Shown here piece by piece: positions 1-56,679 of a DNA stretch of 56,679 nucleotides; the stretch's first letter is position 1; every line of letters starts with the position of its first letter. Location of the stretch: NCBI GenBank assembly GCA_029227055.1, contig JAQXZE010000028.1:1-56679 (forward strand). Reading direction: 5' to 3'. The DNA comes from Oscillospiraceae bacterium (lineage in GTDB: Bacteria > Bacillota > Clostridia > Oscillospirales > Acutalibacteraceae). The notes beneath the pieces are model-generated. The model was not told the DNA's origin. It did no database searches and saw only the letters and a list, made by a program, of their open reading frames with translations. A program made the position numbers and the translations under genes.

Positions 1-1
1 A

Positions 2-40
2 AAATTAAAAGCCGACGGCTACGACGCTATAATCGTTTAA
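2..40 (+). CDS. C-terminal tail of a gene entering from the left edge
   Basis: An open frame runs in from the window edge and ends KLKADGYDAIIV followed by TAA. Endings like GYD-x-IIV occur at the C-termini of ADP-ribosyltransferase-like and polyvalent domains of mobile-element proteins, but twelve codons cannot fix a family. A strong terminator about 100 bases downstream supports a real gene end. Nothing else is recognisable before the hicAB promoter. Confidence 0.3.
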   Translation, partial: KLKADGYDAIIV

Positions 41-140
41 CACGTTGCGAGATTTAAGCTGTGTGGGGTTTTTATTCTTTTTGAATAAATCACGTAAAGA
101 AAAACAAAAAGCCTACTGAGGCAAAACAACGCATAAATTT

Positions 141-179
141 AGAGGGATAAGGTATTAACGCCTTGTCCCTCTTTTTTTA
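141..179 (+). terminator. Rho-independent terminator
   Basis: A 12-bp stem (141-152 with 161-172, one G-U pair) is followed by a run of seven T. It closes the transcription unit entering from the left and insulates hicAB. Confidence 0.85.
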
Positions 180-191
180 TTTATAAATTTC

Positions 192-220
192 TTGACAAAT
201 ACGCACTCAAGGCGTATAAT
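192..220 (+). promoter_or_regulatory. Consensus vegetative promoter of hicAB with inverted repeat in the spacer
   Basis: TTGACA (192-197), a 17-base spacer and TATAAT (215-220) form a perfect housekeeping promoter. The spacer carries ACGC (201-204) and GCGT (212-215) as an inverted repeat, well placed for autorepression by HicB. That role is inferred. Confidence 0.85.
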
Positions 221-238
221 AGTAAATGTAAACAGGAG

Positions 239-421
239 GTGGCAAAAACGAAACGCACAGAGCTTATAAAAATATTAGAGAAAAACGGTTGGTATTTAAA
301 GCGAAACGGTGGGAGTCACGACTTATACACCAACGGCGAACAAACGGAAACAGTACCACGCCACCGTGAAATTAACGAAATGTTAGCAAAGGCAATAATT
401 AAGAGGCGGGGGCTGAAATAA
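239..421 (+). CDS. hicA: HicA-family mRNA interferase toxin
   Basis: Small toxin of the HicAB type II toxin-antitoxin system; the family binds and cleaves mRNA through a double-stranded RNA-binding-like fold with one catalytic histidine. The 60-residue product shows the family pattern LIKILEKNGWYLKR followed by GGSH, with the histidine at about residue 27. HicB follows after 39 bases and the two share one promoter. The start is awkward: no ATG is available, and the GTG used here at 239 overlaps the Shine-Dalgarno sequence AGGAGGTG itself. Translation may therefore begin a few codons later at a non-canonical codon such as ACG at 248. Family assignment is secure; the start is not. Confidence 0.85.
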   Translation: MAKTKRTELIKILEKNGWYLKRNGGSHDLYTNGEQTETVPRHREINEMLAKAIIKRRGLK

Positions 422-460
422 TTCCCCCTTGCCTACTTATAATATATTAGGAGGTAAACT

Positions 461-856
461 ATGAAAAACACATATCCAGTTATTTTAACACCCGATACAA
501 ACGGCTATACTGTCTATATTCCCGACTTTGATATTTACACACAAGGCGCAGATTTAACAGAGGCTATTATAATGTCACGTGACGCTATAGGGTTAATGGG
601 TATTGATATGGAGGACGACGGTAAAATATTACCTACTCCCTGTGCTGTAAAAGACATTAAAACAAACGACGGCTCTTTTGTTTCGCTTGTAGATGTAGAC
701 TTTGCCGAGTATAGACGAAAGAACGAACAAAAGGTAGTTAAGAAAAATTGCACCATACCAAGTTGGCTATGCTACGAGGCAGAAAAAGCAAATATAAACT
801 TTTCGCAAGTGTTACAAATAGCGTTAAAAGAAGAATTGCATATAACCGATAGATAA
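461..856 (+). CDS. hicB: HicB-family antitoxin
   Basis: Antitoxin that binds and neutralises HicA and normally represses its own operon. The N-terminal ~70 residues carry the partial RNase H-like HicB fold (YPVILTPDTNGYTVYIPDF, then a segment TQGADLTEAI). The C-terminal ~45 residues look like a short DNA-binding segment containing PSWLCYEAEKANINFSQVLQ. The start ATG has the site AGGAGG nine bases upstream. It lies behind hicA with a terminator right after it, so the two genes form a closed operon. The 131-residue length is normal for the family. Confidence 0.9.
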   Translation: MKNTYPVILTPDTNGYTVYIPDFDIYTQGADLTEAIIMSRDAIGLMGIDMEDDGKILPTPCAVKDIKTNDGSFVSLVDVDFAEYRRKNEQKVVKKNCTIPSWLCYEAEKANINFSQVLQIALKEELHITDR

Positions 857-863
857 AAAACAA

Positions 864-897
864 AGCCGAGAATTTAAAATAATCTCGGCTCTATTTT
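864..897 (+). terminator. Terminator of hicAB
   Basis: Stem AGCCGAGA (864-871) pairs with TCTCGGCT (883-890), followed by CTATTTTA. It lies eight bases after the hicB stop codon. Confidence 0.8.
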
Positions 898-1023
898 AAC
901 GCTTATTTGTGGGGTTTGGGATATGATAAGCAACATTAACACTCTATACATGTGGAGACAGTCTGTCTGCTGTCGAGAAAATAATGTTATACTTTTGCAG
1001 AATCTAGTAACTATGAGGTAAAT

Positions 1024-1257
1024 ATGTATTGTTTTTATGAGATTAAATGTCCGAAATGTGGGCACCAGTTTACATGGTTAGAAGACTCAAAAGATTCGGA
1101 TGGCAATTTTTATCGTAGAAAAGGTCAAAAGGAGCTTTTAGAAAGTACTAATTGCCCGAAGTGCAATACAAAAATGGTGGTATTAAAAGAATCGCATAGT
1201 GGAATTGATATCATGAATGAGTCAATTGAAATTGTGCCTGGATTTCGAGGGCTATAG
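1024..1257 (+). CDS. Small CpxC-type zinc-ribbon protein
   Basis: A 77-residue protein with two CPKC knuckles, at residues 9-12 and 44-47, arranged as one four-cysteine zinc ribbon (CPKCGHQFTW and CPKCNTKMVV). A charged linker lies between them (EDSKDSDGNFYRRKGQKELL). The tail has no recognised motif. Function is unknown; such ribbons bind nucleic acid or protein partners. The ATG at 1024 is preceded by GAGGTAAAT, an acceptable ribosome site. It stands alone between hicAB and the ICMT-like gene in the same orientation. Confidence 0.65.
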   Translation: MYCFYEIKCPKCGHQFTWLEDSKDSDGNFYRRKGQKELLESTNCPKCNTKMVVLKESHSGIDIMNESIEIVPGFRGL

Positions 1258-1339
1258 TAATAAATGGATTTAGTGTTAACAAAGAGAATGTATTGCTTGA
1301 ATGAATATAGATATGTTCCCTATAACAGCAGAGGTGGAT

Positions 1340-1396
1340 ATGTTTTCGACAACATATGGTAGCTTTATTAAGTCGGCAAAAGGTGTAAAAAAATGA
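1340..1396 (+). CDS. Possible 18-codon upstream reading frame coupled to the ICMT-like gene
   Basis: ATG at 1340 follows the site GAGGTGG and opens an 18-residue frame (MFSTTYGSFIKSAKGVKK). It stops at TGA 1394-1396, overlapping the next ATG in an ATGA arrangement. It could be a coupling peptide or the remnant of a longer gene. No homology is recognised. Confidence 0.2.
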   Translation: MFSTTYGSFIKSAKGVKK

Positions 1397-2064
1397 CCAA
1401 AAAATTATTTTTACAAGCGATAACAAAGTTTTTGTTAGGTGTAATTTTGGTATCGCTTTTAATTTTTGTTCCCGCAGGTACTATCTCATTTAAAAACGGT
1501 TGGTTATTTTTAGGTATTTTATTTATACCGATGTTTTTGGCGGGAATTTTCTTGATGTTTAAAAATCCTGAACTATTAAAAAAGCGTCTAGATGCCAAAG
1601 AAAAACAAAAGGAGCAGAGCACTGTTGTGAAACTTAGCGGTCTTATGTTCCTTTCAGGCTTTATAGTGGCGGGACTTGATTTTCGCTTTGGTTGGTATCC
1701 TCTGCCAAAAGGCGTTTCAATAGCGGCGACGATAGTTTTTCTTGCGGCATATATTCTTTATGCAGAGGTTTTTCGAGAAAACACATATCTTAGCCGTACT
1801 GTTAAGGTGGAAGAAAACCAAAAGGTTATTGATACGGGACTTTACGGAATTGTACGCCACCCGATGTACTGTGCAACCCTGCTTTTGTTTTTATCTATGA
1901 CTATTGTTTTAGGTTCTGTATTTTCATTTTTGATTTTCCTTGCCTATCCTTTCATAATAGTTAAAAGAATAAAAAATGAGGAAAAATTGCTTGAAAAAGA
2001 ACTTCGCGGGTATTTAGAATACAAGAAAAAAGTGAAATATCGTTTAATACCGTTTATTTGGTAA
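1393..2064 (+). CDS. ICMT/PEMT-like integral membrane methyltransferase
   Basis: The 223-residue polytopic membrane protein has about five hydrophobic helices (residues ~10-30, 35-55, 78-98, 103-122, 158-190). It carries the hallmark YGIVRHPMYCATLL at about residues 151-164. The RHPxY motif is the S-adenosylmethionine-binding signature of isoprenylcysteine carboxyl methyltransferase and phospholipid methyltransferase relatives. The acceptor in bacteria is generally unknown and may be a lipid or small molecule. The ATG has AAAGGTG at a good distance, inside the preceding mini reading frame. A bidirectional terminator follows at once, so it is probably the last gene of its unit. Confidence 0.8.
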   Translation: MTKKLFLQAITKFLLGVILVSLLIFVPAGTISFKNGWLFLGILFIPMFLAGIFLMFKNPELLKKRLDAKEKQKEQSTVVKLSGLMFLSGFIVAGLDFRFGWYPLPKGVSIAATIVFLAAYILYAEVFRENTYLSRTVKVEENQKVIDTGLYGIVRHPMYCATLLLFLSMTIVLGSVFSFLIFLAYPFIIVKRIKNEEKLLEKELRGYLEYKKKVKYRLIPFIW

Positions 2065-2070
2065 TATAAA

Positions 2071-2106
2071 AGGGCAAAACTGAAATTTTCAGTTTTGCCC
2101 TTTTCT
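2071..2106. terminator. Bidirectional terminator between convergent genes
   Basis: A 15-bp near-perfect stem (2071-2085 with 2087-2101) has A-rich flank on the left and T-rich flank on the right. It serves the ICMT-like gene on + and the AraC gene on -. Confidence 0.85.
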
Positions 2107-2108
2107 TA

Positions 2109-2996
2109 TTATTTCATAATAGAAGCTTTATACTGACTTGGAGACATTTTCATAACCGTTTTAAAGCATTTTGAAAAGTAATGCGGATTATCAAAGCATA
2201 ACAAATCGGAAATTTGGGTTATATTAAGCTTGCCCTCGCGGATAAGTTTTCTAGCTTCCTTAATTTTAATTTCATTATAGTATTTGATAATTCCGCCATC
2301 GCGGTATTTTGTAAAAATTTGTTTTACGGTGCTTTCGCTTTTGTCCAAATGATTGGCAATATCTTTAATTTTAATCTTTCCGTATATATGGCTCTTAAGA
2401 TAATCTAAAATTTCTTTTACATCGTAGGGAACATCAACATCGTCAATGAGGAAGTTTTGTCTATTTTTCTTTGCTATTACATCGGTGTTACGCGATAACT
2501 TGATAAGGAAAACCTCAAGCAAATTTTTTGTCATCTGACTGCTTCCAAAGGGAGACGGGGCAATCTTTTTTAGCTTTTGCAAAAGGGGATTGTGCTCATC
2601 TTCAAGGCGATAACAGGATAACCCCTCTGAAAACAGCTCGGATAAAAGAGATTTTTCCTCTGAACTTAGCTTGAAAATTTTCCCCTCAAAGTGCTTCATA
2701 GCCCGACTTTTACATTCAAATGTGAGAATACTTACATTTGAGGCGGTGTCGCGGTTTCCCGAAAGATTATGGAACTCATTAGGCTTATGAAAAACGATCT
2801 CACCGCTTTTAAGGATGAACTGATTATCCTCTACGGTGCATATCATTTCGCCTTTATCAATGTACACCATTTCCCAAAAGTTATGTCTTTCGCCCTCATG
2901 ATTAAAATTTTTGGATAATTCCATATAAAAAAGAGTGATAATCTTTTCGATATTAAAGACTTTTTCAAAACTAATCCGTGTAAAATTATCTTTCAT
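2109..2996 (-). CDS. AraC-family transcriptional regulator with cupin sensor domain
   Basis: A 295-residue regulator. Residues ~30-100 form a cupin-like effector domain (HNFWEMVYIDKGEM, then FHKPNEFHNLSG). Residues ~190-292 are the double helix-turn-helix AraC domain, ending ISDLLCFDNPHYFSKCFKTV and MSPSQYK, the usual second-helix signature. It is transcribed divergently from the amino-sugar operon with only about 105 bases between the starts, the classic position for a local activator that senses the sugar or an intermediate. The start ATG has GGAGA seven bases upstream. Confidence 0.9.
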   Translation of the reverse strand: MKDNFTRISFEKVFNIEKIITLFYMELSKNFNHEGERHNFWEMVYIDKGEMICTVEDNQFILKSGEIVFHKPNEFHNLSGNRDTASNVSILTFECKSRAMKHFEGKIFKLSSEEKSLLSELFSEGLSCYRLEDEHNPLLQKLKKIAPSPFGSSQMTKNLLEVFLIKLSRNTDVIAKKNRQNFLIDDVDVPYDVKEILDYLKSHIYGKIKIKDIANHLDKSESTVKQIFTKYRDGGIIKYYNEIKIKEARKLIREGKLNITQISDLLCFDNPHYFSKCFKTVMKMSPSQYKASIMK

Positions 2997-3026
2997 AAAA
3001 GTTCTCCATTGTCTGATTTTATAAAC

Positions 3027-3056
3027 ATTATAACCGATTTTGTATTCTATTGTAAA
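3027..3056 (-). promoter_or_regulatory. Promoter of the AraC-family gene
   Basis: On the minus strand TTTACA (3056-3051), 18 bases and TATAAT (3032-3027) point into the regulator gene. Confidence 0.6.
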
Positions 3057-3064
3057 GAGGAAAT

Positions 3065-3073
3065 TGTTATAAT
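3065..3073 (+). promoter_or_regulatory. Extended -10 of the amino-sugar operon
   Basis: TGTTATAAT is an extended -10 element with no good -35, as expected for a promoter needing an AraC-type activator. It lies back-to-back with the regulator's promoter. Confidence 0.45.
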
Positions 3074-3101
3074 TAAAATAAATATAAAAGAGGAGGTCTT
3101 T

Positions 3102-3806
3102 ATGTATACGGTTTTAGTAGTTACAGCCCATCCCGATGATATGGAGATAGCCTGTGCGGGAACACTGTTAAAGTGTAAAGAGCGCGGCGACAGGGTTGTT
3201 GTATGTCATTTATCAAGCGGCAATCAGGGCCACGAAGTTATTATGCCCGATGAGCTTAGAACGATGAGGGCGGCAGAGGCTCAAAAAAGTGGAGCACTTG
3301 GCGGCTTTGAAGTAATGTGGGGCGGTTTTGACGACCTTGAAATTTATGATAATAAGGAATCAAGGGATAAGGTTGTTCGCATTATCCGTAAGGTAGATCC
3401 CGATTTTATCATTACACATGACCCTGACGATTATATGCCCGACCATGTTGCCACATCGAAGCTTGTGTTTGATGCCTGCTTTACAGCAACACTTCCGCAT
3501 TATGATATGGAGCATCCCGGGAAATCGCGTCTTACCCCTGTTTACTATATGGACACCCTTTGCGGTGTTAACTTTAACCCCACAGAATATGTAGATGTTA
3601 CAAACTTTATTGATAAGAAGCTTGAAATGTTAAACTGTCACGAATCGCAGATTGTTTGGATGCGTGACCACGACAATATCGATTTTCCTGATATGGTAAA
3701 GGTCTGCTGCAGATATAGAGGCTTCCAGTGCGGAGCAGATTATGCAGAGGGCTTTAAGCAGTGTCAGGTTTATTTAAAAGGTACAACAAAACGGTATTTA
3801 CCGTAA
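3102..3806 (+). CDS. PIG-L/LmbE-family zinc N-deacetylase
   Basis: A 234-residue member of the PIG-L/LmbE fold. These enzymes use one zinc ion to remove acetyl groups from N-acetylglucosamine conjugates or related N-acetyl sugars. The zinc site is visible as AHPDDME (His10, Asp13) and DYMPDH (His115). GGFDDLEIYDN, typical of the family, lies near residue 75. The start is the ATG at 3102, seven bases after AGAGGAGG; an upstream in-frame start at 3009 lies in the promoter region. First gene of the operon, it is directly followed by a NagB-like enzyme, which suggests sequential deacetylation and deamination of an amino sugar. It lacks a signal peptide, so it is cytoplasmic. The real substrate is not known. 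Confidence 0.85.
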   Translation: MYTVLVVTAHPDDMEIACAGTLLKCKERGDRVVVCHLSSGNQGHEVIMPDELRTMRAAEAQKSGALGGFEVMWGGFDDLEIYDNKESRDKVVRIIRKVDPDFIITHDPDDYMPDHVATSKLVFDACFTATLPHYDMEHPGKSRLTPVYYMDTLCGVNFNPTEYVDVTNFIDKKLEMLNCHESQIVWMRDHDNIDFPDMVKVCCRYRGFQCGADYAEGFKQCQVYLKGTTKRYLP

Positions 3807-3829
3807 TTTAAAAAAAGGAGGAAAATATT

Positions 3830-4777
3830 ATGGATTTTAATTCAACAGTCAAGGGAAGCTTGCTAGAAGGCTTTTATCCTGCAGGATGGGATTTTGAAAA
3901 AATCGATGCTTGTATTGATGCACCCGAAAAGGTAACAGAGCGTCAGGCTCACTGGAATAAGGATTTTACCCCCATTCAGTGTGATAATTTGAATGACTTT
4001 GAAGTATATATGGGTCATGAAATTGCAAATCAGATTAAACTTGCAAAGGAAAGAAACGAAAAGATTGCTTTTATTCTTCCTGTAGGTCCTATGGGAATGT
4101 ACAGATGGGTGGTTTACTTCCTTAAGGAGTGGAAGGTTTCCTGCGAGCATGTTTATACCTTTAATATGGATGAATGGGCAGACGCAGAGGGTAACACCCT
4201 TTCTTCAGATAACCCCGGTTCATTCCAGTACGCTATGGAACAGGCACTTTTCAATCCCTTAGGTGAGCTTACTGTACCGAAGGACCAGAGAAACTTTGCA
4301 ACAAAGGAAAATCTTCCTACATACCCCGAAAAGATTGGTGCTCTAAAGGCAGAGGGCGCAAAATTGGTTTTAGTATACGGTATCGGCAGAGTATGCCATA
4401 TCGCATTCTGGGAGCCTCATTTTGCAGCAGAGTATGAAACAGCTGAAGAGTGGGCAAAGCAGCCTTATAGAATCGGTGCAAAGCTACACCCGATTACTAT
4501 CGAGCAGAACGCTCTTACAAGCTTTAAGTCGAGAACAACACTAGTTCCTTGTACTGCTAATACAATAGGTCCCGGTTTATTCTTAAAGGCAGACTACGCT
4601 ATCGGCGGTGCGGACGGAACATTCGGCAGAGGTATGCAGTGGCAGGGTCTCTCCCTTTGGATGACTCTTCGTTACGGTACAACCCCTTGGATTACATCTT
4701 CTTATATTCCTACCTTGCCGGGTAGACTCTTCTTCCACAAAGACCTTGCAGGTCCATTAGTGGCTGAATGTAATTAA
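3830..4777 (+). CDS. NagB-like amino-sugar deaminase/isomerase, atypical active site
   Basis: The 315-residue protein belongs to the glucosamine-6-phosphate deaminase fold but is longer than classical NagB (~240-270). FNMDEW (residues 111-116) matches the NagB proton-transfer loop, with Asp114 where E. coli has Asp72. [13 protein letters not shown] (184-196) matches the ring-opening loop: His190 and Glu195 are kept, but the position of the second catalytic acid (E. coli Asp141) is Val188. The loop that usually reads TGGTP before the phosphate site is VGPMG here. About 50 extra residues precede the core. It sits 23 bases after the deacetylase with AAAGGAGG as ribosome site. A role as amino-sugar isomerase on a non-standard, perhaps unphosphorylated, substrate is inferred. 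Confidence 0.75.
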
Positions 4778-4781
4778 AGAT

Positions 4782-5753
4782 ATGATAAATACGAAAGAAA
4801 AAACAGGTATTGCCGTTGCGGGAACCATCCTTGTTGATGAGATTAACGAGATAAAGAAGTATCCCGAGAGCGGTGAACTTACCCAAATCGTAAATGTCAG
4901 CAAATCGGTAGGCGGTTGTGTACCTAATGTGGCTGTTGACCTTAAAAAGATTTGTCCCGATATTAAGGTTAGCGCAATCGGAAAAGTAGGGAACGACGAA
5001 AACGGAAAGTATGTATTAGATGTGCTTTCTAAGAACGGCGTAGAGGTAAACGGTATCATTGAAGAAAAAAACGGCACTACCAGTTTTACCGAGGTTATGA
5101 GCGTTATCAACGGTCAGCGAACTTTCTTTACATACCCCGGTGCTAGTGCAGATTTCGGGTTTAGCGATATTGATTTTGAAAACCTTGATGCGAAAATTTT
5201 GCACCTTGGATATTTCTTGTTGCTAGAAAAGGTTGATAACGGCGACGGACTTATCATTCTTAAAAAAGCAAAAGAATTAGGGGTGAAAACCTCTATTGAC
5301 CTAGTTAGCGAAAATTCGGATAGATATTCTCTTCTACTGCCTTGCCTTGAATTTACAGATTACCTTATCGTAAATGAGATTGAGGCAGGAAAGCTTGCCG
5401 GTATGGAACCTAATGACGAAAACCTTGAGCTTATTGCAAATAAACTAAGGGAACTCGGTGTTCGCGAAAAGGTTATTATCCATATGCCCGAAAAGGCGGT
5501 ATGTTTATCAAATAGCGGATATATCTGTGTTAATTCCTGTGAATTGCCCAAAGGTTATATTAAGGGCACAACGGGTGCAGGAGATGCTTTTTGTGCGGGT
5601 GCTCTTATTGGTATTTATAAAAACTTTAGCGATGAGGAAATTCTTAAATTCGGTGAAGCTTGTGCGATTATGGCGCTAAGTACGGCAGATGCTACAAGCG
5701 GACTAAAATGCGAAAGCGAAGTTAAAGAAAACTATGCTCGCTTTAGAGGATAA
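4782..5753 (+). CDS. PfkB/ribokinase-family carbohydrate kinase
   Basis: A 323-residue sugar kinase. The N-terminal GTILVDEI and the SVGGCVPNVAVDL segment match the substrate-binding part of the family. GTTGAGDAFCAGAL near residue 265 is the PfkB signature 2, with the anion hole and the catalytic aspartate. It starts four bases after the NagB-like gene, so the two are translationally close. It is the only kinase in the operon. In known amino-sugar routes such a kinase makes a ketose 1,6-bisphosphate; here it could equally phosphorylate a free ketose on carbon 1. The exact substrate cannot be read from sequence. Confidence 0.85.
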   Translation: MINTKEKTGIAVAGTILVDEINEIKKYPESGELTQIVNVSKSVGGCVPNVAVDLKKICPDIKVSAIGKVGNDENGKYVLDVLSKNGVEVNGIIEEKNGTTSFTEVMSVINGQRTFFTYPGASADFGFSDIDFENLDAKILHLGYFLLLEKVDNGDGLIILKKAKELGVKTSIDLVSENSDRYSLLLPCLEFTDYLIVNEIEAGKLAGMEPNDENLELIANKLRELGVREKVIIHMPEKAVCLSNSGYICVNSCELPKGYIKGTTGAGDAFCAGALIGIYKNFSDEEILKFGEACAIMALSTADATSGLKCESEVKENYARFRG

Positions 5754-5773
5754 AATAAAGTAAGGTGTAACAA

Positions 5774-6697
5774 ATGTTAGTAAATATGAACGACGTTCTG
5801 TATAATGCCAAAAAAGGCAAATATGCAGTTGGATTATTTAATGCTGTAAACCTTGAGCTTGCAAGAGGAATTATTGCCGCTGCAGAAAAAACAGGCTCTC
5901 CCGTTATTATGGGAACAGCTGAAGTTTTGTTCCCGTACGGACCGCTTGAAGAATTATCATACTTCCTTCTTCCAATGGCTAAGAAGGCAAGTGTTCCGGT
6001 TGTTATACATCTTGACCACGGTCTTAAAAAGGAAAGCTGCCTTAAAGCTCTTGAGCTCGGCTTTACCTCGATTATGTATGACTGCTCAACAGATTCGTAC
6101 GATGAAAATGTAAGAAAGGTAAAGGAAATGGCAGAGATTGCTCATTCCTTTGGCGCTACAATTGAGGGTGAGCTTGGTCATGTTGGTGATAATGAGGGCT
6201 CGGCAGAGGGTAGTTCACATTTGAGTGACCCTTCGGCTTTCTTTACCGATCCTAAGATGGCAAAGGATTATGTAGAGAAAACAGGTGTTGACGCACTCGC
6301 AATCGCAGTAGGAAACGCTCACGGTGCATATAAATTACCGCCTAAATTGGATTTTGAGCGCATCCGCACTATTGCTAATACCGTAAATGTTCCGTTGGTG
6401 CTTCACGGCGGCTCGGGTCTTACCGATGACGATTTCAGACAGGCAATTAAAGAGGGTATTAGCAAGGTAAATATCTTTACCGACATAAATGTTGCTGCTG
6501 TTAAGGCAGAGTTTAGCAGATTTACAAATATGGATAAGGGTATTATTGACCTTATTCCTGCGGCTGTTGAAGCTATTAAGCAGGAAACAATGAAGAAGAT
6601 GGACCTTTTCGGCTCTGTTGGCAAAGGTAGATATTCACAAAACGATATAGATAAGATTGTTGATGTTGTTATAAAAGAAGTGTTGAGTAAATCATAA
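5774..6697 (+). CDS. Class II (zinc) ketose-bisphosphate-type aldolase
   Basis: The 307-residue enzyme belongs to the FbaA/GatY/KbaY family and cleaves a phosphorylated ketose to dihydroxyacetone phosphate plus an aldehyde. Visible motifs are VIHLDHG (about 78-84, zinc His and catalytic Asp), IEGELGHVGDNEG (about 132-144), NAHGAYK (zinc ligand His) and VLHGGSGL with the following KVNIFTDI phosphate-binding strand. It completes the path from amino sugar to triose phosphate after the kinase 20 bases upstream. Fructose-, tagatose- or 1-phosphate specificity cannot be separated by eye. Confidence 0.88.
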   Translation: MLVNMNDVLYNAKKGKYAVGLFNAVNLELARGIIAAAEKTGSPVIMGTAEVLFPYGPLEELSYFLLPMAKKASVPVVIHLDHGLKKESCLKALELGFTSIMYDCSTDSYDENVRKVKEMAEIAHSFGATIEGELGHVGDNEGSAEGSSHLSDPSAFFTDPKMAKDYVEKTGVDALAIAVGNAHGAYKLPPKLDFERIRTIANTVNVPLVLHGGSGLTDDDFRQAIKEGISKVNIFTDINVAAVKAEFSRFTNMDKGIIDLIPAAVEAIKQETMKKMDLFGSVGKGRYSQNDIDKIVDVVIKEVLSKS

Positions 6698-6761
6698 AAA
6701 GGTGTTATATTATATATAACCGATGAAAATCTTCGGCTTAAAAAAGTTTAGGAGATATTTT

Positions 6762-8093
6762 ATGAAACTTAATACAAAACGCACAGTCCTTATAGGCTTT
6801 GCTTTTCTTGCTATCTGCGGTTTCTGGCAGATGTATGATAGCTTAGTACCTATGATTTTAACCGAAACATTTAATATCCCCGAAACATATTCGGGCGCTA
6901 TTATGGCTGCAGATAATGTTCTTGCCTTGTTTTTGTTGCCGCTTTTTGGCGGAATATCGGATAGATGCAAAAGCAGTATGGGCAAAAGACGCCCATTTAT
7001 CCTTTTCGGAACACTGCTTTCGGTTATTCTTATGATGGGACTGCCAATGCTCGACAACAGCTATTATGCAGCCCCTAGTAAATATAAGGCAATTCTTTTT
7101 ATCGTTAACTTAGGTTTAATTCTTGTTGCAATGGGAACATACAGAAGTCCCGCTGTAGCATTGATGCCTGATGTTACACCAAAGCCGCTTCGAAGTAAGG
7201 CTAATGCCATCATTAATCTTATGGGTGCTGTTGGCGGTGTTATTTACCTTATACTTACAAGCGTGCTTTATTCAAAATCCCGAACAGAAGGTCTTTTACA
7301 TATAGATTACCTTCCGATTTTCATAATTGTGGCAGGCATTATGGTGCTTTCCGTGGTTATAATAATGCTGTTCGTTAATGAGCCTAAGCTCTTAAAAGAA
7401 CAGGCTTTATACGAAGAGAAACATCCTGAAGAAAATTTATCGGTTAAGACAGAAGACGAAAAGTATGTAATGCCTAAAGAGGTAAAGCGAAGCCTTGGCT
7501 TCTTGCTTGTTTCTATCGCCTTTTGGTTTATAGGATATAATGCGGTAAGCACTTGGTTTACCACCTATGCAACAAGCCAGTGGGATATGGCAGTAGGACA
7601 GGCAACTATGTGTCTTACAGTGGCTACTGCAGGCGCTATAATAAGTTATATCCCCGTAGGAAATATTGCAAGTAAGATAGGTAGACGCAAAACTATAAAG
7701 TTTGGCGTAATGCTTTTGGCAAGTGCCTTTGCGGCAGCCTTTTTATATACAGTAGCGTTTGATAAGTTCAGCCCCGTTTTATATCTGCTTTTTGCAATTG
7801 TGGGAGTGGCTTGGGCATCTATCAATGTAAACAGTTTGCCGATGGTTGTAGAAATGTGTTCGGGAAGCGATGTGGGAAAATTCACAGGTCTTTATTACAC
7901 TTTCAGTATGTCGGCACAGATAATAACCCCTGTTATTGCAGGTTGGCTTCTTGAAAATGTAAGCTACCGTTCACTCTTCCCCTATGCTGCAATATTCGTC
8001 TTTTTAGCTTATATCACTATGTGTAATGTACATCACGGCGATAATAAGATTCAGGCTAAAAAGGGACTTGAAGCCTTTGATACGGAAGCTTGA
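6762..8093 (+). CDS. MFS sugar transporter
   Basis: A 443-residue, 12-helix major facilitator. The loop between helices 2 and 3 reads GGISDRCKSSMGKRRPFILFG, typical of GPH/SLC45-like sugar symporters. A long hydrophilic central loop (~residues 205-235) separates the two halves. The start is the ATG at 6762 behind TTTAGGAGAT; an in-frame ATG at 6723 lacks a site. Being a non-PTS carrier, it should deliver an unphosphorylated substrate, which matters for reading the pathway. It is last of the core catabolic genes, 65 bases after the aldolase. Confidence 0.85.
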   Translation: MKLNTKRTVLIGFAFLAICGFWQMYDSLVPMILTETFNIPETYSGAIMAADNVLALFLLPLFGGISDRCKSSMGKRRPFILFGTLLSVILMMGLPMLDNSYYAAPSKYKAILFIVNLGLILVAMGTYRSPAVALMPDVTPKPLRSKANAIINLMGAVGGVIYLILTSVLYSKSRTEGLLHIDYLPIFIIVAGIMVLSVVIIMLFVNEPKLLKEQALYEEKHPEENLSVKTEDEKYVMPKEVKRSLGFLLVSIAFWFIGYNAVSTWFTTYATSQWDMAVGQATMCLTVATAGAIISYIPVGNIASKIGRRKTIKFGVMLLASAFAAAFLYTVAFDKFSPVLYLLFAIVGVAWASINVNSLPMVVEMCSGSDVGKFTGLYYTFSMSAQIITPVIAGWLLENVSYRSLFPYAAIFVFLAYITMCNVHHGDNKIQAKKGLEAFDTEA

Positions 8094-8109
8094 GAGGAAT
8101 AATTTTATA

Positions 8110-8931
8110 ATGAAAATTATAGCGCTTATTCTTTTAATTTTAATAGCTTTTATAATATTCTACATTTTCTCCTTGAGGGGCAGAGTAGGATTTGCAGACT
8201 GGTCACAGTTTAAGGGTTACTATTATGCCCATAGAGGTCTTCATAATAAAACAAATGTACCTGAAAATAGTTTGGCGGCTTTTAGTCGCGCAGTGGATAA
8301 GGGATACGGTATAGAATTTGATGTTCACCTTTTGAGTGACGGCGAGCTTGCAATAATACACGATTCTTCACTGCTTCGAACAGCGGGTGTAGATGTTAAG
8401 GTAGAGGACTTAAAGTCTGAAGACTTAAAAAACTATTTTCTTGAGGGAACCGCCGAAACGATACCGACACTTGAAAAAACGCTCTCGTTGGTAGACGGCA
8501 AAACACCCTTAATAATCGAACTTAAAACAAGCGGTAATAATGTAAATGATTTGTGCGAGAGGGTGTATGAAACCCTAAAGGGATATAGCGGCGCATATTG
8601 TATAGAAAGCTTCGACCCAAGGTGTATTTATTGGTTTTATAAGAATAAACCCGAGGTTATAAGGGGACAGCTTTCTGAAAATTTTTATAAATCGAAAACA
8701 ACAAAAGCGCCCTTTGTTTTAAAATTTTTGATGACAGGGCTTTTTACAAATTTTCTAACGCGTCCCGATTTTATAGCATACAAATTTTCCGATCGCGCTA
8801 GCATAAGCAACAAAATTTGCACTAAGCTTTGGAAAATGCAGAGTGTTGGTTGGACTATTACAGACGAAAATGATATAAATAAAGCAAAACTAGAGAATGT
8901 TTTCCCTATTTTTGAAGATATTTATCCCTAA
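8110..8931 (+). CDS. Membrane-anchored glycerophosphodiester phosphodiesterase
   Basis: A 273-residue GDPD-family protein with one N-terminal transmembrane helix (residues ~3-22) and a catalytic domain probably outside the cell. The signature AHRGLHNK lies at ~42-49, PENSLAAF shortly after, then EFDVHLLSDG and IIHD supply the metal-binding Glu/Asp and second His. It would release an alcohol from glycerophosphodiesters or teichoic-acid-like polymers. It begins 16 bases after the transporter stop, with GAGAGGAAT as ribosome site, so it is part of the operon. It may free the substrate from a glycerophosphate-decorated glycan, which is inference. Confidence 0.82.
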   Translation: MKIIALILLILIAFIIFYIFSLRGRVGFADWSQFKGYYYAHRGLHNKTNVPENSLAAFSRAVDKGYGIEFDVHLLSDGELAIIHDSSLLRTAGVDVKVEDLKSEDLKNYFLEGTAETIPTLEKTLSLVDGKTPLIIELKTSGNNVNDLCERVYETLKGYSGAYCIESFDPRCIYWFYKNKPEVIRGQLSENFYKSKTTKAPFVLKFLMTGLFTNFLTRPDFIAYKFSDRASISNKICTKLWKMQSVGWTITDENDINKAKLENVFPIFEDIYP

Positions 8932-8938
8932 ATTATAA

Positions 8939-8980
8939 GGCTCGAGCAAGGAATATAAATTCTTTGCTCGAGCCTTTTTA
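8939..8980 (+). terminator. Terminator of the amino-sugar operon
   Basis: Stem GGCTCGAGCAA (8939-8949) pairs with TTGCTCGAGCC (8964-8974) and is followed by TTTTTATTTTA. It lies eight bases after the GDPD stop. Confidence 0.9.
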
Positions 8981-8988
8981 TTTTATTG

Positions 8989-9017
8989 TTGAAGAAGATA
9001 AAAATTTGTGGTAAATT
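8989..9017 (+). promoter_or_regulatory. Probable promoter of the DUF5058-M20-folC unit
   Basis: TTGAAG (8989-8994), 17 bases and TAAATT (9012-9017) lie 36 bases before the first gene. The -10 is only a partial match. Confidence 0.45.
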
Positions 9018-9052
9018 ATTAATATAAAAATAAAAGAGAGAGGTTTGGGTAA

Positions 9053-9787
9053 ATGAAATTCAGCGTTAATCATCCAATTCTTTTTATAATGGTAGCGGCG
9101 GTAATTTTACTGGTGCTCGGTCAGTCCGTTTATTTTTTAATAAGGGCGGTAAAAAGAGCTAAGGAACTAGGTATTGAGAAAACTACTATAAAAAACACTA
9201 TAAGCTCTGCGGCAATATTCACAATAGCGCCTGCAGTTGCGATTTTGGTAGGTGTTATAACCCTTTCAAAGAGTTTAGGTATACCGATACCGTGGCTTAG
9301 ACTTTCTGTTATCGGTTCGCTTTCCTATGAAACAATTGCGGCAAACACAACCCTTGAGGCGTTAGGACTAAAGGGCGGCGACACTATAACCGACCCATCT
9401 GCCTTTGTTACAGTTTTATGGGTAATGACTGTCGGTATTATAGTAGGCCTTATCCTTGTACCCTTTCTTACAAAGAGGATACAAAAAGGCGTTAAAAATA
9501 TGGAAAAGCGCGATAAAAAGTGGGGAGAAATCTTTTCAAATGCAATGTTCCTCGGTATGATATCGGCATTTTTAGGATATGTTTTTTGCGATGTATCCAA
9601 TGTATTCAAGGGCGATACTTCGGGTCTTATCCCCGTTTTAGTAATGGGAGTTTCGGCTGTAGTTATGGCTATTTGCGGTTTGCTTGCCATTAAACTTAAA
9701 AAGAGATGGCTTACTGACTATGCTTTGCCGATAAGTCTTGTAGTGGGTATGGCGGCAGCTATCCCTGTAACAAATCTTTTAGGATAA
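9053..9787 (+). CDS. DUF5058-family membrane protein
   Basis: A 244-residue polytopic protein with about seven helices, which I recognise as DUF5058-like from its N-terminal pattern (helix, then FLIRAVKRAKELG) and the conserved IGSLSYETIAANTTLEALG segment near residues 88-106. Function of the family is unknown. The next gene, 14 bases on, encodes a second membrane protein of similar size, and then comes an M20 hydrolase. The pair looks like a two-subunit permease that feeds the hydrolase with a peptide or acyl-amino-acid. That reading is inference. Confidence 0.7.
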   Translation: MKFSVNHPILFIMVAAVILLVLGQSVYFLIRAVKRAKELGIEKTTIKNTISSAAIFTIAPAVAILVGVITLSKSLGIPIPWLRLSVIGSLSYETIAANTTLEALGLKGGDTITDPSAFVTVLWVMTVGIIVGLILVPFLTKRIQKGVKNMEKRDKKWGEIFSNAMFLGMISAFLGYVFCDVSNVFKGDTSGLIPVLVMGVSAVVMAICGLLAIKLKKRWLTDYALPISLVVGMAAAIPVTNLLG

Positions 9788-9800
9788 GGAGGCATAAAAA

Positions 9801-10475
9801 ATGAAGAACAGTAAAAAATCTCTTACATATCTTGAAAGTGTTCACCGTGACGGCTTTGTTTGGGGAATAATTTTATGCCTCGCAGTATTAGCAGTGCCGA
9901 TTATAGTCTCGGTTTTGTTTGGCGTTTTTCCGCAGTGGAAGGCTATGACAAAAGCCATGATTGCTATTGTGCCGATGTATTGGGCGGTAGGAATTGTAGA
10001 AATTTTTACATATATACCGATGCTGGGCGCAGGCGGAGCTTACCTTTCTTTTGTAACGGGTAATATTTCTAACCTCAAGCTTCCTTGCGCTATTGATGCG
10101 ATGGAGCGTGCAAAAGTTAAGGCAAATTCCGAAGATGGAGAAATTATTTCTACCATATCAATCGCCGTTTCAAGTATAGTTACAACAATTATTATAATTT
10201 TGGGTGTAATCCTCATAATTCCTTTAACACCTCTTTTAGAGTCTCCCGTATTAAAGCCTGCTTTTGACCAAATGTTACCTGCTTTATTCGGTGGACTTGC
10301 AGTAGTTTTTGTTTCCAAAAATCTAAAGCTTTCGATAGCACCCATAATCCTTATGCTTGCATTATTTATTTTTGTTCCTGCTTTAAATGCGGGTACGGTA
10401 GGAATAATGGTGCCTGTAGGCGTTGTATTTACAATTGCGGTTGCGCGTATAATGTATAAAAAGGGAGTTTTATAA
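9801..10475 (+). CDS. Partner membrane protein of the DUF5058 protein
   Basis: The 224-residue polytopic protein has about six helices. The striking conserved-looking segment is MLGAGGAYLSFVTGNISNLK (residues ~73-92), a glycine-rich re-entrant or half-helix pattern seen in transport proteins. Another glycine-rich stretch lies at ~160-170 (ALFGGLAVVFVSKNLK). No established family name comes to mind. It starts 14 bases after its upstream neighbour with AAGGAGG as ribosome site and ends three bases before the M20 gene. Co-translation with both is therefore likely and a permease complex is plausible. Confidence 0.65.
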   Translation: MKNSKKSLTYLESVHRDGFVWGIILCLAVLAVPIIVSVLFGVFPQWKAMTKAMIAIVPMYWAVGIVEIFTYIPMLGAGGAYLSFVTGNISNLKLPCAIDAMERAKVKANSEDGEIISTISIAVSSIVTTIIIILGVILIIPLTPLLESPVLKPAFDQMLPALFGGLAVVFVSKNLKLSIAPIILMLALFIFVPALNAGTVGIMVPVGVVFTIAVARIMYKKGVL

Positions 10476-10477
10476 AA

Positions 10478-11914
10478 ATGGAAATTTTTTTAGGAGTTTT
10501 AGCAGTTATCGTCTCGTTTTTGGCGGTGCTGATAATAAGAACTCTCGCTTTCAGGCCCAAAAGAGAAGTAGAGACAGATTTCGGCGAAGTAAGCTTTAGC
10601 TTGGATAAGGCGGTAGAGTGCCTTTGCGAGCTTGTGCGCTGTAAAACAGTTTCCTATAGAGACTCGTCTCTTGAAGATAATGCAGAATTTGAAAAACTAA
10701 TTTCAAAATTGCCAAAGCTTTATCCGAATATTTTTGAAAAATGTGAGTACAAGCAACTTGAAGATAGAGCTCTGCTTTTTAAATGGGAGGGCAAAAATCA
10801 TAACGAGCCTACTGTTTTAATGGCGCATTACGATGTAGTGCCTGTAAATGAGGAAGCTTGGGAAAAACCGCCATTTGACGCCATTATTGAAAACGGCGTT
10901 ATCTGGGGCAGAGGTACCCTTGATACAAAGGTTACATTCAGTGCGGCGCTTTTCTCGGTTGATACCCTCATAGCCGAGGGCTTTGTACCCGAAAACGATA
11001 TATATCTTGCCTTTTCGGGCGGCGAAGAGGTTAACGGCAAGGGTGCTGTTAATATAGTTGATTATTTTGAGAAAGAAAATATAATACCCGCATTAGTGCT
11101 CGACGAGGGTGGTGCGGTAGTAGAAAATGTATTTCCGGGTGTAAAGGGCTCTTGCGGTCTTATAGGAATTGCCGAAAAGGGTATGATGGATGTAGAGTAT
11201 AAGGCAAAGTCTCAGGGTGGACACGCTTCCTCCCCAAAACCGCATACACCTGTGGGTATTTTGTCAAAGGCGTGTACGAGGGTAGAGGCAAAACCCTTTA
11301 AGTCTCACCTCACACTGCCCGTTGCCGCTATGTTTGATACGCTAGGCAGACATTCTACCTTCCTTTACAGAATGATTTTCGCTAATCTTTTCTGCTTTAA
11401 GCCTGTGCTCGATTTGATATGCAAAAAAAGCGGAGGAGAGCTCAACGCTCTTATGCGTACAACAGTAGCCTTTACACAAATGAAGGGTAGTGACGCCTCT
11501 AATGTTATTCCGCCTGAAGCGTCTATGGTTTCTAATATAAGACTAAACCCCGAAGATAATATGAACTCGGCTCTCGACTATCTTAAAAAGGTTGTAGGAG
11601 ACGAGAATGTTTCGGTAAACATTCTTCACGGAATGAACCCTAGTCGAGTATCAAGAATAGACTGTGATGCTTACGAAAAGGTAGCAAAAGCCATAAGGCA
11701 GACTTGGAAAGGCTGTATCGTTTCTCCGTACTTAATGGTTGCTTGTTCTGATAGCCGTCATTACGGCAGAATTTCCGATAAGGTTTACAGATTTTCTGCA
11801 ATGGCGCTCTCAAATGAGGAGAGAGCCTTAATTCACGGCAATAACGAGCGTATACCGATAGAAACGGTAAAGAGCGCAGTTGAATTTTATATACGCCTTA
11901 TAAAAATGTGTTAG
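10478..11914 (+). CDS. M20-family zinc peptidase/amidohydrolase, PM20D1-like
   Basis: A 478-residue M20 metallohydrolase with an N-terminal membrane helix (residues ~2-23). Active-site residues are visible: MAHYDVVP (His117, Asp119), GRGTLDTKV (Asp149 bridging zinc), SGGEEVNGKG (Glu183 base, Glu184), LVLDEGG (Asp209), and a late IHGNNERI histidine. Length and membrane anchor fit the carboxypeptidase S/PM20D1 branch, which hydrolyses peptides or N-acyl-amino-acids. It is packed tightly behind the two putative permease subunits, so uptake and cleavage of one substrate are probably linked. Its stop region overlaps the possible starts of folC. Confidence 0.85.
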   Translation: MEIFLGVLAVIVSFLAVLIIRTLAFRPKREVETDFGEVSFSLDKAVECLCELVRCKTVSYRDSSLEDNAEFEKLISKLPKLYPNIFEKCEYKQLEDRALLFKWEGKNHNEPTVLMAHYDVVPVNEEAWEKPPFDAIIENGVIWGRGTLDTKVTFSAALFSVDTLIAEGFVPENDIYLAFSGGEEVNGKGAVNIVDYFEKENIIPALVLDEGGAVVENVFPGVKGSCGLIGIAEKGMMDVEYKAKSQGGHASSPKPHTPVGILSKACTRVEAKPFKSHLTLPVAAMFDTLGRHSTFLYRMIFANLFCFKPVLDLICKKSGGELNALMRTTVAFTQMKGSDASNVIPPEASMVSNIRLNPEDNMNSALDYLKKVVGDENVSVNILHGMNPSRVSRIDCDAYEKVAKAIRQTWKGCIVSPYLMVACSDSRHYGRISDKVYRFSAMALSNEERALIHGNNERIPIETVKSAVEFYIRLIKMC

Positions 11915-11925
11915 TGGGGAATTTG

Positions 11926-13149
11926 ATGGAATATAACGAAGCTTTAGAAAAGATACATTCTGTCGGTAATTTTTCTCTGCCACCAACACTAGAACGCATT
12001 AAAGAGGTTTTATCAAAGCTTTCTAATCCTCAAAACGATTTTCCCTCGATACAGATAGCGGGCACAAACGGAAAGGGCTCGGTTGCTGTTATGACAGCCG
12101 AGGTTTTAACCGAGCAGGGCTATAAAACGGGGCTTTTTACTTCCCCCTATATTCTCGATTTCAGGGATAGAATAAGAATTAACGGCGAATTTATCGAAAA
12201 GGAAAAACTCGGCCGTCTTACCGAAGAGGTTTTAAATACAGGGGTAGAGCTTACCGAATTTGAGCTTATAACCGCTATTGCTTTTCTTTATTTTTCAAGA
12301 GAAAAGTGCGATATAGCAGTAATCGAAACGGGGCTTGGCGGCAGACTTGATGCAACCAATGCTTTAGAGGATAATTTGGCATCGGTCATTACTAAAATCG
12401 GTCTTGACCATACCGCCGTTTTAGGTGATACAATAGAGCAAATTGCATTAGAAAAGTGCGGTATAATAAAAACAGGACATACCGTTACACTCTCCTCTCA
12501 AGAACAGTCGGCACTAGAGGTAATAAAGCAAAAGGCTAAAAACCTTATAATTCCCGATTTAAAGGAACTCGAAATTTTAAAAAGCGATTTGTCGGGCAAT
12601 AAGTTTATTTATAAGGGCGAGATTTATGAAACTTTATTAAAGGGTGAATTTCAGATTGATAACGCCCTTGCGGTAATAGAATTATTTAATAATATTGATA
12701 TTGCGGTGTCACTCGAAAGCATTAAAAAGGGTATAAAAAAAGCCGAGCACCCCGCAAGATTTGAAACCTTTATGGGCGGCAGAATAATTCTAGACGGCGC
12801 TCACAATCCCGATGCGGCAGAGGTTTTATCAAGACAGCTTGAAAGCATTAAAAATGCTACTGCTATAGTGGGAATGATGAAGGATAAGGACTGCGAAGCA
12901 GTGCTAGCTAAAACTCTGCCTTTCTTTTCAGAGGTAATAGTGGTTGAGGTTGAGGGACAAAGAAGGTCTTTAAAAGCCGAAGAGCTAGAGGCTATTGCTA
13001 AAAAATATTGCAGTGATACTTCTAGCGAAAAGGATTACAAAGAGGCGCTAAAAAGGACGCTTTCAGGGGATAAGAACAAAACGGTTGTGATTTTTGGATC
13101 CCTTTATTTAGCCTCGGCAATAAGACCGCTTTTATTAGACCTAAAGTAG
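11926..13149 (+). CDS. folC: Bifunctional folylpolyglutamate/dihydrofolate synthase
   Basis: FolC adds glutamate to folates (and in many bacteria to dihydropteroate) using ATP. The Mur-ligase fold is clear: GTNGKGSV P-loop at residues ~46-53, FTSPYILDFRDRI, then ETGLGGRLDATN around 130-145, GLDHTAVLGDT with a metal-ligand His, and the C-terminal ILDGAHNPDA of the Mur C-domain. The start is the ATG at 11926 behind AGTGGGGA; GTG codons at 11908 and 11914 are also possible and would overlap the M20 gene. The resulting 407 residues are normal. A terminator follows. Confidence 0.92.
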   Translation: MEYNEALEKIHSVGNFSLPPTLERIKEVLSKLSNPQNDFPSIQIAGTNGKGSVAVMTAEVLTEQGYKTGLFTSPYILDFRDRIRINGEFIEKEKLGRLTEEVLNTGVELTEFELITAIAFLYFSREKCDIAVIETGLGGRLDATNALEDNLASVITKIGLDHTAVLGDTIEQIALEKCGIIKTGHTVTLSSQEQSALEVIKQKAKNLIIPDLKELEILKSDLSGNKFIYKGEIYETLLKGEFQIDNALAVIELFNNIDIAVSLESIKKGIKKAEHPARFETFMGGRIILDGAHNPDAAEVLSRQLESIKNATAIVGMMKDKDCEAVLAKTLPFFSEVIVVEVEGQRRSLKAEELEAIAKKYCSDTSSEKDYKEALKRTLSGDKNKTVVIFGSLYLASAIRPLLLDLK

Positions 13150-13180
13150 TATTTTTCGACAACTTAATACGACATAAATT

Positions 13181-13230
13181 TAACGGACAAACCTTTATTA
13201 TATAATATAAGGCTTGTCCGTTATTTTTTT
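13181..13230 (+). terminator. Terminator between folC and spoIIAA
   Basis: A 15-bp stem (13181-13195 with 13209-13223, one mismatch) is followed by eight T. Its T tract ends only about five bases before the ribosome site of spoIIAA, an unusually tight arrangement. Confidence 0.85.
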
Positions 13231-13245
13231 AAAAGAGGTGTTTAA

Positions 13246-13548
13246 ATGCCGGTAAGGATTAATGTTACGGGTGAAGTGGTTACGGCTTATTTAAGCGGAG
13301 AGATAGACCACCATTCAGCAAGAGAAATGAGGGAGTGCATAGACAGTGCGGTAGAACTGAATATGCCGACTTTATTGGTGTTGGATTTTAGCGAAGTGAG
13401 TTTTATGGACAGTTCGGGTATAGGGCTTGTTATGGGAAGATACAGAAATTTGCAAAAAAGTGGTGCAGATCTGCATATAACAGGTGCGCCGCCAAATATT
13501 CATAAGGTTATGAAGCTTGCAGGTCTTGAAAAGCTTGCAAAATTATAA
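13246..13548 (+). CDS. spoIIAA: Anti-sigma F factor antagonist SpoIIAA
   Basis: A 100-residue STAS-domain protein. Dephosphorylated SpoIIAA displaces sigma F from SpoIIAB in the forespore; SpoIIAB inactivates it by phosphorylating one serine. That site is visible in FMDSSGIG, with Ser57 equivalent to Ser58 of B. subtilis. The order spoIIAA-spoIIAB-sigF downstream is the textbook operon. The ATG has AAGAGGTG at good spacing. In other spore formers the operon is read by sigma H; I could not see a convincing sigma H site in the space available. Confidence 0.95.
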   Translation: MPVRINVTGEVVTAYLSGEIDHHSAREMRECIDSAVELNMPTLLVLDFSEVSFMDSSGIGLVMGRYRNLQKSGADLHITGAPPNIHKVMKLAGLEKLAKL

Positions 13549-13575
13549 TTACCACATTAGAAAAGGGAGAAGAAA

Positions 13576-14019
13576 ATGAGCATTACAAATAAGTTTAATA
13601 TGAATTTACTGTCCCGCTCCTCAAATGAGGGCTTTGCGCGTTCGGTAGTGGCGGCATTTGCGGCTCAGCTAGACCCCACAATCGAAGAAATAAGCGACAT
13701 AAAAACCGCTGTATCCGAGGCGGTTACAAACTGTATCGTTCACGCTTACAAGGACGGTATCGGTAAAATATACATAACCTGCGAAATAATAGACGGTAAT
13801 AAAATAAGGATTAAAATTAGAGATAACGGTTGCGGAATAGAAAATGTAGAAAAGGCAATGGAACCGCTTTTCACAACAGTCGGGGGAGAGCGTGCGGGAC
13901 TCGGCTTTGCCGTTATGCAAAGCTTTACCGACGGCATAACCGTAAAATCAAAGGTCGGTAAGGGGACGACCGTTACAATGGTTAAGCGCATTATACCTAA
14001 ATTTACGGTAAATGCTTAA
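13576..14019 (+). CDS. spoIIAB: Anti-sigma F factor / serine kinase SpoIIAB
   Basis: A 147-residue GHKL-fold kinase that binds and holds sigma F and phosphorylates SpoIIAA. The ATP-binding boxes are present: N-box AVSEAVTNCIVHAY (about 50-63), IRDNGCGIENVE (about 87-98) and the lid GERAGLGFAVMQSF (about 110-123). It follows spoIIAA by 27 bases and its last eight bases overlap the start of sigF, as is usual for translational coupling between sigma factor and inhibitor. Confidence 0.95.
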   Translation: MSITNKFNMNLLSRSSNEGFARSVVAAFAAQLDPTIEEISDIKTAVSEAVTNCIVHAYKDGIGKIYITCEIIDGNKIRIKIRDNGCGIENVEKAMEPLFTTVGGERAGLGFAVMQSFTDGITVKSKVGKGTTVTMVKRIIPKFTVNA

Positions 14020-14677
14020 GGAAAGAGAAAAAAGGGATGAATTTATAGAAGAAAATTTGGGATTAGTACACTCTATCTGTAAGCGTTTTATGGGTAGAGG
14101 TATTGATTATGAGGATTTATATCAAACGGGCTGTATAGGTCTTATAAAGGCGGCAGACGGATTTGATAGTGAGCGCGGACTTATGTTTTCAACCTACGCC
14201 TTTCCCGTTATAATGGGAGAGGTTAAAAGACTTTTCAGAGATACAGGTGCTATCAAGGTATCACGAAGCCTTAAAGAGCTATCCCTGAAAACCGTGCGGC
14301 AGAGGGATATTTTAAGTAATAAGCTCGGCCGTGAGCCTACCGTAAGGGAACTGGCCGACGCACTATGCGTTGAGGTCGAAGAAATAACAGAGGCTTTATG
14401 TGTGGCAAGACCTACCGTTTCTCTGACTTATAATTCGGATGACGGCGTAAAGGAGCTTGACCTTCCGAGTGAAAGCCTAGAGGACGAGCTTTCTAATAAG
14501 CTGAGCCTCGATATAGCCTTCGAAGCCTTAAGCGAAAAGGAGAGAAGCCTTATGACACTTCGGTATTATGAGGGCTACACTCAGTCGAAGGTCGCAGAGG
14601 CTCTCGGTATGACACAGGTGCAGGTCTCCCGAACAGAAAAGCAGCTTCTTAAAAGGCTAAAGGATATTTTAGACTGA
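14012..14677 (+). CDS. sigF: RNA polymerase sigma factor SigF (forespore)
   Basis: A 221-residue sigma-70 family protein that directs early forespore transcription. Region 2 is seen as YQTGCIGLIKAADGFD and FSTYAFPVIMGEVKR; region 3 as LGREPTVRELADAL; region 4 ends YYEGYTQSKVAEALGMTQVQ plus SRTEKQLLKRLK. Its ATG lies inside the end of spoIIAB. Identity as SigF rather than SigG or SigE rests on the operon order and on the lack of a pro-sequence. Confidence 0.93.
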   Translation: MLKEREKRDEFIEENLGLVHSICKRFMGRGIDYEDLYQTGCIGLIKAADGFDSERGLMFSTYAFPVIMGEVKRLFRDTGAIKVSRSLKELSLKTVRQRDILSNKLGREPTVRELADALCVEVEEITEALCVARPTVSLTYNSDDGVKELDLPSESLEDELSNKLSLDIAFEALSEKERSLMTLRYYEGYTQSKVAEALGMTQVQVSRTEKQLLKRLKDILD

Positions 14678-14704
14678 GTTTACAAAGAATTTAAAATCTT
14701 TCGG

Positions 14705-14733
14705 TTGATTATTTTTGGAATTTATATTAAAAT
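14705..14733 (+). promoter_or_regulatory. Promoter of the XRE membrane regulator
   Basis: TTGATT (14705-14710), 17 bases and TAAAAT (14728-14733) precede the gene by 36 bases. This separates it from the spoIIA operon. Confidence 0.55.
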
Positions 14734-14769
14734 ATAAATAACTAATACGGTCTTGAAGGTAGGATGTTA

Positions 14770-15393
14770 ATGATAATCAGCGAAAAACAGTTGCGTATAA
14801 ACTTCGCAAACCGACTAAACGAGCTTCGCAGAGCCTCGGGTATGACTCAGCTTGAACTTGCTCAAAAGCTTAATTATTCTGATAAGTCGGTTTCCAAATG
14901 GGAGAGGGCTGAGGGTATTCCCGATTTGTATCTAGTAATGCAGATTGCCGATATTTTTGAGGTAACTCCTAATGACCTTGTTTCAGATAAGCCCTTCAGG
15001 CGTCATTTAGTTTCAAGAAATAAACTGATAATTACCATTTTGGCATTGGTTTCCCCTTGGCTTTTAACAATAATTGTAAATTGGATAACAGAATTGCTTA
15101 ATGTAAACTTCCCTGCATGGCATTATTACATATTTGCAATTCCCGTAACGGCAATAATTGCTATAGTCTTTACTGCTATTTGGTGGAAAAAGATTTGGTT
15201 GTTTATTTCGGTATCTGCTCTTATTTGGTCGATACCTACCTGTATTTTTACAACCTTTACCATACCGCAAAACGCCTTTATTTACATAGTTGCCGCAGTA
15301 GTTCAGGTTATGGCAATCTTGGGTTTCTGCATAAAAAAACACCCGAAATATATTGAAAGTAATATTGATTTAGAAAACAAAAAAGAAGACTGA
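14770..15393 (+). CDS. XRE-type DNA-binding protein with four-helix membrane domain
   Basis: A 207-residue protein. Residues ~5-62 form a Cro/CI helix-turn-helix (LNELRRASGMTQLELAQKLN, then SDKSVSKWERAEGIPDL), the common Firmicutes type with the SVSKWE recognition turn. Residues ~80-190 hold four hydrophobic helices with a tryptophan-rich third helix. The tail is charged. Such membrane-tethered regulators are widespread, but their signals are unknown. The ATG at 14770 is seven bases after GAAGGTAGG; the ATG at 14764 is too close to that site. It is followed by the hairpin array. Confidence 0.75.
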   Translation: MIISEKQLRINFANRLNELRRASGMTQLELAQKLNYSDKSVSKWERAEGIPDLYLVMQIADIFEVTPNDLVSDKPFRRHLVSRNKLIITILALVSPWLLTIIVNWITELLNVNFPAWHYYIFAIPVTAIIAIVFTAIWWKKIWLFISVSALIWSIPTCIFTTFTIPQNAFIYIVAAVVQVMAILGFCIKKHPKYIESNIDLENKKED

Positions 15394-15395
15394 TA

Positions 15396-15597
15396 GGCGT
15401 TGTGTCCGTAAGGATACAACGCCAGTTTTATTCGCCTTGCGGCGAGTTTTATTGCTTCGCAGTTATATTCGGCTTCGCCGAGTGATATTTGCTTCGCAAA
15501 TTTTGGTGGCGGATAAAATATCACTGAAACCGAAAGGTTTCAATATCACTTTTGATTTATCAAAAATATCACTGTGAGACCTGTCTCACAATATCAC
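15396..15597 (+). repeat. Array of short hairpins with constant ATATCAC linkers
   Basis: Eight consecutive small hairpins fill this gene-free stretch. The first (15396-15407 with 15412-15423) is a 12-bp stem that may also terminate the upstream gene. Three GC-rich ones follow (15432-15445, 15453-15459, 15469-15481), then ATTTGC-TTC-GCAAAT (15487-15501). Three more stems (15525-15542, 15550-15565, 15573-15590) have unrelated sequences but are separated by the identical heptamer ATATCAC at 15518, 15543, 15566 and 15591. A reverse copy, GTGATAT, lies at 15482. The heptamer spacing is 25, 23 and 25 bases. No coding frame is apparent. The organisation suggests an intergenic palindromic repeat family rather than a protein-coding or CRISPR locus. 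Confidence 0.75.
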
Positions 15598-15623
15598 TAA
15601 TCAAATTATTTTTTGAGATAGTA

Positions 15624-15728
15624 AAACGGATGTGCAAAATTTTTACACATCCGTTTAATATTTGTCTCATACCGTAACAAGCAGGGAAAATGTATATCAC
15701 ATTTTCCACTTTTTAGGAGAACCTAAAA
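15624..15728. terminator. Terminator-like hairpins downstream of the TetR gene
   Basis: AAACGGATGTG (15624-15634) pairs with CACATCCGTTT (15646-15656) and has T/A-rich flanks on both sides. Two further hairpins follow, 15685-15693 with 15699-15707 and 15711-15717 with 15722-15728. Together they close the minus-strand TetR unit; nothing else is visible up to 15768. Confidence 0.65.
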
Positions 15729-15768
15729 CCCTTTTCTAAAAAATATTATCTATTCGATAAATTGGAAT

Positions 15769-16320
15769 TTACACTGCTAAACAAAAATATTCTGTTATTG
15801 TTTCAGAAGATTCTTTCATTCCGTTATCAATCCACCATCTAACAGTTTCAATAAAAGTAGATGCTATGTGGTTTACCCAAAAACTGTCTGGTAATATTTC
15901 GCTTTTTCTCGCTTCAAATAACGGCAGTTGGCTTACGACCAACCTTTGGAGATTGATTTTGAAATACAGCAGGAATAACTCGTTATTCTGACAGGACAGT
16001 AATTCCAGAATATTATTATCGTTCTTCTGCAAATGCTGAAAAAGATGCAAAAATACAGAGTTTGGTGCATCACAATCAAAAAGATGTCTGTGTTCCGATT
16101 GTTCGTTATTTGTCGCATCAAAAATATGGCAGAACAATTCTTCACATAGTTCTTTCAGAAGATAGTCTTTTGTTTCAAAATGTGAATAAAAAGTTGCTCT
16201 GCCCACATCTGCATGGGTGATTATCTCCCCCACAGTAATCTGTCCGAAATCTTTTTTTGATAACAAGTCAATAAAGGCAGAAAAAATCGCCTCTCGTGTT
16301 TTTCTTTGTCTTCTATCCAT
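15769..16320 (-). CDS. TetR/AcrR-family transcriptional regulator
   Basis: A 183-residue repressor. Residues ~5-50 are the TetR helix-turn-helix (TREAIFSAFIDLLSKKDFGQ, then ITHADVGRATFYSHFETKD). The rest is a helical ligand-binding domain with no recognisable motif beyond a few Cys/His. The ATG at 16320 is used because GGAGGAG lies just before it, whereas the in-frame ATG at 16332 overlaps that site. It is divergent from a CDF metal exporter with an inverted repeat between them, so it probably represses that gene and responds to metal or to a substrate of the exporter. Confidence 0.88.
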   Translation of the reverse strand: MDRRQRKTREAIFSAFIDLLSKKDFGQITVGEIITHADVGRATFYSHFETKDYLLKELCEELFCHIFDATNNEQSEHRHLFDCDAPNSVFLHLFQHLQKNDNNILELLSCQNNELFLLYFKINLQRLVVSQLPLFEARKSEILPDSFWVNHIASTFIETVRWWIDNGMKESSETITEYFCLAV

Positions 16321-16385
16321 AATCTCCTCCATACAGTTTTGCGAAAATGTTCAGTATCTTACATCAACGACAATCTGCATATTGT

Positions 16386-16437
16386 GTTCATCTAATTTAT
16401 CCTGCATAATAATGAACAAAGAGTTCAGTACAGAACT
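16386..16437. promoter_or_regulatory. Candidate operator of the TetR regulator
   Basis: GTTCAT (16386) and ATGAAC (16412) form an inverted pair. AGTTCAGTACAGAACT (16422-16437) is a 16-bp palindrome with only two mismatched positions. The repeated GTTC/GAAC half-site between the two divergent genes fits a TetR operator. Confidence 0.55.
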
Positions 16438-16478
16438 TATTGTATCACAACATTGTAGGAAGTCAATAGGAGGGTTTT

Positions 16479-17375
16479 ATGAAAACAGAGAAGAATATCT
16501 TAATTGCTTTTATTTTGAATTTGGCATTTTCCATTTTTGAGTTTGCAGGCGGTATCTTTACTGGTAGTGTTGCCATCATTTCTGATGCTGTACACGATAT
16601 TGGAGATGCAGTCAGCATCGGCATATCTTATTTCTTTGAAAAGAAAAGTAAGAAGCAACCTGACGAAAAATATACTTACGGGTATGCAAGATATTCTATT
16701 ATTGGCAGTGTAATCACTACATTGATTCTTCTGTTTGGTTCTGTTATGGTTATCTTCAATGCCATCAACAGAATTATCGAACCCACAGAAATCAACTATA
16801 ACGGAATGATTATCTTTGCTATTATCGGCGTATGTGTTAATTTTAGTGCAGTATTTCTCACTCGTGAGGGTGATTCGCTAAACCAGAAAGCTGTCAATCT
16901 TCATATGCTTGAAGATGTGCTTGGATGGGTGGTTGTATTGGTCGGTGCTATTGTAATGCGATTTTCTGATTTTGCCCTCATTGACCCGATTATGTCCATT
17001 GGTGTTGCGGTATTCATCCTTGTAAATGCTATTAAGAACTTGAAAGAGGCAATTGACCTATTCCTTGAAAAAACACCTCATGGCATTGATGTTAAGGAAA
17101 TTAAAGGACACATTGCTGAGATTGACGGTGTACAGGATGTTCACCACATCCACATTTGGAGTATGGATGGTCAAAGCAACTACGCAACTATGCACATTGT
17201 AACAAATTCTGATTCTCACCAAATCAAAGTAAAAGTCCGTGCGGAATTGCAGGAACACGGCATAGGTCATGCAACACTTGAACTTGAAGCAGAAAATGAA
17301 CATTGCCACGAGGAGAATTGCCATGTGGAATTAAGCGCAACTTCTTCTGGGCATCACCACCATCATCACCATTAA
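16479..17375 (+). CDS. Cation diffusion facilitator (CzcD-like zinc/cobalt exporter) with His7 tail
   Basis: A 298-residue CDF transporter that exchanges divalent metal for protons. Six helices span residues ~8-205. The transport metal site is seen as SDAVHDIGDA (His39, Asp40, Asp43) and HMLEDVLGW in helix 5. The cytoplasmic C-terminal domain (~205-280) has VHHIHIWSMDGQ, the typical regulatory metal site. The tail is rich in His and Cys (NEHCHEENCHVE) and ends SSGHHHHHHH, giving seven terminal histidines. Divergent TetR regulator, own terminator: a compact metal-resistance module, possibly acquired. Zn is the likeliest substrate, which is inferred. Confidence 0.92.
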   Translation: MKTEKNILIAFILNLAFSIFEFAGGIFTGSVAIISDAVHDIGDAVSIGISYFFEKKSKKQPDEKYTYGYARYSIIGSVITTLILLFGSVMVIFNAINRIIEPTEINYNGMIIFAIIGVCVNFSAVFLTREGDSLNQKAVNLHMLEDVLGWVVVLVGAIVMRFSDFALIDPIMSIGVAVFILVNAIKNLKEAIDLFLEKTPHGIDVKEIKGHIAEIDGVQDVHHIHIWSMDGQSNYATMHIVTNSDSHQIKVKVRAELQEHGIGHATLELEAENEHCHEENCHVELSATSSGHHHHHHH

Positions 17376-17380
17376 AGCGA

Positions 17381-17412
17381 AAGAGCAGAACGATTGTGTT
17401 CTGCTCTTTTTT
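17381..17412 (+). terminator. Terminator of the CDF gene
   Basis: AAGAGCAGAAC (17381-17391) pairs with GTTCTGCTCTT (17398-17408), followed by T residues, a few bases after the stop codon. Confidence 0.9.
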
Positions 17413-17548
17413 ATAAATTCTTATTTATCGGTTAGTTGTATTATAGCACAACTTGACTAACAAAGAAAGAGAATATTAAAAAACTACGGGTGTTTTTGTA
17501 TCTTGTTGTACTGTCCTCAACAGTACGACCCATATCAGTCTTCTTTTT

Positions 17549-18079
17549 TTATACCTTAAAAATCTTTTTAATCCTCGAATGTAGCTTAAACATATAAACC
17601 GCAGCCATTCTTGAAACGGTAATATCATATAAAACAAATACGATATTAGCAAGGCCCAAAAAGATATATGAGCCGTATTTACCGAGTATTCCGAAGTCCT
17701 CAGCAGATACCTTGAATAGTCCTGCAAAGAGAAAATATGCGGCTAATACTGCGGCATTGAAAAAAATAAATTTTAAAATCCATTCAAATACCGAGTTCTT
17801 TAATTTTTCTATAAAATATTTTGCTATAGGATAATATCCGAAAAAGCAGATATAGAGCAGTTTTGCCTCACTCTCTGCTACAAAAAAGCAGATAAGCGCC
17901 GAAGAAATATAGGTAAGAGTAGCCCATTTTGCATCTGTTTCGATAAGTACTGCCATCGCGGCAAGGCCTGCAATCGCGGGCAGAGCGTAGGTTAAATAGG
18001 GGAAATACGCCGCTACTACGAAAATTACCGCAAGGGCTGACATTATAGCGCTGAATGTTAGCTTTGAAGTGTTTTTCAA
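17549..18079 (-). CDS. Conserved membrane protein, ECF S-component-like
   Basis: A 176-residue protein with about five or six helices (residues ~9-30, 33-50, 55-75, 80-92, 103-125, 135-160). Its beginning, KLTFSAIMSALAVIFVVAAYF, has the small-residue-rich first helix typical of ECF transporter substrate-binding (S) components and similar regulators. No specific family is certain. It lies 22 bases after the J-domain gene on the same strand, so it seems to belong to the same operon as the DUF5685 and J-domain genes. Confidence 0.6.
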   Translation of the reverse strand: MKNTSKLTFSAIMSALAVIFVVAAYFPYLTYALPAIAGLAAMAVLIETDAKWATLTYISSALICFFVAESEAKLLYICFFGYYPIAKYFIEKLKNSVFEWILKFIFFNAAVLAAYFLFAGLFKVSAEDFGILGKYGSYIFLGLANIVFVLYDITVSRMAAVYMFKLHSRIKKIFKV

Positions 18080-18101
18080 AATAAAACCTCCACCCTAAAT
18101 G

Positions 18102-18704
18102 TTAGCAGCAGGGGATAAGGTCGCCGCCCATACATTCACAGCAACAGTCTGCACAAAGAAGATTTGTACAACAGTCGCAAGAATTACAGCTAGCTGCAGT
18201 TCCATAGCTTCTATATGGGTTATACTGATTTTGTGACTGCCTTTGAGCGTTTCTGTATGCATTTTGATATTCGGGATTATTGGGGTTCATTCTGCAAGCG
18301 GTTGCAAAGCTTGTAAAGGCACTGTCAAACCAACCTCTGCGATAAAGAACAGTTCCGTTCAGAAAATACCATTCTGCATCTCGCATATTGGGGGCAACGC
18401 CGTCCAAAACCTCTTGCGCCTCTTCAAGTCTACCCTGATTTATAAGATTTCTGACTTCAGGGAAAGAGGATGCCGACGAATAATTGTAAGAGCTGTTATT
18501 TTTATTTGTGCGACCCTTTCGCTCGTTCATAATAGCATCGTAAGCGTCGTTAATCTCCTTCATTTTCTCAGAGGCCAAATCCGATAAGGGATTATCTGTA
18601 TAATTATCGGGGTGGTATTTCCTTGCAAGCTCGCGGTAGGCGTTTTTGATTTCCTCGTCGGTAGCATTCTTTGGAACGCCTAATACGGAATAGGGATTTT
18701 TCAT
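18102..18704 (-). CDS. J-domain protein with cysteine-rich C-terminal tail
   Basis: The 200-residue protein begins with a J domain (residues ~3-65, [20 protein letters not shown], with the Hsp70-activating HPD in [10 protein letters not shown]). A serine/asparagine linker and a TPR-like helical segment follow (~80-145, [30 protein letters not shown]). A Gln/Asn/Tyr-rich stretch comes next, and the last 28 residues contain 11 cysteines, ending [12 protein letters not shown]. Its ATG overlaps the DUF5685 stop as ATGA, so the two are coupled. It would recruit DnaK to a client, possibly DUF5685 or the membrane protein. The cysteine tail might bind metal. Both are inference. Confidence 0.85.
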
Positions 18705-19543
18705 TTGCTTAACTCCTTTTTAAAGGTATCTTCAAGTCCTAAATAAATAATATTGCCGAGTATATCCTTATATTTTTTAATATCCAAAAGCTCGAAAGCC
18801 TTTGAAGCTTCATTTATACAAAAATATAGCTTTGGATAAATTTCAGATTTTATATATTCGTTTGTATCTGAAATTTCATTTCGGTTTAACACATTATATC
18901 TGTTTTTAATTCTATCTTCCTCTAAATCACAGGCGGCATCAAGCATATAGATATATCTGCCAAGACAGTAGCCAAGTCGGCTTAAAACCCTCTTTTGATT
19001 AGCATCATCACTGCAAAGCATCAAAATTTCAGATAGGGCAGTAGCTGTAGGGTCACAGGCTTCGTCTATATTTTTGCACCCGTTTTTTTCGAGAAGAAAC
19101 TGCTTATCCATAAGCCGTTTTACAATATCCTCAATTTCGGGGTATCGCATTTTAGCCTTTTTTCTAGCTCCAGAAAAGACAGGCTTTAGAAGAACATAAA
19201 ACAGTTTTTTAAAGCCCTTTTCATCAGCAATATTATCTTTAATCTTATAATAAAGCATTATCATAGCCGTCGCTGCGGGCATCTCGGTAGCAATATCATT
19301 ATCACAGTAATTGCATTTTTTAAGGGGATTAAAGGCACAGCGTTTCTGATGAAAATTATCGCAGCCGTCGGTCATAGCCATTTTAAGCAGAGCAAAAAAG
19401 GTAAAATCGTAGCTGAGAGTTAGTCTTGATAAAAGACCGTAGCTTTTGCCAAGCCGCTTACAAAGGGTGCAGTATACGGCTTTATAGAGTTCATATTCCC
19501 GAACCTTTAGCTCGGGCTTTGCTATTCTTATATAGCCGAACAT
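18701..19543 (-). CDS. DUF5685-family protein
   Basis: The 280-residue soluble helical protein belongs to the DUF5685 family. Its start [20 protein letters not shown] is followed by [15 protein letters not shown] and a cysteine cluster [12 protein letters not shown] around residues 65-85. The C-terminal half has [17 protein letters not shown], an acidic aspartate-rich motif reminiscent of polyprenyl-synthase-like helical folds, though this comparison is weak. The ATG at 19543 follows a G-run ribosome site (AAGGGGGGG); an earlier ATG at 19573 lacks one. Function is unknown. It is always worth reading with the J-domain partner, to which it is translationally coupled. Confidence 0.75.
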
Positions 19544-19615
19544 ACTATTCCCCCCCTTGTACCTTTGTATCATAATACCGCTATTAAAGACTATATTGGT
19601 GAATAATGTGTAAAT

Positions 19616-22453
19616 TTAAAGTAATTTTTTAAGGAATTGACCGGTATACGATTTTTTGCAGGCGGCAACCTTTTCAGGTGTGCCCTCAGCCACAAGCGTT
19701 CCGCCCTTATCTCCGCCTTCGGGACCTAAATCAATAATATGGTCGGCAGTTTTGATAACATCGAGATTATGCTCAATAACAAGCACAGTATTGCCCGCGT
19801 CTACAAACTTGTGAAGTACCTCTATCAGTTTATGAACATCGGCGGTGTGAAGTCCCGTTGTGGGCTCGTCAAGAATATATATGGTTTTTCCTGTACTGCG
19901 TTTTGAAAGCTCGGTTGCAAGCTTTACACGCTGAGCCTCACCGCCCGAAAGGGTAGTTGCGGGCTGACCGATTTTAATATATCCAAGTCCTACATCATAA
20001 AGGGTTTTGAGCTTTCGGTAGATTTTGGGGATACTCTCAAAGAAGTTCATACCCTCTTCAACCGTCATTTCAAGAACTTCGTATATATTTTTGCCCTTAT
20101 ATCGAATGTTTAGGGTTTCTTTGTTATAGCGTGTACCTGAGCACACCTCGCAAGGCACATAAATATCGGGAAGAAAGTGCATTTCAATCTTTAAAATGCC
20201 GTCGCCCTGACAGGCTTCGCACCTTCCGCCCTTTACATTAAAGGAAAATCTGCCTGCGGTGTAGCCCTTGGCTTTGGCGTCCTTAGTAGAGGCAAAAAGC
20301 TCTCTGATATCCGCAAAAACACCTGTATAGGTTGCAGGGTTTGAGCGGGGCGTTCTGCCGATAGGCGCCTGATTTATATCAATTACCTTATCTAAATTCT
20401 CTATTCCGTCAATCGACTTATATTTCCCCGGTACAGTTTTAGAATGGTTCAGCTTTGCCGCCAAAACCTTGTATAAAATATCATTTACAAAGGAAGATTT
20501 ACCGCTTCCTGAAACGCCCGTAATACATATAAACTCGCCTAAGGGAAGCTTAATGTCTAAGTTTTTAAGGTTGTTTTCAGTGGCACCTTTAATGGTAAGG
20601 AACTGTCCGTTACCTTTTCTTCTTGTCTTTGGTACAGGGATTTTCTTTCTTCCAAATAGATAGTCTGAGGTTATAGAGTCCTCTGCCTTTTCGAGTTCGT
20701 CTAAGTTTCCCGAAAATACTATATTTCCGCCGTGAATTCCCGCACCCTTACCTACATCGACTATATAATCTGCCGCGCGCATAGTGTCCTCGTCGTGCTC
20801 AACAACAATAAGGGTGTTACCTAAATCACGCAGCTTTTTAAGGGTAGCAAGCAGACGCTCGTTATCCCTTTGATGAAGACCTATACTCGGCTCATCAAGG
20901 ATATAAAGCACACCCATAAGAGAAGAACCTATCTGAGTAGCTAGGCGTATACGCTGACTCTCCCCTCCCGATAGCGTTCCTGAAGAACGGGAGAGGGAAA
21001 GGTAATCAAGACCTACACTCTTTAAAAATGACAAACGCTCTCTTATTTCTTTTAGTATTGGCTTTGCAATCATAGTGTCGCGCTCAGAAAAGGTGAGTGT
21101 ATCCATAAATTCAAGCTCACGGCTTACCGACATATCGCAAAATTCCATTATATTTTTGCCGCCTATTGTAACGGCTAAATATTCGGGCTTTAAACGGTTT
21201 CCCTTACATTCAGGGCAGGCGCTCTCGGTCATAAGAGCCTCAATTTCATTTCTGGAATATTCACTGCCGGTTGTTTTGTAGCGGCGCTCAAGGTTGTTTA
21301 TGATTCCCTCGAAAGCGGCATAGTGAACCTTACCGCCGAAATCCTCGTTGTATACAAGCTTTAGCTTTTCTTCGCCTGAGCCATAAAAAATCATCTGTTT
21401 TGCGTCTTCAGGGATATCCTTAAAAGGAATATTAATATCAAAGCCAAAGCGGTCGGCAATGGCGTTATAGTACATTGTAGCTATGGTGCTGGCATCGGGA
21501 TTAAACCAAGAATTAACACCCCATCCCGAAGCTTTTATGGCGCCGTCAAGAAGTGATTTTTCTTCATCGTGCACAATAAGACGAGGGTCAACCTTCATAA
21601 ACATACCGAGTCCCGTACAAACAGGGCAGGCACCAAAGGGGTTATTAAAGGAAAACATTGTAGGGGTAAGCTCGGGTATACTGATGCCGTGCTCGTCACA
21701 GGCATAGGTCTGAGAAAATTGCAGTTCTTCTCCGCCTGCAACGCTAACGGCAATAAGTCCTCCCGATAAACCGACAGCAGTTTCAATACTGTCATTAAGA
21801 CGGCTTCTGATACCGTCCTTTATTACAAGACGGTCAACTACAACCTCAATAAAATGCTTTTTATTTTTTTCGAGCTTAATTTCTTCCGAAAGGTCGTAGA
21901 TATTGCCGTCAATTCGAACCCTTACATATCCCGATTTTCTAGCACCCTCGAGTTCCTTTGTGTGTTCGCCCTTTCTGCCCTTTACAATGGGGGATAAAAC
22001 CTGAATTTTACTGCCCTCGGGTAGCTTTAAAACGGTGTCAACAATCTGGTCGGTGGTTTGCTGCTTTATTTCCTTGCCGCAGACGGGGCAGTGTGGTGTT
22101 CCCACCCTCGCATACAAAAGACGCAGATAATCGTATATCTCTGTAACCGTACCTACAGTTGAACGGGGGTTTTTAGAGGTGGTTTTCTGGTCGATTGAAA
22201 TGGCAGGGGATAAGCCCTCAATGCTTTCAACATTCGGCTTTTCCATCTGACCTAAGAACTGACGGGCATAGCTCGAAAGGGACTCAACATAGCGGCGCTG
22301 ACCCTCAGCGTAGATAGTATCAAACGCTAAAGAGGATTTTCCGCTTCCCGAAAGTCCCGTAAATACAACAAGCTTGTCTCTCGGAATAGTTAAATCAACA
22401 TTTTTAAGGTTGTGCTCACACGCACCTTTTATAATAATTTTATCACTTGCCAA
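19616..22453 (-). CDS. uvrA: Excinuclease ABC subunit A
   Basis: UvrA is the damage-sensing ABC ATPase of nucleotide excision repair. The ~945-residue product has two Walker A motifs (GLSGSGKSS and GVSGSGKSS), two signatures (SGGESQR, SGGEAQR) and three zinc modules ([21 protein letters not shown] with CEVC). The end [10 protein letters not shown] is typical. I place the start at TTG 22453, eight bases after GGAGG, giving [10 protein letters not shown] as in most homologues. The ATG at 22468 would contain that site inside the gene. It follows uvrB by 27 bases on the same strand, one repair operon. Confidence 0.95.
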
Positions 22454-22480
22454 GTGGGTTTCCTCCATCTTTAAAGGATT

Positions 22481-24442
22481 TTATTTGCTTTCTCGAAGCC
22501 TTGTGATTTTATCTCTAAGTGTTGCGGCAAGCTCAAATTCGAGCATCTTTGCCGCCTGCTTCATTTCATAAGTCAGGCGTTTAATCTCAGCCTCTTTTTC
22601 TATCTTAGACATCTTAGAATAAGACTTTTCACTAACCGCTTTTGTTCCTATTTCTATTATATCCCTTACATCCTTAAGGATTGTTTTCGGTACAATGCCG
22701 AATTTTTGGTTATAGTCATTTTGGATTTTTCGGCGGCGCTCGGTTTCAAAGAGCGCCCTTTCCATTGAGGGAGTTACGCTGTCGGCATACATAATAACCT
22801 CGCCGTTTGCGTTACGGGCGGCTCTGCCGATTGTCTGAATAAGCGAGGTCTCGCTTCTAAGAAAGCCCTCTTTATCGGCATCAAGAATTGCTACTAAGGA
22901 TACCTCGGGTATGTCAAGACCTTCTCGCAACAGGTTTATTCCTACCAAAACATCAAATTCACCAAGACGCAAATCTCTTATGATTTCCATACGCTCGATA
23001 GTGTCAATATCGTGGTGCATATATTTAACCTTTATACCAAGGTTGTCAAGATAATCGGTTAAATCCTCTGCCATTTTTTTGGTGAGGGTGGTTATAAGCA
23101 CACGCTCTTTTTTTGCGGTGCGGATATTGATTTCGGAAACAAGGTCGTCAATCTGTCCGTCAGAGGGACGAACAGATACTAATGGGTCTAAAAGACCTGT
23201 AGGTCTTATTACCTGTTCAACAATCTCTGCTGAGTGTTCTTTTTCAAACTCACCGGGGGTTGCCGATACGAATACCGCCTGATTTATGTGACTGTAAAAT
23301 TCTTCAAAATTAAGCGGTCTGTTATCAAAGGCAGATGGCAGTCTAAAGCCGTATTCTACAAGATTTTCTTTTCGCGCCCTGTCTCCGCCGTACATACCTC
23401 TGACTTGCGGCAGAGTTACATGGGACTCGTCTACAAAAAGTAAAAAATCGTCAGGGAAGTAATCAAGCAGGGTTGAGGGTGTACTACCCTTAGGTCTTCG
23501 CGCCATAACGCGAGAATAGTTTTCAATTCCCTTACAGGTGCCGATTTCTCGCAGCATTTCTATGTCGTATTCTGTGCGCTGTCGGATTCTCTGTGCCTCG
23601 ATAAGCTTTTCGTTTTCTATAAAGAATTCTACACGCTCTTCCATTTCTTCTTTTATTTCGGCAAGGGCTTCTTCAAGCTTGTCCTGAGGTACAATATAGT
23701 GGGAAGCGGGGTAGATGGCTGTGTGGGAAATCATAGACTTAACCTCACCCGTCAGGGTGTTGATTTCACATATTCTGTCTATTTCGTCACCGAAAAATTC
23801 AATCCTGAGCGCATTTTCATAAGAGTAAGCAGGGTAGACCTCCACCGTATCGCCTCTTACTCTAAACTTGTTTCGCACAAAGTTTATGTCGTTTCGCTCA
23901 TACTGTAGGTCTACAAGTTTGCGTATGAGCTCGTCTCTGCCTTTTTCCATACCAACTCTAAGCGAAATAACCATATTTCTATAATCAATCGGGTTGCCGA
24001 GCGAATATATGCAGGAAACCGACGCTACAATTATAACATCCCTGCGCTCACTTAAAGCGCAGGTTGCACTGTGGCGAAGCTTGTCTATTTCGTCATTAAT
24101 TGCAGAATCCTTTTCGATATAGGTATCTGTCCCCGGAATGTATGCCTCGGGCTGATAATAATCGTAATAGGAAACAAAATATTCAACAGCATTTTCGGGG
24201 AAAAACTCTCTGAACTCCGAACACAGTTGTGCGGCGAGGGTTTTATTGTGAGCGAGAACAAGGGTGGGTCGGTTAACTCTTTCTATAATGTTCGCCATGG
24301 TAAAGGTTTTACCCGAACCCGTTGCACCCAGCAAAACCTGCTCTTTTAAGCCATTTTCAATGCCTTGACTTAATTTTTCAATAGCCTGCGGTTGGTCACC
24401 TGTAGGCTTAAATTTCGAGTGCAAAATAAACTTATCCGGCAC
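22481..24442 (-). CDS. uvrB: Excinuclease ABC subunit B
   Basis: The 653-residue helicase-like damage-verification subunit has [10 protein letters not shown] Walker A, the beta-hairpin region [17 protein letters not shown]-type FVDESHVTL, helicase motifs [12 protein letters not shown], and the C-terminal UVR motif ([19 protein letters not shown]) that contacts UvrC. The start is GTG 24442 behind AAGGAGTG. Upstream, the C39-like lipoprotein gene ends only 37 bases away, and beyond that lies a second, truncated 5' end of uvrB. This copy has therefore been separated from, or never owned, the original uvrB promoter region. Confidence 0.96.
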
Positions 24443-24479
24443 GTTCTCACTCCTTTCTCCGTTTTGAAAATGGCAGAGG

Positions 24480-26138
24480 CTATTGAGGCAAAATGACAAG
24501 AGCCTGACTGCCAAGCTCGGCAAACCGTTCTTCGGTCAATGACTTTTCATAAGCTACTAATTTTCCGGCGTAAGGGTCATTAAAGAAATACTTAGTGTCG
24601 TCATATCCCACCAACAACATACAGTGTTCGTTTCCGGGCCAGGTAAAACGCGCTCCATCGCTTAAATACCAAGAGTTTCTTGGGTTGGTTTCCAACATAT
24701 TGATGGTCGCCCACAGAATTACCGGAACATCTTTGTCGATATATTGGTCACATATTTCCTCCAGCGACATGCCAGTTATATTTTTGACAGATTCGGAATT
24801 ACCGATGCACGCATGAAGTGCTTTTTCAATCACAGGTGCCATGCAACCGTACGAAGCCGCGGATTTCGGATTACCGATAAAGTATTCATAGGGAGAGGGA
24901 CCAAAATTCATTCCGTTTTCAACATAGAAAGCACGGCTTGTAGGCAAATATTCATCCACAAACGTCTCTACTGAAATTTGATTTCCAAAATAATGTAAAG
25001 CCATAACCGCCGCAACCGATTCGCAACCGGTGGGAAACTCGGGGAATTGATGTATAGCAGGCACGTTGCTAATTAGTTTACTGGGGGATGTGGTCTCCTC
25101 CGAGGGAGTGCTGTATTCCGGCTCGATATTAATGACGGTATCCTGCGACAATACGGTTAGTTCTTCAGGAGATGTGGGGTTGCACAGAATGATTTTATGA
25201 TGTTTTTCCATGGAGGAACCAGTTACTACCAATACGTTTTGGTCGTCAATGTAACATATTTTTTCAACTGGTTCGGTTAGGTAATAATAGGAAAGGGTTT
25301 TCTTGTTCAGGTCATAGAATCTCAGCTGATTTTTGTTTTGGGAAACGCAGGTTGTTGCAAAGCCGTGTTCTCCCATTCCGACAACAATTTCATCCGCAGA
25401 CGATATGGGAATATAGGAGCATCCGTCAGCATTTGCCAACAGGAAATTACTCTCTGTCTCACCGATGCAATAATGGGAAGAAAAGTGATTGATTCTGTTG
25501 TCCGCCAACGTGAGGGTATAGCTTTCCCTTGTTATGTCCAATGCGAACACCTCGCCGCTTATGCTGACAAGTTGTAAGACATCGTCCTTGAAAGAAAGCA
25601 CGCCACGAGGGGGAGAATCCAAGTCAATGGAACAGCGGCTGTTGTCCACCATATGGATGACCGTTGCCTGCGTACCCGAAGGATTTGTATAGACAAAATA
25701 TTTTGCGTTCTCGCTTAAAGCACAAAAGTGCATCGGCTCACTTACTTCCGAAAAAACACGTTCGTTTGTAATGTTCCCCGATCTGTCATATATCTTAAGC
25801 TCTTTTGCAAGGGTGTTGATGGCATAAAATCCGTTTTGGGTCAAACCGCTTACCCAAGCGCCATCCGAAAAAGAAACCTCGCAAAGCTTTTCACCTTTTC
25901 CAAGATCAAACAGGATGGTGTCAAAAGAATATGTATCAAGTCCTGAAGTAATAGAGTCGATTTTGACGATACCGTTCAAACAACAAGCTTCTGCAAGATC
26001 TCTATTCAGGATGTTTTCTCCTATTATTTTGGTGATATAATCTTCTGATTTTTTTGTAGCTTCATTTTTAGAGCAACCAACAAGACAAGTAAATATAAGT
26101 ATTAGTGATAGTAAAATACAAATTAATTTTTTCATCAT
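24480..26138 (-). CDS. Lipoprotein with repeat domain and C39-like cysteine peptidase domain
   Basis: The 552-residue exported protein has signal peptide residues 1-21 with lipobox LVGC (Cys22). Residues ~45-340 are beta-rich with WD/propeller-like repeating strands. A Ser/Thr/Glu linker (~340-355) leads to a peptidase C39-like domain (~358-552) with [10 protein letters not shown] (Cys372), [13 protein letters not shown] (His505) and FNDPYAG (Asp521) as the papain-like triad. It probably cleaves peptides or amide links at the cell surface. It is inserted between intact uvrB and a uvrB fragment and looks somewhat more GC-rich than its neighbours, hinting at transfer. Its promoter carries phased direct repeats. 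Confidence 0.8.
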
Positions 26139-26206
26139 CTATTTCTCCTGTTTAAATTTGAGTATCCATTTCACATTACACGAATTCAGGTCACAAATTC
26201 ATTTGA

Positions 26207-26244
26207 TTTATACAGTGTTATTCTGTGTTATTTGGTGTTAAAAA
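26207..26244 (-). promoter_or_regulatory. Promoter of the C39-like gene with three 10-bp-phased repeats
   Basis: On the + strand GTGTTATT (26215), GTGTTATT (26225) and GTGTTAAA (26235) recur every ten bases. On the minus strand they lie directly upstream of TATAAA (26212-26207) and replace the -35, the layout of an activator-dependent promoter. Confidence 0.45.
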
Positions 26245-26291
26245 GCCATTTAAATCGGCATTTTATCATGCTTTTTGGTGCAAAACTTGTA

Positions 26292-26567
26292 TTAGGAAAC
26301 AAAGTATTCCACCGCGTTTTCGGGGAAGAATTCTTTGAATTCAGAGCACAACTGTGCAGCTAAGGTTTTATTGTGAGCGAGAACAAGTGTCGGACGGTTT
26401 ACACGCTCGATAATATTAGCCATTGTAAAGGTCTTACCCGAACCTGTAACGCCGAGAAGCGTTTGTTCACGGTTGCCGTTTTCAATACTTTTAACCAAAG
26501 CATCAATGGCTTCAGGTTGGTCGCCTGTAGGCTTGTAAGCGCTTTTTAAAATAAACTTATCCGCCAT
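26292..26567 (-). pseudogene. Diverged 5' fragment of a second uvrB
   Basis: The 91 codons match the start of UvrB ([20 protein letters not shown], then [16 protein letters not shown]) through ENAVEYFVS and then stop. The homology, including the AGGAGTGAGAA ribosome site, ends sharply at the shared TTTGTTTCCTA near 26287; the next bases are unrelated. By eye it differs from the intact uvrB at roughly one base in five, so it is not a recent copy of it. It keeps Walker A but lacks every later domain, so it is a remnant left by a recombination event that brought in the C39-like gene and the current uvrB. A weak promoter-like TTGTAT...TATAGT lies upstream. Confidence 0.85.
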
Positions 26568-26636
26568 ATTCTCACTCCTTACCTTTTAATTATTTTCTGT
26601 CATTTTTACTATATAAATTCACATATAAATACAAGT

Positions 26637-27890
26637 TTATATTTTCACCGAATTTTTCTTAAAATATCGTATAATCGCCAAAACGATTAGAATTCCAATT
26701 ATGGGGAAGAGGGAAGTTACAAGCATGCCGATTTTAAGTCCCACCTGCTCGGCTGAAATATGCAGCGTATTGCTGAGATTTAGGGCAAAATCAGTTACCG
26801 ATACATTATCAACAATAATACCCAAAAGCTGCGGTGATATTGCAGCCCCTAGGTCACCGCCTGCCGCCATCAAGGCAAAGGCTGCAACTCCGGCGTTAGG
26901 TATCTTTTCCTTCATCATAATAAGTGCACCGGGCCATAGCATAGAGGTGCAAAAGCCTGTCATAATACAAGCAATGAAGGCAACTATAATATTTGATGAA
27001 AGTCCTGCGGCAAGATAGCAAAGGGCGGCACCAATCATACTGATAAGCAGTGTGCGATAGATGTTTTTGCCGAATTTAGCATAGGTAATACGAGCAATTC
27101 CGAGGAGAATTGCAAACATTGCAACCCCGAAAATATCACCAACAACCTTACTTACCCCTAACGCATTTTTCACATATGTAGATATCCAGTTGGCCATAGT
27201 GTTTTCAGCACAGCTTCCAAAAAAAATGCAAGCTACACATAGCGCAAGCCCGATAGTGCGTCGTTTTGTACTGTCTGCCGATACGGTGCCTGATGTATCA
27301 CTGCTCATATCAGGCATCGGGGAGAGCATAAACATTACGGCAGAAATGACGGGCAGACACGCCAAAAACATAATGAGATACATCCAATTATCTGCACCGA
27401 AAAGCTTTAAAAACAGCGTACTGATAATAATTATAGTGAAGGTACCGAAGGCGTAGAGGGAATGAAGGAAACTCATATCCCTTTGAGGATTGTCCGACGG
27501 AATAGCGGCTATTGTAGGGCTTAACAACACTTCAGACAAGCCCGACGCAACTGAAAATATAACAGTACCAATCAGTAATCCGATATAAGCGATATTTGGA
27601 AACAGGGTAGGTATTAATGCGTACATAAAAAGTCCTGCAGCTGTAATTAGAGGCGTAATCCTGACAATCGCTTTTGTATTAAAATGCTTTGAAAACGCCG
27701 TAAATATAAGGTCAATACCAAGTTGCGTAAAGAAATTCACCAATACGAGCGTGCCGAGAAGAGTATAAGAAATTCCAAACAGCTCTCGGAATGTTACGAA
27801 CAAAATCGGCGGTACACAAAACACAGACGACATCGTAAAATACGCCGTGTAGCAAGCAAGTTTTGTAATTTTAAATTTTGAATTAGACAT
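26637..27890 (-). CDS. MFS transporter
   Basis: A 417-residue, 12-helix major facilitator. The N-terminal half contains LFGISYTLLGTLVLVNFFTQ and the second half GFCTSMLWPGALIMMKEKIP with AAGGDLGAAISPQ, resembling FucP/sugar-type or YfkF-like permeases. Its substrate is not evident. The ATG at 27890 is preferred, as the upstream 15 codons lack a ribosome site and AAGGAAAA lies before 27890. It is monocistronic between the uvrB fragment and the PHP phosphatase, with its own promoter. Confidence 0.8.
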   Translation of the reverse strand: MSNSKFKITKLACYTAYFTMSSVFCVPPILFVTFRELFGISYTLLGTLVLVNFFTQLGIDLIFTAFSKHFNTKAIVRITPLITAAGLFMYALIPTLFPNIAYIGLLIGTVIFSVASGLSEVLLSPTIAAIPSDNPQRDMSFLHSLYAFGTFTIIIISTLFLKLFGADNWMYLIMFLACLPVISAVMFMLSPMPDMSSDTSGTVSADSTKRRTIGLALCVACIFFGSCAENTMANWISTYVKNALGVSKVVGDIFGVAMFAILLGIARITYAKFGKNIYRTLLISMIGAALCYLAAGLSSNIIVAFIACIMTGFCTSMLWPGALIMMKEKIPNAGVAAFALMAAGGDLGAAISPQLLGIIVDNVSVTDFALNLSNTLHISAEQVGLKIGMLVTSLFPIIGILIVLAIIRYFKKNSVKI

Positions 27891-27949
27891 ATAGATTAAT
27901 TTTCCTTTTAATACCCTTAAAATGCAACAAAACAAATCTCTACAAATAC

Positions 27950-27978
27950 ATTATACCACAAAATATTTTATAAGTAAA
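27950..27978 (-). promoter_or_regulatory. Promoter of the MFS gene
   Basis: Minus-strand TTTACT (27978-27973), 17 bases and TATAAT (27955-27950) precede the gene by about 60 bases. Confidence 0.65.
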
Positions 27979-27983
27979 TAAAA

Positions 27984-28009
27984 TAGCAGATGCTTTTTTG
28001 CATCTGCTA
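27984..28009 (-). terminator. Terminator of the PHP-phosphatase unit
   Basis: TAGCAGATGC (27984-27993) pairs with GCATCTGCTA (28000-28009); minus-strand T-rich sequence follows. It lies four bases past the stop codon. Confidence 0.8.
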
Positions 28010-28012
28010 CAA

Positions 28013-28813
28013 TTATATATCATAACTTATAAACTTGCCATTGTGGAAAGTGAAAAGCTTAGTAAAGCCAATATCGCGAAGAAAGCTTTTGGTTTCATCA
28101 AACTTAAAATCAAGGGTATCGGCATGGTGGCTATCGGACGAGAGAATAATGGGCGCGTCTAACTTTTTAAGTGTGTATAGTAAATTTGTGCTCGGATAGG
28201 GGGTAGTGCGAAGTCCTCGGGCGATAGCACCCGTATTTACTTCGAAAATACATCCGCTTTTAGCGGCTTTTGTTATGTATTTTTCGGCGATTTTGTTATA
28301 TTCTGCGTTATTCAGAAGCAAGGCTTCACCCTGTTCGTCATACTTTGTAATTAAGTCGAAATGGCCTATAATATCAGGCTTTCTTGAGGTTATATATTCA
28401 CAAAAGGGTCGAAAGTATGCTTCTGCCAAGCGGAGAACATCAAAATCGAAAAGCTCAAGGCACTTTTTAAAGTAATCGTGACTTAAATCAAGAGGATGAT
28501 ACTGATTATTTATATAAAGGTAGTGCGAAGATCCGATAATATATTCGTATTTACTTCTATCAACTAAAGATAAAGCGTCCTCTTCGGTGCCGAGATAAAT
28601 TTCGATATCATTTTTATATTTCTCTTTAAGACGGCAAATTTCTTTAATATAGGCAGGGGTATCGTTAATACAGGTTTCTAAATCGAAATCGGTATATCCG
28701 TGCCCCGAAAAGCCGATTGCCGAAAAGCCTTTTTCGATTGCGGATAGTATGACTTCTTCGGGAGTGTTTTTACCGTCGCAAAACTTAGTATGTGTATGGA
28801 AATTAGCGAGCAT
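28013..28813 (-). CDS. PHP-domain phosphatase, histidinol-phosphatase (HisK/HisJ) type
   Basis: The 266-residue metallophosphoesterase has the PHP metal-binding motifs: NFHTHTKFCDG (His6, His8), GFSGHGYTDF, YLGTEEDAL, IIGSSHYLY, DIIGHFDLI and LSSDSHHAD. The family dephosphorylates histidinol phosphate in histidine synthesis, but many Clostridia carry extra copies of unclear substrate, and no his genes are nearby. The ATG has AGGAGATAAACT before it. It forms a probable operon with the RluA-type gene 18 bases upstream. Confidence 0.82.
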   Translation of the reverse strand: MLANFHTHTKFCDGKNTPEEVILSAIEKGFSAIGFSGHGYTDFDLETCINDTPAYIKEICRLKEKYKNDIEIYLGTEEDALSLVDRSKYEYIIGSSHYLYINNQYHPLDLSHDYFKKCLELFDFDVLRLAEAYFRPFCEYITSRKPDIIGHFDLITKYDEQGEALLLNNAEYNKIAEKYITKAAKSGCIFEVNTGAIARGLRTTPYPSTNLLYTLKKLDAPIILSSDSHHADTLDFKFDETKSFLRDIGFTKLFTFHNGKFISYDI

Positions 28814-28831
28814 AGTTTATCTCCTGTTTTA

Positions 28832-29518
28832 CTAGTTTGGTATTTTATAATTTTCGAGTTCCTTTAATTCCTTTTTAAAAAGCGCAAACGGACCGTTTGG
28901 TTTTGGCAGACTAAATCCCTCAATCTGCTTTTTTGAGATGGGGTGCGAAAAGGCGAGCCTGAAAGAGTAAAGGGCGATAGGCGTTTTGCCGTTATCCTTT
29001 GTATCCTGTTTTCCGTACTTTGTGTCGCCGACAAGAGAAAATCCGCGGGATGCGAACTGAACACGGATTTGATGAGTTCTTCCGGTATGAAGCTTTATTC
29101 TTACTAAGGATAAGCCGTTTTTTTCACCGAGTACGGTGTATTCGAGTTTTGCAAATTTTGCATCCTTTGTGTCCTTTTTTGCAACAAACACTTTGCATTT
29201 TTTCTTGTCCTTTAATAAATAGTCCTCCATAACACCTGTGGGGGAGGGCTTGCCGTTTACAACTGCCAAATATTCTTTTTCAAAGTTATGAGACGCCATC
29301 ATTTTGGCAAGAATTTCGGTAGCTTTACTGCTTTTTGAATAGACCATCACTCCGCCGACATTTCTGTCAAGTCTATGGATAACATCTATTTTATACGCCT
29401 TTGTTTGACGCTTTAAAAGCTCGGGCATATTTTTCTCTCTGTCGAAGGGCTCTGATAATACACCTACGGGTTTTAGGCAAACAACAATAAATTTATCGTT
29501 ATAAAGAAAGTCTATCAA
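28832..29518 (-). CDS. RluA-family pseudouridine synthase
   Basis: The 228-residue RNA uridine isomerase has the motif IHRLDRNVGGVMV with catalytic Asp51, followed by KEYLAVVNGKP and the HTGRTHQIRVQFAS block. The S4 RNA-binding domain is absent, as in small RluA-type or YlyB-like members, so tRNA or rRNA specificity is uncertain. The start is most likely TTG at 29518, five bases after GGAGGGG; the longer frame to 29599 has no ribosome site and a composition unlike the family. Confidence 0.88.
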   Translation of the reverse strand: MIDFLYNDKFIVVCLKPVGVLSEPFDREKNMPELLKRQTKAYKIDVIHRLDRNVGGVMVYSKSSKATEILAKMMASHNFEKEYLAVVNGKPSPTGVMEDYLLKDKKKCKVFVAKKDTKDAKFAKLEYTVLGEKNGLSLVRIKLHTGRTHQIRVQFASRGFSLVGDTKYGKQDTKDNGKTPIALYSFRLAFSHPISKKQIEGFSLPKPNGPFALFKKELKELENYKIPN

Positions 29519-29602
29519 TAAAACCCCTCCGTTCTTTTTCCTATTATACAGCAAATTAAAGCTTACTGCAATTATATAATTGTAATTTATAAAAAACATT
29601 GT

Positions 29603-29630
29603 AATAAAAAACCTCGCAAATTGCGAGGTT
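29603..29630 (-). terminator. Terminator of pflBA
   Basis: AACCTCGC (29610-29617) pairs with GCGAGGTT (29623-29630); the minus strand then runs into six T. It lies just after the pflA stop. Confidence 0.85.
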
Positions 29631-29634
29631 TAAA

Positions 29635-30330
29635 TTATAATAAGGATTTTAAAAATTCCATAGCCTCTTTTGTCGGCTCACTTAAATTGCCAAAGGGGAA
29701 GGCAATACCCATATTATCATATTTTACCTGACAGATTTTTCTAAAGGGTAAAAGCTCGACTTTGTCAACGCATTTATGGCTTTCGGCAATTTTTTTTAGT
29801 GCTAAAATATTTTCCTTGCTGTCGTTTACTGAGGGGATAATAACCTGACGCAGAGTAGTAGGAATTTTTAGCTTTTCGAGAAGCGATAAAAACTCTAAAA
29901 CCGAACCGATACTGCAACCTACATTTTCGCGGTAGAGTGCGTCGGTTGTGTACTTTATATCGAGCAGTACACGGTCGGTAACAGCGAGCAGTTTTTCGGT
30001 ATTATCATTTATAATGCTTCCCGAAGTATCAAGACAGGTGTTAATTCCATCATTTTTAGATAGGGTAAATATTTCTCTTACAAAATCACTCTGTAAAAGA
30101 GGTTCACCGCCCGAAATTGTAATACCGCCCTCGTTTCCGAAATACTCGCGGTAATTTTGGGCTTTTAATACAATCTGCTCGGGGGTGTATTCGGTGCCTT
30201 CCTTAATACTCCAAGTATCAGGGTTATGACAGCACTTGCACCTTAAATTACACCCTTGCAAAAACACAACAAAGCGAACACCGGGGCCGTCTACAGTGCC
30301 TAGGGTCTGAATAGAATGAACATATCCCAT
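29635..30330 (-). CDS. pflA: Pyruvate formate-lyase activating enzyme
   Basis: The 231-residue radical-SAM enzyme installs the glycyl radical on PflB. The cluster motif CNLRCKCC (Cys27, Cys31, Cys34) lies in FLQGCNLRCKCCHNPDTW; GGITISGGEPLLQ is the SAM-binding motif. Its ATG overlaps the pflB stop by one base, so the two are translationally coupled, the usual order for this pair. The length is normal for a cytosolic activase without extra ferredoxin domains. Confidence 0.95.
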   Translation of the reverse strand: MGYVHSIQTLGTVDGPGVRFVVFLQGCNLRCKCCHNPDTWSIKEGTEYTPEQIVLKAQNYREYFGNEGGITISGGEPLLQSDFVREIFTLSKNDGINTCLDTSGSIINDNTEKLLAVTDRVLLDIKYTTDALYRENVGCSIGSVLEFLSLLEKLKIPTTLRQVIIPSVNDSKENILALKKIAESHKCVDKVELLPFRKICQVKYDNMGIAFPFGNLSEPTKEAMEFLKSLL

Positions 30331-32561
30331 TACATTGCCTCGTGGAAGGTACGGCTTATAACCTCACGCTGATGCTCACGAGAAAGCTTGCAGAAGTTAA
30401 CTGCATATCCCGAAACGCGAATGGTAAGGTTCGGATACTCTTCGGGATTTTCATAAGCCTTCATAAGAGTTTCTCGGTTTAATACATTTACATTAAGGTG
30501 ATGAGCACCCTTCTTAAAATATCCGTCGAGGATAGAAACTAAATTGTTATATCGCTCTTCTTCACTTCTGCCTAGAGCTTCAGGAGTTATTGAGAAGGTG
30601 TTCGAGATACCGTCACGGCAATCATCATAATCTAACTTTGCTACCGAGTTTAATGACGCTAAGGCACCGTTTTCCTCTCTGTTATGCATAGGATTAGCGC
30701 CCGGTGCAAAGGGCTCGCCCGACTTTCTGCCGTCAGGTGTAGAACCTGTATGTTTGCCGTACATAACATTAGAGGTTATAGTAAGAACAGAAAGCGTATG
30801 CTTAGCGTTTCGGTAGGTTTCGGTTTTGCGAAGTTCTGTAATTAACAGATGGGTCATTTCCTTTGCTAAAAGGTCAACCCTGTCATCGTCATTACCGAAT
30901 TTTGGGAAATTGCCTACAGTTTTAAAGTCAATTATAAATCCGTTATCATCCTTAATAGGAGAAACCTCGGCATATTTAATAGCACTCAAAGAGTCTGCTA
31001 CAACCGAAAGACCCGCTATACCAAACGCCATAAGACGCTCAACATCAGTATCGTGAAGCGCCATTTGAATTTTTTCATAGGCATATTTATCGTGCATATA
31101 ATGGATAACATTCATTGTGTTTACATAAAGGCGTGAAAGCCAAGCAATGTAAATCTTGTAGCGCTCCATAACGGTGTCAAAATCTAATTTTTTACCGCTG
31201 AGAACCGGCATTTGAGGTCCGATATGAATATCACTTGTGGTATCATATCCGCCGTTTATTGCGATAAGGAGAAGCTTTGTAAGATTGCAACGCGCACCGA
31301 AAAACTGCATCTGCTTGCCGATTGTCATAGCAGAAACACAGCAGGCAATTGCATAATCGTCGCCGTGAAGCGGACGCATAATATCGTCATTCTCGTACTG
31401 AATAGAGTCGGTATCAGCCGACACCTTTGCACAGAACTTTTTAAAGTTTTCGGGCAAGCTGTTAGACCAGAGAACTGTAAGGTTCGGCTCAGGGGATGAG
31501 CCTAAAGTATAGAGAGTATTAAGAACTCTGAAGCTGTTTTTGGTAACAAGGGTTCTTCCGTCTTCTCCCATACCGCCTACCGCTTCGGTAATCCACATCG
31601 GATCACCGCCGAAAAGCTCATTGTATTCGGGGGTTCTAAGGTGACGGGCAAGACGAAGCTTGATTACAAAATCGTCCATAAGCTCTTGAGCGGTTTCTTC
31701 TGTAAGTGTACCGTTTTCAAGGTCACGCTCAATATAAATATCTAAGAATGTAGATACACGGCCAAGCGACATTGCGGCACCATTTTGCTCCTTGATAGAG
31801 GCAAGATAAGCAAAGTAGGTCCACTGAATAGCTTCCTTGGCATTAGCGGCAGGCTCGCTTATATCATAGCCGTACATCTGCGCCATTTCCTTTAAATAGC
31901 CGAGGAATAAAATTTGGCGGTAAAGCTCTTCTCTGAGCTTTATTTTTTCGTCTGTAAAGGAAGATTTATCAAGCTCTGCGCTATCCTTTTTCTTTTCCGC
32001 AATAAGCTTGTCAACGCCGTAAAGCGCTACTCTGCGGTAGTCGCCGATAATTCTGCCTCTGCCGTAAGCGTCAGGCAAACCTGTTATAACATGGCTTCTT
32101 CTTGCAAGACGCATTTCTTCGTTGTAGGCGCGGAAAACACCGTCGTTATGGGTGGTGCGGTACTGAAATTCCTGCTCGATTTTTTCACTAAGCTTGTAGC
32201 CGTATGCAGAACAAGCCTGTCTTGCCATTCTAATACCGCCAAAGGGGTTTATACCGCGCTTTAGGGGAGCGTCGGTCTGAAGGCCTACAATAAGCTCGTT
32301 ATCCTTATCTATGTATCCGGGATTATATGCGGTAAGGGAGGTTACGGTTTCGGTGTCGATATCCAAAACGCCGCCTCGCTGGCGCTCTAGCTTAAAGAGG
32401 GCTTGTACCTTATCCATAATAGCAGAGGTACGGGCAGTAGCAGAGGCTAAAAATTCACTGTCACCTGTATATTCTTTATAGTTTGTCTGAATAAAATCGC
32501 GAACATTGATTTCGTTTTGCCAGACACCATTTTTAAATCCATTCCAATTTATGTGTTCCAT
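30330..32561 (-). CDS. pflB: Pyruvate formate-lyase (formate C-acetyltransferase)
   Basis: The 743-residue glycyl-radical enzyme converts pyruvate and CoA to acetyl-CoA and formate under anoxia. The catalytic pair Cys407-Cys408 is seen in AIACCVSAM, and the radical glycine Gly718 in RVSGYAVNF near the C-terminus. The start is ATG 32561 behind AGAGGTAATGAT (an in-frame ATG at 32600 would sit in the riboswitch terminator). Directly upstream lies a ZTP-type riboswitch with a perfect promoter, so formate supply is tied to one-carbon status. Confidence 0.97.
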
Positions 32562-32598
32562 ATCATTACCTCTCATTCTAAGAAAGTTCGAATTTAAC

Positions 32599-32708
32599 AA
32601 AAAAGGGCAAATCGATTTTATAAAAAACGATTTGCCCAGACGGTCGACTAAAGCTCACCCCATACTCCCTTGCGGTAGTCCGCATAACCCGTCAGTAGCA
32701 TAGAGCGT
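32599..32708 (-). promoter_or_regulatory. ZTP (pfl-motif) riboswitch with terminator
   Basis: Read on the minus strand, the leader has ACTGACGGG near its start, a GCGG-ACTA-CCGC hairpin (32682-32671 region), GGGAG, and the conserved 3' block CGACCGTCTGGGC (32647-32635). ACGG and CCGT can form the aptamer pseudoknot. The last GGGC is shared with a terminator stem (32628-32637 with 32605-32614) followed by six T. This is the known pfl-motif layout, in which ZTP or ZMP binding prevents termination. Finding it before pflB fits its role as a sensor of formyl-folate shortage. Confidence 0.85.
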
Positions 32709-32732
32709 ATTATATTTATTTGCTGTATATAA

Positions 32733-32761
32733 ATTATACAATTCAAAATCATATTTGTCAA
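32733..32761 (-). promoter_or_regulatory. Consensus promoter of the riboswitch-pflBA transcript
   Basis: Minus-strand TTGACA (32761-32756), 17 bases and TATAAT (32738-32733). A second TATAAT at 32714-32709 has no matching -35. Confidence 0.85.
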
Positions 32762-32781
32762 GAAGCATTTTGGCTGCATAC

Positions 32782-33534
32782 TTAACCAAATAGGTGGTCG
32801 GTTACAAGCATAACGCAAAAGCCTATAAGCAGCGCGAAGGTGGCTCCTCGTTCGTTGCCGTGCGAGTGGGTTTCGGGTATCATTTCGTCACTTATAACAT
32901 AAAGCATAAATCCGCCCGCAAAGGAAAGGAGGAAGGGAAGAAGGACTCCTGTTATATTTACGGCAAAATAACCTAAAAATGTTCCGAAAACTTCAACTGC
33001 ACCCGTAAGCAGAGCAATGATAATCGTTTTTCTAGCTGATATTCCCGAGGCTAGCATTGGAGCTATAATAATCATACCCTCGGGTATGTTCTGCAGTGCT
33101 ATGCCGCCCGCTATAATAAGGGCCTGTTTTGTATCTCCCGTTCCAAAACCTACACCTGCGGCAACGCCTTCAGGCAGGTTATGTATTGCGATTGCAGTTA
33201 CAAAAAGCAACACCTTATCGATAGATTTGTTTTTATGCTCTTCAGAATCGCCGATTAAGGGGTTATGAAGATGGGGGATAAGCTTATCTATAAGATTAAG
33301 ACACAAAGCACCTGTAAAAATACCGCCGACGGTTATTATTACATTATACTTCTGTCCGTATTCGAGGGATGGTATGATAAGACCGAATATAGATGCCGAA
33401 AGCATAACACCCGCCGCAAAGGAAAGCACGATATCTAAAAATTTATGTGATATGTTTTTAAAAACAAAACCTATAAGCGCTCCAAATGCTGTAGCACCGC
33501 CTACACCGAGCGCGGTAATAAGAACTATTTCCAT
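32782..33534 (-). CDS. ZIP-family divalent metal transporter
   Basis: A 250-residue, eight-helix ZIP transporter, likely for zinc or iron uptake. The binuclear metal centre is marked by AIAIHNLPEGVAAGVG (helix 4) and ALQNIPEGMIII (helix 5), the prokaryotic GufA/ZupT-like signatures. The loop after helix 3 carries HLHNP and EEHKNK, a His-rich variable loop. The ATG follows AAAGGAGGTATAAATC. It is monocistronic; its stop lies about 20 bases beyond the pfl promoter. Confidence 0.92.
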   Translation of the reverse strand: MEIVLITALGVGGATAFGALIGFVFKNISHKFLDIVLSFAAGVMLSASIFGLIIPSLEYGQKYNVIITVGGIFTGALCLNLIDKLIPHLHNPLIGDSEEHKNKSIDKVLLFVTAIAIHNLPEGVAAGVGFGTGDTKQALIIAGGIALQNIPEGMIIIAPMLASGISARKTIIIALLTGAVEVFGTFLGYFAVNITGVLLPFLLSFAGGFMLYVISDEMIPETHSHGNERGATFALLIGFCVMLVTDHLFG

Positions 33535-33722
33535 GATTTATACCTCCTTTTTATTTGATATTTTAACACAAGAGCAAAGCTATATCAAGTTTTTTGAAGT
33601 GTTAATCAAAGAAAAGAGGAGAAAAGTCGGTTAATTTATCACATTATCACAATGAAGTGTTGAAGCAAAGGCGGTTTATATGTAAGTTTTTCACAAAGAT
33701 TAAAAATTTTTTCAAAAAACAC

Positions 33723-33751
33723 TTTACAACTTTAGTTCGATGAAGTATAAT
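33723..33751 (+). promoter_or_regulatory. Promoter of the amino-acid ABC transporter operon
   Basis: TTTACA (33723-33728), 17 bases and TATAAT (33746-33751), 57 bases before the first gene. Confidence 0.75.
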
Positions 33752-33764
33752 GTGAACATACCGA

Positions 33765-33781
33765 TTGTGAAGTAATCACAA
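33765..33781 (+). promoter_or_regulatory. Inverted repeat just downstream of the promoter
   Basis: TTGTGA-AGTAA-TCACAA is a perfect 6-bp-arm palindrome covering about +8 to +24 of the transcript. It is a likely operator. The TrpR-like protein encoded last in the operon is one candidate to bind it. Confidence 0.45.
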
Positions 33782-33807
33782 ATCAAAATTCAAGGAGAGA
33801 AAAAATT

Positions 33808-34623
33808 ATGAAAAAATTATTTGCATTACTTTTAGCAGTACTTATGCTTGTAACCGTATTTGCAGGCTGCGAAAACAAGGACACATCTAGTGAAGCAGAT
33901 GCCAAGAAGCCTACAATAGTAGTTGGTTACACAATTTACGAACCTATGAACTACAAGGACGAAAACGGCAAGCTTATCGGCTTTGATACCGACCTTGCAG
34001 TAGCAGTTTTCGAGAACCTCGGCTATGATGTTCTTTTCCAGGAAATCGTTTGGGAAAACAAGTATACAGACCTTAACGGCGGCACAATTGACTGCATTTG
34101 GAACGGCTTTACAGCAAACAGCGCTGATGATGACGGTATTGCACGTTCAGAGAAGGTTGATTTCTCATACAACTATATGGAAAACCGTCAGGTAGTAGTT
34201 GTTAAGAAGGATTCAGGCATTAAGACTGCTGCTGATTTAAACGGTAAGCTCGGTTCAGGTGAGAGCGGCTCTGCAGGTGAGACCTATGCTGAGGGCTTTA
34301 AGGGCACAACCTTCAAGGGCTTTACAAAGCAGACCGACTGCTTATTCGAGGTTAAATCAGGTACAGTTGACTTTGCAGTTTTAGACGCACAGCTTGCAAA
34401 CAGCTACTGTGGCAAGGGCGACTATGAAAACCTTATGGTTGTTGAGGCACTTACAAGTGATGTTGAATATTATGCTATAGGCTTTAAGAAGGGCAGTGAG
34501 CTTACTGCTAAGGTAAATGCACAGCTCGAGGCTTTAGCCAAGGACGGCACTCTTGATACTCTTGGTAAGAAATATCCCAAGGTTGCAAATTCTATAATCA
34601 AAGATTTCGCTGATCAGAAATAA
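33808..34623 (+). CDS. Amino-acid ABC transporter, substrate-binding lipoprotein
   Basis: A 271-residue family-3 extracellular solute-binding protein. Signal peptide 1-20, lipobox VFAGC with Cys21. The ligand fold is typical: VVGYTIYEPMNYKDENGKLI, GFDTDLAVAVFENLGYDV, then DCIWNGFTANSADD and RQVVVVKKDSGI. It captures a polar or aromatic amino acid for the permease and ATPase that follow. The ATG is preceded by AAGGAGAG. Substrate is not certain; the tryptophan-linked genes downstream make an aromatic amino acid worth testing. Confidence 0.9.
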   Translation: MKKLFALLLAVLMLVTVFAGCENKDTSSEADAKKPTIVVGYTIYEPMNYKDENGKLIGFDTDLAVAVFENLGYDVLFQEIVWENKYTDLNGGTIDCIWNGFTANSADDDGIARSEKVDFSYNYMENRQVVVVKKDSGIKTAADLNGKLGSGESGSAGETYAEGFKGTTFKGFTKQTDCLFEVKSGTVDFAVLDAQLANSYCGKGDYENLMVVEALTSDVEYYAIGFKKGSELTAKVNAQLEALAKDGTLDTLGKKYPKVANSIIKDFADQK

Positions 34624-34654
34624 TATATAAAAACATACTTTTTGGAGAATTAGA

Positions 34655-35350
34655 ATGTCTTTTTTAGAGGTAACATCATTCCTTTGGGACGGCTTTTTAA
34701 TATCCTTGCTAATCTTTGCGGTGACGCTGCTTTGCGGCGCACCGCTTGGTTTGCCTATAGCCTTTTGTTCTATGAGCAAATTCAAGGTGATAAAAAGCAT
34801 TTCAAAGGTAATTGTCTGGATAGTCAGAGGTATTCCGCTGATGCTACAGATATTTATAATCTATTATGTTCCGGGATTATTGTTTAAATTTCCGCTTTTC
34901 AGTCAGATAGACCGATATATGTTTATGAATTACGGAGTTGCCGATGCGGGAAGAATTACCGCAGTACTTATAGCCTTTACCCTTAATTATGCCTGCTATT
35001 TTTCGGAGATTTACAGAGGTGGTATTGAGAGTATATCACGCGGTCAGTACGAAGCGGGTTATGTTTTAGGTCTTACAAAGTCTCAGATATTCAGAAAAAT
35101 CGTTTTAAAGCAGGTAATTAAGCGTATAGTGCCTCCTATGTCTAATGAAATTATAACACTTATCAAGGATACAGCCCTTGCAAACTGTATTGTTGTTTGT
35201 GAAATCATTAAACAGGCAAAGGAGCTTGCCGCTACAAAGGCGCTTGTTTGGCCGCTTTTCTACACAGGTGTTTTCTATCTTGTTTTTGTGGGTATCCTTA
35301 CAATAGTTTTAGGAAAAGTAGAAAAGAAGCTCGATTATTTTAGGAGTTAG
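34655..35350 (+). CDS. Amino-acid ABC transporter, permease
   Basis: A 231-residue permease of the His/Glu/Gln/Arg/opine (HEQRO) type with five helices. The N-terminal WIVRGIPLMLQIF (RGTP-like motif) and the EAA loop (EAGYVLGLTKSQIFRKIVLKQ) are both clear. It lies 31 bases after the binding protein and four bases before the ATPase. A homodimer would form the channel, since no second permease is present. Confidence 0.93.
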   Translation: MSFLEVTSFLWDGFLISLLIFAVTLLCGAPLGLPIAFCSMSKFKVIKSISKVIVWIVRGIPLMLQIFIIYYVPGLLFKFPLFSQIDRYMFMNYGVADAGRITAVLIAFTLNYACYFSEIYRGGIESISRGQYEAGYVLGLTKSQIFRKIVLKQVIKRIVPPMSNEIITLIKDTALANCIVVCEIIKQAKELAATKALVWPLFYTGVFYLVFVGILTIVLGKVEKKLDYFRS

Positions 35351-35353
35351 TAT

Positions 35354-36109
35354 ATGTCGGTTTTAGAAGTAAAAAACATAAAGAAAAGCTTTGGCAAAAC
35401 CGAAGTTTTAAAGGGGATTGACTTTTCGCTCGAAAAGGGAGAAGTGCTTGTAATTATCGGCTCTTCGGGAAGCGGAAAAACAACCCTGCTTCGTTGTCTT
35501 AATTTCCTCGAAATAGCAGACGAGGGCACAATTTCGGTAGACGGAAAGCTTTTATTTGACGGCGCAAAGCCTGATATAAACGATAGAAAAATCAGGGAAA
35601 ACAGATTGCACTTCGGACTAGTTTTCCAAAACTTTAATCTTTTTCCGCAGTATACAGTTATCGAAAATGTAAAGCTTGCTCCAACTCTTCTGAAAAAGGC
35701 CTCTGATGCAGAGATTGAAGAAAAAGCGCGTAATCTTATTTCAAGAGTGGGGCTTTCGGAAAAGGTAGATAACTATCCTTGTCAGCTGTCGGGCGGTCAG
35801 CAGCAGCGTGTTGCTATCGCAAGGGCATTGGCGCTTAACCCCGATATACTTTGCTTTGATGAGCCTACTTCCGCTTTGGACCCCGAGCTTACAGGTGAGG
35901 TTTTAAAGGTTATAAAGGGACTTAAAAGTAAGGATAGTACAATGATAATTGTTACTCACGAAATGGAATTTGCTAAAAATGTTGCCGATAAGGTAATCTT
36001 TATGGCAGACGGTGTTATTGAAGAAATGGGAACGCCCGAAGAAGTATTTGATAACCCAAAATCTTCAAAAACACGCTCATTTTTAAACAAAGCCTACGAA
36101 AACATATAA
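35354..36109 (+). CDS. Amino-acid ABC transporter, ATP-binding protein
   Basis: The 251-residue GlnQ-like ATPase has Walker A GSSGSGKTT at ~36-44, the Q-loop FQNFNLFPQYTV, signature LSGGQQQRVAIA, Walker B DILCFDEPTSALD and switch VTHEM. It powers import through the adjacent permease. Starts four bases after the permease stop. Confidence 0.95.
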   Translation: MSVLEVKNIKKSFGKTEVLKGIDFSLEKGEVLVIIGSSGSGKTTLLRCLNFLEIADEGTISVDGKLLFDGAKPDINDRKIRENRLHFGLVFQNFNLFPQYTVIENVKLAPTLLKKASDAEIEEKARNLISRVGLSEKVDNYPCQLSGGQQQRVAIARALALNPDILCFDEPTSALDPELTGEVLKVIKGLKSKDSTMIIVTHEMEFAKNVADKVIFMADGVIEEMGTPEEVFDNPKSSKTRSFLNKAYENI

Positions 36110-36124
36110 GGAAGTTTTTAGATT

Positions 36125-36403
36125 ATGTCTGATAATAAATCTTTAAAAACTCAGATGATAAGTGAACTTTATGACCTTATTTTGTCCCTTGAAACCAAAA
36201 AGGACTGCGAGGCTCTATTTGAGGACCTTTGCACCTACAAAGAGGTTGAACAGATGGCGCAGCGCGTTAGAGCCGCAAAGCTTCTGATATCGGGTAGCAC
36301 ATATAATAAGATTATAGAGGAAACTGATATATCCTCGGCTACTCTAAGTCGAGTTTCTCGCTGTGTTCAGTATGGAAACGGATATAAAACCTTTATTAAA
36401 TAA
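36125..36403 (+). CDS. TrpR-like YerC/YecD-family DNA-binding protein
   Basis: The 92-residue all-helical protein belongs to the TrpR-related YerC/YecD family. The part KDCEALFEDLCTYKEVEQMA with RVRAAKLLISGSTYNKI matches the dimer helices, and ETDISSATLSRVSRCVQYGN is the helix-turn-helix. Unlike true TrpR, it is found outside enterobacteria and its ligand is not established. Placed 15 bases after the ABC ATPase, it probably controls this transporter, and the Trp T-box and trpB follow immediately. Confidence 0.88.
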   Translation: MSDNKSLKTQMISELYDLILSLETKKDCEALFEDLCTYKEVEQMAQRVRAAKLLISGSTYNKIIEETDISSATLSRVSRCVQYGNGYKTFIK

Positions 36404-36417
36404 CACCTAAATTGCTA

Positions 36418-36446
36418 TTGACAATGAATTTTTTGTATGTTAAAAT
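36418..36446 (+). promoter_or_regulatory. Promoter of the T-box-trpB transcript
   Basis: TTGACA (36418-36423), 17 bases and TAAAAT (36441-36446). It separates trpB from the ABC operon. Confidence 0.85.
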
Positions 36447-36452
36447 ACAAGA

Positions 36453-36730
36453 AATTAATATTTAAACCTGTGATTAAGAGTAGTACCGATTTACAGATGC
36501 TTTTAGAGAGTTGCCGTTGGTGGAAAGGTAATAGCGGAATTTATCGGGAATGGGCTTATGAGGGCGGCCGAAAGCGTAAAAGTTAGTAGTAGCCGACGGT
36601 GGAGCGCATCCGTTACAATGCGTGCCGTATGTCAGTACGGATAGAGTGGATGATATTATTCATCAAATTGGGTGGTACCGCAGGATTTACAAGTCTTGTC
36701 CCTTTTTATAGGGATGGGACTTTTATTTTT
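36453..36730 (+). promoter_or_regulatory. T-box riboswitch, tryptophan specifier
   Basis: Leader RNA that reads the charging state of a tRNA. Stem I elements include AGAGAGTTGCCG and GGTGGAAAGGTAA (about 36509-36533). The specifier loop GGGAATGGGC places codon TGG (Trp) at 36551-36553. The conserved T-box TGGTACCGC lies at 36673-36681. The competing terminator is the stem 36691-36703 with 36710-36722 followed by T-rich sequence. Uncharged tRNA-Trp would let transcription proceed into trpB. Confidence 0.9.
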
Positions 36731-36744
36731 GGAGGTATAGTTTT

Positions 36745-36789
36745 ATGCTACTGCTCACTAAACGATGGCGCATTTTAAAACCTTTTTAG
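36745..36789 (+). CDS. Possible 14-codon leader peptide between T-box and trpB
   Basis: ATG at 36745, five bases after the T-box terminator's GGAGGTATAG, opens MLLLTKRWRILKPF and ends at TAG. It has a good ribosome site and one Trp codon. No homologue is recognised; it could be a chance frame or a vestigial second attenuation device. Confidence 0.3.
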   Translation: MLLLTKRWRILKPF

Positions 36790-36821
36790 TTTTTTAATAT
36801 GTTAATTCGGAGGAAATAAAA

Positions 36822-38042
36822 ATGAAATTAAATAATGTTGATTTTGATACCTATTTTAAAGAATATCCAAATAAAGAGGGCTTTTTCGGTAAATACGGCG
36901 GAGTTTATGTAGAAGATAAGCTTAAAAGCGCTATGGCAGAGATTACAGAGGCATATTATTCTATCTGTCAGTCAAGAAAGTTTATAGCAGAGCTTAGAAG
37001 AATCCGTAAGGAATTTCAGGGCAGACCTACCCCTGTTACCCATCTTGAAAGGCTTTCCGATTCGCTCGGCGGCAAGGTTCAGCTTTATGCAAAGCGTGAG
37101 GACTTAAACCATTCGGGCGCTCATAAGCTCAATCACTGTATGGGTGAAGCATTGCTTGCAAAGTATATGGGCAAGAAAAAGGTTATCGCCGAAACAGGTG
37201 CCGGTCAGCACGGAGTAGCACTAGCTACTGCGGCTGCATATTTCGGTCTACAGTGCGATATTTATATGGGCTCTGTTGATATAAAGAAACAGGCTCCCAA
37301 TGTTGCAAGAATGAAAATTTTAGGCGCTAATGTTATTGAGGTAACACACGGTCTTCAAACCTTAAAAGAGGCTGTAGACGCAGCATTTGACGCATACAGC
37401 AAAGAATATAATGATGCGATTTACTGCATAGGCTCGGTTTTAGGTCCTCATCCGTTTCCGATGATGGTTCGCGATTTTCAGAGCGTTGTAGGTGTTGAGG
37501 CTCGCGAGCAGTTTGTCGATATGACAGGTCATTTGCCGACCTCTATCGTTGCTTGTGTAGGCGGCGGCTCTAATGCGGCAGGTCTTTTTGCAGGCTTCCT
37601 TAACGACCCCGTTGATATTTACGGTGTTGAGCCTTTGGGCAGAGGAGAGACTTTAGGCGACCACGCCGCAAGTTTAAAATACGGTACAGAGGGCATTATG
37701 CACGGCTTTAACAGTATAATGCTCAAAGACGAAAACGGTGAACCTGCACCGGTTTACTCGGTAGCAAGCGGTCTTGACTATCCGTCTTCAGGCCCTGAAC
37801 ACGCATTTTTACAGGAGATAGGCCGAGTAAAATACGATGTTATAAATGATGATGAGACTATTGACGCTTTCTTTAAGCTTGCTCGTCTTGAGGGTATAAT
37901 CCCTGCCATTGAGAGCGCTCACGCAGTAGCCTTTGGTATGAAGCTTGCAAAAACTATGGACCACGGCTCCATTCTTATTAACCTTTCAGGCAGAGGCGAT
38001 AAGGATATGGACTATATAATCGAAAATTACGGTATTAGATAA
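36822..38042 (+). CDS. trpB: Tryptophan synthase beta chain
   Basis: A 406-residue PLP enzyme joining indole and serine. [11 protein letters not shown] carries the PLP lysine (Lys102); [11 protein letters not shown] holds the catalytic Glu124; [12 protein letters not shown] binds the PLP phosphate; the HAVAFG and SGRGDKD regions close the site. The ATG follows CGGAGGAAATAAA. There is no trpA or other trp gene in this window, so it stands alone, perhaps using imported indole or a distant TrpA. Regulation by the Trp T-box is visible in the leader. Confidence 0.95.
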
Positions 38043-38120
38043 TTTATCGGCTTTAGGTTAGAATAATAGTGTGGCGAAATTTTTCGATACACTAAATCTT
38101 TTTTATTCAAAGGTGATAGT

Positions 38121-38915
38121 ATGGTTATAGATTTTCATACCCACGCATTTCCCGATGCGATAGCCGAGCGTGCCATAGCTTCCTTAGTTGCGGGCAGCGG
38201 CGGTAAATATTTGCCCTGCAGTAACGGTACACTTTCAGGTCTTAAAAATAATATGGAGAAATTCGGTGTTGATATTTCGGTAGTTCAGCCTGTAATTACA
38301 AAGGCTTCTCAACTAAATACCTTAAATAATTGGGCAAGGGATATATGCTGTGAAAACATAATATCTTTTGGAGGAATTTATCCTCATACAGAAGATTATA
38401 AAGCGGATATCGATTTTGTGGTTTCTTTGGGGCTAAAGGGACTTAAATTTCACCCCGAATATCAGAATTTTGAGGTTTACTCAAAGGAAATGCTGAAAAT
38501 CTATGATTATGCTTTAAATAAAGGACTTATACTCCTTTTTCACGCGGGCTTTGACCCCGCTTACAAGCCACCCTTTAAAAGTTGCCCCAAAGCCTTTGCA
38601 AAAATTTCAAAGGAATTAGGCGGAGGAAAAATAGTTGCGGCGCATTTAGGAGGTCAGCAACAATGGGACGAGGTTGCAGAGTATCTTGCAGGCAGTGATA
38701 TTTATCTTGATACCTCGATGGGATTTAAGTATTATACAAAAGAGCAATTCTTAAAAATTCTAGAAATTCACGGTGCAGATAAAATTCTTTTCGGCTCGGA
38801 TTCGCCTTGGAGTAGGGCAGACGAAGAAATAAACGCTATAAAAGCTTTGCCTATATCCGATGAAGATAAGGATAAAATACTCTATAAAAACGCAAAAGAG
38901 TTACTAAGAATATAA
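38121..38915 (+). CDS. Amidohydrolase-family metal-dependent hydrolase
   Basis: A 264-residue TIM-barrel amidohydrolase (amidohydrolase_2 type). Metal ligands are IDFHTHAFPD (His5, His7), LLFHAGFDP (mid-chain His), VAAHLGGQQ and LFGSDSPW (late Asp). Homologues include decarboxylases and hydrolases of aromatic or lactone substrates, so the name gives only the class. It has GGTGATAGT before the ATG and lies 78 bases after trpB, possibly on the same transcript. Confidence 0.82.
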   Translation: MVIDFHTHAFPDAIAERAIASLVAGSGGKYLPCSNGTLSGLKNNMEKFGVDISVVQPVITKASQLNTLNNWARDICCENIISFGGIYPHTEDYKADIDFVVSLGLKGLKFHPEYQNFEVYSKEMLKIYDYALNKGLILLFHAGFDPAYKPPFKSCPKAFAKISKELGGGKIVAAHLGGQQQWDEVAEYLAGSDIYLDTSMGFKYYTKEQFLKILEIHGADKILFGSDSPWSRADEEINAIKALPISDEDKDKILYKNAKELLRI

Positions 38916-38917
38916 AA

Positions 38918-38955
38918 AACGGCTGACCTTAAAGTCAGCCGTTTAATGTTTTTTA
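38918..38955. terminator. Bidirectional terminator
   Basis: AAACGGCTGAC (38918-38928) pairs with GTCAGCCGTTT (38935-38945), T-rich on one side and A-rich on the other, between convergent genes. Confidence 0.85.
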
Positions 38956-38956
38956 T

Positions 38957-39988
38957 TTATTCAAATGTAACATTTATATCTTTTCTTGCGATGCAAACCC
39001 AAGAAGAACCTGTGTTTACAGTAAGGCTTGTCCCGTCGGTGTTAGTAAACTTGATGGGCGCAGTGCTCGAAGATTTTGACCATTTAATAGGTGTATATGT
39101 ACCGTTTACTATGTAATAACCGTTGCCGCCTTTAAGACTTACATTGCGGTGATATCCGTCTGAATAGTTGGAAATATTAGTAAGTAAAACGAAAATGTTT
39201 TTAAACTGTGTGGGGTTGCCTGATACATAATCTTTTAAAACTGTGCCATTGAAAAGTCTTGTATACTTTCCGCTATTAGCATCGTAGTTAAAGCCTGTTT
39301 TATAAGAGTCAGAGAAGGGAACTGCTAGCTTTGTACAGGTGCCGCCGCTAAGTGTGATACTCTCTTCGGGGTCTGCAAAGTTTTGCCAAGCAGGACGCTC
39401 CTTCAATTTCTTATTCTTCATAAAGCAAGAATAAATGCTCTTGCCCTCTGCATACAAGGTATGCTCGTATGCTAGACCGTTTTGTATACGCTTTGCACAG
39501 TTGTTTGTGCCTGCGGTGTAGTGCTCAATGTCTTTAAGGTGAGGTCCGCAGTATCTTGAGTCTTGTCCGTGGTGAATGTAAACTGCGTTGTGACCTAAGG
39601 CTAAATCAACATATACATATCTTGCTGAACGAATAGAGCCTATTTTCCCTGCACTCTTTATATCCTGATAAACCGCCATTAAACGAGTGATACCACCCTC
39701 AACCTCGGTTTCGTAAACTATATCAGCATTCTCAAGTCCCGTTTGTATTTTCTGAGCAAAATTTATATTGTTTACCATAACTGCAACGGGTTGGCGCTTA
39801 GATACTTCGAGACTTAAATCAACTTCACCTGTAAGTGAATTCATATAATATGTAGGCTTGGGCTCTGGTGCCGGAGTACTTTCAGTACCGCTGCTCGAAA
39901 GGGCAGGCTTTTCGGTTGTAGTGTTGCCGCAAGCCGTTAAGGTCAAAAAGGTTAGAGATAAAAGTATAACTGCTAATTTTTTAAGCAT
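38957..39988 (-). CDS. DUF3048-domain lipoprotein (YerB-like)
   Basis: A 343-residue exported protein. Signal peptide with lipobox LTAC (Cys20), then a Ser/Pro-rich tether, then DUF3048 (from ~50): KRQPVAVMVNN, LENADIVYETEVEGGITRLMAVYQ, IGSIRSARYVYVDLALGHNAVYIHHGQD. A C-terminal part continues to the end. Function is unknown; the conserved acidic/His residues suggest a surface enzyme or binding protein. It has its own promoter and an AGGAGG site. Confidence 0.88.
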   Translation of the reverse strand: MLKKLAVILLSLTFLTLTACGNTTTEKPALSSSGTESTPAPEPKPTYYMNSLTGEVDLSLEVSKRQPVAVMVNNINFAQKIQTGLENADIVYETEVEGGITRLMAVYQDIKSAGKIGSIRSARYVYVDLALGHNAVYIHHGQDSRYCGPHLKDIEHYTAGTNNCAKRIQNGLAYEHTLYAEGKSIYSCFMKNKKLKERPAWQNFADPEESITLSGGTCTKLAVPFSDSYKTGFNYDANSGKYTRLFNGTVLKDYVSGNPTQFKNIFVLLTNISNYSDGYHRNVSLKGGNGYYIVNGTYTPIKWSKSSSTAPIKFTNTDGTSLTVNTGSSWVCIARKDINVTFE

Positions 39989-40018
39989 GAGAAATCCTCC
40001 TGTGATTATTACCTATTC

Positions 40019-40047
40019 ATTATACTACGAAACGCATATTATTTCAA
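40019..40047 (-). promoter_or_regulatory. Promoter of the DUF3048 gene
   Basis: Minus-strand TTGAAA (40047-40042), 17 bases and TATAAT (40024-40019), about 30 bases before the start. Confidence 0.75.
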
Positions 40048-40080
40048 TACAATATTAATAAAAAAATATATTATTCACCC

Positions 40081-40109
40081 TTTACATAAACTGTAAAAAT
40101 TGGTATAAT
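40081..40109 (+). promoter_or_regulatory. Promoter of apgM
   Basis: TTTACA (40081-40086), 17 bases and TATAAT (40104-40109), divergent from the DUF3048 promoter. Confidence 0.8.
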
Positions 40110-40139
40110 TATATAATGAATTTTGAAAGGAAGTTTTGT

Positions 40140-41348
40140 ATGAAAAGTCTTGTGCTACTCTGTGACGGTATGGCAGATATACCCTTTGCAGAGCTTGATA
40201 ATAAAACCCCTATGCAGTGCGCTAAAAAGCCGCTTATCGATAGCTTAGCTTTAGTATCCGAAGTCGGTATGTGCAGAACTGTTGCGGCAGGCTTAAAGCC
40301 CGGCAGCGATGTTGCGAACCTCTCTGTTATGGGTTATGACCCTACTGTTTCCTATACAGGCCGCTCACCATTAGAGGCGGCGTCCATCGGTATTGATTTG
40401 AAGGATACCGATGTAACCTTGCGCTGTAATCTTGTAACCCTTTCGGATGAGGAAAACTATGGCGATAAAACGATGGTTGATTACTGTGCGGGAGATATTT
40501 CTACTGAGGAAGCTGCCGAAATTATTAAAACGGTTGAAGAAAAGCTCGGAAACGAGATTTATAAATTCTACAGCGGAGTTAGCTACCGCCATTGTCTTGT
40601 AGTATCAAACGGTACTACCGATTTAGGTGAAATGACACCGCCCCACGATATAAGCGGCAGAGTGGTAGGCGAGTATTTAAGTAAAAGTGAAAATGCGGCG
40701 CCCCTTATTGACCTTATGAAGAAGAGCTATGATATCCTTATAAATCACCCTGTAAATGTAAGCCGAATGGAAAAGGGACTTCGCCCTGCAAACTCTATCT
40801 GGCTTTGGGGAGAGGGTACCCGTCCTCAGATGGAGGATTTTTATAAGCTTAACGGCGTTAAGGGCTGCGTTGTAAGTGCGGTTGACCTGCTTAAAGGTAT
40901 CGGCAAATGCGCCAATATGGAAACCCCCGAGGTTGAGGGCAGTACAGGATATCTTGATACAAACTTTGAGGGTAAAGCAGCGGCTGCAATAGATGCATTC
41001 AAGAGAGGTATTGACTTTGTTTATCTTCACTTTGAAGCGCCCGACGAGTGCGGTCACAGAGGAGAGGCAAAAAATAAGGTTTTAGCTATCGAGGAAATCG
41101 AAAACCGCGCATTTAAACCGATTTTTGAGTATCTAAAGTCTTGCGGCGAGGATTTCCGCATACTCATAATGCCTGACCATCCAACTCCGCTTTCCACTAA
41201 AACTCATTCTTCAGAGCCTGTACCGTATCTGATTTATGACAGTAAAACCGAAAAGACGGGTGTTAGCTCATTTACAGAGGAAAATGCCGCTAAAACGGGT
41301 ATCTTTGTTGAACACGGCCCCGATATGATACATAAATTGCTCGGGTGA
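40140..41348 (+). CDS. apgM: Cofactor-independent phosphoglycerate mutase, archaeal (ApgM) type
   Basis: The 402-residue metalloenzyme of the alkaline-phosphatase superfamily interconverts 2- and 3-phosphoglycerate. LVLLCDGMADIP gives the metal Asp; DVANLSVMGYDP carries the catalytic serine; HFEAPDECGHRGEAKNK and LIMPDHPTPLSTKTHSSEPVP supply further metal ligands. The start at 40140 is preferred, with AAGGAAG upstream; the ATG at 40116 lacks a site. It is followed six bases later by the hemolysin-III family gene. Confidence 0.92.
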   Translation: MKSLVLLCDGMADIPFAELDNKTPMQCAKKPLIDSLALVSEVGMCRTVAAGLKPGSDVANLSVMGYDPTVSYTGRSPLEAASIGIDLKDTDVTLRCNLVTLSDEENYGDKTMVDYCAGDISTEEAAEIIKTVEEKLGNEIYKFYSGVSYRHCLVVSNGTTDLGEMTPPHDISGRVVGEYLSKSENAAPLIDLMKKSYDILINHPVNVSRMEKGLRPANSIWLWGEGTRPQMEDFYKLNGVKGCVVSAVDLLKGIGKCANMETPEVEGSTGYLDTNFEGKAAAAIDAFKRGIDFVYLHFEAPDECGHRGEAKNKVLAIEEIENRAFKPIFEYLKSCGEDFRILIMPDHPTPLSTKTHSSEPVPYLIYDSKTEKTGVSSFTEENAAKTGIFVEHGPDMIHKLLG

Positions 41349-41354
41349 TAATTA

Positions 41355-42041
41355 ATGGCAAGAAAAAGAATAAAACTTAAAGACCGCAAGCTTCCCGACT
41401 ATACAAGAGGCGAGGAAATTTTTAATATGGTTTCCCATATAGTAGGGGGAGGCTTCGGTGTTATAGCCCTTGCAACCTGTGTTATAAAGTCCTTTTTAAA
41501 TCATAGCGCATACCAAATTGTAAGCTCATTTATATTCGGCTTTTCTATGATTATACTTTATACAATGTCAAGCGTTTATCACGGGCTTATCCCCGAAACC
41601 GCAAAAAAGGTAATGCAGATTATAGACCACTGCAGTATTTTTATACTGATTGCGGGCACCTATACACCTATTATGCTTTGCTGTATAAGACCTGAAAAGC
41701 CATTTTTGGCTTGGACTATATTCGGTGTTGTGTGGGGCGTTTCAGCCCTCGGTATTACCCTCAATGCAATTGACCTTAAAAAATACAGCATATTTTCAGT
41801 TATCAGCTATTTGGTGCTAGGTTGGTGTATTGTAATTCCGGGCAAAACAGCAATTTCTATAATTCCAAAGGGTGGATTTATACTTTTGCTTTTAGGCGGT
41901 GTGTCCTATACAATAGGCGCAGTGCTTTATGGGATAGCGGGCGCTAAGGTGCATAGATATATGCATTCAGTTTTTCATATTTTCGTGGTTATAGGAAGCA
42001 TATTACACTATCTTTGCATTTTCTTTTACATTTTAGTTTAA
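41355..42041 (+). CDS. Hemolysin III / TrhA (PAQR-like) membrane protein
   Basis: A 228-residue, seven-helix protein of the YqfA/hemolysin III family related to adiponectin receptors. The conserved metal-site residues are visible: EEIFNMVSHIVGG (His28), SSVYHGL (His in helix 2), IIDHCSIFILIAGTYTP (Asp/His) and HSVFHIFVVIGSILHY (two His in the last helices). The family may act as a membrane hydrolase or in membrane-fluidity homeostasis; cytolysis is not implied. In operon with apgM. Confidence 0.9.
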   Translation: MARKRIKLKDRKLPDYTRGEEIFNMVSHIVGGGFGVIALATCVIKSFLNHSAYQIVSSFIFGFSMIILYTMSSVYHGLIPETAKKVMQIIDHCSIFILIAGTYTPIMLCCIRPEKPFLAWTIFGVVWGVSALGITLNAIDLKKYSIFSVISYLVLGWCIVIPGKTAISIIPKGGFILLLLGGVSYTIGAVLYGIAGAKVHRYMHSVFHIFVVIGSILHYLCIFFYILV

Positions 42042-42048
42042 AAAATGC

Positions 42049-42077
42049 TTGACAAATCGTAAACTATCGTATATAAT
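42049..42077 (+). promoter_or_regulatory. Consensus promoter of rplJL
   Basis: TTGACA (42049-42054), 17 bases and TATAAT (42072-42077) start the ribosomal-protein transcript. Confidence 0.9.
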
Positions 42078-42084
42078 CGTTTAG

Positions 42085-42212
42085 TAATCCAAAGACAGTA
42101 GGTAACCTTTATGGTTGTAAGCACGGCGCCTACCGAGGTGAGCATAAATACATTTTTGATTGTACTTTTATGTCCATTCTCTGTCCGAGGATGGACATTT
42201 TTGATTTTTTTC
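42085..42212 (+). promoter_or_regulatory. L10 ribosomal-protein leader RNA with terminator
   Basis: The untranslated leader of rplJ contains ACAGTAGGTAACC and GGCGCCTACCGAGGTGAGC (42119-42145 region), which fold as the L10(L12)4 binding element. It ends in a terminator TGTCCAT (42171-42177) with ATGGACA (42191-42197) plus T run. This is the known autoregulatory design for Firmicutes. Confidence 0.82.
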
Positions 42213-42224
42213 GGAGGTGAAAAA

Positions 42225-42737
42225 ATGCCGAACGCTAAGGTTTTAGAGCAAAAGCAGCAAATCGTTGCTGAACTTTCCGAGAAGCTTAATGCCGCAGTTA
42301 CAGGTGTTATCGTTGACTATACTGGTACTAACGTTGCTGATGATACAAAGCTTCGTAAGGAACTCCGTGAGAACGGTGTAGACTACTTCGTAGTTAAGAA
42401 CACACTTCTCGCACGTGCTATTGAGGGTACTGACCTTGAGGGAATGAAGGACGTTCTTGAGGGAACAACCGCTATCGCCCTTTCTAATGAGGACTATACC
42501 GCTGCTGCACGTGTTCTCTGCAAATTTGCAGAAACACACGAAAAATTTGTAGTAAAATCAGGCTTCCTTGATGGTAAGGTTGTTGACGTTGCTACTATTG
42601 AAAGCCTTGCAAAGCTTCCCACCAAAGAAGTTCTCTTGGCTACAGTACTCAGCGCATTCCAGGCTCCCATCGCCGCATTCGCAAGAGCTGTTCAAGCTAT
42701 TGTTGATAAAGATGGCTCTGCAGAAGCTGCAGAATAA
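42225..42737 (+). CDS. rplJ: 50S ribosomal protein L10
   Basis: A 170-residue protein, base of the L7/L12 stalk. MPNAKVLEQKQQIVAELSEK, VVDYTG-like IVDYTGTNVAD, LRKELRENGVDYFVVKNTLL and the C-terminal helix binding L12 dimers are all normal. Start ATG 42225 behind CGGAGGTG; an upstream in-frame extension to 42111 falls in the leader. Followed after 49 bases by rplL. Confidence 0.97.
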   Translation: MPNAKVLEQKQQIVAELSEKLNAAVTGVIVDYTGTNVADDTKLRKELRENGVDYFVVKNTLLARAIEGTDLEGMKDVLEGTTAIALSNEDYTAAARVLCKFAETHEKFVVKSGFLDGKVVDVATIESLAKLPTKEVLLATVLSAFQAPIAAFARAVQAIVDKDGSAEAAE

Positions 42738-42786
42738 TAAATTTTAAAAACTAAACTAAAAAAATATTAAATGGAGGAAAATTAAA

Positions 42787-43164
42787 ATGGCATCTGAGAA
42801 AATTACAGCTATGATTGAAGAGTTAAAAACTCTTACCGTTCTTGAGCTTTCTGAGCTCGTTAAAGCAGTAGAGGAGGAGTTCGGTGTATCCGCAGCAGCT
42901 GCTGTTGCTGTTGCAGCACCCGCAGCAGGCGCTGCTGCCGCTGCTGAAGAGCAGTCTGAATTCGACGTAATCCTTGCTAACGCAGGCGCAGAGAAGATTA
43001 AGGTTATTAAGGTTGTTCGTGAGATTACCGGTCTTGGCCTTGCTGACGCAAAGGCACTTGTTGACGGCGCTCCTAAGACCCTTAAGGAAGCTGCTTCTAA
43101 GGAAGACGCTGAAGCTATCAAGGCTAAGCTCGCTGAAGTTGGCGCTACTGTTGAATTAAAGTAA
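42787..43164 (+). CDS. rplL: 50S ribosomal protein L7/L12
   Basis: A 125-residue stalk protein. The N-terminal dimer domain ([20 protein letters not shown]), an alanine-rich hinge (~35-57) and the conserved C-terminal GTPase-factor-binding domain ([20 protein letters not shown], then [11 protein letters not shown]) are all present. It ends the ribosomal operon with a strong terminator. Confidence 0.97.
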
Positions 43165-43180
43165 TTTAAATTCAAAAACG

Positions 43181-43220
43181 AAATTACCCGTAAGGAAATT
43201 TCCTTACGGGTAATTTTTTT
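43181..43220 (+). terminator. Terminator of rplJL
   Basis: An 18-bp perfect palindrome (43181-43198 with 43199-43216) followed by a T run. Confidence 0.92.
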
Positions 43221-43250
43221 GCATATTTTTTCGGTTTTCCTGCCAAAATA
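43221..43250 (+). promoter_or_regulatory. Candidate forespore (sigma F/G) promoter of gpr
   Basis: GCATA (43221-43225), 15 bases and TGCCAAAATA (43241-43250) match the sigma F/G consensus GYATA-N15/16-GGnnAnAhTR at nine of ten -10 positions. The space to the start codon is very short, so a transcript from here would have a minimal leader. Confidence 0.35.
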
Positions 43251-43264
43251 CTAAGGGTGATTTT

Positions 43265-44113
43265 ATGGGAATTCGTACCGATTTAGTGCTTGAAGAAAAG
43301 GAAAGCCGAGGAGAAATTGAAGGTGCTCGTTTTGAAAACAGAGATTACGGAGAAATTTCTGTTTCTTTTACCGAAATTATAAGCGACACTGCAGCTAGAA
43401 AACTTTCAAAACCGAAAGGCAGATATATAACAGTTGAATTTGATAGCATTGAAAAGCTTGCAGATTATGATGAGCTCACAACAGGTATTGTAAACTCTGT
43501 TAAAAAGCTTTTGCCTGAAGGTACCGACGATATCTTACTTGTAGGGCTTGGAAACAGTGATATAACCCCCGATGCATTAGGTCCGCTTGTTATGAATAAA
43601 ATATTAGCTACTCGACATATAAGTCGAAGCCTTGCAAATTCTATAGGTCTTAAGGGTCTCAAAAAAGTTTCGGTTTTAACACCCGGAGTACTCGGCAAAA
43701 CGGGTATTGAAACCGCAGAAATAATTATGGCTACAGTAGAAAAAATCAAACCCTCGGCGGTTATAACGGTGGACGCCTTAGCCGCCCGAAAGCCGCATAG
43801 ACTTTGTAACACAGTACAGCTCACTGATACAGGTATATCACCGGGCTCGGGTGTTAACAATTCGAGAAAAGAAATAAGCCAAAAAACCTTGGGAGTGCCT
43901 GTTATTTCTATAGGTATACCTACTGTTGTTGATATTTCAAAATATAAATTCGGGGTATACGAGGAATGTAAGTTTTCAGGCAAAGAAAATATGATAGTAA
44001 CCCCTAAAGATATAGATAATCTTATAACAAAATCGTCTCTTCTTCTAGCTTCTGCACTTAATATTTTCTTGCAACCCAATATTGATGAAAATATCCTTTT
44101 AAATTTGATTTAG
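43265..44113 (+). CDS. gpr: Germination protease GPR
   Basis: The 282-residue aspartate-type protease degrades small acid-soluble spore proteins at germination. MGIRTDLVLEE at the start is the family's hallmark and includes the region removed on zymogen activation. DDILLVGLGNSDITPDALGP, TPGVLGKTGIE and VDALAARKPHRLCNTVQLTD (start of the hydrogenase-maturation-protease-like fold) follow. Length is at the short side (~320 in Bacillus). It is followed by spoIIP, a conserved neighbourhood in Clostridia and Bacilli. Confidence 0.95.
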   Translation: MGIRTDLVLEEKESRGEIEGARFENRDYGEISVSFTEIISDTAARKLSKPKGRYITVEFDSIEKLADYDELTTGIVNSVKKLLPEGTDDILLVGLGNSDITPDALGPLVMNKILATRHISRSLANSIGLKGLKKVSVLTPGVLGKTGIETAEIIMATVEKIKPSAVITVDALAARKPHRLCNTVQLTDTGISPGSGVNNSRKEISQKTLGVPVISIGIPTVVDISKYKFGVYEECKFSGKENMIVTPKDIDNLITKSSLLLASALNIFLQPNIDENILLNLI

Positions 44114-44117
44114 CGGT

Positions 44118-44144
44118 ATAAAGAAGTTTAACAAAGCATAGAAT
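44118..44144 (+). promoter_or_regulatory. Candidate mother-cell (sigma E) promoter of spoIIP
   Basis: ATA (44118-44120), 16 bases and CATAGAAT (44137-44144) fit the sigma E pattern ATA-N16/18-CATAnnnT, 30 bases before the start. In Bacillus, spoIIP is a sigma E gene. Confidence 0.45.
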
Positions 44145-44174
44145 ATATCGGTAAAGAAAAAAGGAGGGGATTTT

Positions 44175-45221
44175 ATGGGCGGAAAATCAGGTGTTATAAG
44201 AAGCATAGCAGTCTTGCTGATTTCTGCTGTTATGATATCCCTTTTATCCTTTGAGGTGCTTTTTAGCAGTAATGGAGATGATTTTCTCTTTGTTTCGGCG
44301 TCGCTAAATATTGAAGAGAATATTCAGTCGCAGCCAGGCTCGCAAAAGTCCTCTGAAAGCGCGTCGTCGGTACAAAGTAATGTGAGCAGTAATAATACTG
44401 CATCAAAAGAAGTATCTGCCAGTGCTGATGCTAAAGGAAAAATACTAGAGCAATTTATATCGCCAAACTCTGCATCACTTTCCTATAATAATCTTTACCT
44501 TAAAAACAGTACAGGACTTAATATAGATATAAAATCTCTTTTAAAAAGCGATTTAGGCTTTAAACTAAAAAGTAACAGTCAGCCTCAGGTACTTATAATG
44601 CATACCCATACAACAGAGTCATTTATGCTAGAGGACAGAAATTATTATACAGGCAGCGATTTATCAAGAAGAACTAATGAAAAACAGAATATGGTAGCCC
44701 TCGGCGATATAGTAGCGAAGAAACTAAACTCGGCGGGAATAAAAACCATTCACGATAAAACAAAGCACGACTATCCCGCCTATAACGGAAGCTATACAAG
44801 GGCGGCAAATACTATTTGCTCATATCTTAAAAAATATCCGAGCATTAAAATCGTAATTGATATGCATAGAGACGCAATATCATCGGGCAAAAGCGACAAG
44901 GTAAAGCTCTGTGCCGATATAAACGGAAAGACGGCGGCTCAGGTTATGCTTGTAATGGGAAGTCAAAGCGGAACGGTTAAGAATTTTCCTAAATGGAAGG
45001 AAAATTTAAAGCTTGCCCTTAAAATTCAGCAAACCTTTGAGGTTATGTATCCATCTCTTGCCCGTCCGCTTAGCTTAACCTCGAAAAATTATAATGAAAG
45101 TCTTACGACGGGGTCAATACTTCTCGAAATGGGGACAGATGCCAACACATTAGAGGAAGCAAAATATTCTGCAGAACTTGTAGGAAACGCACTTGTCAGC
45201 GTATTTAATACTTTAAAATGA
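44175..45221 (+). CDS. spoIIP: Stage II sporulation protein P (peptidoglycan hydrolase)
   Basis: The 348-residue amidase/endopeptidase works with SpoIID and SpoIIM in septal thinning and engulfment. One N-terminal membrane helix (~8-27), a Ser/Gln/Asn-rich linker (~50-95), then the amidase_3-like domain with VLIMHTHTTESFM (zinc His), DKTKHDYPAYNGSYTRA and IVIDMHRDAI (second zinc His). LLEMGTDANTLEEA near the end supplies the catalytic Glu. AAGGAGGGG precedes the ATG. Confidence 0.95.
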   Translation: MGGKSGVIRSIAVLLISAVMISLLSFEVLFSSNGDDFLFVSASLNIEENIQSQPGSQKSSESASSVQSNVSSNNTASKEVSASADAKGKILEQFISPNSASLSYNNLYLKNSTGLNIDIKSLLKSDLGFKLKSNSQPQVLIMHTHTTESFMLEDRNYYTGSDLSRRTNEKQNMVALGDIVAKKLNSAGIKTIHDKTKHDYPAYNGSYTRAANTICSYLKKYPSIKIVIDMHRDAISSGKSDKVKLCADINGKTAAQVMLVMGSQSGTVKNFPKWKENLKLALKIQQTFEVMYPSLARPLSLTSKNYNESLTTGSILLEMGTDANTLEEAKYSAELVGNALVSVFNTLK

Positions 45222-45230
45222 GGGATTTAG

Positions 45231-45428
45231 TTGAAAGAGAATATCAAGGTTTTTTTAAGAACAACGGCTATAAGCTCGGTTATTTTGCTTTCGGTAGTTT
45301 TCGGAAGTATAGGGGTATGCAAAGCCTATGAAAACATAAGACTTATAGGCTTTGGTGAATATAAAAATGCGATTGAAATATCTAAATCGGGAATTCGCGT
45401 TTTGGATTTTGAGATAAATTTAGATTAA
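45231..45428 (+). CDS. Small single-pass membrane protein between spoIIP and gerA
   Basis: A 65-residue protein with one hydrophobic helix (residues ~12-31) and a short extracytoplasmic tail ending VLDFEINLD. It starts with TTG, seven bases after GAGGGA, and is sandwiched by 9- and 10-base gaps between spoIIP and the gerAA-type gene, so it is certainly co-transcribed. No family is recognised. The placement suggests a spore membrane role. Confidence 0.65.
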   Translation: MKENIKVFLRTTAISSVILLSVVFGSIGVCKAYENIRLIGFGEYKNAIEISKSGIRVLDFEINLD

Positions 45429-45438
45429 GGAGCAAAAA

Positions 45439-46920
45439 ATGGCGGTAGGAAGTAAAGATTATGAAAATGTAAGGTTCGATACCTCTCTTGAGGCAAATCT
45501 TATTACTTTCAGAAATATATTTAAAAAAGATGCCATTATGCGTACAAAAAGCATACTCTCTTTTGATAGGGAGTATGCCATTATTTATATGGACGGTATG
45601 GTAAATGTAGCTATGCTTAATGATTCGGTGGTAAGACCTCTCGTTACAGTAAAGCCGAATTTTGCGGATAATATAGCACAGGCAATATCAGCTCAGGTGC
45701 TTTTTGCCTCAGAGGTAAAAAGAACGGACAATCTTTCTGACGCTTTGCAGTCATTACTTTACGGCGATACATTACTGCTTATAGACGGCTCCTGTGAAAT
45801 TCTTATCGTAAATACTAAGGGTTGGCGCACAAGGGGAATAAGTGAGCCTACAGATGAGCGTGTTTTACAAGGTCCAAGAGAGGGCTTTGACGAAGCCGCA
45901 CTTTTGAATATAGCAATGATAAGAAGAAAGCTTTTAACACCCGATTTTTGCGTTGAAATGCAAAGAATAGGGCGCAGAACCGATACAATTGTTTTTATCT
46001 GCTATCTTGATACGCTTGTAAGCTCTAAAATGTTAAAACAATTAAAAAAGCGGCTATCGAGAATTGATATGGACGGTATTTTAGATACCAATTATATCGC
46101 AGAGCAAATAAGGGACAACCCATTTTCAATTTTTAAAACTACAGGCTCAACCGAGCGCCCCGATATAGCGGCGGCAGCAATATTAGAGGGCAGAATAGCC
46201 TTAGTTGTTGACGGAACACCTGTAGTTATGACCTTGCCGTATCTTTTCAGCGAGAACTTTCAGTCGGACGAAGATTATTATCTTAACTTCTTTGTATCGT
46301 CGGTAGGAAGAATACTCAGATATTTATGCTTTTTTCTATCCTTTTCGGTGCCTGCCGTTTTTATATCACTTATAACCTTTAACAGAGAACTTCTGCCTAC
46401 AGAGTTTGCAATATCAATAGCGCAGCTAAGGGGCGGTGTACCCTTTGCCTCTGTTTTTGAATGTATAGTTTTAATCCTTATTTTTGAAATTTTAAAGGAA
46501 ACGGGTCTTAGAATGCCGCAAGGCTCAGGACACGCTCTTAGTATTGTAGGCGGACTTGTAATAGGTCAGGCGGCGGTAGAGGCAAAGATAGTAAGCGCAC
46601 CGATGCTTATTGCGGTGGCTTTCAGCGGTATTTGCAGTCTTATGGTGCCACGAATAAAGGGCGCTGTTTTTTATCTTAGAATAGGCTTTGCGATATTGTC
46701 TTCAATTTTTGGATTTTTAGGATTTTTTATAGGGCTCACCCTTTTACTCGGCGAGATTTTTTCACTAAAATCCTTCGGTGTAGACGAAACGGAGGCGATA
46801 AAGCATATTAAAAAGCAGAATTTTAAGGATATATTTACAAGGGCGCCTTGGCCATTTATGAGGACAAGACCTATTTTCAATTTTAATAAAGTAAGAATGG
46901 AAAGGCAGAACAAAAAATGA
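45439..46920 (+). CDS. Spore germination protein, GerA (A-subunit) family
   Basis: A 493-residue GerAA/SpoVAF-type protein of the spore inner membrane germinant receptor. The N-terminal soluble domain (1-~285) has SFDREYAIIYMDGMVNV and the conserved ERPDIAAAAILEGRIALVVD strand, followed by about five helices (TFNRELLPTEFAISIAQLRG, then IFEILKETGLRMPQGSGHAL, SIVGGLVIGQAAVEA). These are the family signatures. It overlaps the next gene by four bases (ATGA). Confidence 0.93.
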   Translation: MAVGSKDYENVRFDTSLEANLITFRNIFKKDAIMRTKSILSFDREYAIIYMDGMVNVAMLNDSVVRPLVTVKPNFADNIAQAISAQVLFASEVKRTDNLSDALQSLLYGDTLLLIDGSCEILIVNTKGWRTRGISEPTDERVLQGPREGFDEAALLNIAMIRRKLLTPDFCVEMQRIGRRTDTIVFICYLDTLVSSKMLKQLKKRLSRIDMDGILDTNYIAEQIRDNPFSIFKTTGSTERPDIAAAAILEGRIALVVDGTPVVMTLPYLFSENFQSDEDYYLNFFVSSVGRILRYLCFFLSFSVPAVFISLITFNRELLPTEFAISIAQLRGGVPFASVFECIVLILIFEILKETGLRMPQGSGHALSIVGGLVIGQAAVEAKIVSAPMLIAVAFSGICSLMVPRIKGAVFYLRIGFAILSSIFGFLGFFIGLTLLLGEIFSLKSFGVDETEAIKHIKKQNFKDIFTRAPWPFMRTRPIFNFNKVRMERQNKK

Positions 46921-47567
46921 AGAAAGGTATATTTCTGATTTTCAGTATACTTTTTTTAACTTTTTTATGTGGGTGTGACGGCAGCCAAGAGAGCGATATG
47001 GAATATATGGTTAGCGCCATCGGCTTTGAGGAAGAGGGGGAAACCCTTACTGCTTTTGCCGAAATAATTGCCGTAAACGCTCAGGAAAAGAACGAAAATG
47101 TAAAGAGGATTGTTGTAAGCGGTGAGGGTAAGAATGTAGAGGATGCCGTAAAAATACTCCATAAATCCCTTACTAAACCTCTTTTCCTAAATCATTGTGC
47201 CGTACTTTTGGTATCAGATAATCTGTCAAAGGAAAGCCTTTTAGAAGTTACCGATTTTGCTCTTTATAACCCCGATATAACAAAGTCTATAGAGATTTTT
47301 GCAGTTAGTGATATAGAGGCGCTTTTAGGCTTGGAAACCACTTCGGCAATTGCTATCGGGTACGAGCTGCCTACCACCCTTAAGCAGTGGGAAAAATATA
47401 TAAAAAAAGAATATCCTAACAGTTTTTATAAGATAAAAGCCAAAATTAAGGAAAAAAGGGAAGATGTCAGCGTACCTTATATAACGGTAGAAGAAGAGGG
47501 ATATTCTATTAATGAAAAGGAACGCATAATTTTTTACAAACCGAAATTAAAGGGTAGTGATGTTTGA
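46917..47567 (+). CDS. Ger(x)C-type germination lipoprotein, short form
   Basis: A 216-residue lipoprotein: signal peptide and lipobox FLCGC (Cys20), then the N-terminal GerAC domain (MVSAIGFEEEGETLTAFAEI, IVVSGEGKNVEDAVKIL, LFLNHCAVLLVSDNL). Full GerAC proteins have ~370-400 residues with a large second and third domain. Here the protein stops just after the region ~200, with a clean end overlapping the next gene, so it is either a natural short type or an old truncation. In the gerA operon order A-C-B. Confidence 0.82.
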   Translation: MKKGIFLIFSILFLTFLCGCDGSQESDMEYMVSAIGFEEEGETLTAFAEIIAVNAQEKNENVKRIVVSGEGKNVEDAVKILHKSLTKPLFLNHCAVLLVSDNLSKESLLEVTDFALYNPDITKSIEIFAVSDIEALLGLETTSAIAIGYELPTTLKQWEKYIKKEYPNSFYKIKAKIKEKREDVSVPYITVEEEGYSINEKERIIFYKPKLKGSDV

Positions 47568-48433
47568 TGGAAAGAAAAAGATTAAAAGCGGATATTTTTT
47601 CGGTTTCTATGCTTTTTTGGCTCGGAGAGAGCGTCTGCAAAATTCCAAACAACTTAAACATTAAATCCTTATCTTTGGTTCTTTTAACTGCCCTTGTTTT
47701 CTTAATTTTGGTTACCTTTTTTGATAAGAAAATAGTAGTTTTTATTAAACAAAAGCCCTTTTTAAAAATAGCGATTGCAATTTTTTTGTCGCTATATGCA
47801 TTATATTGTCTGATAGATACAGTGAATTTGTTTTCAAGAGTTTTTAAAAGATTTGCTTTAAATGAGTTTTCTGTTCTGATGATTTCGGTGATTTTCTTGG
47901 CACTCGGAATTTATACCGCCCTTAAAGGCTTTAGAGCATACAAAAAAACCGCAACGGTGTTTCTAGCTATTTCAGTCCTTTTTATTGCAATTATAATTGT
48001 TGTATCATTGGGTGAAATTAATAAAGAAAATTTTAATGATATATTTAAATTACCTCTGAATTTAGACTACAAAATATTTTTGCAAAGCGGTTTTTCCGTA
48101 GGATTTTTACCCCTTTGTTTTCACCTTTTTAATGAAAAAGAATATAAAAAGAGTATGTATTACGGTGTTTTTTCAGCGGGGATATTGCTGATAGTGTTGG
48201 GCTTAATTCCAATACTTATTTTTGGAAGTGTATTCTCATACGCCTTGGATTTTCCGCTTTTTGATGCGGTAGGGGCACTGAGCGTAGGCTCTGTTTTTAC
48301 AAGAATAGATGCGTTTTCATACTTTATTTTGTTTTCAGGCTCACTTATAAAAACAGCTTTGCTGATTTTTGTTCTTATAAGACTATCAAAATATCTTATT
48401 GGAAAAATAAAAAGCCCCGTCTTAAATCAATAA
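47567..48433 (+). CDS. GerAB-type spore germination permease, short form
   Basis: A 288-residue membrane protein with about eight helices that matches the GerAB/endospore germination permease family (APC-like): GFSVGFLPLCFHLFNEKEYK and SVFTRIDAFSYFILFSGSLI are the recognisable stretches. It is about 70-80 residues shorter than usual; the loss appears to lie in the N-terminal helices. ATG 47567 overlaps the preceding TGA. It would form the ligand-sensing and ion-conducting part of the receptor. Function in this short form is open. Confidence 0.8.
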   Translation: MERKRLKADIFSVSMLFWLGESVCKIPNNLNIKSLSLVLLTALVFLILVTFFDKKIVVFIKQKPFLKIAIAIFLSLYALYCLIDTVNLFSRVFKRFALNEFSVLMISVIFLALGIYTALKGFRAYKKTATVFLAISVLFIAIIIVVSLGEINKENFNDIFKLPLNLDYKIFLQSGFSVGFLPLCFHLFNEKEYKKSMYYGVFSAGILLIVLGLIPILIFGSVFSYALDFPLFDAVGALSVGSVFTRIDAFSYFILFSGSLIKTALLIFVLIRLSKYLIGKIKSPVLNQ

Positions 48434-48445
48434 GACGGGGAATTT
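48413..48445 (+). terminator. Terminator of the gpr-spoIIP-gerA region
   Basis: CCCCGTCTT (48416-48424) pairs with AAGACGGGG (48432-48440); its left arm lies inside the last codons of the permease gene. A T-rich tail follows. Confidence 0.75.
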
Positions 48446-48452
48446 ATATAAA

Positions 48453-48536
48453 AGGGGCATGATTTCGGTACCTAAAGATAAAACCGTTTTACCGCCAAAA
48501 TGCAAGGATATCCTTCAATATCGCCCCTGCATTATA
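48453..48536 (-). ncRNA. Candidate small RNA or structured 3' UTR of degV
   Basis: Minus-strand TATAAT (48536-48531) sits in the palindrome CTGCAT/ATGCAG (48527-48544). Just after it AGGGGC (48528-48523) pairs with GCCCCT (48458-48453), enclosing ~64 bases with an AAGGATATCCTT palindrome and GGCGGTAAAACGG, and ending in TTTTATAT like a terminator. No -35 is obvious and no family is recognised. Confidence 0.35.
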
Positions 48537-48549
48537 CTATGCAGAGAAA

Positions 48550-49410
48550 TTAGATTTGTGATTTGTGGATAAAGAGAACACCGAGTGTATTAGGTCCGCA
48601 GTGGGAAGAAACAGTACAACCCGCTCTTGTTAAAAATACCTCTTTGAAGATGCCTGATTCTTTAACTATAGATACAACAGAGTCGATAACTTCGGGGTCA
48701 CAGCCTGAGTGAGTTACAAAAACGCGGTCTGTAATAATATCGTCAGGATTAGCGATTTTTTCGCGTACATACTGCTTTAAGACCTCAGAATATTTACCTC
48801 TGTATTTTTTAGCAACACCCATTTTGCCGTCCTTAACCTGAATACAGGGCTTGAGTTTTAAAAGGTTTGCGCCGAACATCTCAAGCGCTGTACATCTTCC
48901 GCCTTTGTGAAGAAAATCAAGTTCGTCAATTACAAAGGAAGCGTCTGTACAGGGTACTAACTCATTAATTTTTGCAACGATTTCCTCAGCGCTAACACCG
49001 TCAGCTGCCATCTGTGCTGCCGCAAGAACTAAAAGACCTGTACCTGTAGAAAGGTTTTTATTATCGATAACATAAACATTTCCAACCTCTTCTGCGGCAA
49101 GGCGGCAGTTATTATATGAAGAAGACATTTCGGAGCTGATACCGAAATGAATAACTGTTTTCCCTTCGTCTACAAAGGGCTTGAAGAAGTTTATAGCATC
49201 GTCAACATTGATAGCGGCGGTCTTCGGGAAAAGACCTGTTTTCTTTTGATATTCATAAATATCGTCAGGAGTTATATCAACACCGTCGCTGTAGGTTTTA
49301 TCACCCAGTGTAATGCTAAGCGGTATAGTTACAATACTATAGCGTTCTCTAAACTCAGGGCTAAGGTCAGCCGTACTGTCACTTGTAATTACAATTTTAT
49401 TAGAATTCAT
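48550..49410 (-). CDS. DegV-family fatty-acid-binding protein
   Basis: A 286-residue DegV protein (FakB-like). Family members bind a fatty acid and present it to the kinase FakA. Recognisable segments: ITSDSTADLSPE at the start (SDSTADL signature), TLGDKTYSDGVDI, FGISSEMSSSYNN (lipid-head-group serines), IDELDFLHKGGRC and GPNTLGVLF near the end. Monocistronic, GGAGA before its ATG; the possible small RNA lies at its 3' end. Confidence 0.93.
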   Translation of the reverse strand: MNSNKIVITSDSTADLSPEFRERYSIVTIPLSITLGDKTYSDGVDITPDDIYEYQKKTGLFPKTAAINVDDAINFFKPFVDEGKTVIHFGISSEMSSSYNNCRLAAEEVGNVYVIDNKNLSTGTGLLVLAAAQMAADGVSAEEIVAKINELVPCTDASFVIDELDFLHKGGRCTALEMFGANLLKLKPCIQVKDGKMGVAKKYRGKYSEVLKQYVREKIANPDDIITDRVFVTHSGCDPEVIDSVVSIVKESGIFKEVFLTRAGCTVSSHCGPNTLGVLFIHKSQI

Positions 49411-49594
49411 AATTTTCTCCGTTCTGCCGCCTAAAATTATGATACCAACATAGCATAAAAGCGGCGATAAAAATTATTCCGTTTAGTAGTATAACATTTT
49501 TCGGCTCTAAAAACAAGATTTTTTATCAATAAAACTATTATAACCTATAAAAAGATTTTAAAATAAAAATGTCAGAAAATTTCGCAAAAATCTC

Positions 49595-49621
49595 TTGACA
49601 AAACGGCAAAGATAATATAAT
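49595..49621 (+). promoter_or_regulatory. Promoter of tRNA-Leu
   Basis: TTGACA (49595-49600) is followed by an AT-rich -10 (TATAAT at 49616-49621 with a 15-base spacer, or TAATAT at 49618 with 17), about ten bases before the tRNA. Confidence 0.65.
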
Positions 49622-49632
49622 ATATTAGATAT

Positions 49633-49719
49633 GCCGCTGTGGCGGAATAGGCAGACGCAAGGGACTTAAAATCCCTCGGTAGCAATACCGTGCCGGTTCA
49701 AGTCCGGCCAGCGGCACCA
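49633..49719 (+). tRNA. tRNA-Leu (UAA)
   Basis: An 87-base class II tRNA with encoded CCA. The acceptor arms GCCGCTG and CAGCGGC pair; the anticodon arm GGGACTTAAAATCCC gives anticodon TAA; a long variable arm (CGGTAGCAATACCG) and the T arm GCCGGTTCAAGTCCGGC are present. Confidence 0.97.
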
Positions 49720-49727
49720 AAGCATTT

Positions 49728-49776
49728 AAACCCGAACCTTTTACCAATCGGTGAAACGTTCGGGTTTGTTGTTTTC
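49728..49776 (+). terminator. Terminator of the tRNA gene
   Basis: AAACCCGAAC (49728-49737) pairs with GTTCGGGTTT (49758-49767), followed by GTTGTTTTCTT. Confidence 0.8.
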
Positions 49777-49803
49777 TTAAAAGATGTTAAATAGCCTTTG
49801 TTT

Positions 49804-49838
49804 GTGGCAGTACAGAGTTAGTTGCTCTGTACTGCCAC
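49804..49838. repeat. 14-bp perfect inverted repeat
   Basis: GTGGCAGTACAGAG (49804-49817) and CTCTGTACTGCCAC (49825-49838) with a 7-base loop, 40 bases before the small membrane gene. There is no T run after it, so it may be a binding site or element end rather than a terminator. Confidence 0.6.
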
Positions 49839-49879
49839 TTCTTTGTTTCAATGGATTTCGTACATAAAGGAGATTTGAA

Positions 49880-50062
49880 ATGAAGACTGAAAACGCTTCT
49901 AAAGCTAATACAACAAGACTTGTTTTCTTTATCATTGCACTTACATATAATTTAATATTGGGATTTTACTTGAGAGACTTTCTTGTTCTCACTCCCACGC
50001 TACAAGTATTCTATCTACTATCGGCTCTACCAACTTTATTTTTAACAGTTAAGATAAATTAA
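49880..50062 (+). CDS. Small membrane protein upstream of the transglutaminase-like gene
   Basis: A 60-residue protein with two predicted helices (~12-30 and 36-56) and few charges beyond the first dozen residues. The ATG follows AAAGGAGATTTGAA. It ends six bases before the next gene, so the two form a unit. No family is recognised. Confidence 0.55.
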   Translation: MKTENASKANTTRLVFFIIALTYNLILGFYLRDFLVLTPTLQVFYLLSALPTLFLTVKIN

Positions 50063-50068
50063 AAAGCA

Positions 50069-50785
50069 ATGAGATCGACAGTTTATATTTCACTGATACT
50101 CATTTCTTGTATGAATATTGCTTATGCAATTTATTGCCGTAGAGTATTTCCCATTTTAGCAATCATATCACTTGGCATTGTCTTTATGTATTTTGTTGCT
50201 TTTACCAACGCCACTCGTCAAGATAGTTTGTTGACGAAAATTTTTGTTTTCGTATTATCTGCTACAATTTTGTTATTGCTTTTCTCAGCATATATTTTCG
50301 TCTACAAACAGGATAATCTTTCTCTTACCAACGGTCAGGCAACGCTGTGGGATACCGCAACCATGGAACTCGCAGACGAAATTTGTGCCGACTGTGATAC
50401 TGATGAAGAAAAAGTAAAAGCAATATATGAATGGATGATACATAATTTCGAGTATGACTATGACTGTAATCCGGTAATACAGTATTTCAATGTTCGCAAA
50501 ACCATAAGCACCCGAAAAGGCATCTGTTATGACTTTTCTCATCTGTTTGCCGCTCTCTGCCGTAGTCAAAATATCCCTTGTTATGTTGTTGACGGTGATA
50601 AGCGGAATAATCCTGACTACCACCATACTTGGAATCGAGTTTACTTTGATGGCTCTTGGTGGGATATGGACATCACCTTTGATATTGTTCAAACTACAAA
50701 TAAAGGAGAACTCTATAGTCTACATAAAATAGAAGAAATTATGTATGCTATTGATAGCGAGTATTACATAAAACGGATATATTAG
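50069..50785 (+). CDS. Membrane-anchored transglutaminase-like protein
   Basis: A 238-residue protein: three N-terminal helices (~5-22, 28-45, 60-78) then a transglutaminase-like domain (~100-205). RKGICYDFSHLFAALCR carries catalytic Cys153, HHTWNRVYFDGSWWDMD the His186 and Asp199/201. Such small bacterial members act as cysteine peptidases or protein-modifying enzymes. Location is membrane with the domain probably outside. The nearby tRNA-Leu and the strong inverted repeat make acquisition plausible, though no integrase is present. Confidence 0.8.
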   Translation: MRSTVYISLILISCMNIAYAIYCRRVFPILAIISLGIVFMYFVAFTNATRQDSLLTKIFVFVLSATILLLLFSAYIFVYKQDNLSLTNGQATLWDTATMELADEICADCDTDEEKVKAIYEWMIHNFEYDYDCNPVIQYFNVRKTISTRKGICYDFSHLFAALCRSQNIPCYVVDGDKRNNPDYHHTWNRVYFDGSWWDMDITFDIVQTTNKGELYSLHKIEEIMYAIDSEYYIKRIY

Positions 50786-50840
50786 TAACACAAAAACAAT
50801 AATATTTAAGATGCCGTAAAAAGGTAGCAACTGGTAAATA

Positions 50841-50890
50841 AAAAAACGACTGTATTATCGAGAACAATCTCGACAATACAGTCGTTTTTT
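50841..50890. terminator. Bidirectional terminator
   Basis: AAAACGACTGTATT pairs with AATACAGTCGTTTT and CGAGA with TCTCG inside it, between the transglutaminase-like gene and the trkH remnant. Confidence 0.85.
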
Positions 50891-50925
50891 AGTTATAGGG
50901 TTTATTTTATTCAAAATTCATTAAA

Positions 50926-51594
50926 CTAAGCCGTGGCTGCCTCGACACCTAAATCATTGCACATAGCACTGTAATCCGTTATCGTACCGCAGCACATTAT
51001 AATAATCTGAAGTGCGGTCATACCAAGATAAATAAGGTACAAAATTCTCGTTGTTACCTTCATCTTTGAAACGATTTTGCCAACCTGCGGACCCGGACTT
51101 TCGGCACGGAGAAGATGCATTGAAGAACCGTCGTTACTTTCAGGGATAAAAATAAGCACAAATACAAGGATACCCATACCACCGATCCAGTGAGAAAAAC
51201 TTCTCCAAAACAAAGTGGAATGAGATACCGCTGTTATATCGGTAATAACACTTGAGCCTGTTGTTGTAAATCCCGACATCATCTCAAATCAGGCATCAGC
51301 ATAGTTTGGGATAGCGCCGTTAATTACAAACGGGATAGCACCGAATAGTGTCATTACAATCCAAACCATTGCCGTAAGCGCAAAGCCCTCTTTTTGATAA
51401 AGGTTGTGTCGACTGGGCTTCGGTATTTGAAGCAAAAATCCAATTACCGTCAAAGCAATGATAGGGACTAAAAACGCTAATATATGTATAAAGGACTCTT
51501 TGTATATAAAACCAACCGTAAGAGGCGCAAGCATAAGTATTGCCTCTAAAATCATAATCTTACCTAAGATTTTGCCTAATTTCCTCAATTCCAT
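50926..51594 (-). pseudogene. trkH: trkH, interrupted by a stop codon and truncated
   Basis: The first 101 codons encode the start of the TrkH/KtrB potassium-translocating subunit, up to PNYADA. A TGA (51291-51289) follows, after which the frame continues FEMMSGFTTTGSSVITD, the first potassium-selectivity-filter repeat, with a typical WIGGMGILVFVLIF helix. The frame ends at ~222 codons, although TrkH has ~480, so three of the four pore repeats are missing. It lies 12 bases after trkA in the usual operon. Loss of function is clear. Confidence 0.88.
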
Positions 51595-51606
51595 AACAAC
51601 GCCACC

Positions 51607-52821
51607 TTACTCGATCACGTCATTAAGATCGTCGAAATTCTTATGAGTTGTTACAACCACAACGTTATCTCCAAGATGAATCTCAGAATTACCGTCAGGA
51701 ATAATCACTTCATTTTGTCGGATAATGCAGGCAATTAGGGAGTTCTTTTTCATATTCAATTCCCGAAGCGGCTTATCATAGAAAGCTTCTTTCTTCGTTG
51801 CAGCAAATTCCAAAGCTTCAACCTGATTATTAACAAGCTGATATAAGGTCACAAGCCTACTGCCGACCGTATTTGCAAGCGCTCGGATATAACTAATAAT
51901 TCTGCCTGCTACAATGTGTTTAGGCGAAACATTATTGTTTATGCCCAACTCATCAAGCATACCGTAAAGGTCATCGTTTTTAATTTGAGTAATAGACTTT
52001 TTAACCTTTTTCTTGTTGGCAAACATAGATACAATCATATTTTCTTCGTCAATATCCGTAAGAGCCACAAAAGCATCCATCGCCTCAATGCCTTCTTCAA
52101 GCAGAACATCGTGCTGTGTACCATTACCGCAAACTACCGTTGCACGGGGTAAGAGTTCTGCCAATTCCTCACAGGCATAAGGGTTATCTTCAATTAGCTT
52201 AACGGCATATTTCTTTTTAGATAATGCATCGGCAAGATAGTATCCGATACGTCCGCCACCAATAATCATAACATTTTTGAAAGGTGATTTCACAAGATTC
52301 ACTTCCGATAAAAAATCACCAAGTGATTTTGCATCAGCAGTAAAATGTATTCTATCTCCCTCCCGAATTATAAATCTGCCGGCAGGGATTATTACTTCAT
52401 CGCCGCGTTGCACGGCACAGATAAGAACCTTTGTTGCAAGCTTTTGACCGAGAGAAATCAGTGTCTCGCCAATAAGACGGCAACCTTTTTCTGCAGCAAC
52501 CTCAACTAGAGATACTCTACCATTTGCAAAATGTTCAATCCCGTTAACAGACGGCAGGTTAATAATATTGAATATCTCGCTTGCCATTTCCTGCTCGGGA
52601 TTAACAATCATTGCAATGCCAAGGTCATCCTTCATCTTGGCTTCTTTTTGGATGTCCATACAAGCGACATTTCCGACAACACCAAATACGTCATATTTCT
52701 CTATCAGAGCTTCAATCTTTGTTTTATCTTCATCGATGATGGTTATGGTATGACCTTCAACCGAAAGATTTTTGAGTATCGTCTTGCCGATTGTTCCAAG
52801 ACCGATAATAGCAATCTTCAT
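51607..52821 (-). CDS. trkA: Trk system potassium-uptake regulator TrkA
   Basis: A 404-residue protein with two RCK units: Rossmann GLGTIGKTILKNL at 7-19 and NVMIIGGGRIGYYLADAL at ~190, each followed by a TrkA-C domain; the end NVVVVTTHKNFDDLND is normal. It gates TrkH channels in response to NAD(H)/ATP. The frame is intact although the adjacent trkH is broken, so TrkA may serve another TrkH elsewhere or be newly orphaned. AGGGAGGGGG precedes its ATG. Confidence 0.93.
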   Translation of the reverse strand: MKIAIIGLGTIGKTILKNLSVEGHTITIIDEDKTKIEALIEKYDVFGVVGNVACMDIQKEAKMKDDLGIAMIVNPEQEMASEIFNIINLPSVNGIEHFANGRVSLVEVAAEKGCRLIGETLISLGQKLATKVLICAVQRGDEVIIPAGRFIIREGDRIHFTADAKSLGDFLSEVNLVKSPFKNVMIIGGGRIGYYLADALSKKKYAVKLIEDNPYACEELAELLPRATVVCGNGTQHDVLLEEGIEAMDAFVALTDIDEENMIVSMFANKKKVKKSITQIKNDDLYGMLDELGINNNVSPKHIVAGRIISYIRALANTVGSRLVTLYQLVNNQVEALEFAATKKEAFYDKPLRELNMKKNSLIACIIRQNEVIIPDGNSEIHLGDNVVVVTTHKNFDDLNDVIE

Positions 52822-52844
52822 ATTATTTCCCCCTCCCTCTAAAG

Positions 52845-52997
52845 TTACATCCCATACAGGAGCATTCCAAGCCCTGCCGAGAATAAAATCATTAAGATTG
52901 GTGATGGCTTTTTCTTAAGCCATAATTTTGAAACAAGAGCTACCACCAAAATACTACTGACGAAGAAGAATAAAGAAAAAACCACCTTGCCATAAGA
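52845..52997 (-). pseudogene. C-terminal fragment of a chromate transporter (ChrA-like)
   Basis: About 50 codons read SYGKVVFSLFFFVSSILVVA, then KLWLKKKPSPILMILFSAGL and end GMLLYGM before TAA. This alternation of two helices with a K-x-K-P-S-P-I-L loop is typical of the last helices of CHR-family permeases. The frame is cut where the inverted repeat and phage genes begin, so only the tail of the gene survives upstream of trkA. Confidence 0.6.
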
Positions 52998-53063
52998 TGA
53001 ACTGCCCCAATTTGTGCGGACAGTACAAATTGGGGCAGTTCAAGATTTGGTGGGGTGGTTTTT
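52977..53063. repeat. Nested inverted repeats at a phage-relic junction
   Basis: An 18-bp perfect repeat (52998-53015 with 53025-53042, loop of nine) lies inside a second one (AAAAACCACC 52977-52986 with GGTGGTTTTT 53054-53063). The inner part overlaps the end of the chromate-transporter fragment; the outer ends in T and could terminate transcription on +. It marks the left edge of the phage-gene relic. Confidence 0.75.
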
Positions 53064-53083
53064 GTAAAAGGAGATTATTTAAC

Positions 53084-53593
53084 ATGGCTATAAAATTAAG
53101 TACAGGTAAAATCGCATTCCCTATTGAATTTGATAACGGCGACAAGCAAAACATTTACTTCAACCCAAACGACCCAGACCTTGCGACACGACTTATGGCT
53201 GCAAAGGACAAAATTTCAAAGCGTTTAGAAAGCATGCAATTTGAAGATTTCAAGCTTTCTAACAGCGGCGAACCCGTTGAAATAGAAAATCTTGACGACT
53301 TTATAAACTTGACCGATGAACAAGTAAAAGCTTTAACTGAAAAGGCTGAAAAAACCGCAAAAATCGTTACAGAAACCAAAAATATAATCTATGAAGAATT
53401 AAATACCGCTTTTGACAGCGATGTTTCTTCTGTCGTCTTTAAACATTGTTCACCTTTTGCAGTTGTAAACGGCGAATATTTTATTATGCAGTTTTTATCG
53501 GCTATCACACCCGAAATACAAAAAGCTGTAAATAAATCAAATGCCGAAGTCGAAAAAAATATGGCGAAACATATAGCAAAGTATAGCAAATAA
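53084..53593 (+). CDS. Phage tail-region protein (DUF6673-like)
   Basis: A 169-residue soluble protein. Its N-terminal pattern IAFPIEFDNGDKQNIYFNPN and PDLATRLMAAKDKISKRLE, then a helical middle, are typical of the small protein encoded before Gp15 in tail-assembly clusters of Gram-positive siphophages. Its role there is probably that of a tail-assembly chaperone. It has AAAAGGAG at good spacing and its stop overlaps the Gp15 start. The frame is intact, although the rest of the phage is gone. Confidence 0.65.
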   Translation: MAIKLSTGKIAFPIEFDNGDKQNIYFNPNDPDLATRLMAAKDKISKRLESMQFEDFKLSNSGEPVEIENLDDFINLTDEQVKALTEKAEKTAKIVTETKNIIYEELNTAFDSDVSSVVFKHCSPFAVVNGEYFIMQFLSAITPEIQKAVNKSNAEVEKNMAKHIAKYSK

Positions 53594-54147
53594 TGTGGAA
53601 TTTACCCCTTACTATCAACATACAAGGCATAGATTATGCTATACGTAACAAATGCGATTATCGTGTTGTACTTGATGTTATAGCCGCGTTAAATGACGAA
53701 GACTTGGAAACAGACAACCGTATTAGATGCGCTTTATTCATTTTCTATGAAGACTTGACAGGTTGCAAGGATTTGGAAACCGCCGCAAAAGAAATGATGA
53801 AGATTATTAACAACGGCGAAGAAGACACCGAACAATCAGAACCCGAAAAGCCGCAGATTATGGATTAGCAACACGACTTCAAACAACTCGCACCTCCTAT
53901 TAGTCGCGTACTTGGTTATAGTGTACGAGACATTAACCATTACACACATTGGTACGATTTCATTGGTGCATATATGGAAATTGGCGAGTGTACTTTTTCC
54001 AATATTATATCAATCCGCAGTAAGCGACAAAAAGGCAAAAGGCTTGAGTATTGGGAACAAGAATTTTATAAAGAAAATAAAAAACTAATTGATTTACCTC
54101 GAAATCTTACCGCAGAGCAACAGGAATGGCTTGACTCTGATTGGTAA
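53593..54147 (+). pseudogene. Phage Gp15-family protein, amber-interrupted
   Basis: A 184-codon frame runs MWNLPLTINIQGIDYAIRNK to SDW, but codon 92 is TAG (53866-53868). After it come QHDFKQLAPPISRVLGYSVR, then HYTHWYDFIGAYMEIGECTF, which match the second half of bacteriophage Gp15 proteins. The residue at the break is usually Trp (TGG), so one G-to-A change explains the stop. Either a pseudogene or a gene for a suppressing host; the surrounding decay favours a pseudogene. Confidence 0.8.
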
Positions 54148-54165
54148 ATAAAGGAGCGTGATATT

Positions 54166-54192
54166 ATGGCTATTACAAACGGTGACGGTATC
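54166..54192 (+). pseudogene. First codons of a phage tape-measure gene
   Basis: After AAAGGAG, an ATG opens MAITNGDG, the usual start of tail tape-measure proteins that follow Gp15. Homology stops within about nine codons, where the DNA turns into a minus-strand zinc-ribbon gene. It marks the right edge of the relic. Confidence 0.45.
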
Positions 54193-54369
54193 TTGAGGCG
54201 TTTCTTCCCAATTGATTGCTACAGAAAAAATCATAAGCAAACCGATTATACCAATAATCATTCCTGCAATCTTTCTTCCTTTAGAAACCTGCTTTTTACT
54301 TCTTTTACGACAATTCGGGCAAAAATTGCCATCATAAATTGTACCGCATTTCGAACATTTTCTTTTAAT
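54192..54369 (-). pseudogene. Truncated zinc-ribbon membrane protein
   Basis: Minus-strand frame KRKCSKCGTIYDGNFCPNC, a Lys/Arg-rich stretch, then helix IAGMIIGIIGLLMIFSVAI and NWEETPQ. At the phage junction the frame runs into unrelated sequence. The ribosome site AGGAGG is followed by an ATT (54369) where ATG would be expected, so the start may also be damaged. Zinc ribbon plus one membrane helix is a common hypothetical architecture. Confidence 0.5.
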
Positions 54370-54600
54370 TTCAAACTTCCTCCTAAAAATAAAAAGTGCG
54401 CAGCGTTGAAACTGCACACCGAAAAATGCACCTTACAAAACTGCTGCAACACATCTTTGAATATTTCTACGCACAAGCACAAAGAAAACAGGCGCATTTT
54501 TACCAAATTAAAATGTGCTGTTTGTAGAAATAATATTCATTTTTGATGTGTTGCTTTATCAGTTTAACATATTTGTTTACAAAAATCAATAAATGTTTTG

Positions 54601-54795
54601 TTAATAAAATGTATCTTCTATAACGTCCTTAAGGTGAACAGGTTCTAATTTTTCAGAATTACAAAGTTTTATAAGATTCACAACTTCCCTTTTGCTTTTG
54701 CCGATAGTTGAAATCGAACACAATATGTATCCTTTTTCATCAATAGCAGAAATGCCATATATTCTTTCTACTTTCAGCTTATATTTTATTTTCAT
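54601..54795 (-). CDS. DUF6514-like small protein
   Basis: A 64-residue protein. The pattern YGISAIDEKGYILCSISTIG followed by LIKLCNSEKLEPVHLKDVIE matches the small clostridial DUF6514 family, usually found as a soluble orphan of unknown function. The ATG has AAGGTGATT before it and starts four bases after the XRE gene, so the two are one operon. Confidence 0.65.
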   Translation of the reverse strand: MKIKYKLKVERIYGISAIDEKGYILCSISTIGKSKREVVNLIKLCNSEKLEPVHLKDVIEDTFY

Positions 54796-54799
54796 ATAA

Positions 54800-55222
54800 T
54801 CACCTTAATTTACTATTTTCAACTTCATTAGACTTGACGGTAGCGTTTGTGAATTTTCGCCAACTTAAACGTTGACCGCATGCATCACAATAGGCTTGAT
54901 TGTCACGTACTAGTGGTTTGCTACATCTGGGACAAAGTGTATGATACCGCTCATTCATTGCTTCTTTAAAAATTTCAGTCACTTCTAATGGTTCTGATTT
55001 ACCCATTTGTTTTGATTTTTCGCCGATTAAAAGGTCGTTTGGTTCGACCTGCAAAGCTGAGCAGATATTTTCTAAGACATCAATAGAAGGTGTTTGCTTT
55101 TCGCTAATTATATTTGATACATATTTTCTTGATAAATTAGCAAGTCTTGACACCGATTCAACTGTTAAATTCTTTTGATCAATAATTTTAATTAAATTTA
55201 TAGATAACTCTCTTTTAAACAT
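54800..55222 (-). CDS. XRE-family regulator with C-terminal zinc ribbon
   Basis: A 140-residue protein. Residues ~5-62 are a Cro/CI helix-turn-helix (VESVSRLANLSRKYVSNIIS, PSIDVLENICSALQVEPND). The C-terminal part has CPRCSKPLVRDNQAYCDACG, a four-cysteine zinc ribbon. The start at 55222 is chosen because of GAGGC before it; the ATG at 55246 has no site. It probably regulates its own operon. The signal is unknown. Confidence 0.7.
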   Translation of the reverse strand: MFKRELSINLIKIIDQKNLTVESVSRLANLSRKYVSNIISEKQTPSIDVLENICSALQVEPNDLLIGEKSKQMGKSEPLEVTEIFKEAMNERYHTLCPRCSKPLVRDNQAYCDACGQRLSWRKFTNATVKSNEVENSKLR

Positions 55223-55342
55223 AAAAAGCCTCGTTTTTTGTCGCAATTTAAGATTACCTTTTTGGAAACTTTTTCCATAGGAATGATAGGTAACATTTTT
55301 TCTTGCTCAAACGTTCAAGAGGTGATGTTTTAATAAAAAATG

Positions 55343-55534
55343 CTACCGCTTGTTTGTTAGAGCAAATCGATAACATATAAATGAGTAATTATTTATAAAT
55401 TGTTTGATGTTGTGACCGGCACTCTTTTCCAAGGCATCGCCCATAAAGTTCATGCCGACAATGAATACGCCAACACCTGCAAGCAACCAAATAAGGCTAC
55501 CTAACAGTTGCATAATTTCTTCTGCAGATAACAT
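55343..55534 (-). pseudogene. N-terminal stub of a Na/Pi cotransporter
   Basis: A 63-codon frame with LIWLLAGVGVFIVGMNFMGD and ALEKSAGHNIKQFI, the start of the Na/Pi-cotransporter (NptA/YjbB) family, then NNYSFICYRFALTNKR and a stop. The real family is ~550 residues with PhoU domains; only the first helix and its flank remain. ATG at 55534 follows AAAGGAG. The remainder was deleted. Confidence 0.7.
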
Positions 55535-55626
55535 AAGTATTTCTCCTTTCAAAGGGGTTATCCTATATCTAAACTACCCAATTGTATTAAATATAACATT
55601 TTTCGAGTTAAGACATGGTAAATATT

Positions 55627-55667
55627 AAAACGGCATTGAAGCAATAACTGTTTCAATGCCGTTTTCG
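55627..55667 (-). terminator. Terminator of kdpDE
   Basis: AAAACGGCATTGAA (55627-55640) pairs with TTCAATGCCGTTTT (55652-55665), immediately after the kdpE stop. Confidence 0.85.
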
Positions 55668-56372
55668 TTATGTATTTAAGCGATAACCAACACCTAACTC
55701 GTTGGCTATATAGTTTTGTTCACCGGGTTTGTCGCCGAACTTCTTTCGAATATTTGCCATATTAACCTGTAGTTTTTTAATGTTGTTTTCTGTAGGATAG
55801 TCACCCCAAGTGGCTTTAATAATTGCGGCATATGTTATCATTTTACCGCAATTTTCGGAAAGGAGAGCAACGATATTATATTCTGTTTGTGTTAGATGTA
55901 TTTCCTCGCCCTTTATAAACACTTGGCGTGCGTCATAGTCAATTTCTAAATTTTTTAGTGTGAATTTACCACCCGGCAATCTACCTTCATCTGCACTAAA
56001 ACGATTATTACGAAGCGCAGCTCTTACACGGGCCAAAAGTTCTCCCGAACTAAAGGGCTTGGTAATATAATCGTTTGCACCACCATCTAATGCGGCTATT
56101 TTATCAGATTCATTTGTACGTGCAGATAAAACAATAATCGGAATCAACGAATCTTTTCTCACAAACTCGAGAAAATTCATTCCATCCATATCCGGAAGAC
56201 CAAGATCCAAAATAACAAGCTCAGGCAGATACGAAGTAAATAATGTTTTAGCAGAGGAACAAGAGTTTGCAAGTATTGTTTGGTAACCCTCTGTTTCAAG
56301 CATTGTCGCAACAATATTGCGGACGTTCTTTTCATCTTCCACAAGAAGAATTTTATATTTGTTCTGTATCAT
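55668..56372 (-). CDS. kdpE: KdpE-type response regulator
   Basis: A 234-residue OmpR-family regulator. Receiver domain 1-~120 with Asp56 in ELVILDLGLPD, VLSARTNESDKIAALDGGAN and DYITKPF; the C-terminal winged helix has LTQTEYNIVALLSENCGK and NNIKKLQVNMANIRKK with YIANELGVGYRLNT, the KdpE ending. KdpDE regulates potassium uptake. The start overlaps the histidine kinase stop by 20 bases. Close to trk genes, so a potassium neighbourhood. Confidence 0.85.
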   Translation of the reverse strand: MIQNKYKILLVEDEKNVRNIVATMLETEGYQTILANSCSSAKTLFTSYLPELVILDLGLPDMDGMNFLEFVRKDSLIPIIVLSARTNESDKIAALDGGANDYITKPFSSGELLARVRAALRNNRFSADEGRLPGGKFTLKNLEIDYDARQVFIKGEEIHLTQTEYNIVALLSENCGKMITYAAIIKATWGDYPTENNIKKLQVNMANIRKKFGDKPGEQNYIANELGVGYRLNT

Positions 56373-56679
56373 ATTTTACTTCTTCCGTGTCAAGTTCAAA
56401 ACGGAATACCGCACCTCCTGTTTTCATATTTTCAGCTGTAATATTACCGCCGTGCGCTTTAATAATGGTAGCGCAAACCGAAAGTCCTATGCCTGCATTT
56501 TTCTTTTGGCTATCTGCAATCTCACTTTCAGATGTATAATATCCTGTAAATAATGTTTCAAGATATTTGGGATTAATACCGCATCCATTATCCTTAATTT
56601 CAAAAATTGCTGTGTTACCAAGAGTGAAAACACGAAGCATCAGGCGAGTCATTCCCTGTGCGTGCTGAACTGCATTTTC
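56353..56679 (-). CDS. kdpD: KdpD-like sensor histidine kinase, C-terminal part (runs off window)
   Basis: The last ~108 codons of a kinase: NAVQHA (N-box, at the window edge), IKDNGCGINPKYLETLFTGY (G1 box), KKNAGIGLSVCATIIKAHGG (G2 and lid), then a short tail ending TEQI. The sensory and dimerisation domains lie beyond 56679. KdpD identity rests on the coupling to the kdpE-type gene; the kinase domain alone is generic. Confidence 0.8.
   Translation of the reverse strand, partial: ENAVQHAQGMTRLMLRVFTLGNTAIFEIKDNGCGINPKYLETLFTGYYTSESEIADSQKKNAGIGLSVCATIIKAHGGNITAENMKTGGAVFRFELDTEEVKYDTEQI

Follow-up and report, generated by a model that had tools for sequence, protein, structure and literature searches.

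A candidate catabolic operon for unphosphorylated acetylated amino sugars, with a NagB-like protein that lacks the phosphate loop

The DNA analyzed here (the window) comprises positions 1 to 56,679 of contig JAQXZE010000028.1 of an Oscillospiraceae bacterium (assembly GCA_029227055.1), and at positions 3102 to 8931 it carries an operon of six plus-strand genes behind a divergent regulator. The gene content and order given in a preliminary description of this DNA were confirmed; all six genes and the divergent one have open frames, and profile searches place their products in the families expected. On the minus strand lies an AraC-family regulator with a cupin-like sensor domain (2109 to 2996; Pfam HTH_18, 1.4e-13; Cupin_2, 3.2e-06). 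The plus strand then encodes an LmbE/PIG-L type de-N-acetylase (3102 to 3806; PIG-L, 1.7e-28) with HPDD in its translation; a NagB-like protein missing the phosphate loop, a proposed deaminase/isomerase of free amino sugars (3830 to 4777); a PfkB-family sugar kinase, proposed to act on C1 of a ketose (4782 to 5753; PfkB, 6.1e-37); a class II aldolase of the YdjI type, a proposed ketose-1-phosphate aldolase (5774 to 6697; F_bP_aldolase, 2.4e-89); an MFS transporter resembling GPH/sucrose symporters (6723 to 8093; MFS_1, 3.2e-43; TIGR01301 below its cut-off); and a GDPD-family protein (8110 to 8931; GDPD, 4.5e-19, for the frame from 8026). Intergenic gaps are short throughout. The deacetylase begins with the ATG at 3102, immediately preceded by GAGGAGG; its profile and structure-relative scores were computed from a start at 3099, one codon 5′ of this. 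For the GDPD gene, a start at 8110 is more likely than the mechanical open reading frame start at 8026, and the translated protein shows a hydrophobic stretch at its N terminus. Directly past this gene, a hairpin of 18 pairs with a T-rich tail (8937 to 8976) closes the unit. It is the strongest plus-strand terminator-like hairpin in the scanned stretch, in which 10 such sites were observed against 5.8 ± 2.6 in shuffles; weaker hairpins of 5 to 8 pairs lie inside the unit.

This gene set is common to many gut bacteria of plant-eating animals. We collected 120 loci and, after leaving out two without a called NagB-like open reading frame (L128 and L143) and dropping six duplicates, surveyed 112 distinct loci with a NagB-like gene, counting a gene as present if it lay in the same-strand run. 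The gene set of the window is conserved in part: LmbE is in the run at 89 loci, PfkB at 67, and the class II aldolase at 39, in 37 of which PfkB accompanies it, and a divergent AraC-type gene lies upstream at 60. MFS and GDPD genes are absent from all other 111 runs and were rejected as core parts. Thus, the importer expected to deliver a free sugar is present in the window's unit, but that proposal rests on one genome. A contig scan of one genome collection for the NagB-like branch gave at least 576 confirmed stretches, of which the best 80 matches were kept. No publication on this operon was among the literature matches listed, with subscription journals mostly outside the coverage.

The deacetylase scores 100.2 bits against PF02585 (PIG-L/LmbE; cut-off, 28.2) and is the sole match to that profile in its own genome. 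HPDD is found in 95 of 98 open reading frames of the deacetylase family. A role in bacillithiol biosynthesis was rejected because the score against the BshB1 model TIGR04001 (129.1 bits) is under the cut-off of 182.5. The closest solved relatives are diacetylchitobiose deacetylases (8bgn, 9.2e-22), and the Thermococcus enzyme of this kind is reported to hydrolyze GlcNAc, yielding GlcN plus acetate (PMC7880967).

At 1e-3, no Pfam family matches the NagB-like protein, which reaches 50.8 bits against the NCBIfam nagB model (TIGR00502), far from the cut-off of 236.9. Its AlphaFold2 model (pLDDT, 85.7) nevertheless finds NagB structures as its best Foldseek matches (3hn6, 1.5e-15; TMq, 0.64), and it has the NagB fold. 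The earlier label was therefore right, though the protein is a distant branch of NagB. A residue alignment to E. coli NagB covered 10 of the 37 family rows, and in those 10 the positions of Asp72, His143, and Glu148 are kept, whereas that of Asp141 is not; we take all four to be catalytic in NagB. The same 10 rows are two residues short in the TG[GS][ST]P loop and carry Gln in place of Lys208; loop and lysine together presumably form the 6-phosphate site of NagB. Both loop and lysine are kept in E. coli NagB and in five classical NagBs from the surveyed genomes. Across the family, the TG[GSA][ST]P loop occurs in none of 113 open reading frames, whereas FNMDEW occurs in 112 and P[VA]GPMGMY and GR..H[IV]AFWEP in 111 each. 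A rule pairing LmbE with loop-less NagB and NagA with looped NagB failed, however. Distant loop-less NagB paralogues were inspected at nine loci and adjoin NagA-like amidohydrolases at eight of them, and two others (L163 and L164), which keep Lys208, adjoin NagA proteins scoring over the cut-off. Loss of the loop alone is thus no proof that use of the phosphate has been lost.

The kinase is a clear PfkB protein (128 bits against PF00294; cut-off, 25.8), and none of the specific kinase models among the NCBIfam profiles reached its cut-off. In place of the aldolase, 13 of the 112 runs have a gene resembling mannitol-1-phosphate-5-dehydrogenase, always with PfkB and never with the aldolase. The classical dehydrogenase acts on fructose-6-phosphate, so such a partner would suggest phosphorylation on C6 and fits C1 poorly. 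In a tree of the kinases, from which the short fragment L051 was excluded and in which the long branches of L108, L144, L135, and YdjH leave deep joins unsure, those with an aldolase and those with a dehydrogenase-like partner interleave, with at least four changes forced by well-supported branches. Since the tree is not split by partner, it gives no verdict on which carbon is phosphorylated.

The window's aldolase scores 251 bits against TIGR00167 (cut-off, 215.6), and its best solved relative is E. coli YdjI (6ofu, 1.5e-57), with which it shares 39% identity. It has no DPR motif and carries Asn at the position of Arg259. DPR and Arg/Lys259 are missing in all 40 aldolase rows from the 39 operon loci, and likewise in YdjI, which is annotated as an L-glycero-L-galacto-octuluronate-1-phosphate aldolase. 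DPR is present in E. coli KbaY and in five presumed housekeeping aldolases, taken as the best-scoring non-operon aldolases of five operon genomes. Three of these five have Gln rather than Arg at 259, so DPR alone separates the operon aldolases from them; an unrelated non-operon aldolase (L176) also lacks DPR. In the Giardia aldolase the arginine of DPR binds fructose 1,6-bisphosphate; a study of this enzyme describes R259 and R280 as binding that substrate and reports that R259A raises the Km 160-fold (PMC6692403).

Forty genomes of the order had a match of at least 61% identity, and 37 of them (all but G134, G142, and G234) were used for NagA, NagB, and PTS searches. The absence of a PTS alongside the operon largely held: a search for PTS_EIIC with PF02378 as the single profile gave no match in 34 of the 37, the window's own genome included, but it is present in three. 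No hexosamine kinase was recognized among the annotated neighbor clusters of the 112 loci, as the preliminary description had it; ROK-family genes occur in six runs, and the one scanned has an additional weak, below-cut-off HTH match. Classical NagA and NagB are encoded elsewhere in the window's genome, so the operon was rejected as the cell's sole GlcNAc route and is better seen as an additional one, dispensable for GlcNAc.

In the textbook order, the phosphate is added before deacetylation and deamination. On balance, we lean slightly toward reading the unit as an operon for the breakdown of an acetylated amino sugar that is used without being phosphorylated first, for which we infer the substrate and every reaction. 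We imagine that a free N-acetylhexosamine, or a short glycoside containing it, would be deacetylated by the LmbE-type enzyme. The NagB-like protein could then open the ring of the free 2-amino sugar, isomerize it, and deaminate it to a free ketose and ammonia, mirroring the chemistry of NagB on the 6-phosphate. The PfkB kinase would phosphorylate the ketose, most likely on C1, a position on which the preliminary description is silent. The YdjI-type aldolase would cleave the ketose-1-phosphate, giving DHAP and an aldehyde that bears no phosphate; with fructose or tagatose as the ketose, this aldehyde would be glyceraldehyde. Late phosphorylation is favored by the family-wide lack of two phosphate-loop residues and Lys208 and by the lack of DPR in the operon aldolases; it also fits the presence of an LmbE-type rather than a NagA-type deacetylase and of a single kinase. 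The broader proposal is evenly poised: that the NagB-like proteins constitute a new type of enzyme, one that isomerizes and deaminates free amino sugars, and that together with LmbE, a kinase acting on C1 of a ketose, and an aldolase for ketose-1-phosphates they make up a phosphate-last pathway widespread in herbivore hindgut Clostridia beside the classical Nag route. The order of steps suggested earlier for this operon is thus kept as a working model, but late phosphorylation cannot be called undescribed in general, since PMC12017989 reports that in the OngB-OngC-KdgK pathway of Pseudoalteromonas prydzensis GlcNAc1A loses its acetyl and amino groups before a phosphate is added.

The same order of steps could also serve a substrate that cannot be phosphorylated on C6, either a 6-deoxy sugar (QuiNAc or FucNAc) or a hexosaminuronic acid, giving DHAP and lactaldehyde or tartronate semialdehyde. 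We consider this unlikely, even though it would account for both the lost 6-phosphate loop and a second route beside NagA and NagB, and the closest characterized aldolase, YdjI, is annotated for a uronate ketose-1-phosphate. A DegT aminotransferase cluster in five runs, PseC-like in the single member scanned, points the same way. However, no enzyme for lactaldehyde or tartronate semialdehyde was seen among the neighbors scanned, which include a minority of the singletons, and the hexosaminide-active neighbors (GH20 in two runs; GH20C in one run and in two divergent upstream genes) suit ordinary hexosamines better. GH94, also counted as hexosaminide-active, was found in one of three in-run singletons scanned. 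That such neighbors occur favors the late-phosphorylation reading; that GH20 neighbors are few runs against it.

Gene order does not fix the order of steps, and PfkB might instead act first, on the free acetylated or amino sugar, with LmbE and the NagB-like protein handling the phosphate through other residues. The loop-less paralogues beside NagA-type deacetylases would fit such a scheme, and a mannitol-1-phosphate-dehydrogenase-like partner would suit a ketose-6-phosphate. It strikes us as improbable, given that the phosphate loop and Lys208 are lost jointly across the family and that the aldolase, which lacks DPR, would need a second kinase step. One can also envision another role for the LmbE/NagB-like pair, for example remodeling of a glycan or glycoside tied to 3-keto-sugar chemistry, with PfkB and the aldolase processing only a by-product. 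Gfo/Idh oxidoreductases in 36 of the 112 runs, xylose-isomerase-like barrels in 9, and DUF4838 in 8 are in line with this, as are 30 runs in which LmbE is accompanied by none of PfkB, aldolase, and dehydrogenase-like gene; contig ends leave 17 of these 30 uncut. A further 13 runs lack all four, and both sets of runs weigh against the late-phosphorylation reading. Still, PfkB in 67 runs and the kept NagB catalytic positions favor deaminating isomerization to a ketose and make such a role very doubtful.

Should late phosphorylation of a free ketose be correct, anaerobic gut bacteria would use acetylated amino sugars without a PTS or hexosamine kinase, and a large, so far unassigned branch of the NagB fold, with at least 576 stretches in one genome collection, would become testable. 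Automatic annotation of the NagB-like family as 6-phosphate enzymes would then be wrong, and the step would be overlooked when pathways are modeled from gut metagenomes of herbivores.

Among known systems, the E. coli NagE/NagA/NagB route shares deacetylation followed by deaminating isomerization to a ketose by a NagB fold, but in E. coli nagB has a PTS gene as its neighbor and uptake itself phosphorylates the sugar, whereas the operon has LmbE for NagA, a loop-less NagB-like protein, and an aldolase, in a genome without PTS_EIIC (PF02378). The E. coli aga/kba pathway for GalNAc likewise handles an amino sugar with a deaminase and a class II aldolase; it has PTS genes, and its KbaY, unlike the operon aldolases, keeps DPR and Lys259. 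The E. coli ydj cluster shares a kinase (YdjH) and a class II aldolase (YdjI) whose annotations name a ketose and the corresponding 1-phosphate, and YdjI and the operon aldolases have in common the loss of DPR and Arg259, but the cluster has no deacetylase or deaminase. In the Thermococcus diacetylchitobiose route, glucosamine is phosphorylated ahead of deamination, and we know of no NagB-like/PfkB/aldolase operon there. The deacetylase of that route is related to the one in the operon and, as described in PMC7880967, acts on GlcNAc compounds that carry no phosphate. The GlcNAc1A pathway shares with the operon's proposed order deacetylation and deamination ahead of phosphorylation; according to PMC12017989, it starts from the aldonic acid, uses an OngB with a fold like that of D-aminoacylase, and yields 2-keto-3-deoxygluconate, whereas the operon has LmbE and a NagB fold and its expected product is a ketose.

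The open reading frames and their Pfam/NCBIfam matches bear out the gene set read here by the preliminary description: a divergent AraC-type gene (2109-2996, minus strand), then, on the plus strand (3102-8931), genes for a PIG-L/LmbE deacetylase, a NagB-like protein, a PfkB kinase, a class II aldolase, an MFS protein and a GDPD. The deacetylase gene starts at ATG 3102 (+) and the GDPD gene probably at 8110; a terminator-like hairpin of 18 pairs (8937-8976) stands at the end of the unit, whose G+C is 40.5%, against 39.3% in the window. A strong terminator-like hairpin of 17 pairs (2068-2104) separates the AraC gene from the gene upstream.

We propose that a free amino sugar would be deacetylated and deaminated before the ketose is phosphorylated on C1 and cleaved. 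The AlphaFold2 model of the NagB-like protein (37 sequences; pLDDT 85.7, pTM 0.87; residues 225-239 below 50) has NagB structures as its best structural matches. In an alignment with E. coli NagB, the Asp72, His143 and Glu148 positions are conserved in the family and that of Asp141 is not, the phosphate loop is two residues short, and Gln replaces Lys208. We take these Asp, His and Glu residues to be catalytic and the loop and Lys208 to serve the 6-phosphate; our literature search found no paper on their roles. P[VA]GPMGMY occurs in 111 of 113 family ORFs, TG[GSA][ST]P in none of the 113. Judged from the alignment, other paralogues have lost the loop too: nine at loci L071, L152-L157, L165 and L166, plus those at L163 and L164, where the Lys is retained and an adjoining NagA scores over the cut-off. 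Eight of nine distant loop-less paralogues (L182-L189, L071) have a NagA-like amidohydrolase neighbour. In some of these loci FGGY kinases, ceramidase-like proteins or a KbaY-like aldolase are also present, and such paralogues may mark a wider class of phosphate-late pathways.

Partners were counted in same-strand runs (gaps of at most 300 bases) at 112 distinct loci, that is, 118 with a called NagB-like gene minus 6 duplicates; two further loci lack a called gene. LmbE is in 89 runs, PfkB in 67 and class II aldolase in 39, 37 of these with PfkB; Gfo/Idh is in 36, xylose-isomerase-like barrels in 9, DUF4838 in 8, ROK in 6 and DegT in 5. At 60 loci the gene upstream is a divergent one of AraC type, and MFS and GDPD are absent from all 112 runs except the window's. 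These are low estimates, since 42 runs reach to 600 bases or less from where the contig or locus stops, and cluster names are based on one or few scanned members. A PseC-like DegT aminotransferase and Gfo/Idh join the LmbE/NagB-like pair in one sub-lineage (L047, L052, L056, L057, L063), some loci of which also carry a ceramidase-like gene, hinting at diamino or rare sugars. Gfo/Idh and a xylose-isomerase-like barrel share a run at L036, L037, L084, L087, L093, L097, L114, L130 and L140, a pairing that, we assume, resembles 3-keto-glycoside cleavage.

YdjI is the best solved relative of the window aldolase. In the Giardia aldolase, FBP is bound by R259 and R280, both coordinated by D278 (PMC6692403); from the residue numbers and an oligonucleotide given there, we assigned R259 to NxDSxxR and D278-R280 to DPR. 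Both the R259-position residue and DPR are missing in all 40 aldolase rows at 39 operon loci. DPR is present in E. coli KbaY, in two aldolases outside runs (L042, L104) and in the five best-scoring non-operon aldolases, presumed housekeeping, from five operon genomes (position 259 being Arg in two and Gln in three); it is absent from YdjI, L176, L177, L181 and all other aldolases outside runs. Class II aldolases of this family release DHAP, so the single phosphate of the substrate should be on C1.

Thirteen runs conflict with this picture. At L046, L051, L059, L096, L101, L104, L109, L110, L111, L114, L121, L129 and L131, all with PfkB, a mannitol-1-phosphate-dehydrogenase-like gene stands where other operon copies carry the aldolase, and no run among the 112 loci holds both. 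A partner of this kind points to a ketose-6-phosphate more than to a 1-phosphate. The PfkB kinases found with either partner interleave in the tree. Either the dehydrogenase-like enzyme might act on a ketose-1-phosphate, as hinted by two runs in which a Zn-dehydrogenase lies beside it, or kinase regiochemistry might vary.

As for the substrate, GH20 genes occur in two runs, GH20C in one run and two divergent upstream genes, and operon copies also have one GH94 gene and DUF4838 genes as neighbours. This gene content favors glycosides of GlcNAc or GalNAc; a 6-deoxy or uronic amino sugar is possible. DUF4838-type proteins share a run with LmbE/NagB-like genes at L037:10446-12383, L077, L083, L095, L102, L125, L133 and L140. 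Given a weak DUF4838 match in a GH20 protein, they may be hexosaminidase-like.

The operon supplements the usual amino-sugar route rather than replacing it, judging by the NagA and NagB matches in the genomes that carry it. The window's own genome carries NagA (G000:C20) and NagB (G000:C46, where the match continues beyond the stop ending a 249-residue frame) and three class II aldolases; PTS_EIIC was not found there. Among 37 of the 40 genomes of the order with a close NagB-like relative, NagA scores over the cut-off in 34, NagB in 23, and PTS_EIIC occurs in 3. Another DPR-less aldolase shares the contig of NagA (G000:C20:8905-9744 and 17074-18192), which may hold a second sugar cluster.

Across the order, 40 of 295 genomes, the window's own among them, encode a NagB-like relative at 61% identity or more, and beyond these the identity falls to 26-34%; at E 1e-60, a sample of 398 genomes from the phylum yields 3 with one, again counting the window's own. 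No match is listed for nineteen genomes of the same family and one of the same genus, a second genome of that genus shows a 27% paralogue and nothing closer, and 221 more in the order survey lack a match. This patchiness suggests horizontal gain. A genome_contigs scan confirmed at least 576 stretches; the best 80 are all titled metagenome-assembled genomes. Of these titles, 60 give deer, goat, sheep, cattle, buffalo or yak as host, with cecum, colon or rectum as the site; one gives goat rumen, one horse feces, and 18 no source.

A late-phosphorylating amino-sugar pathway had been read as possibly undescribed. The order as such is already published: GlcNAc1A is phosphorylated after deacetylation and deamination (PMC12017989). 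The literature matches listed, from a search with subscription journals mostly outside it, include no description of a comparable NagB-fold route. What looks new is a NagB-fold, isomerizing way to break down a reducing amino sugar, in which C1 would be phosphorylated ahead of aldol cleavage.
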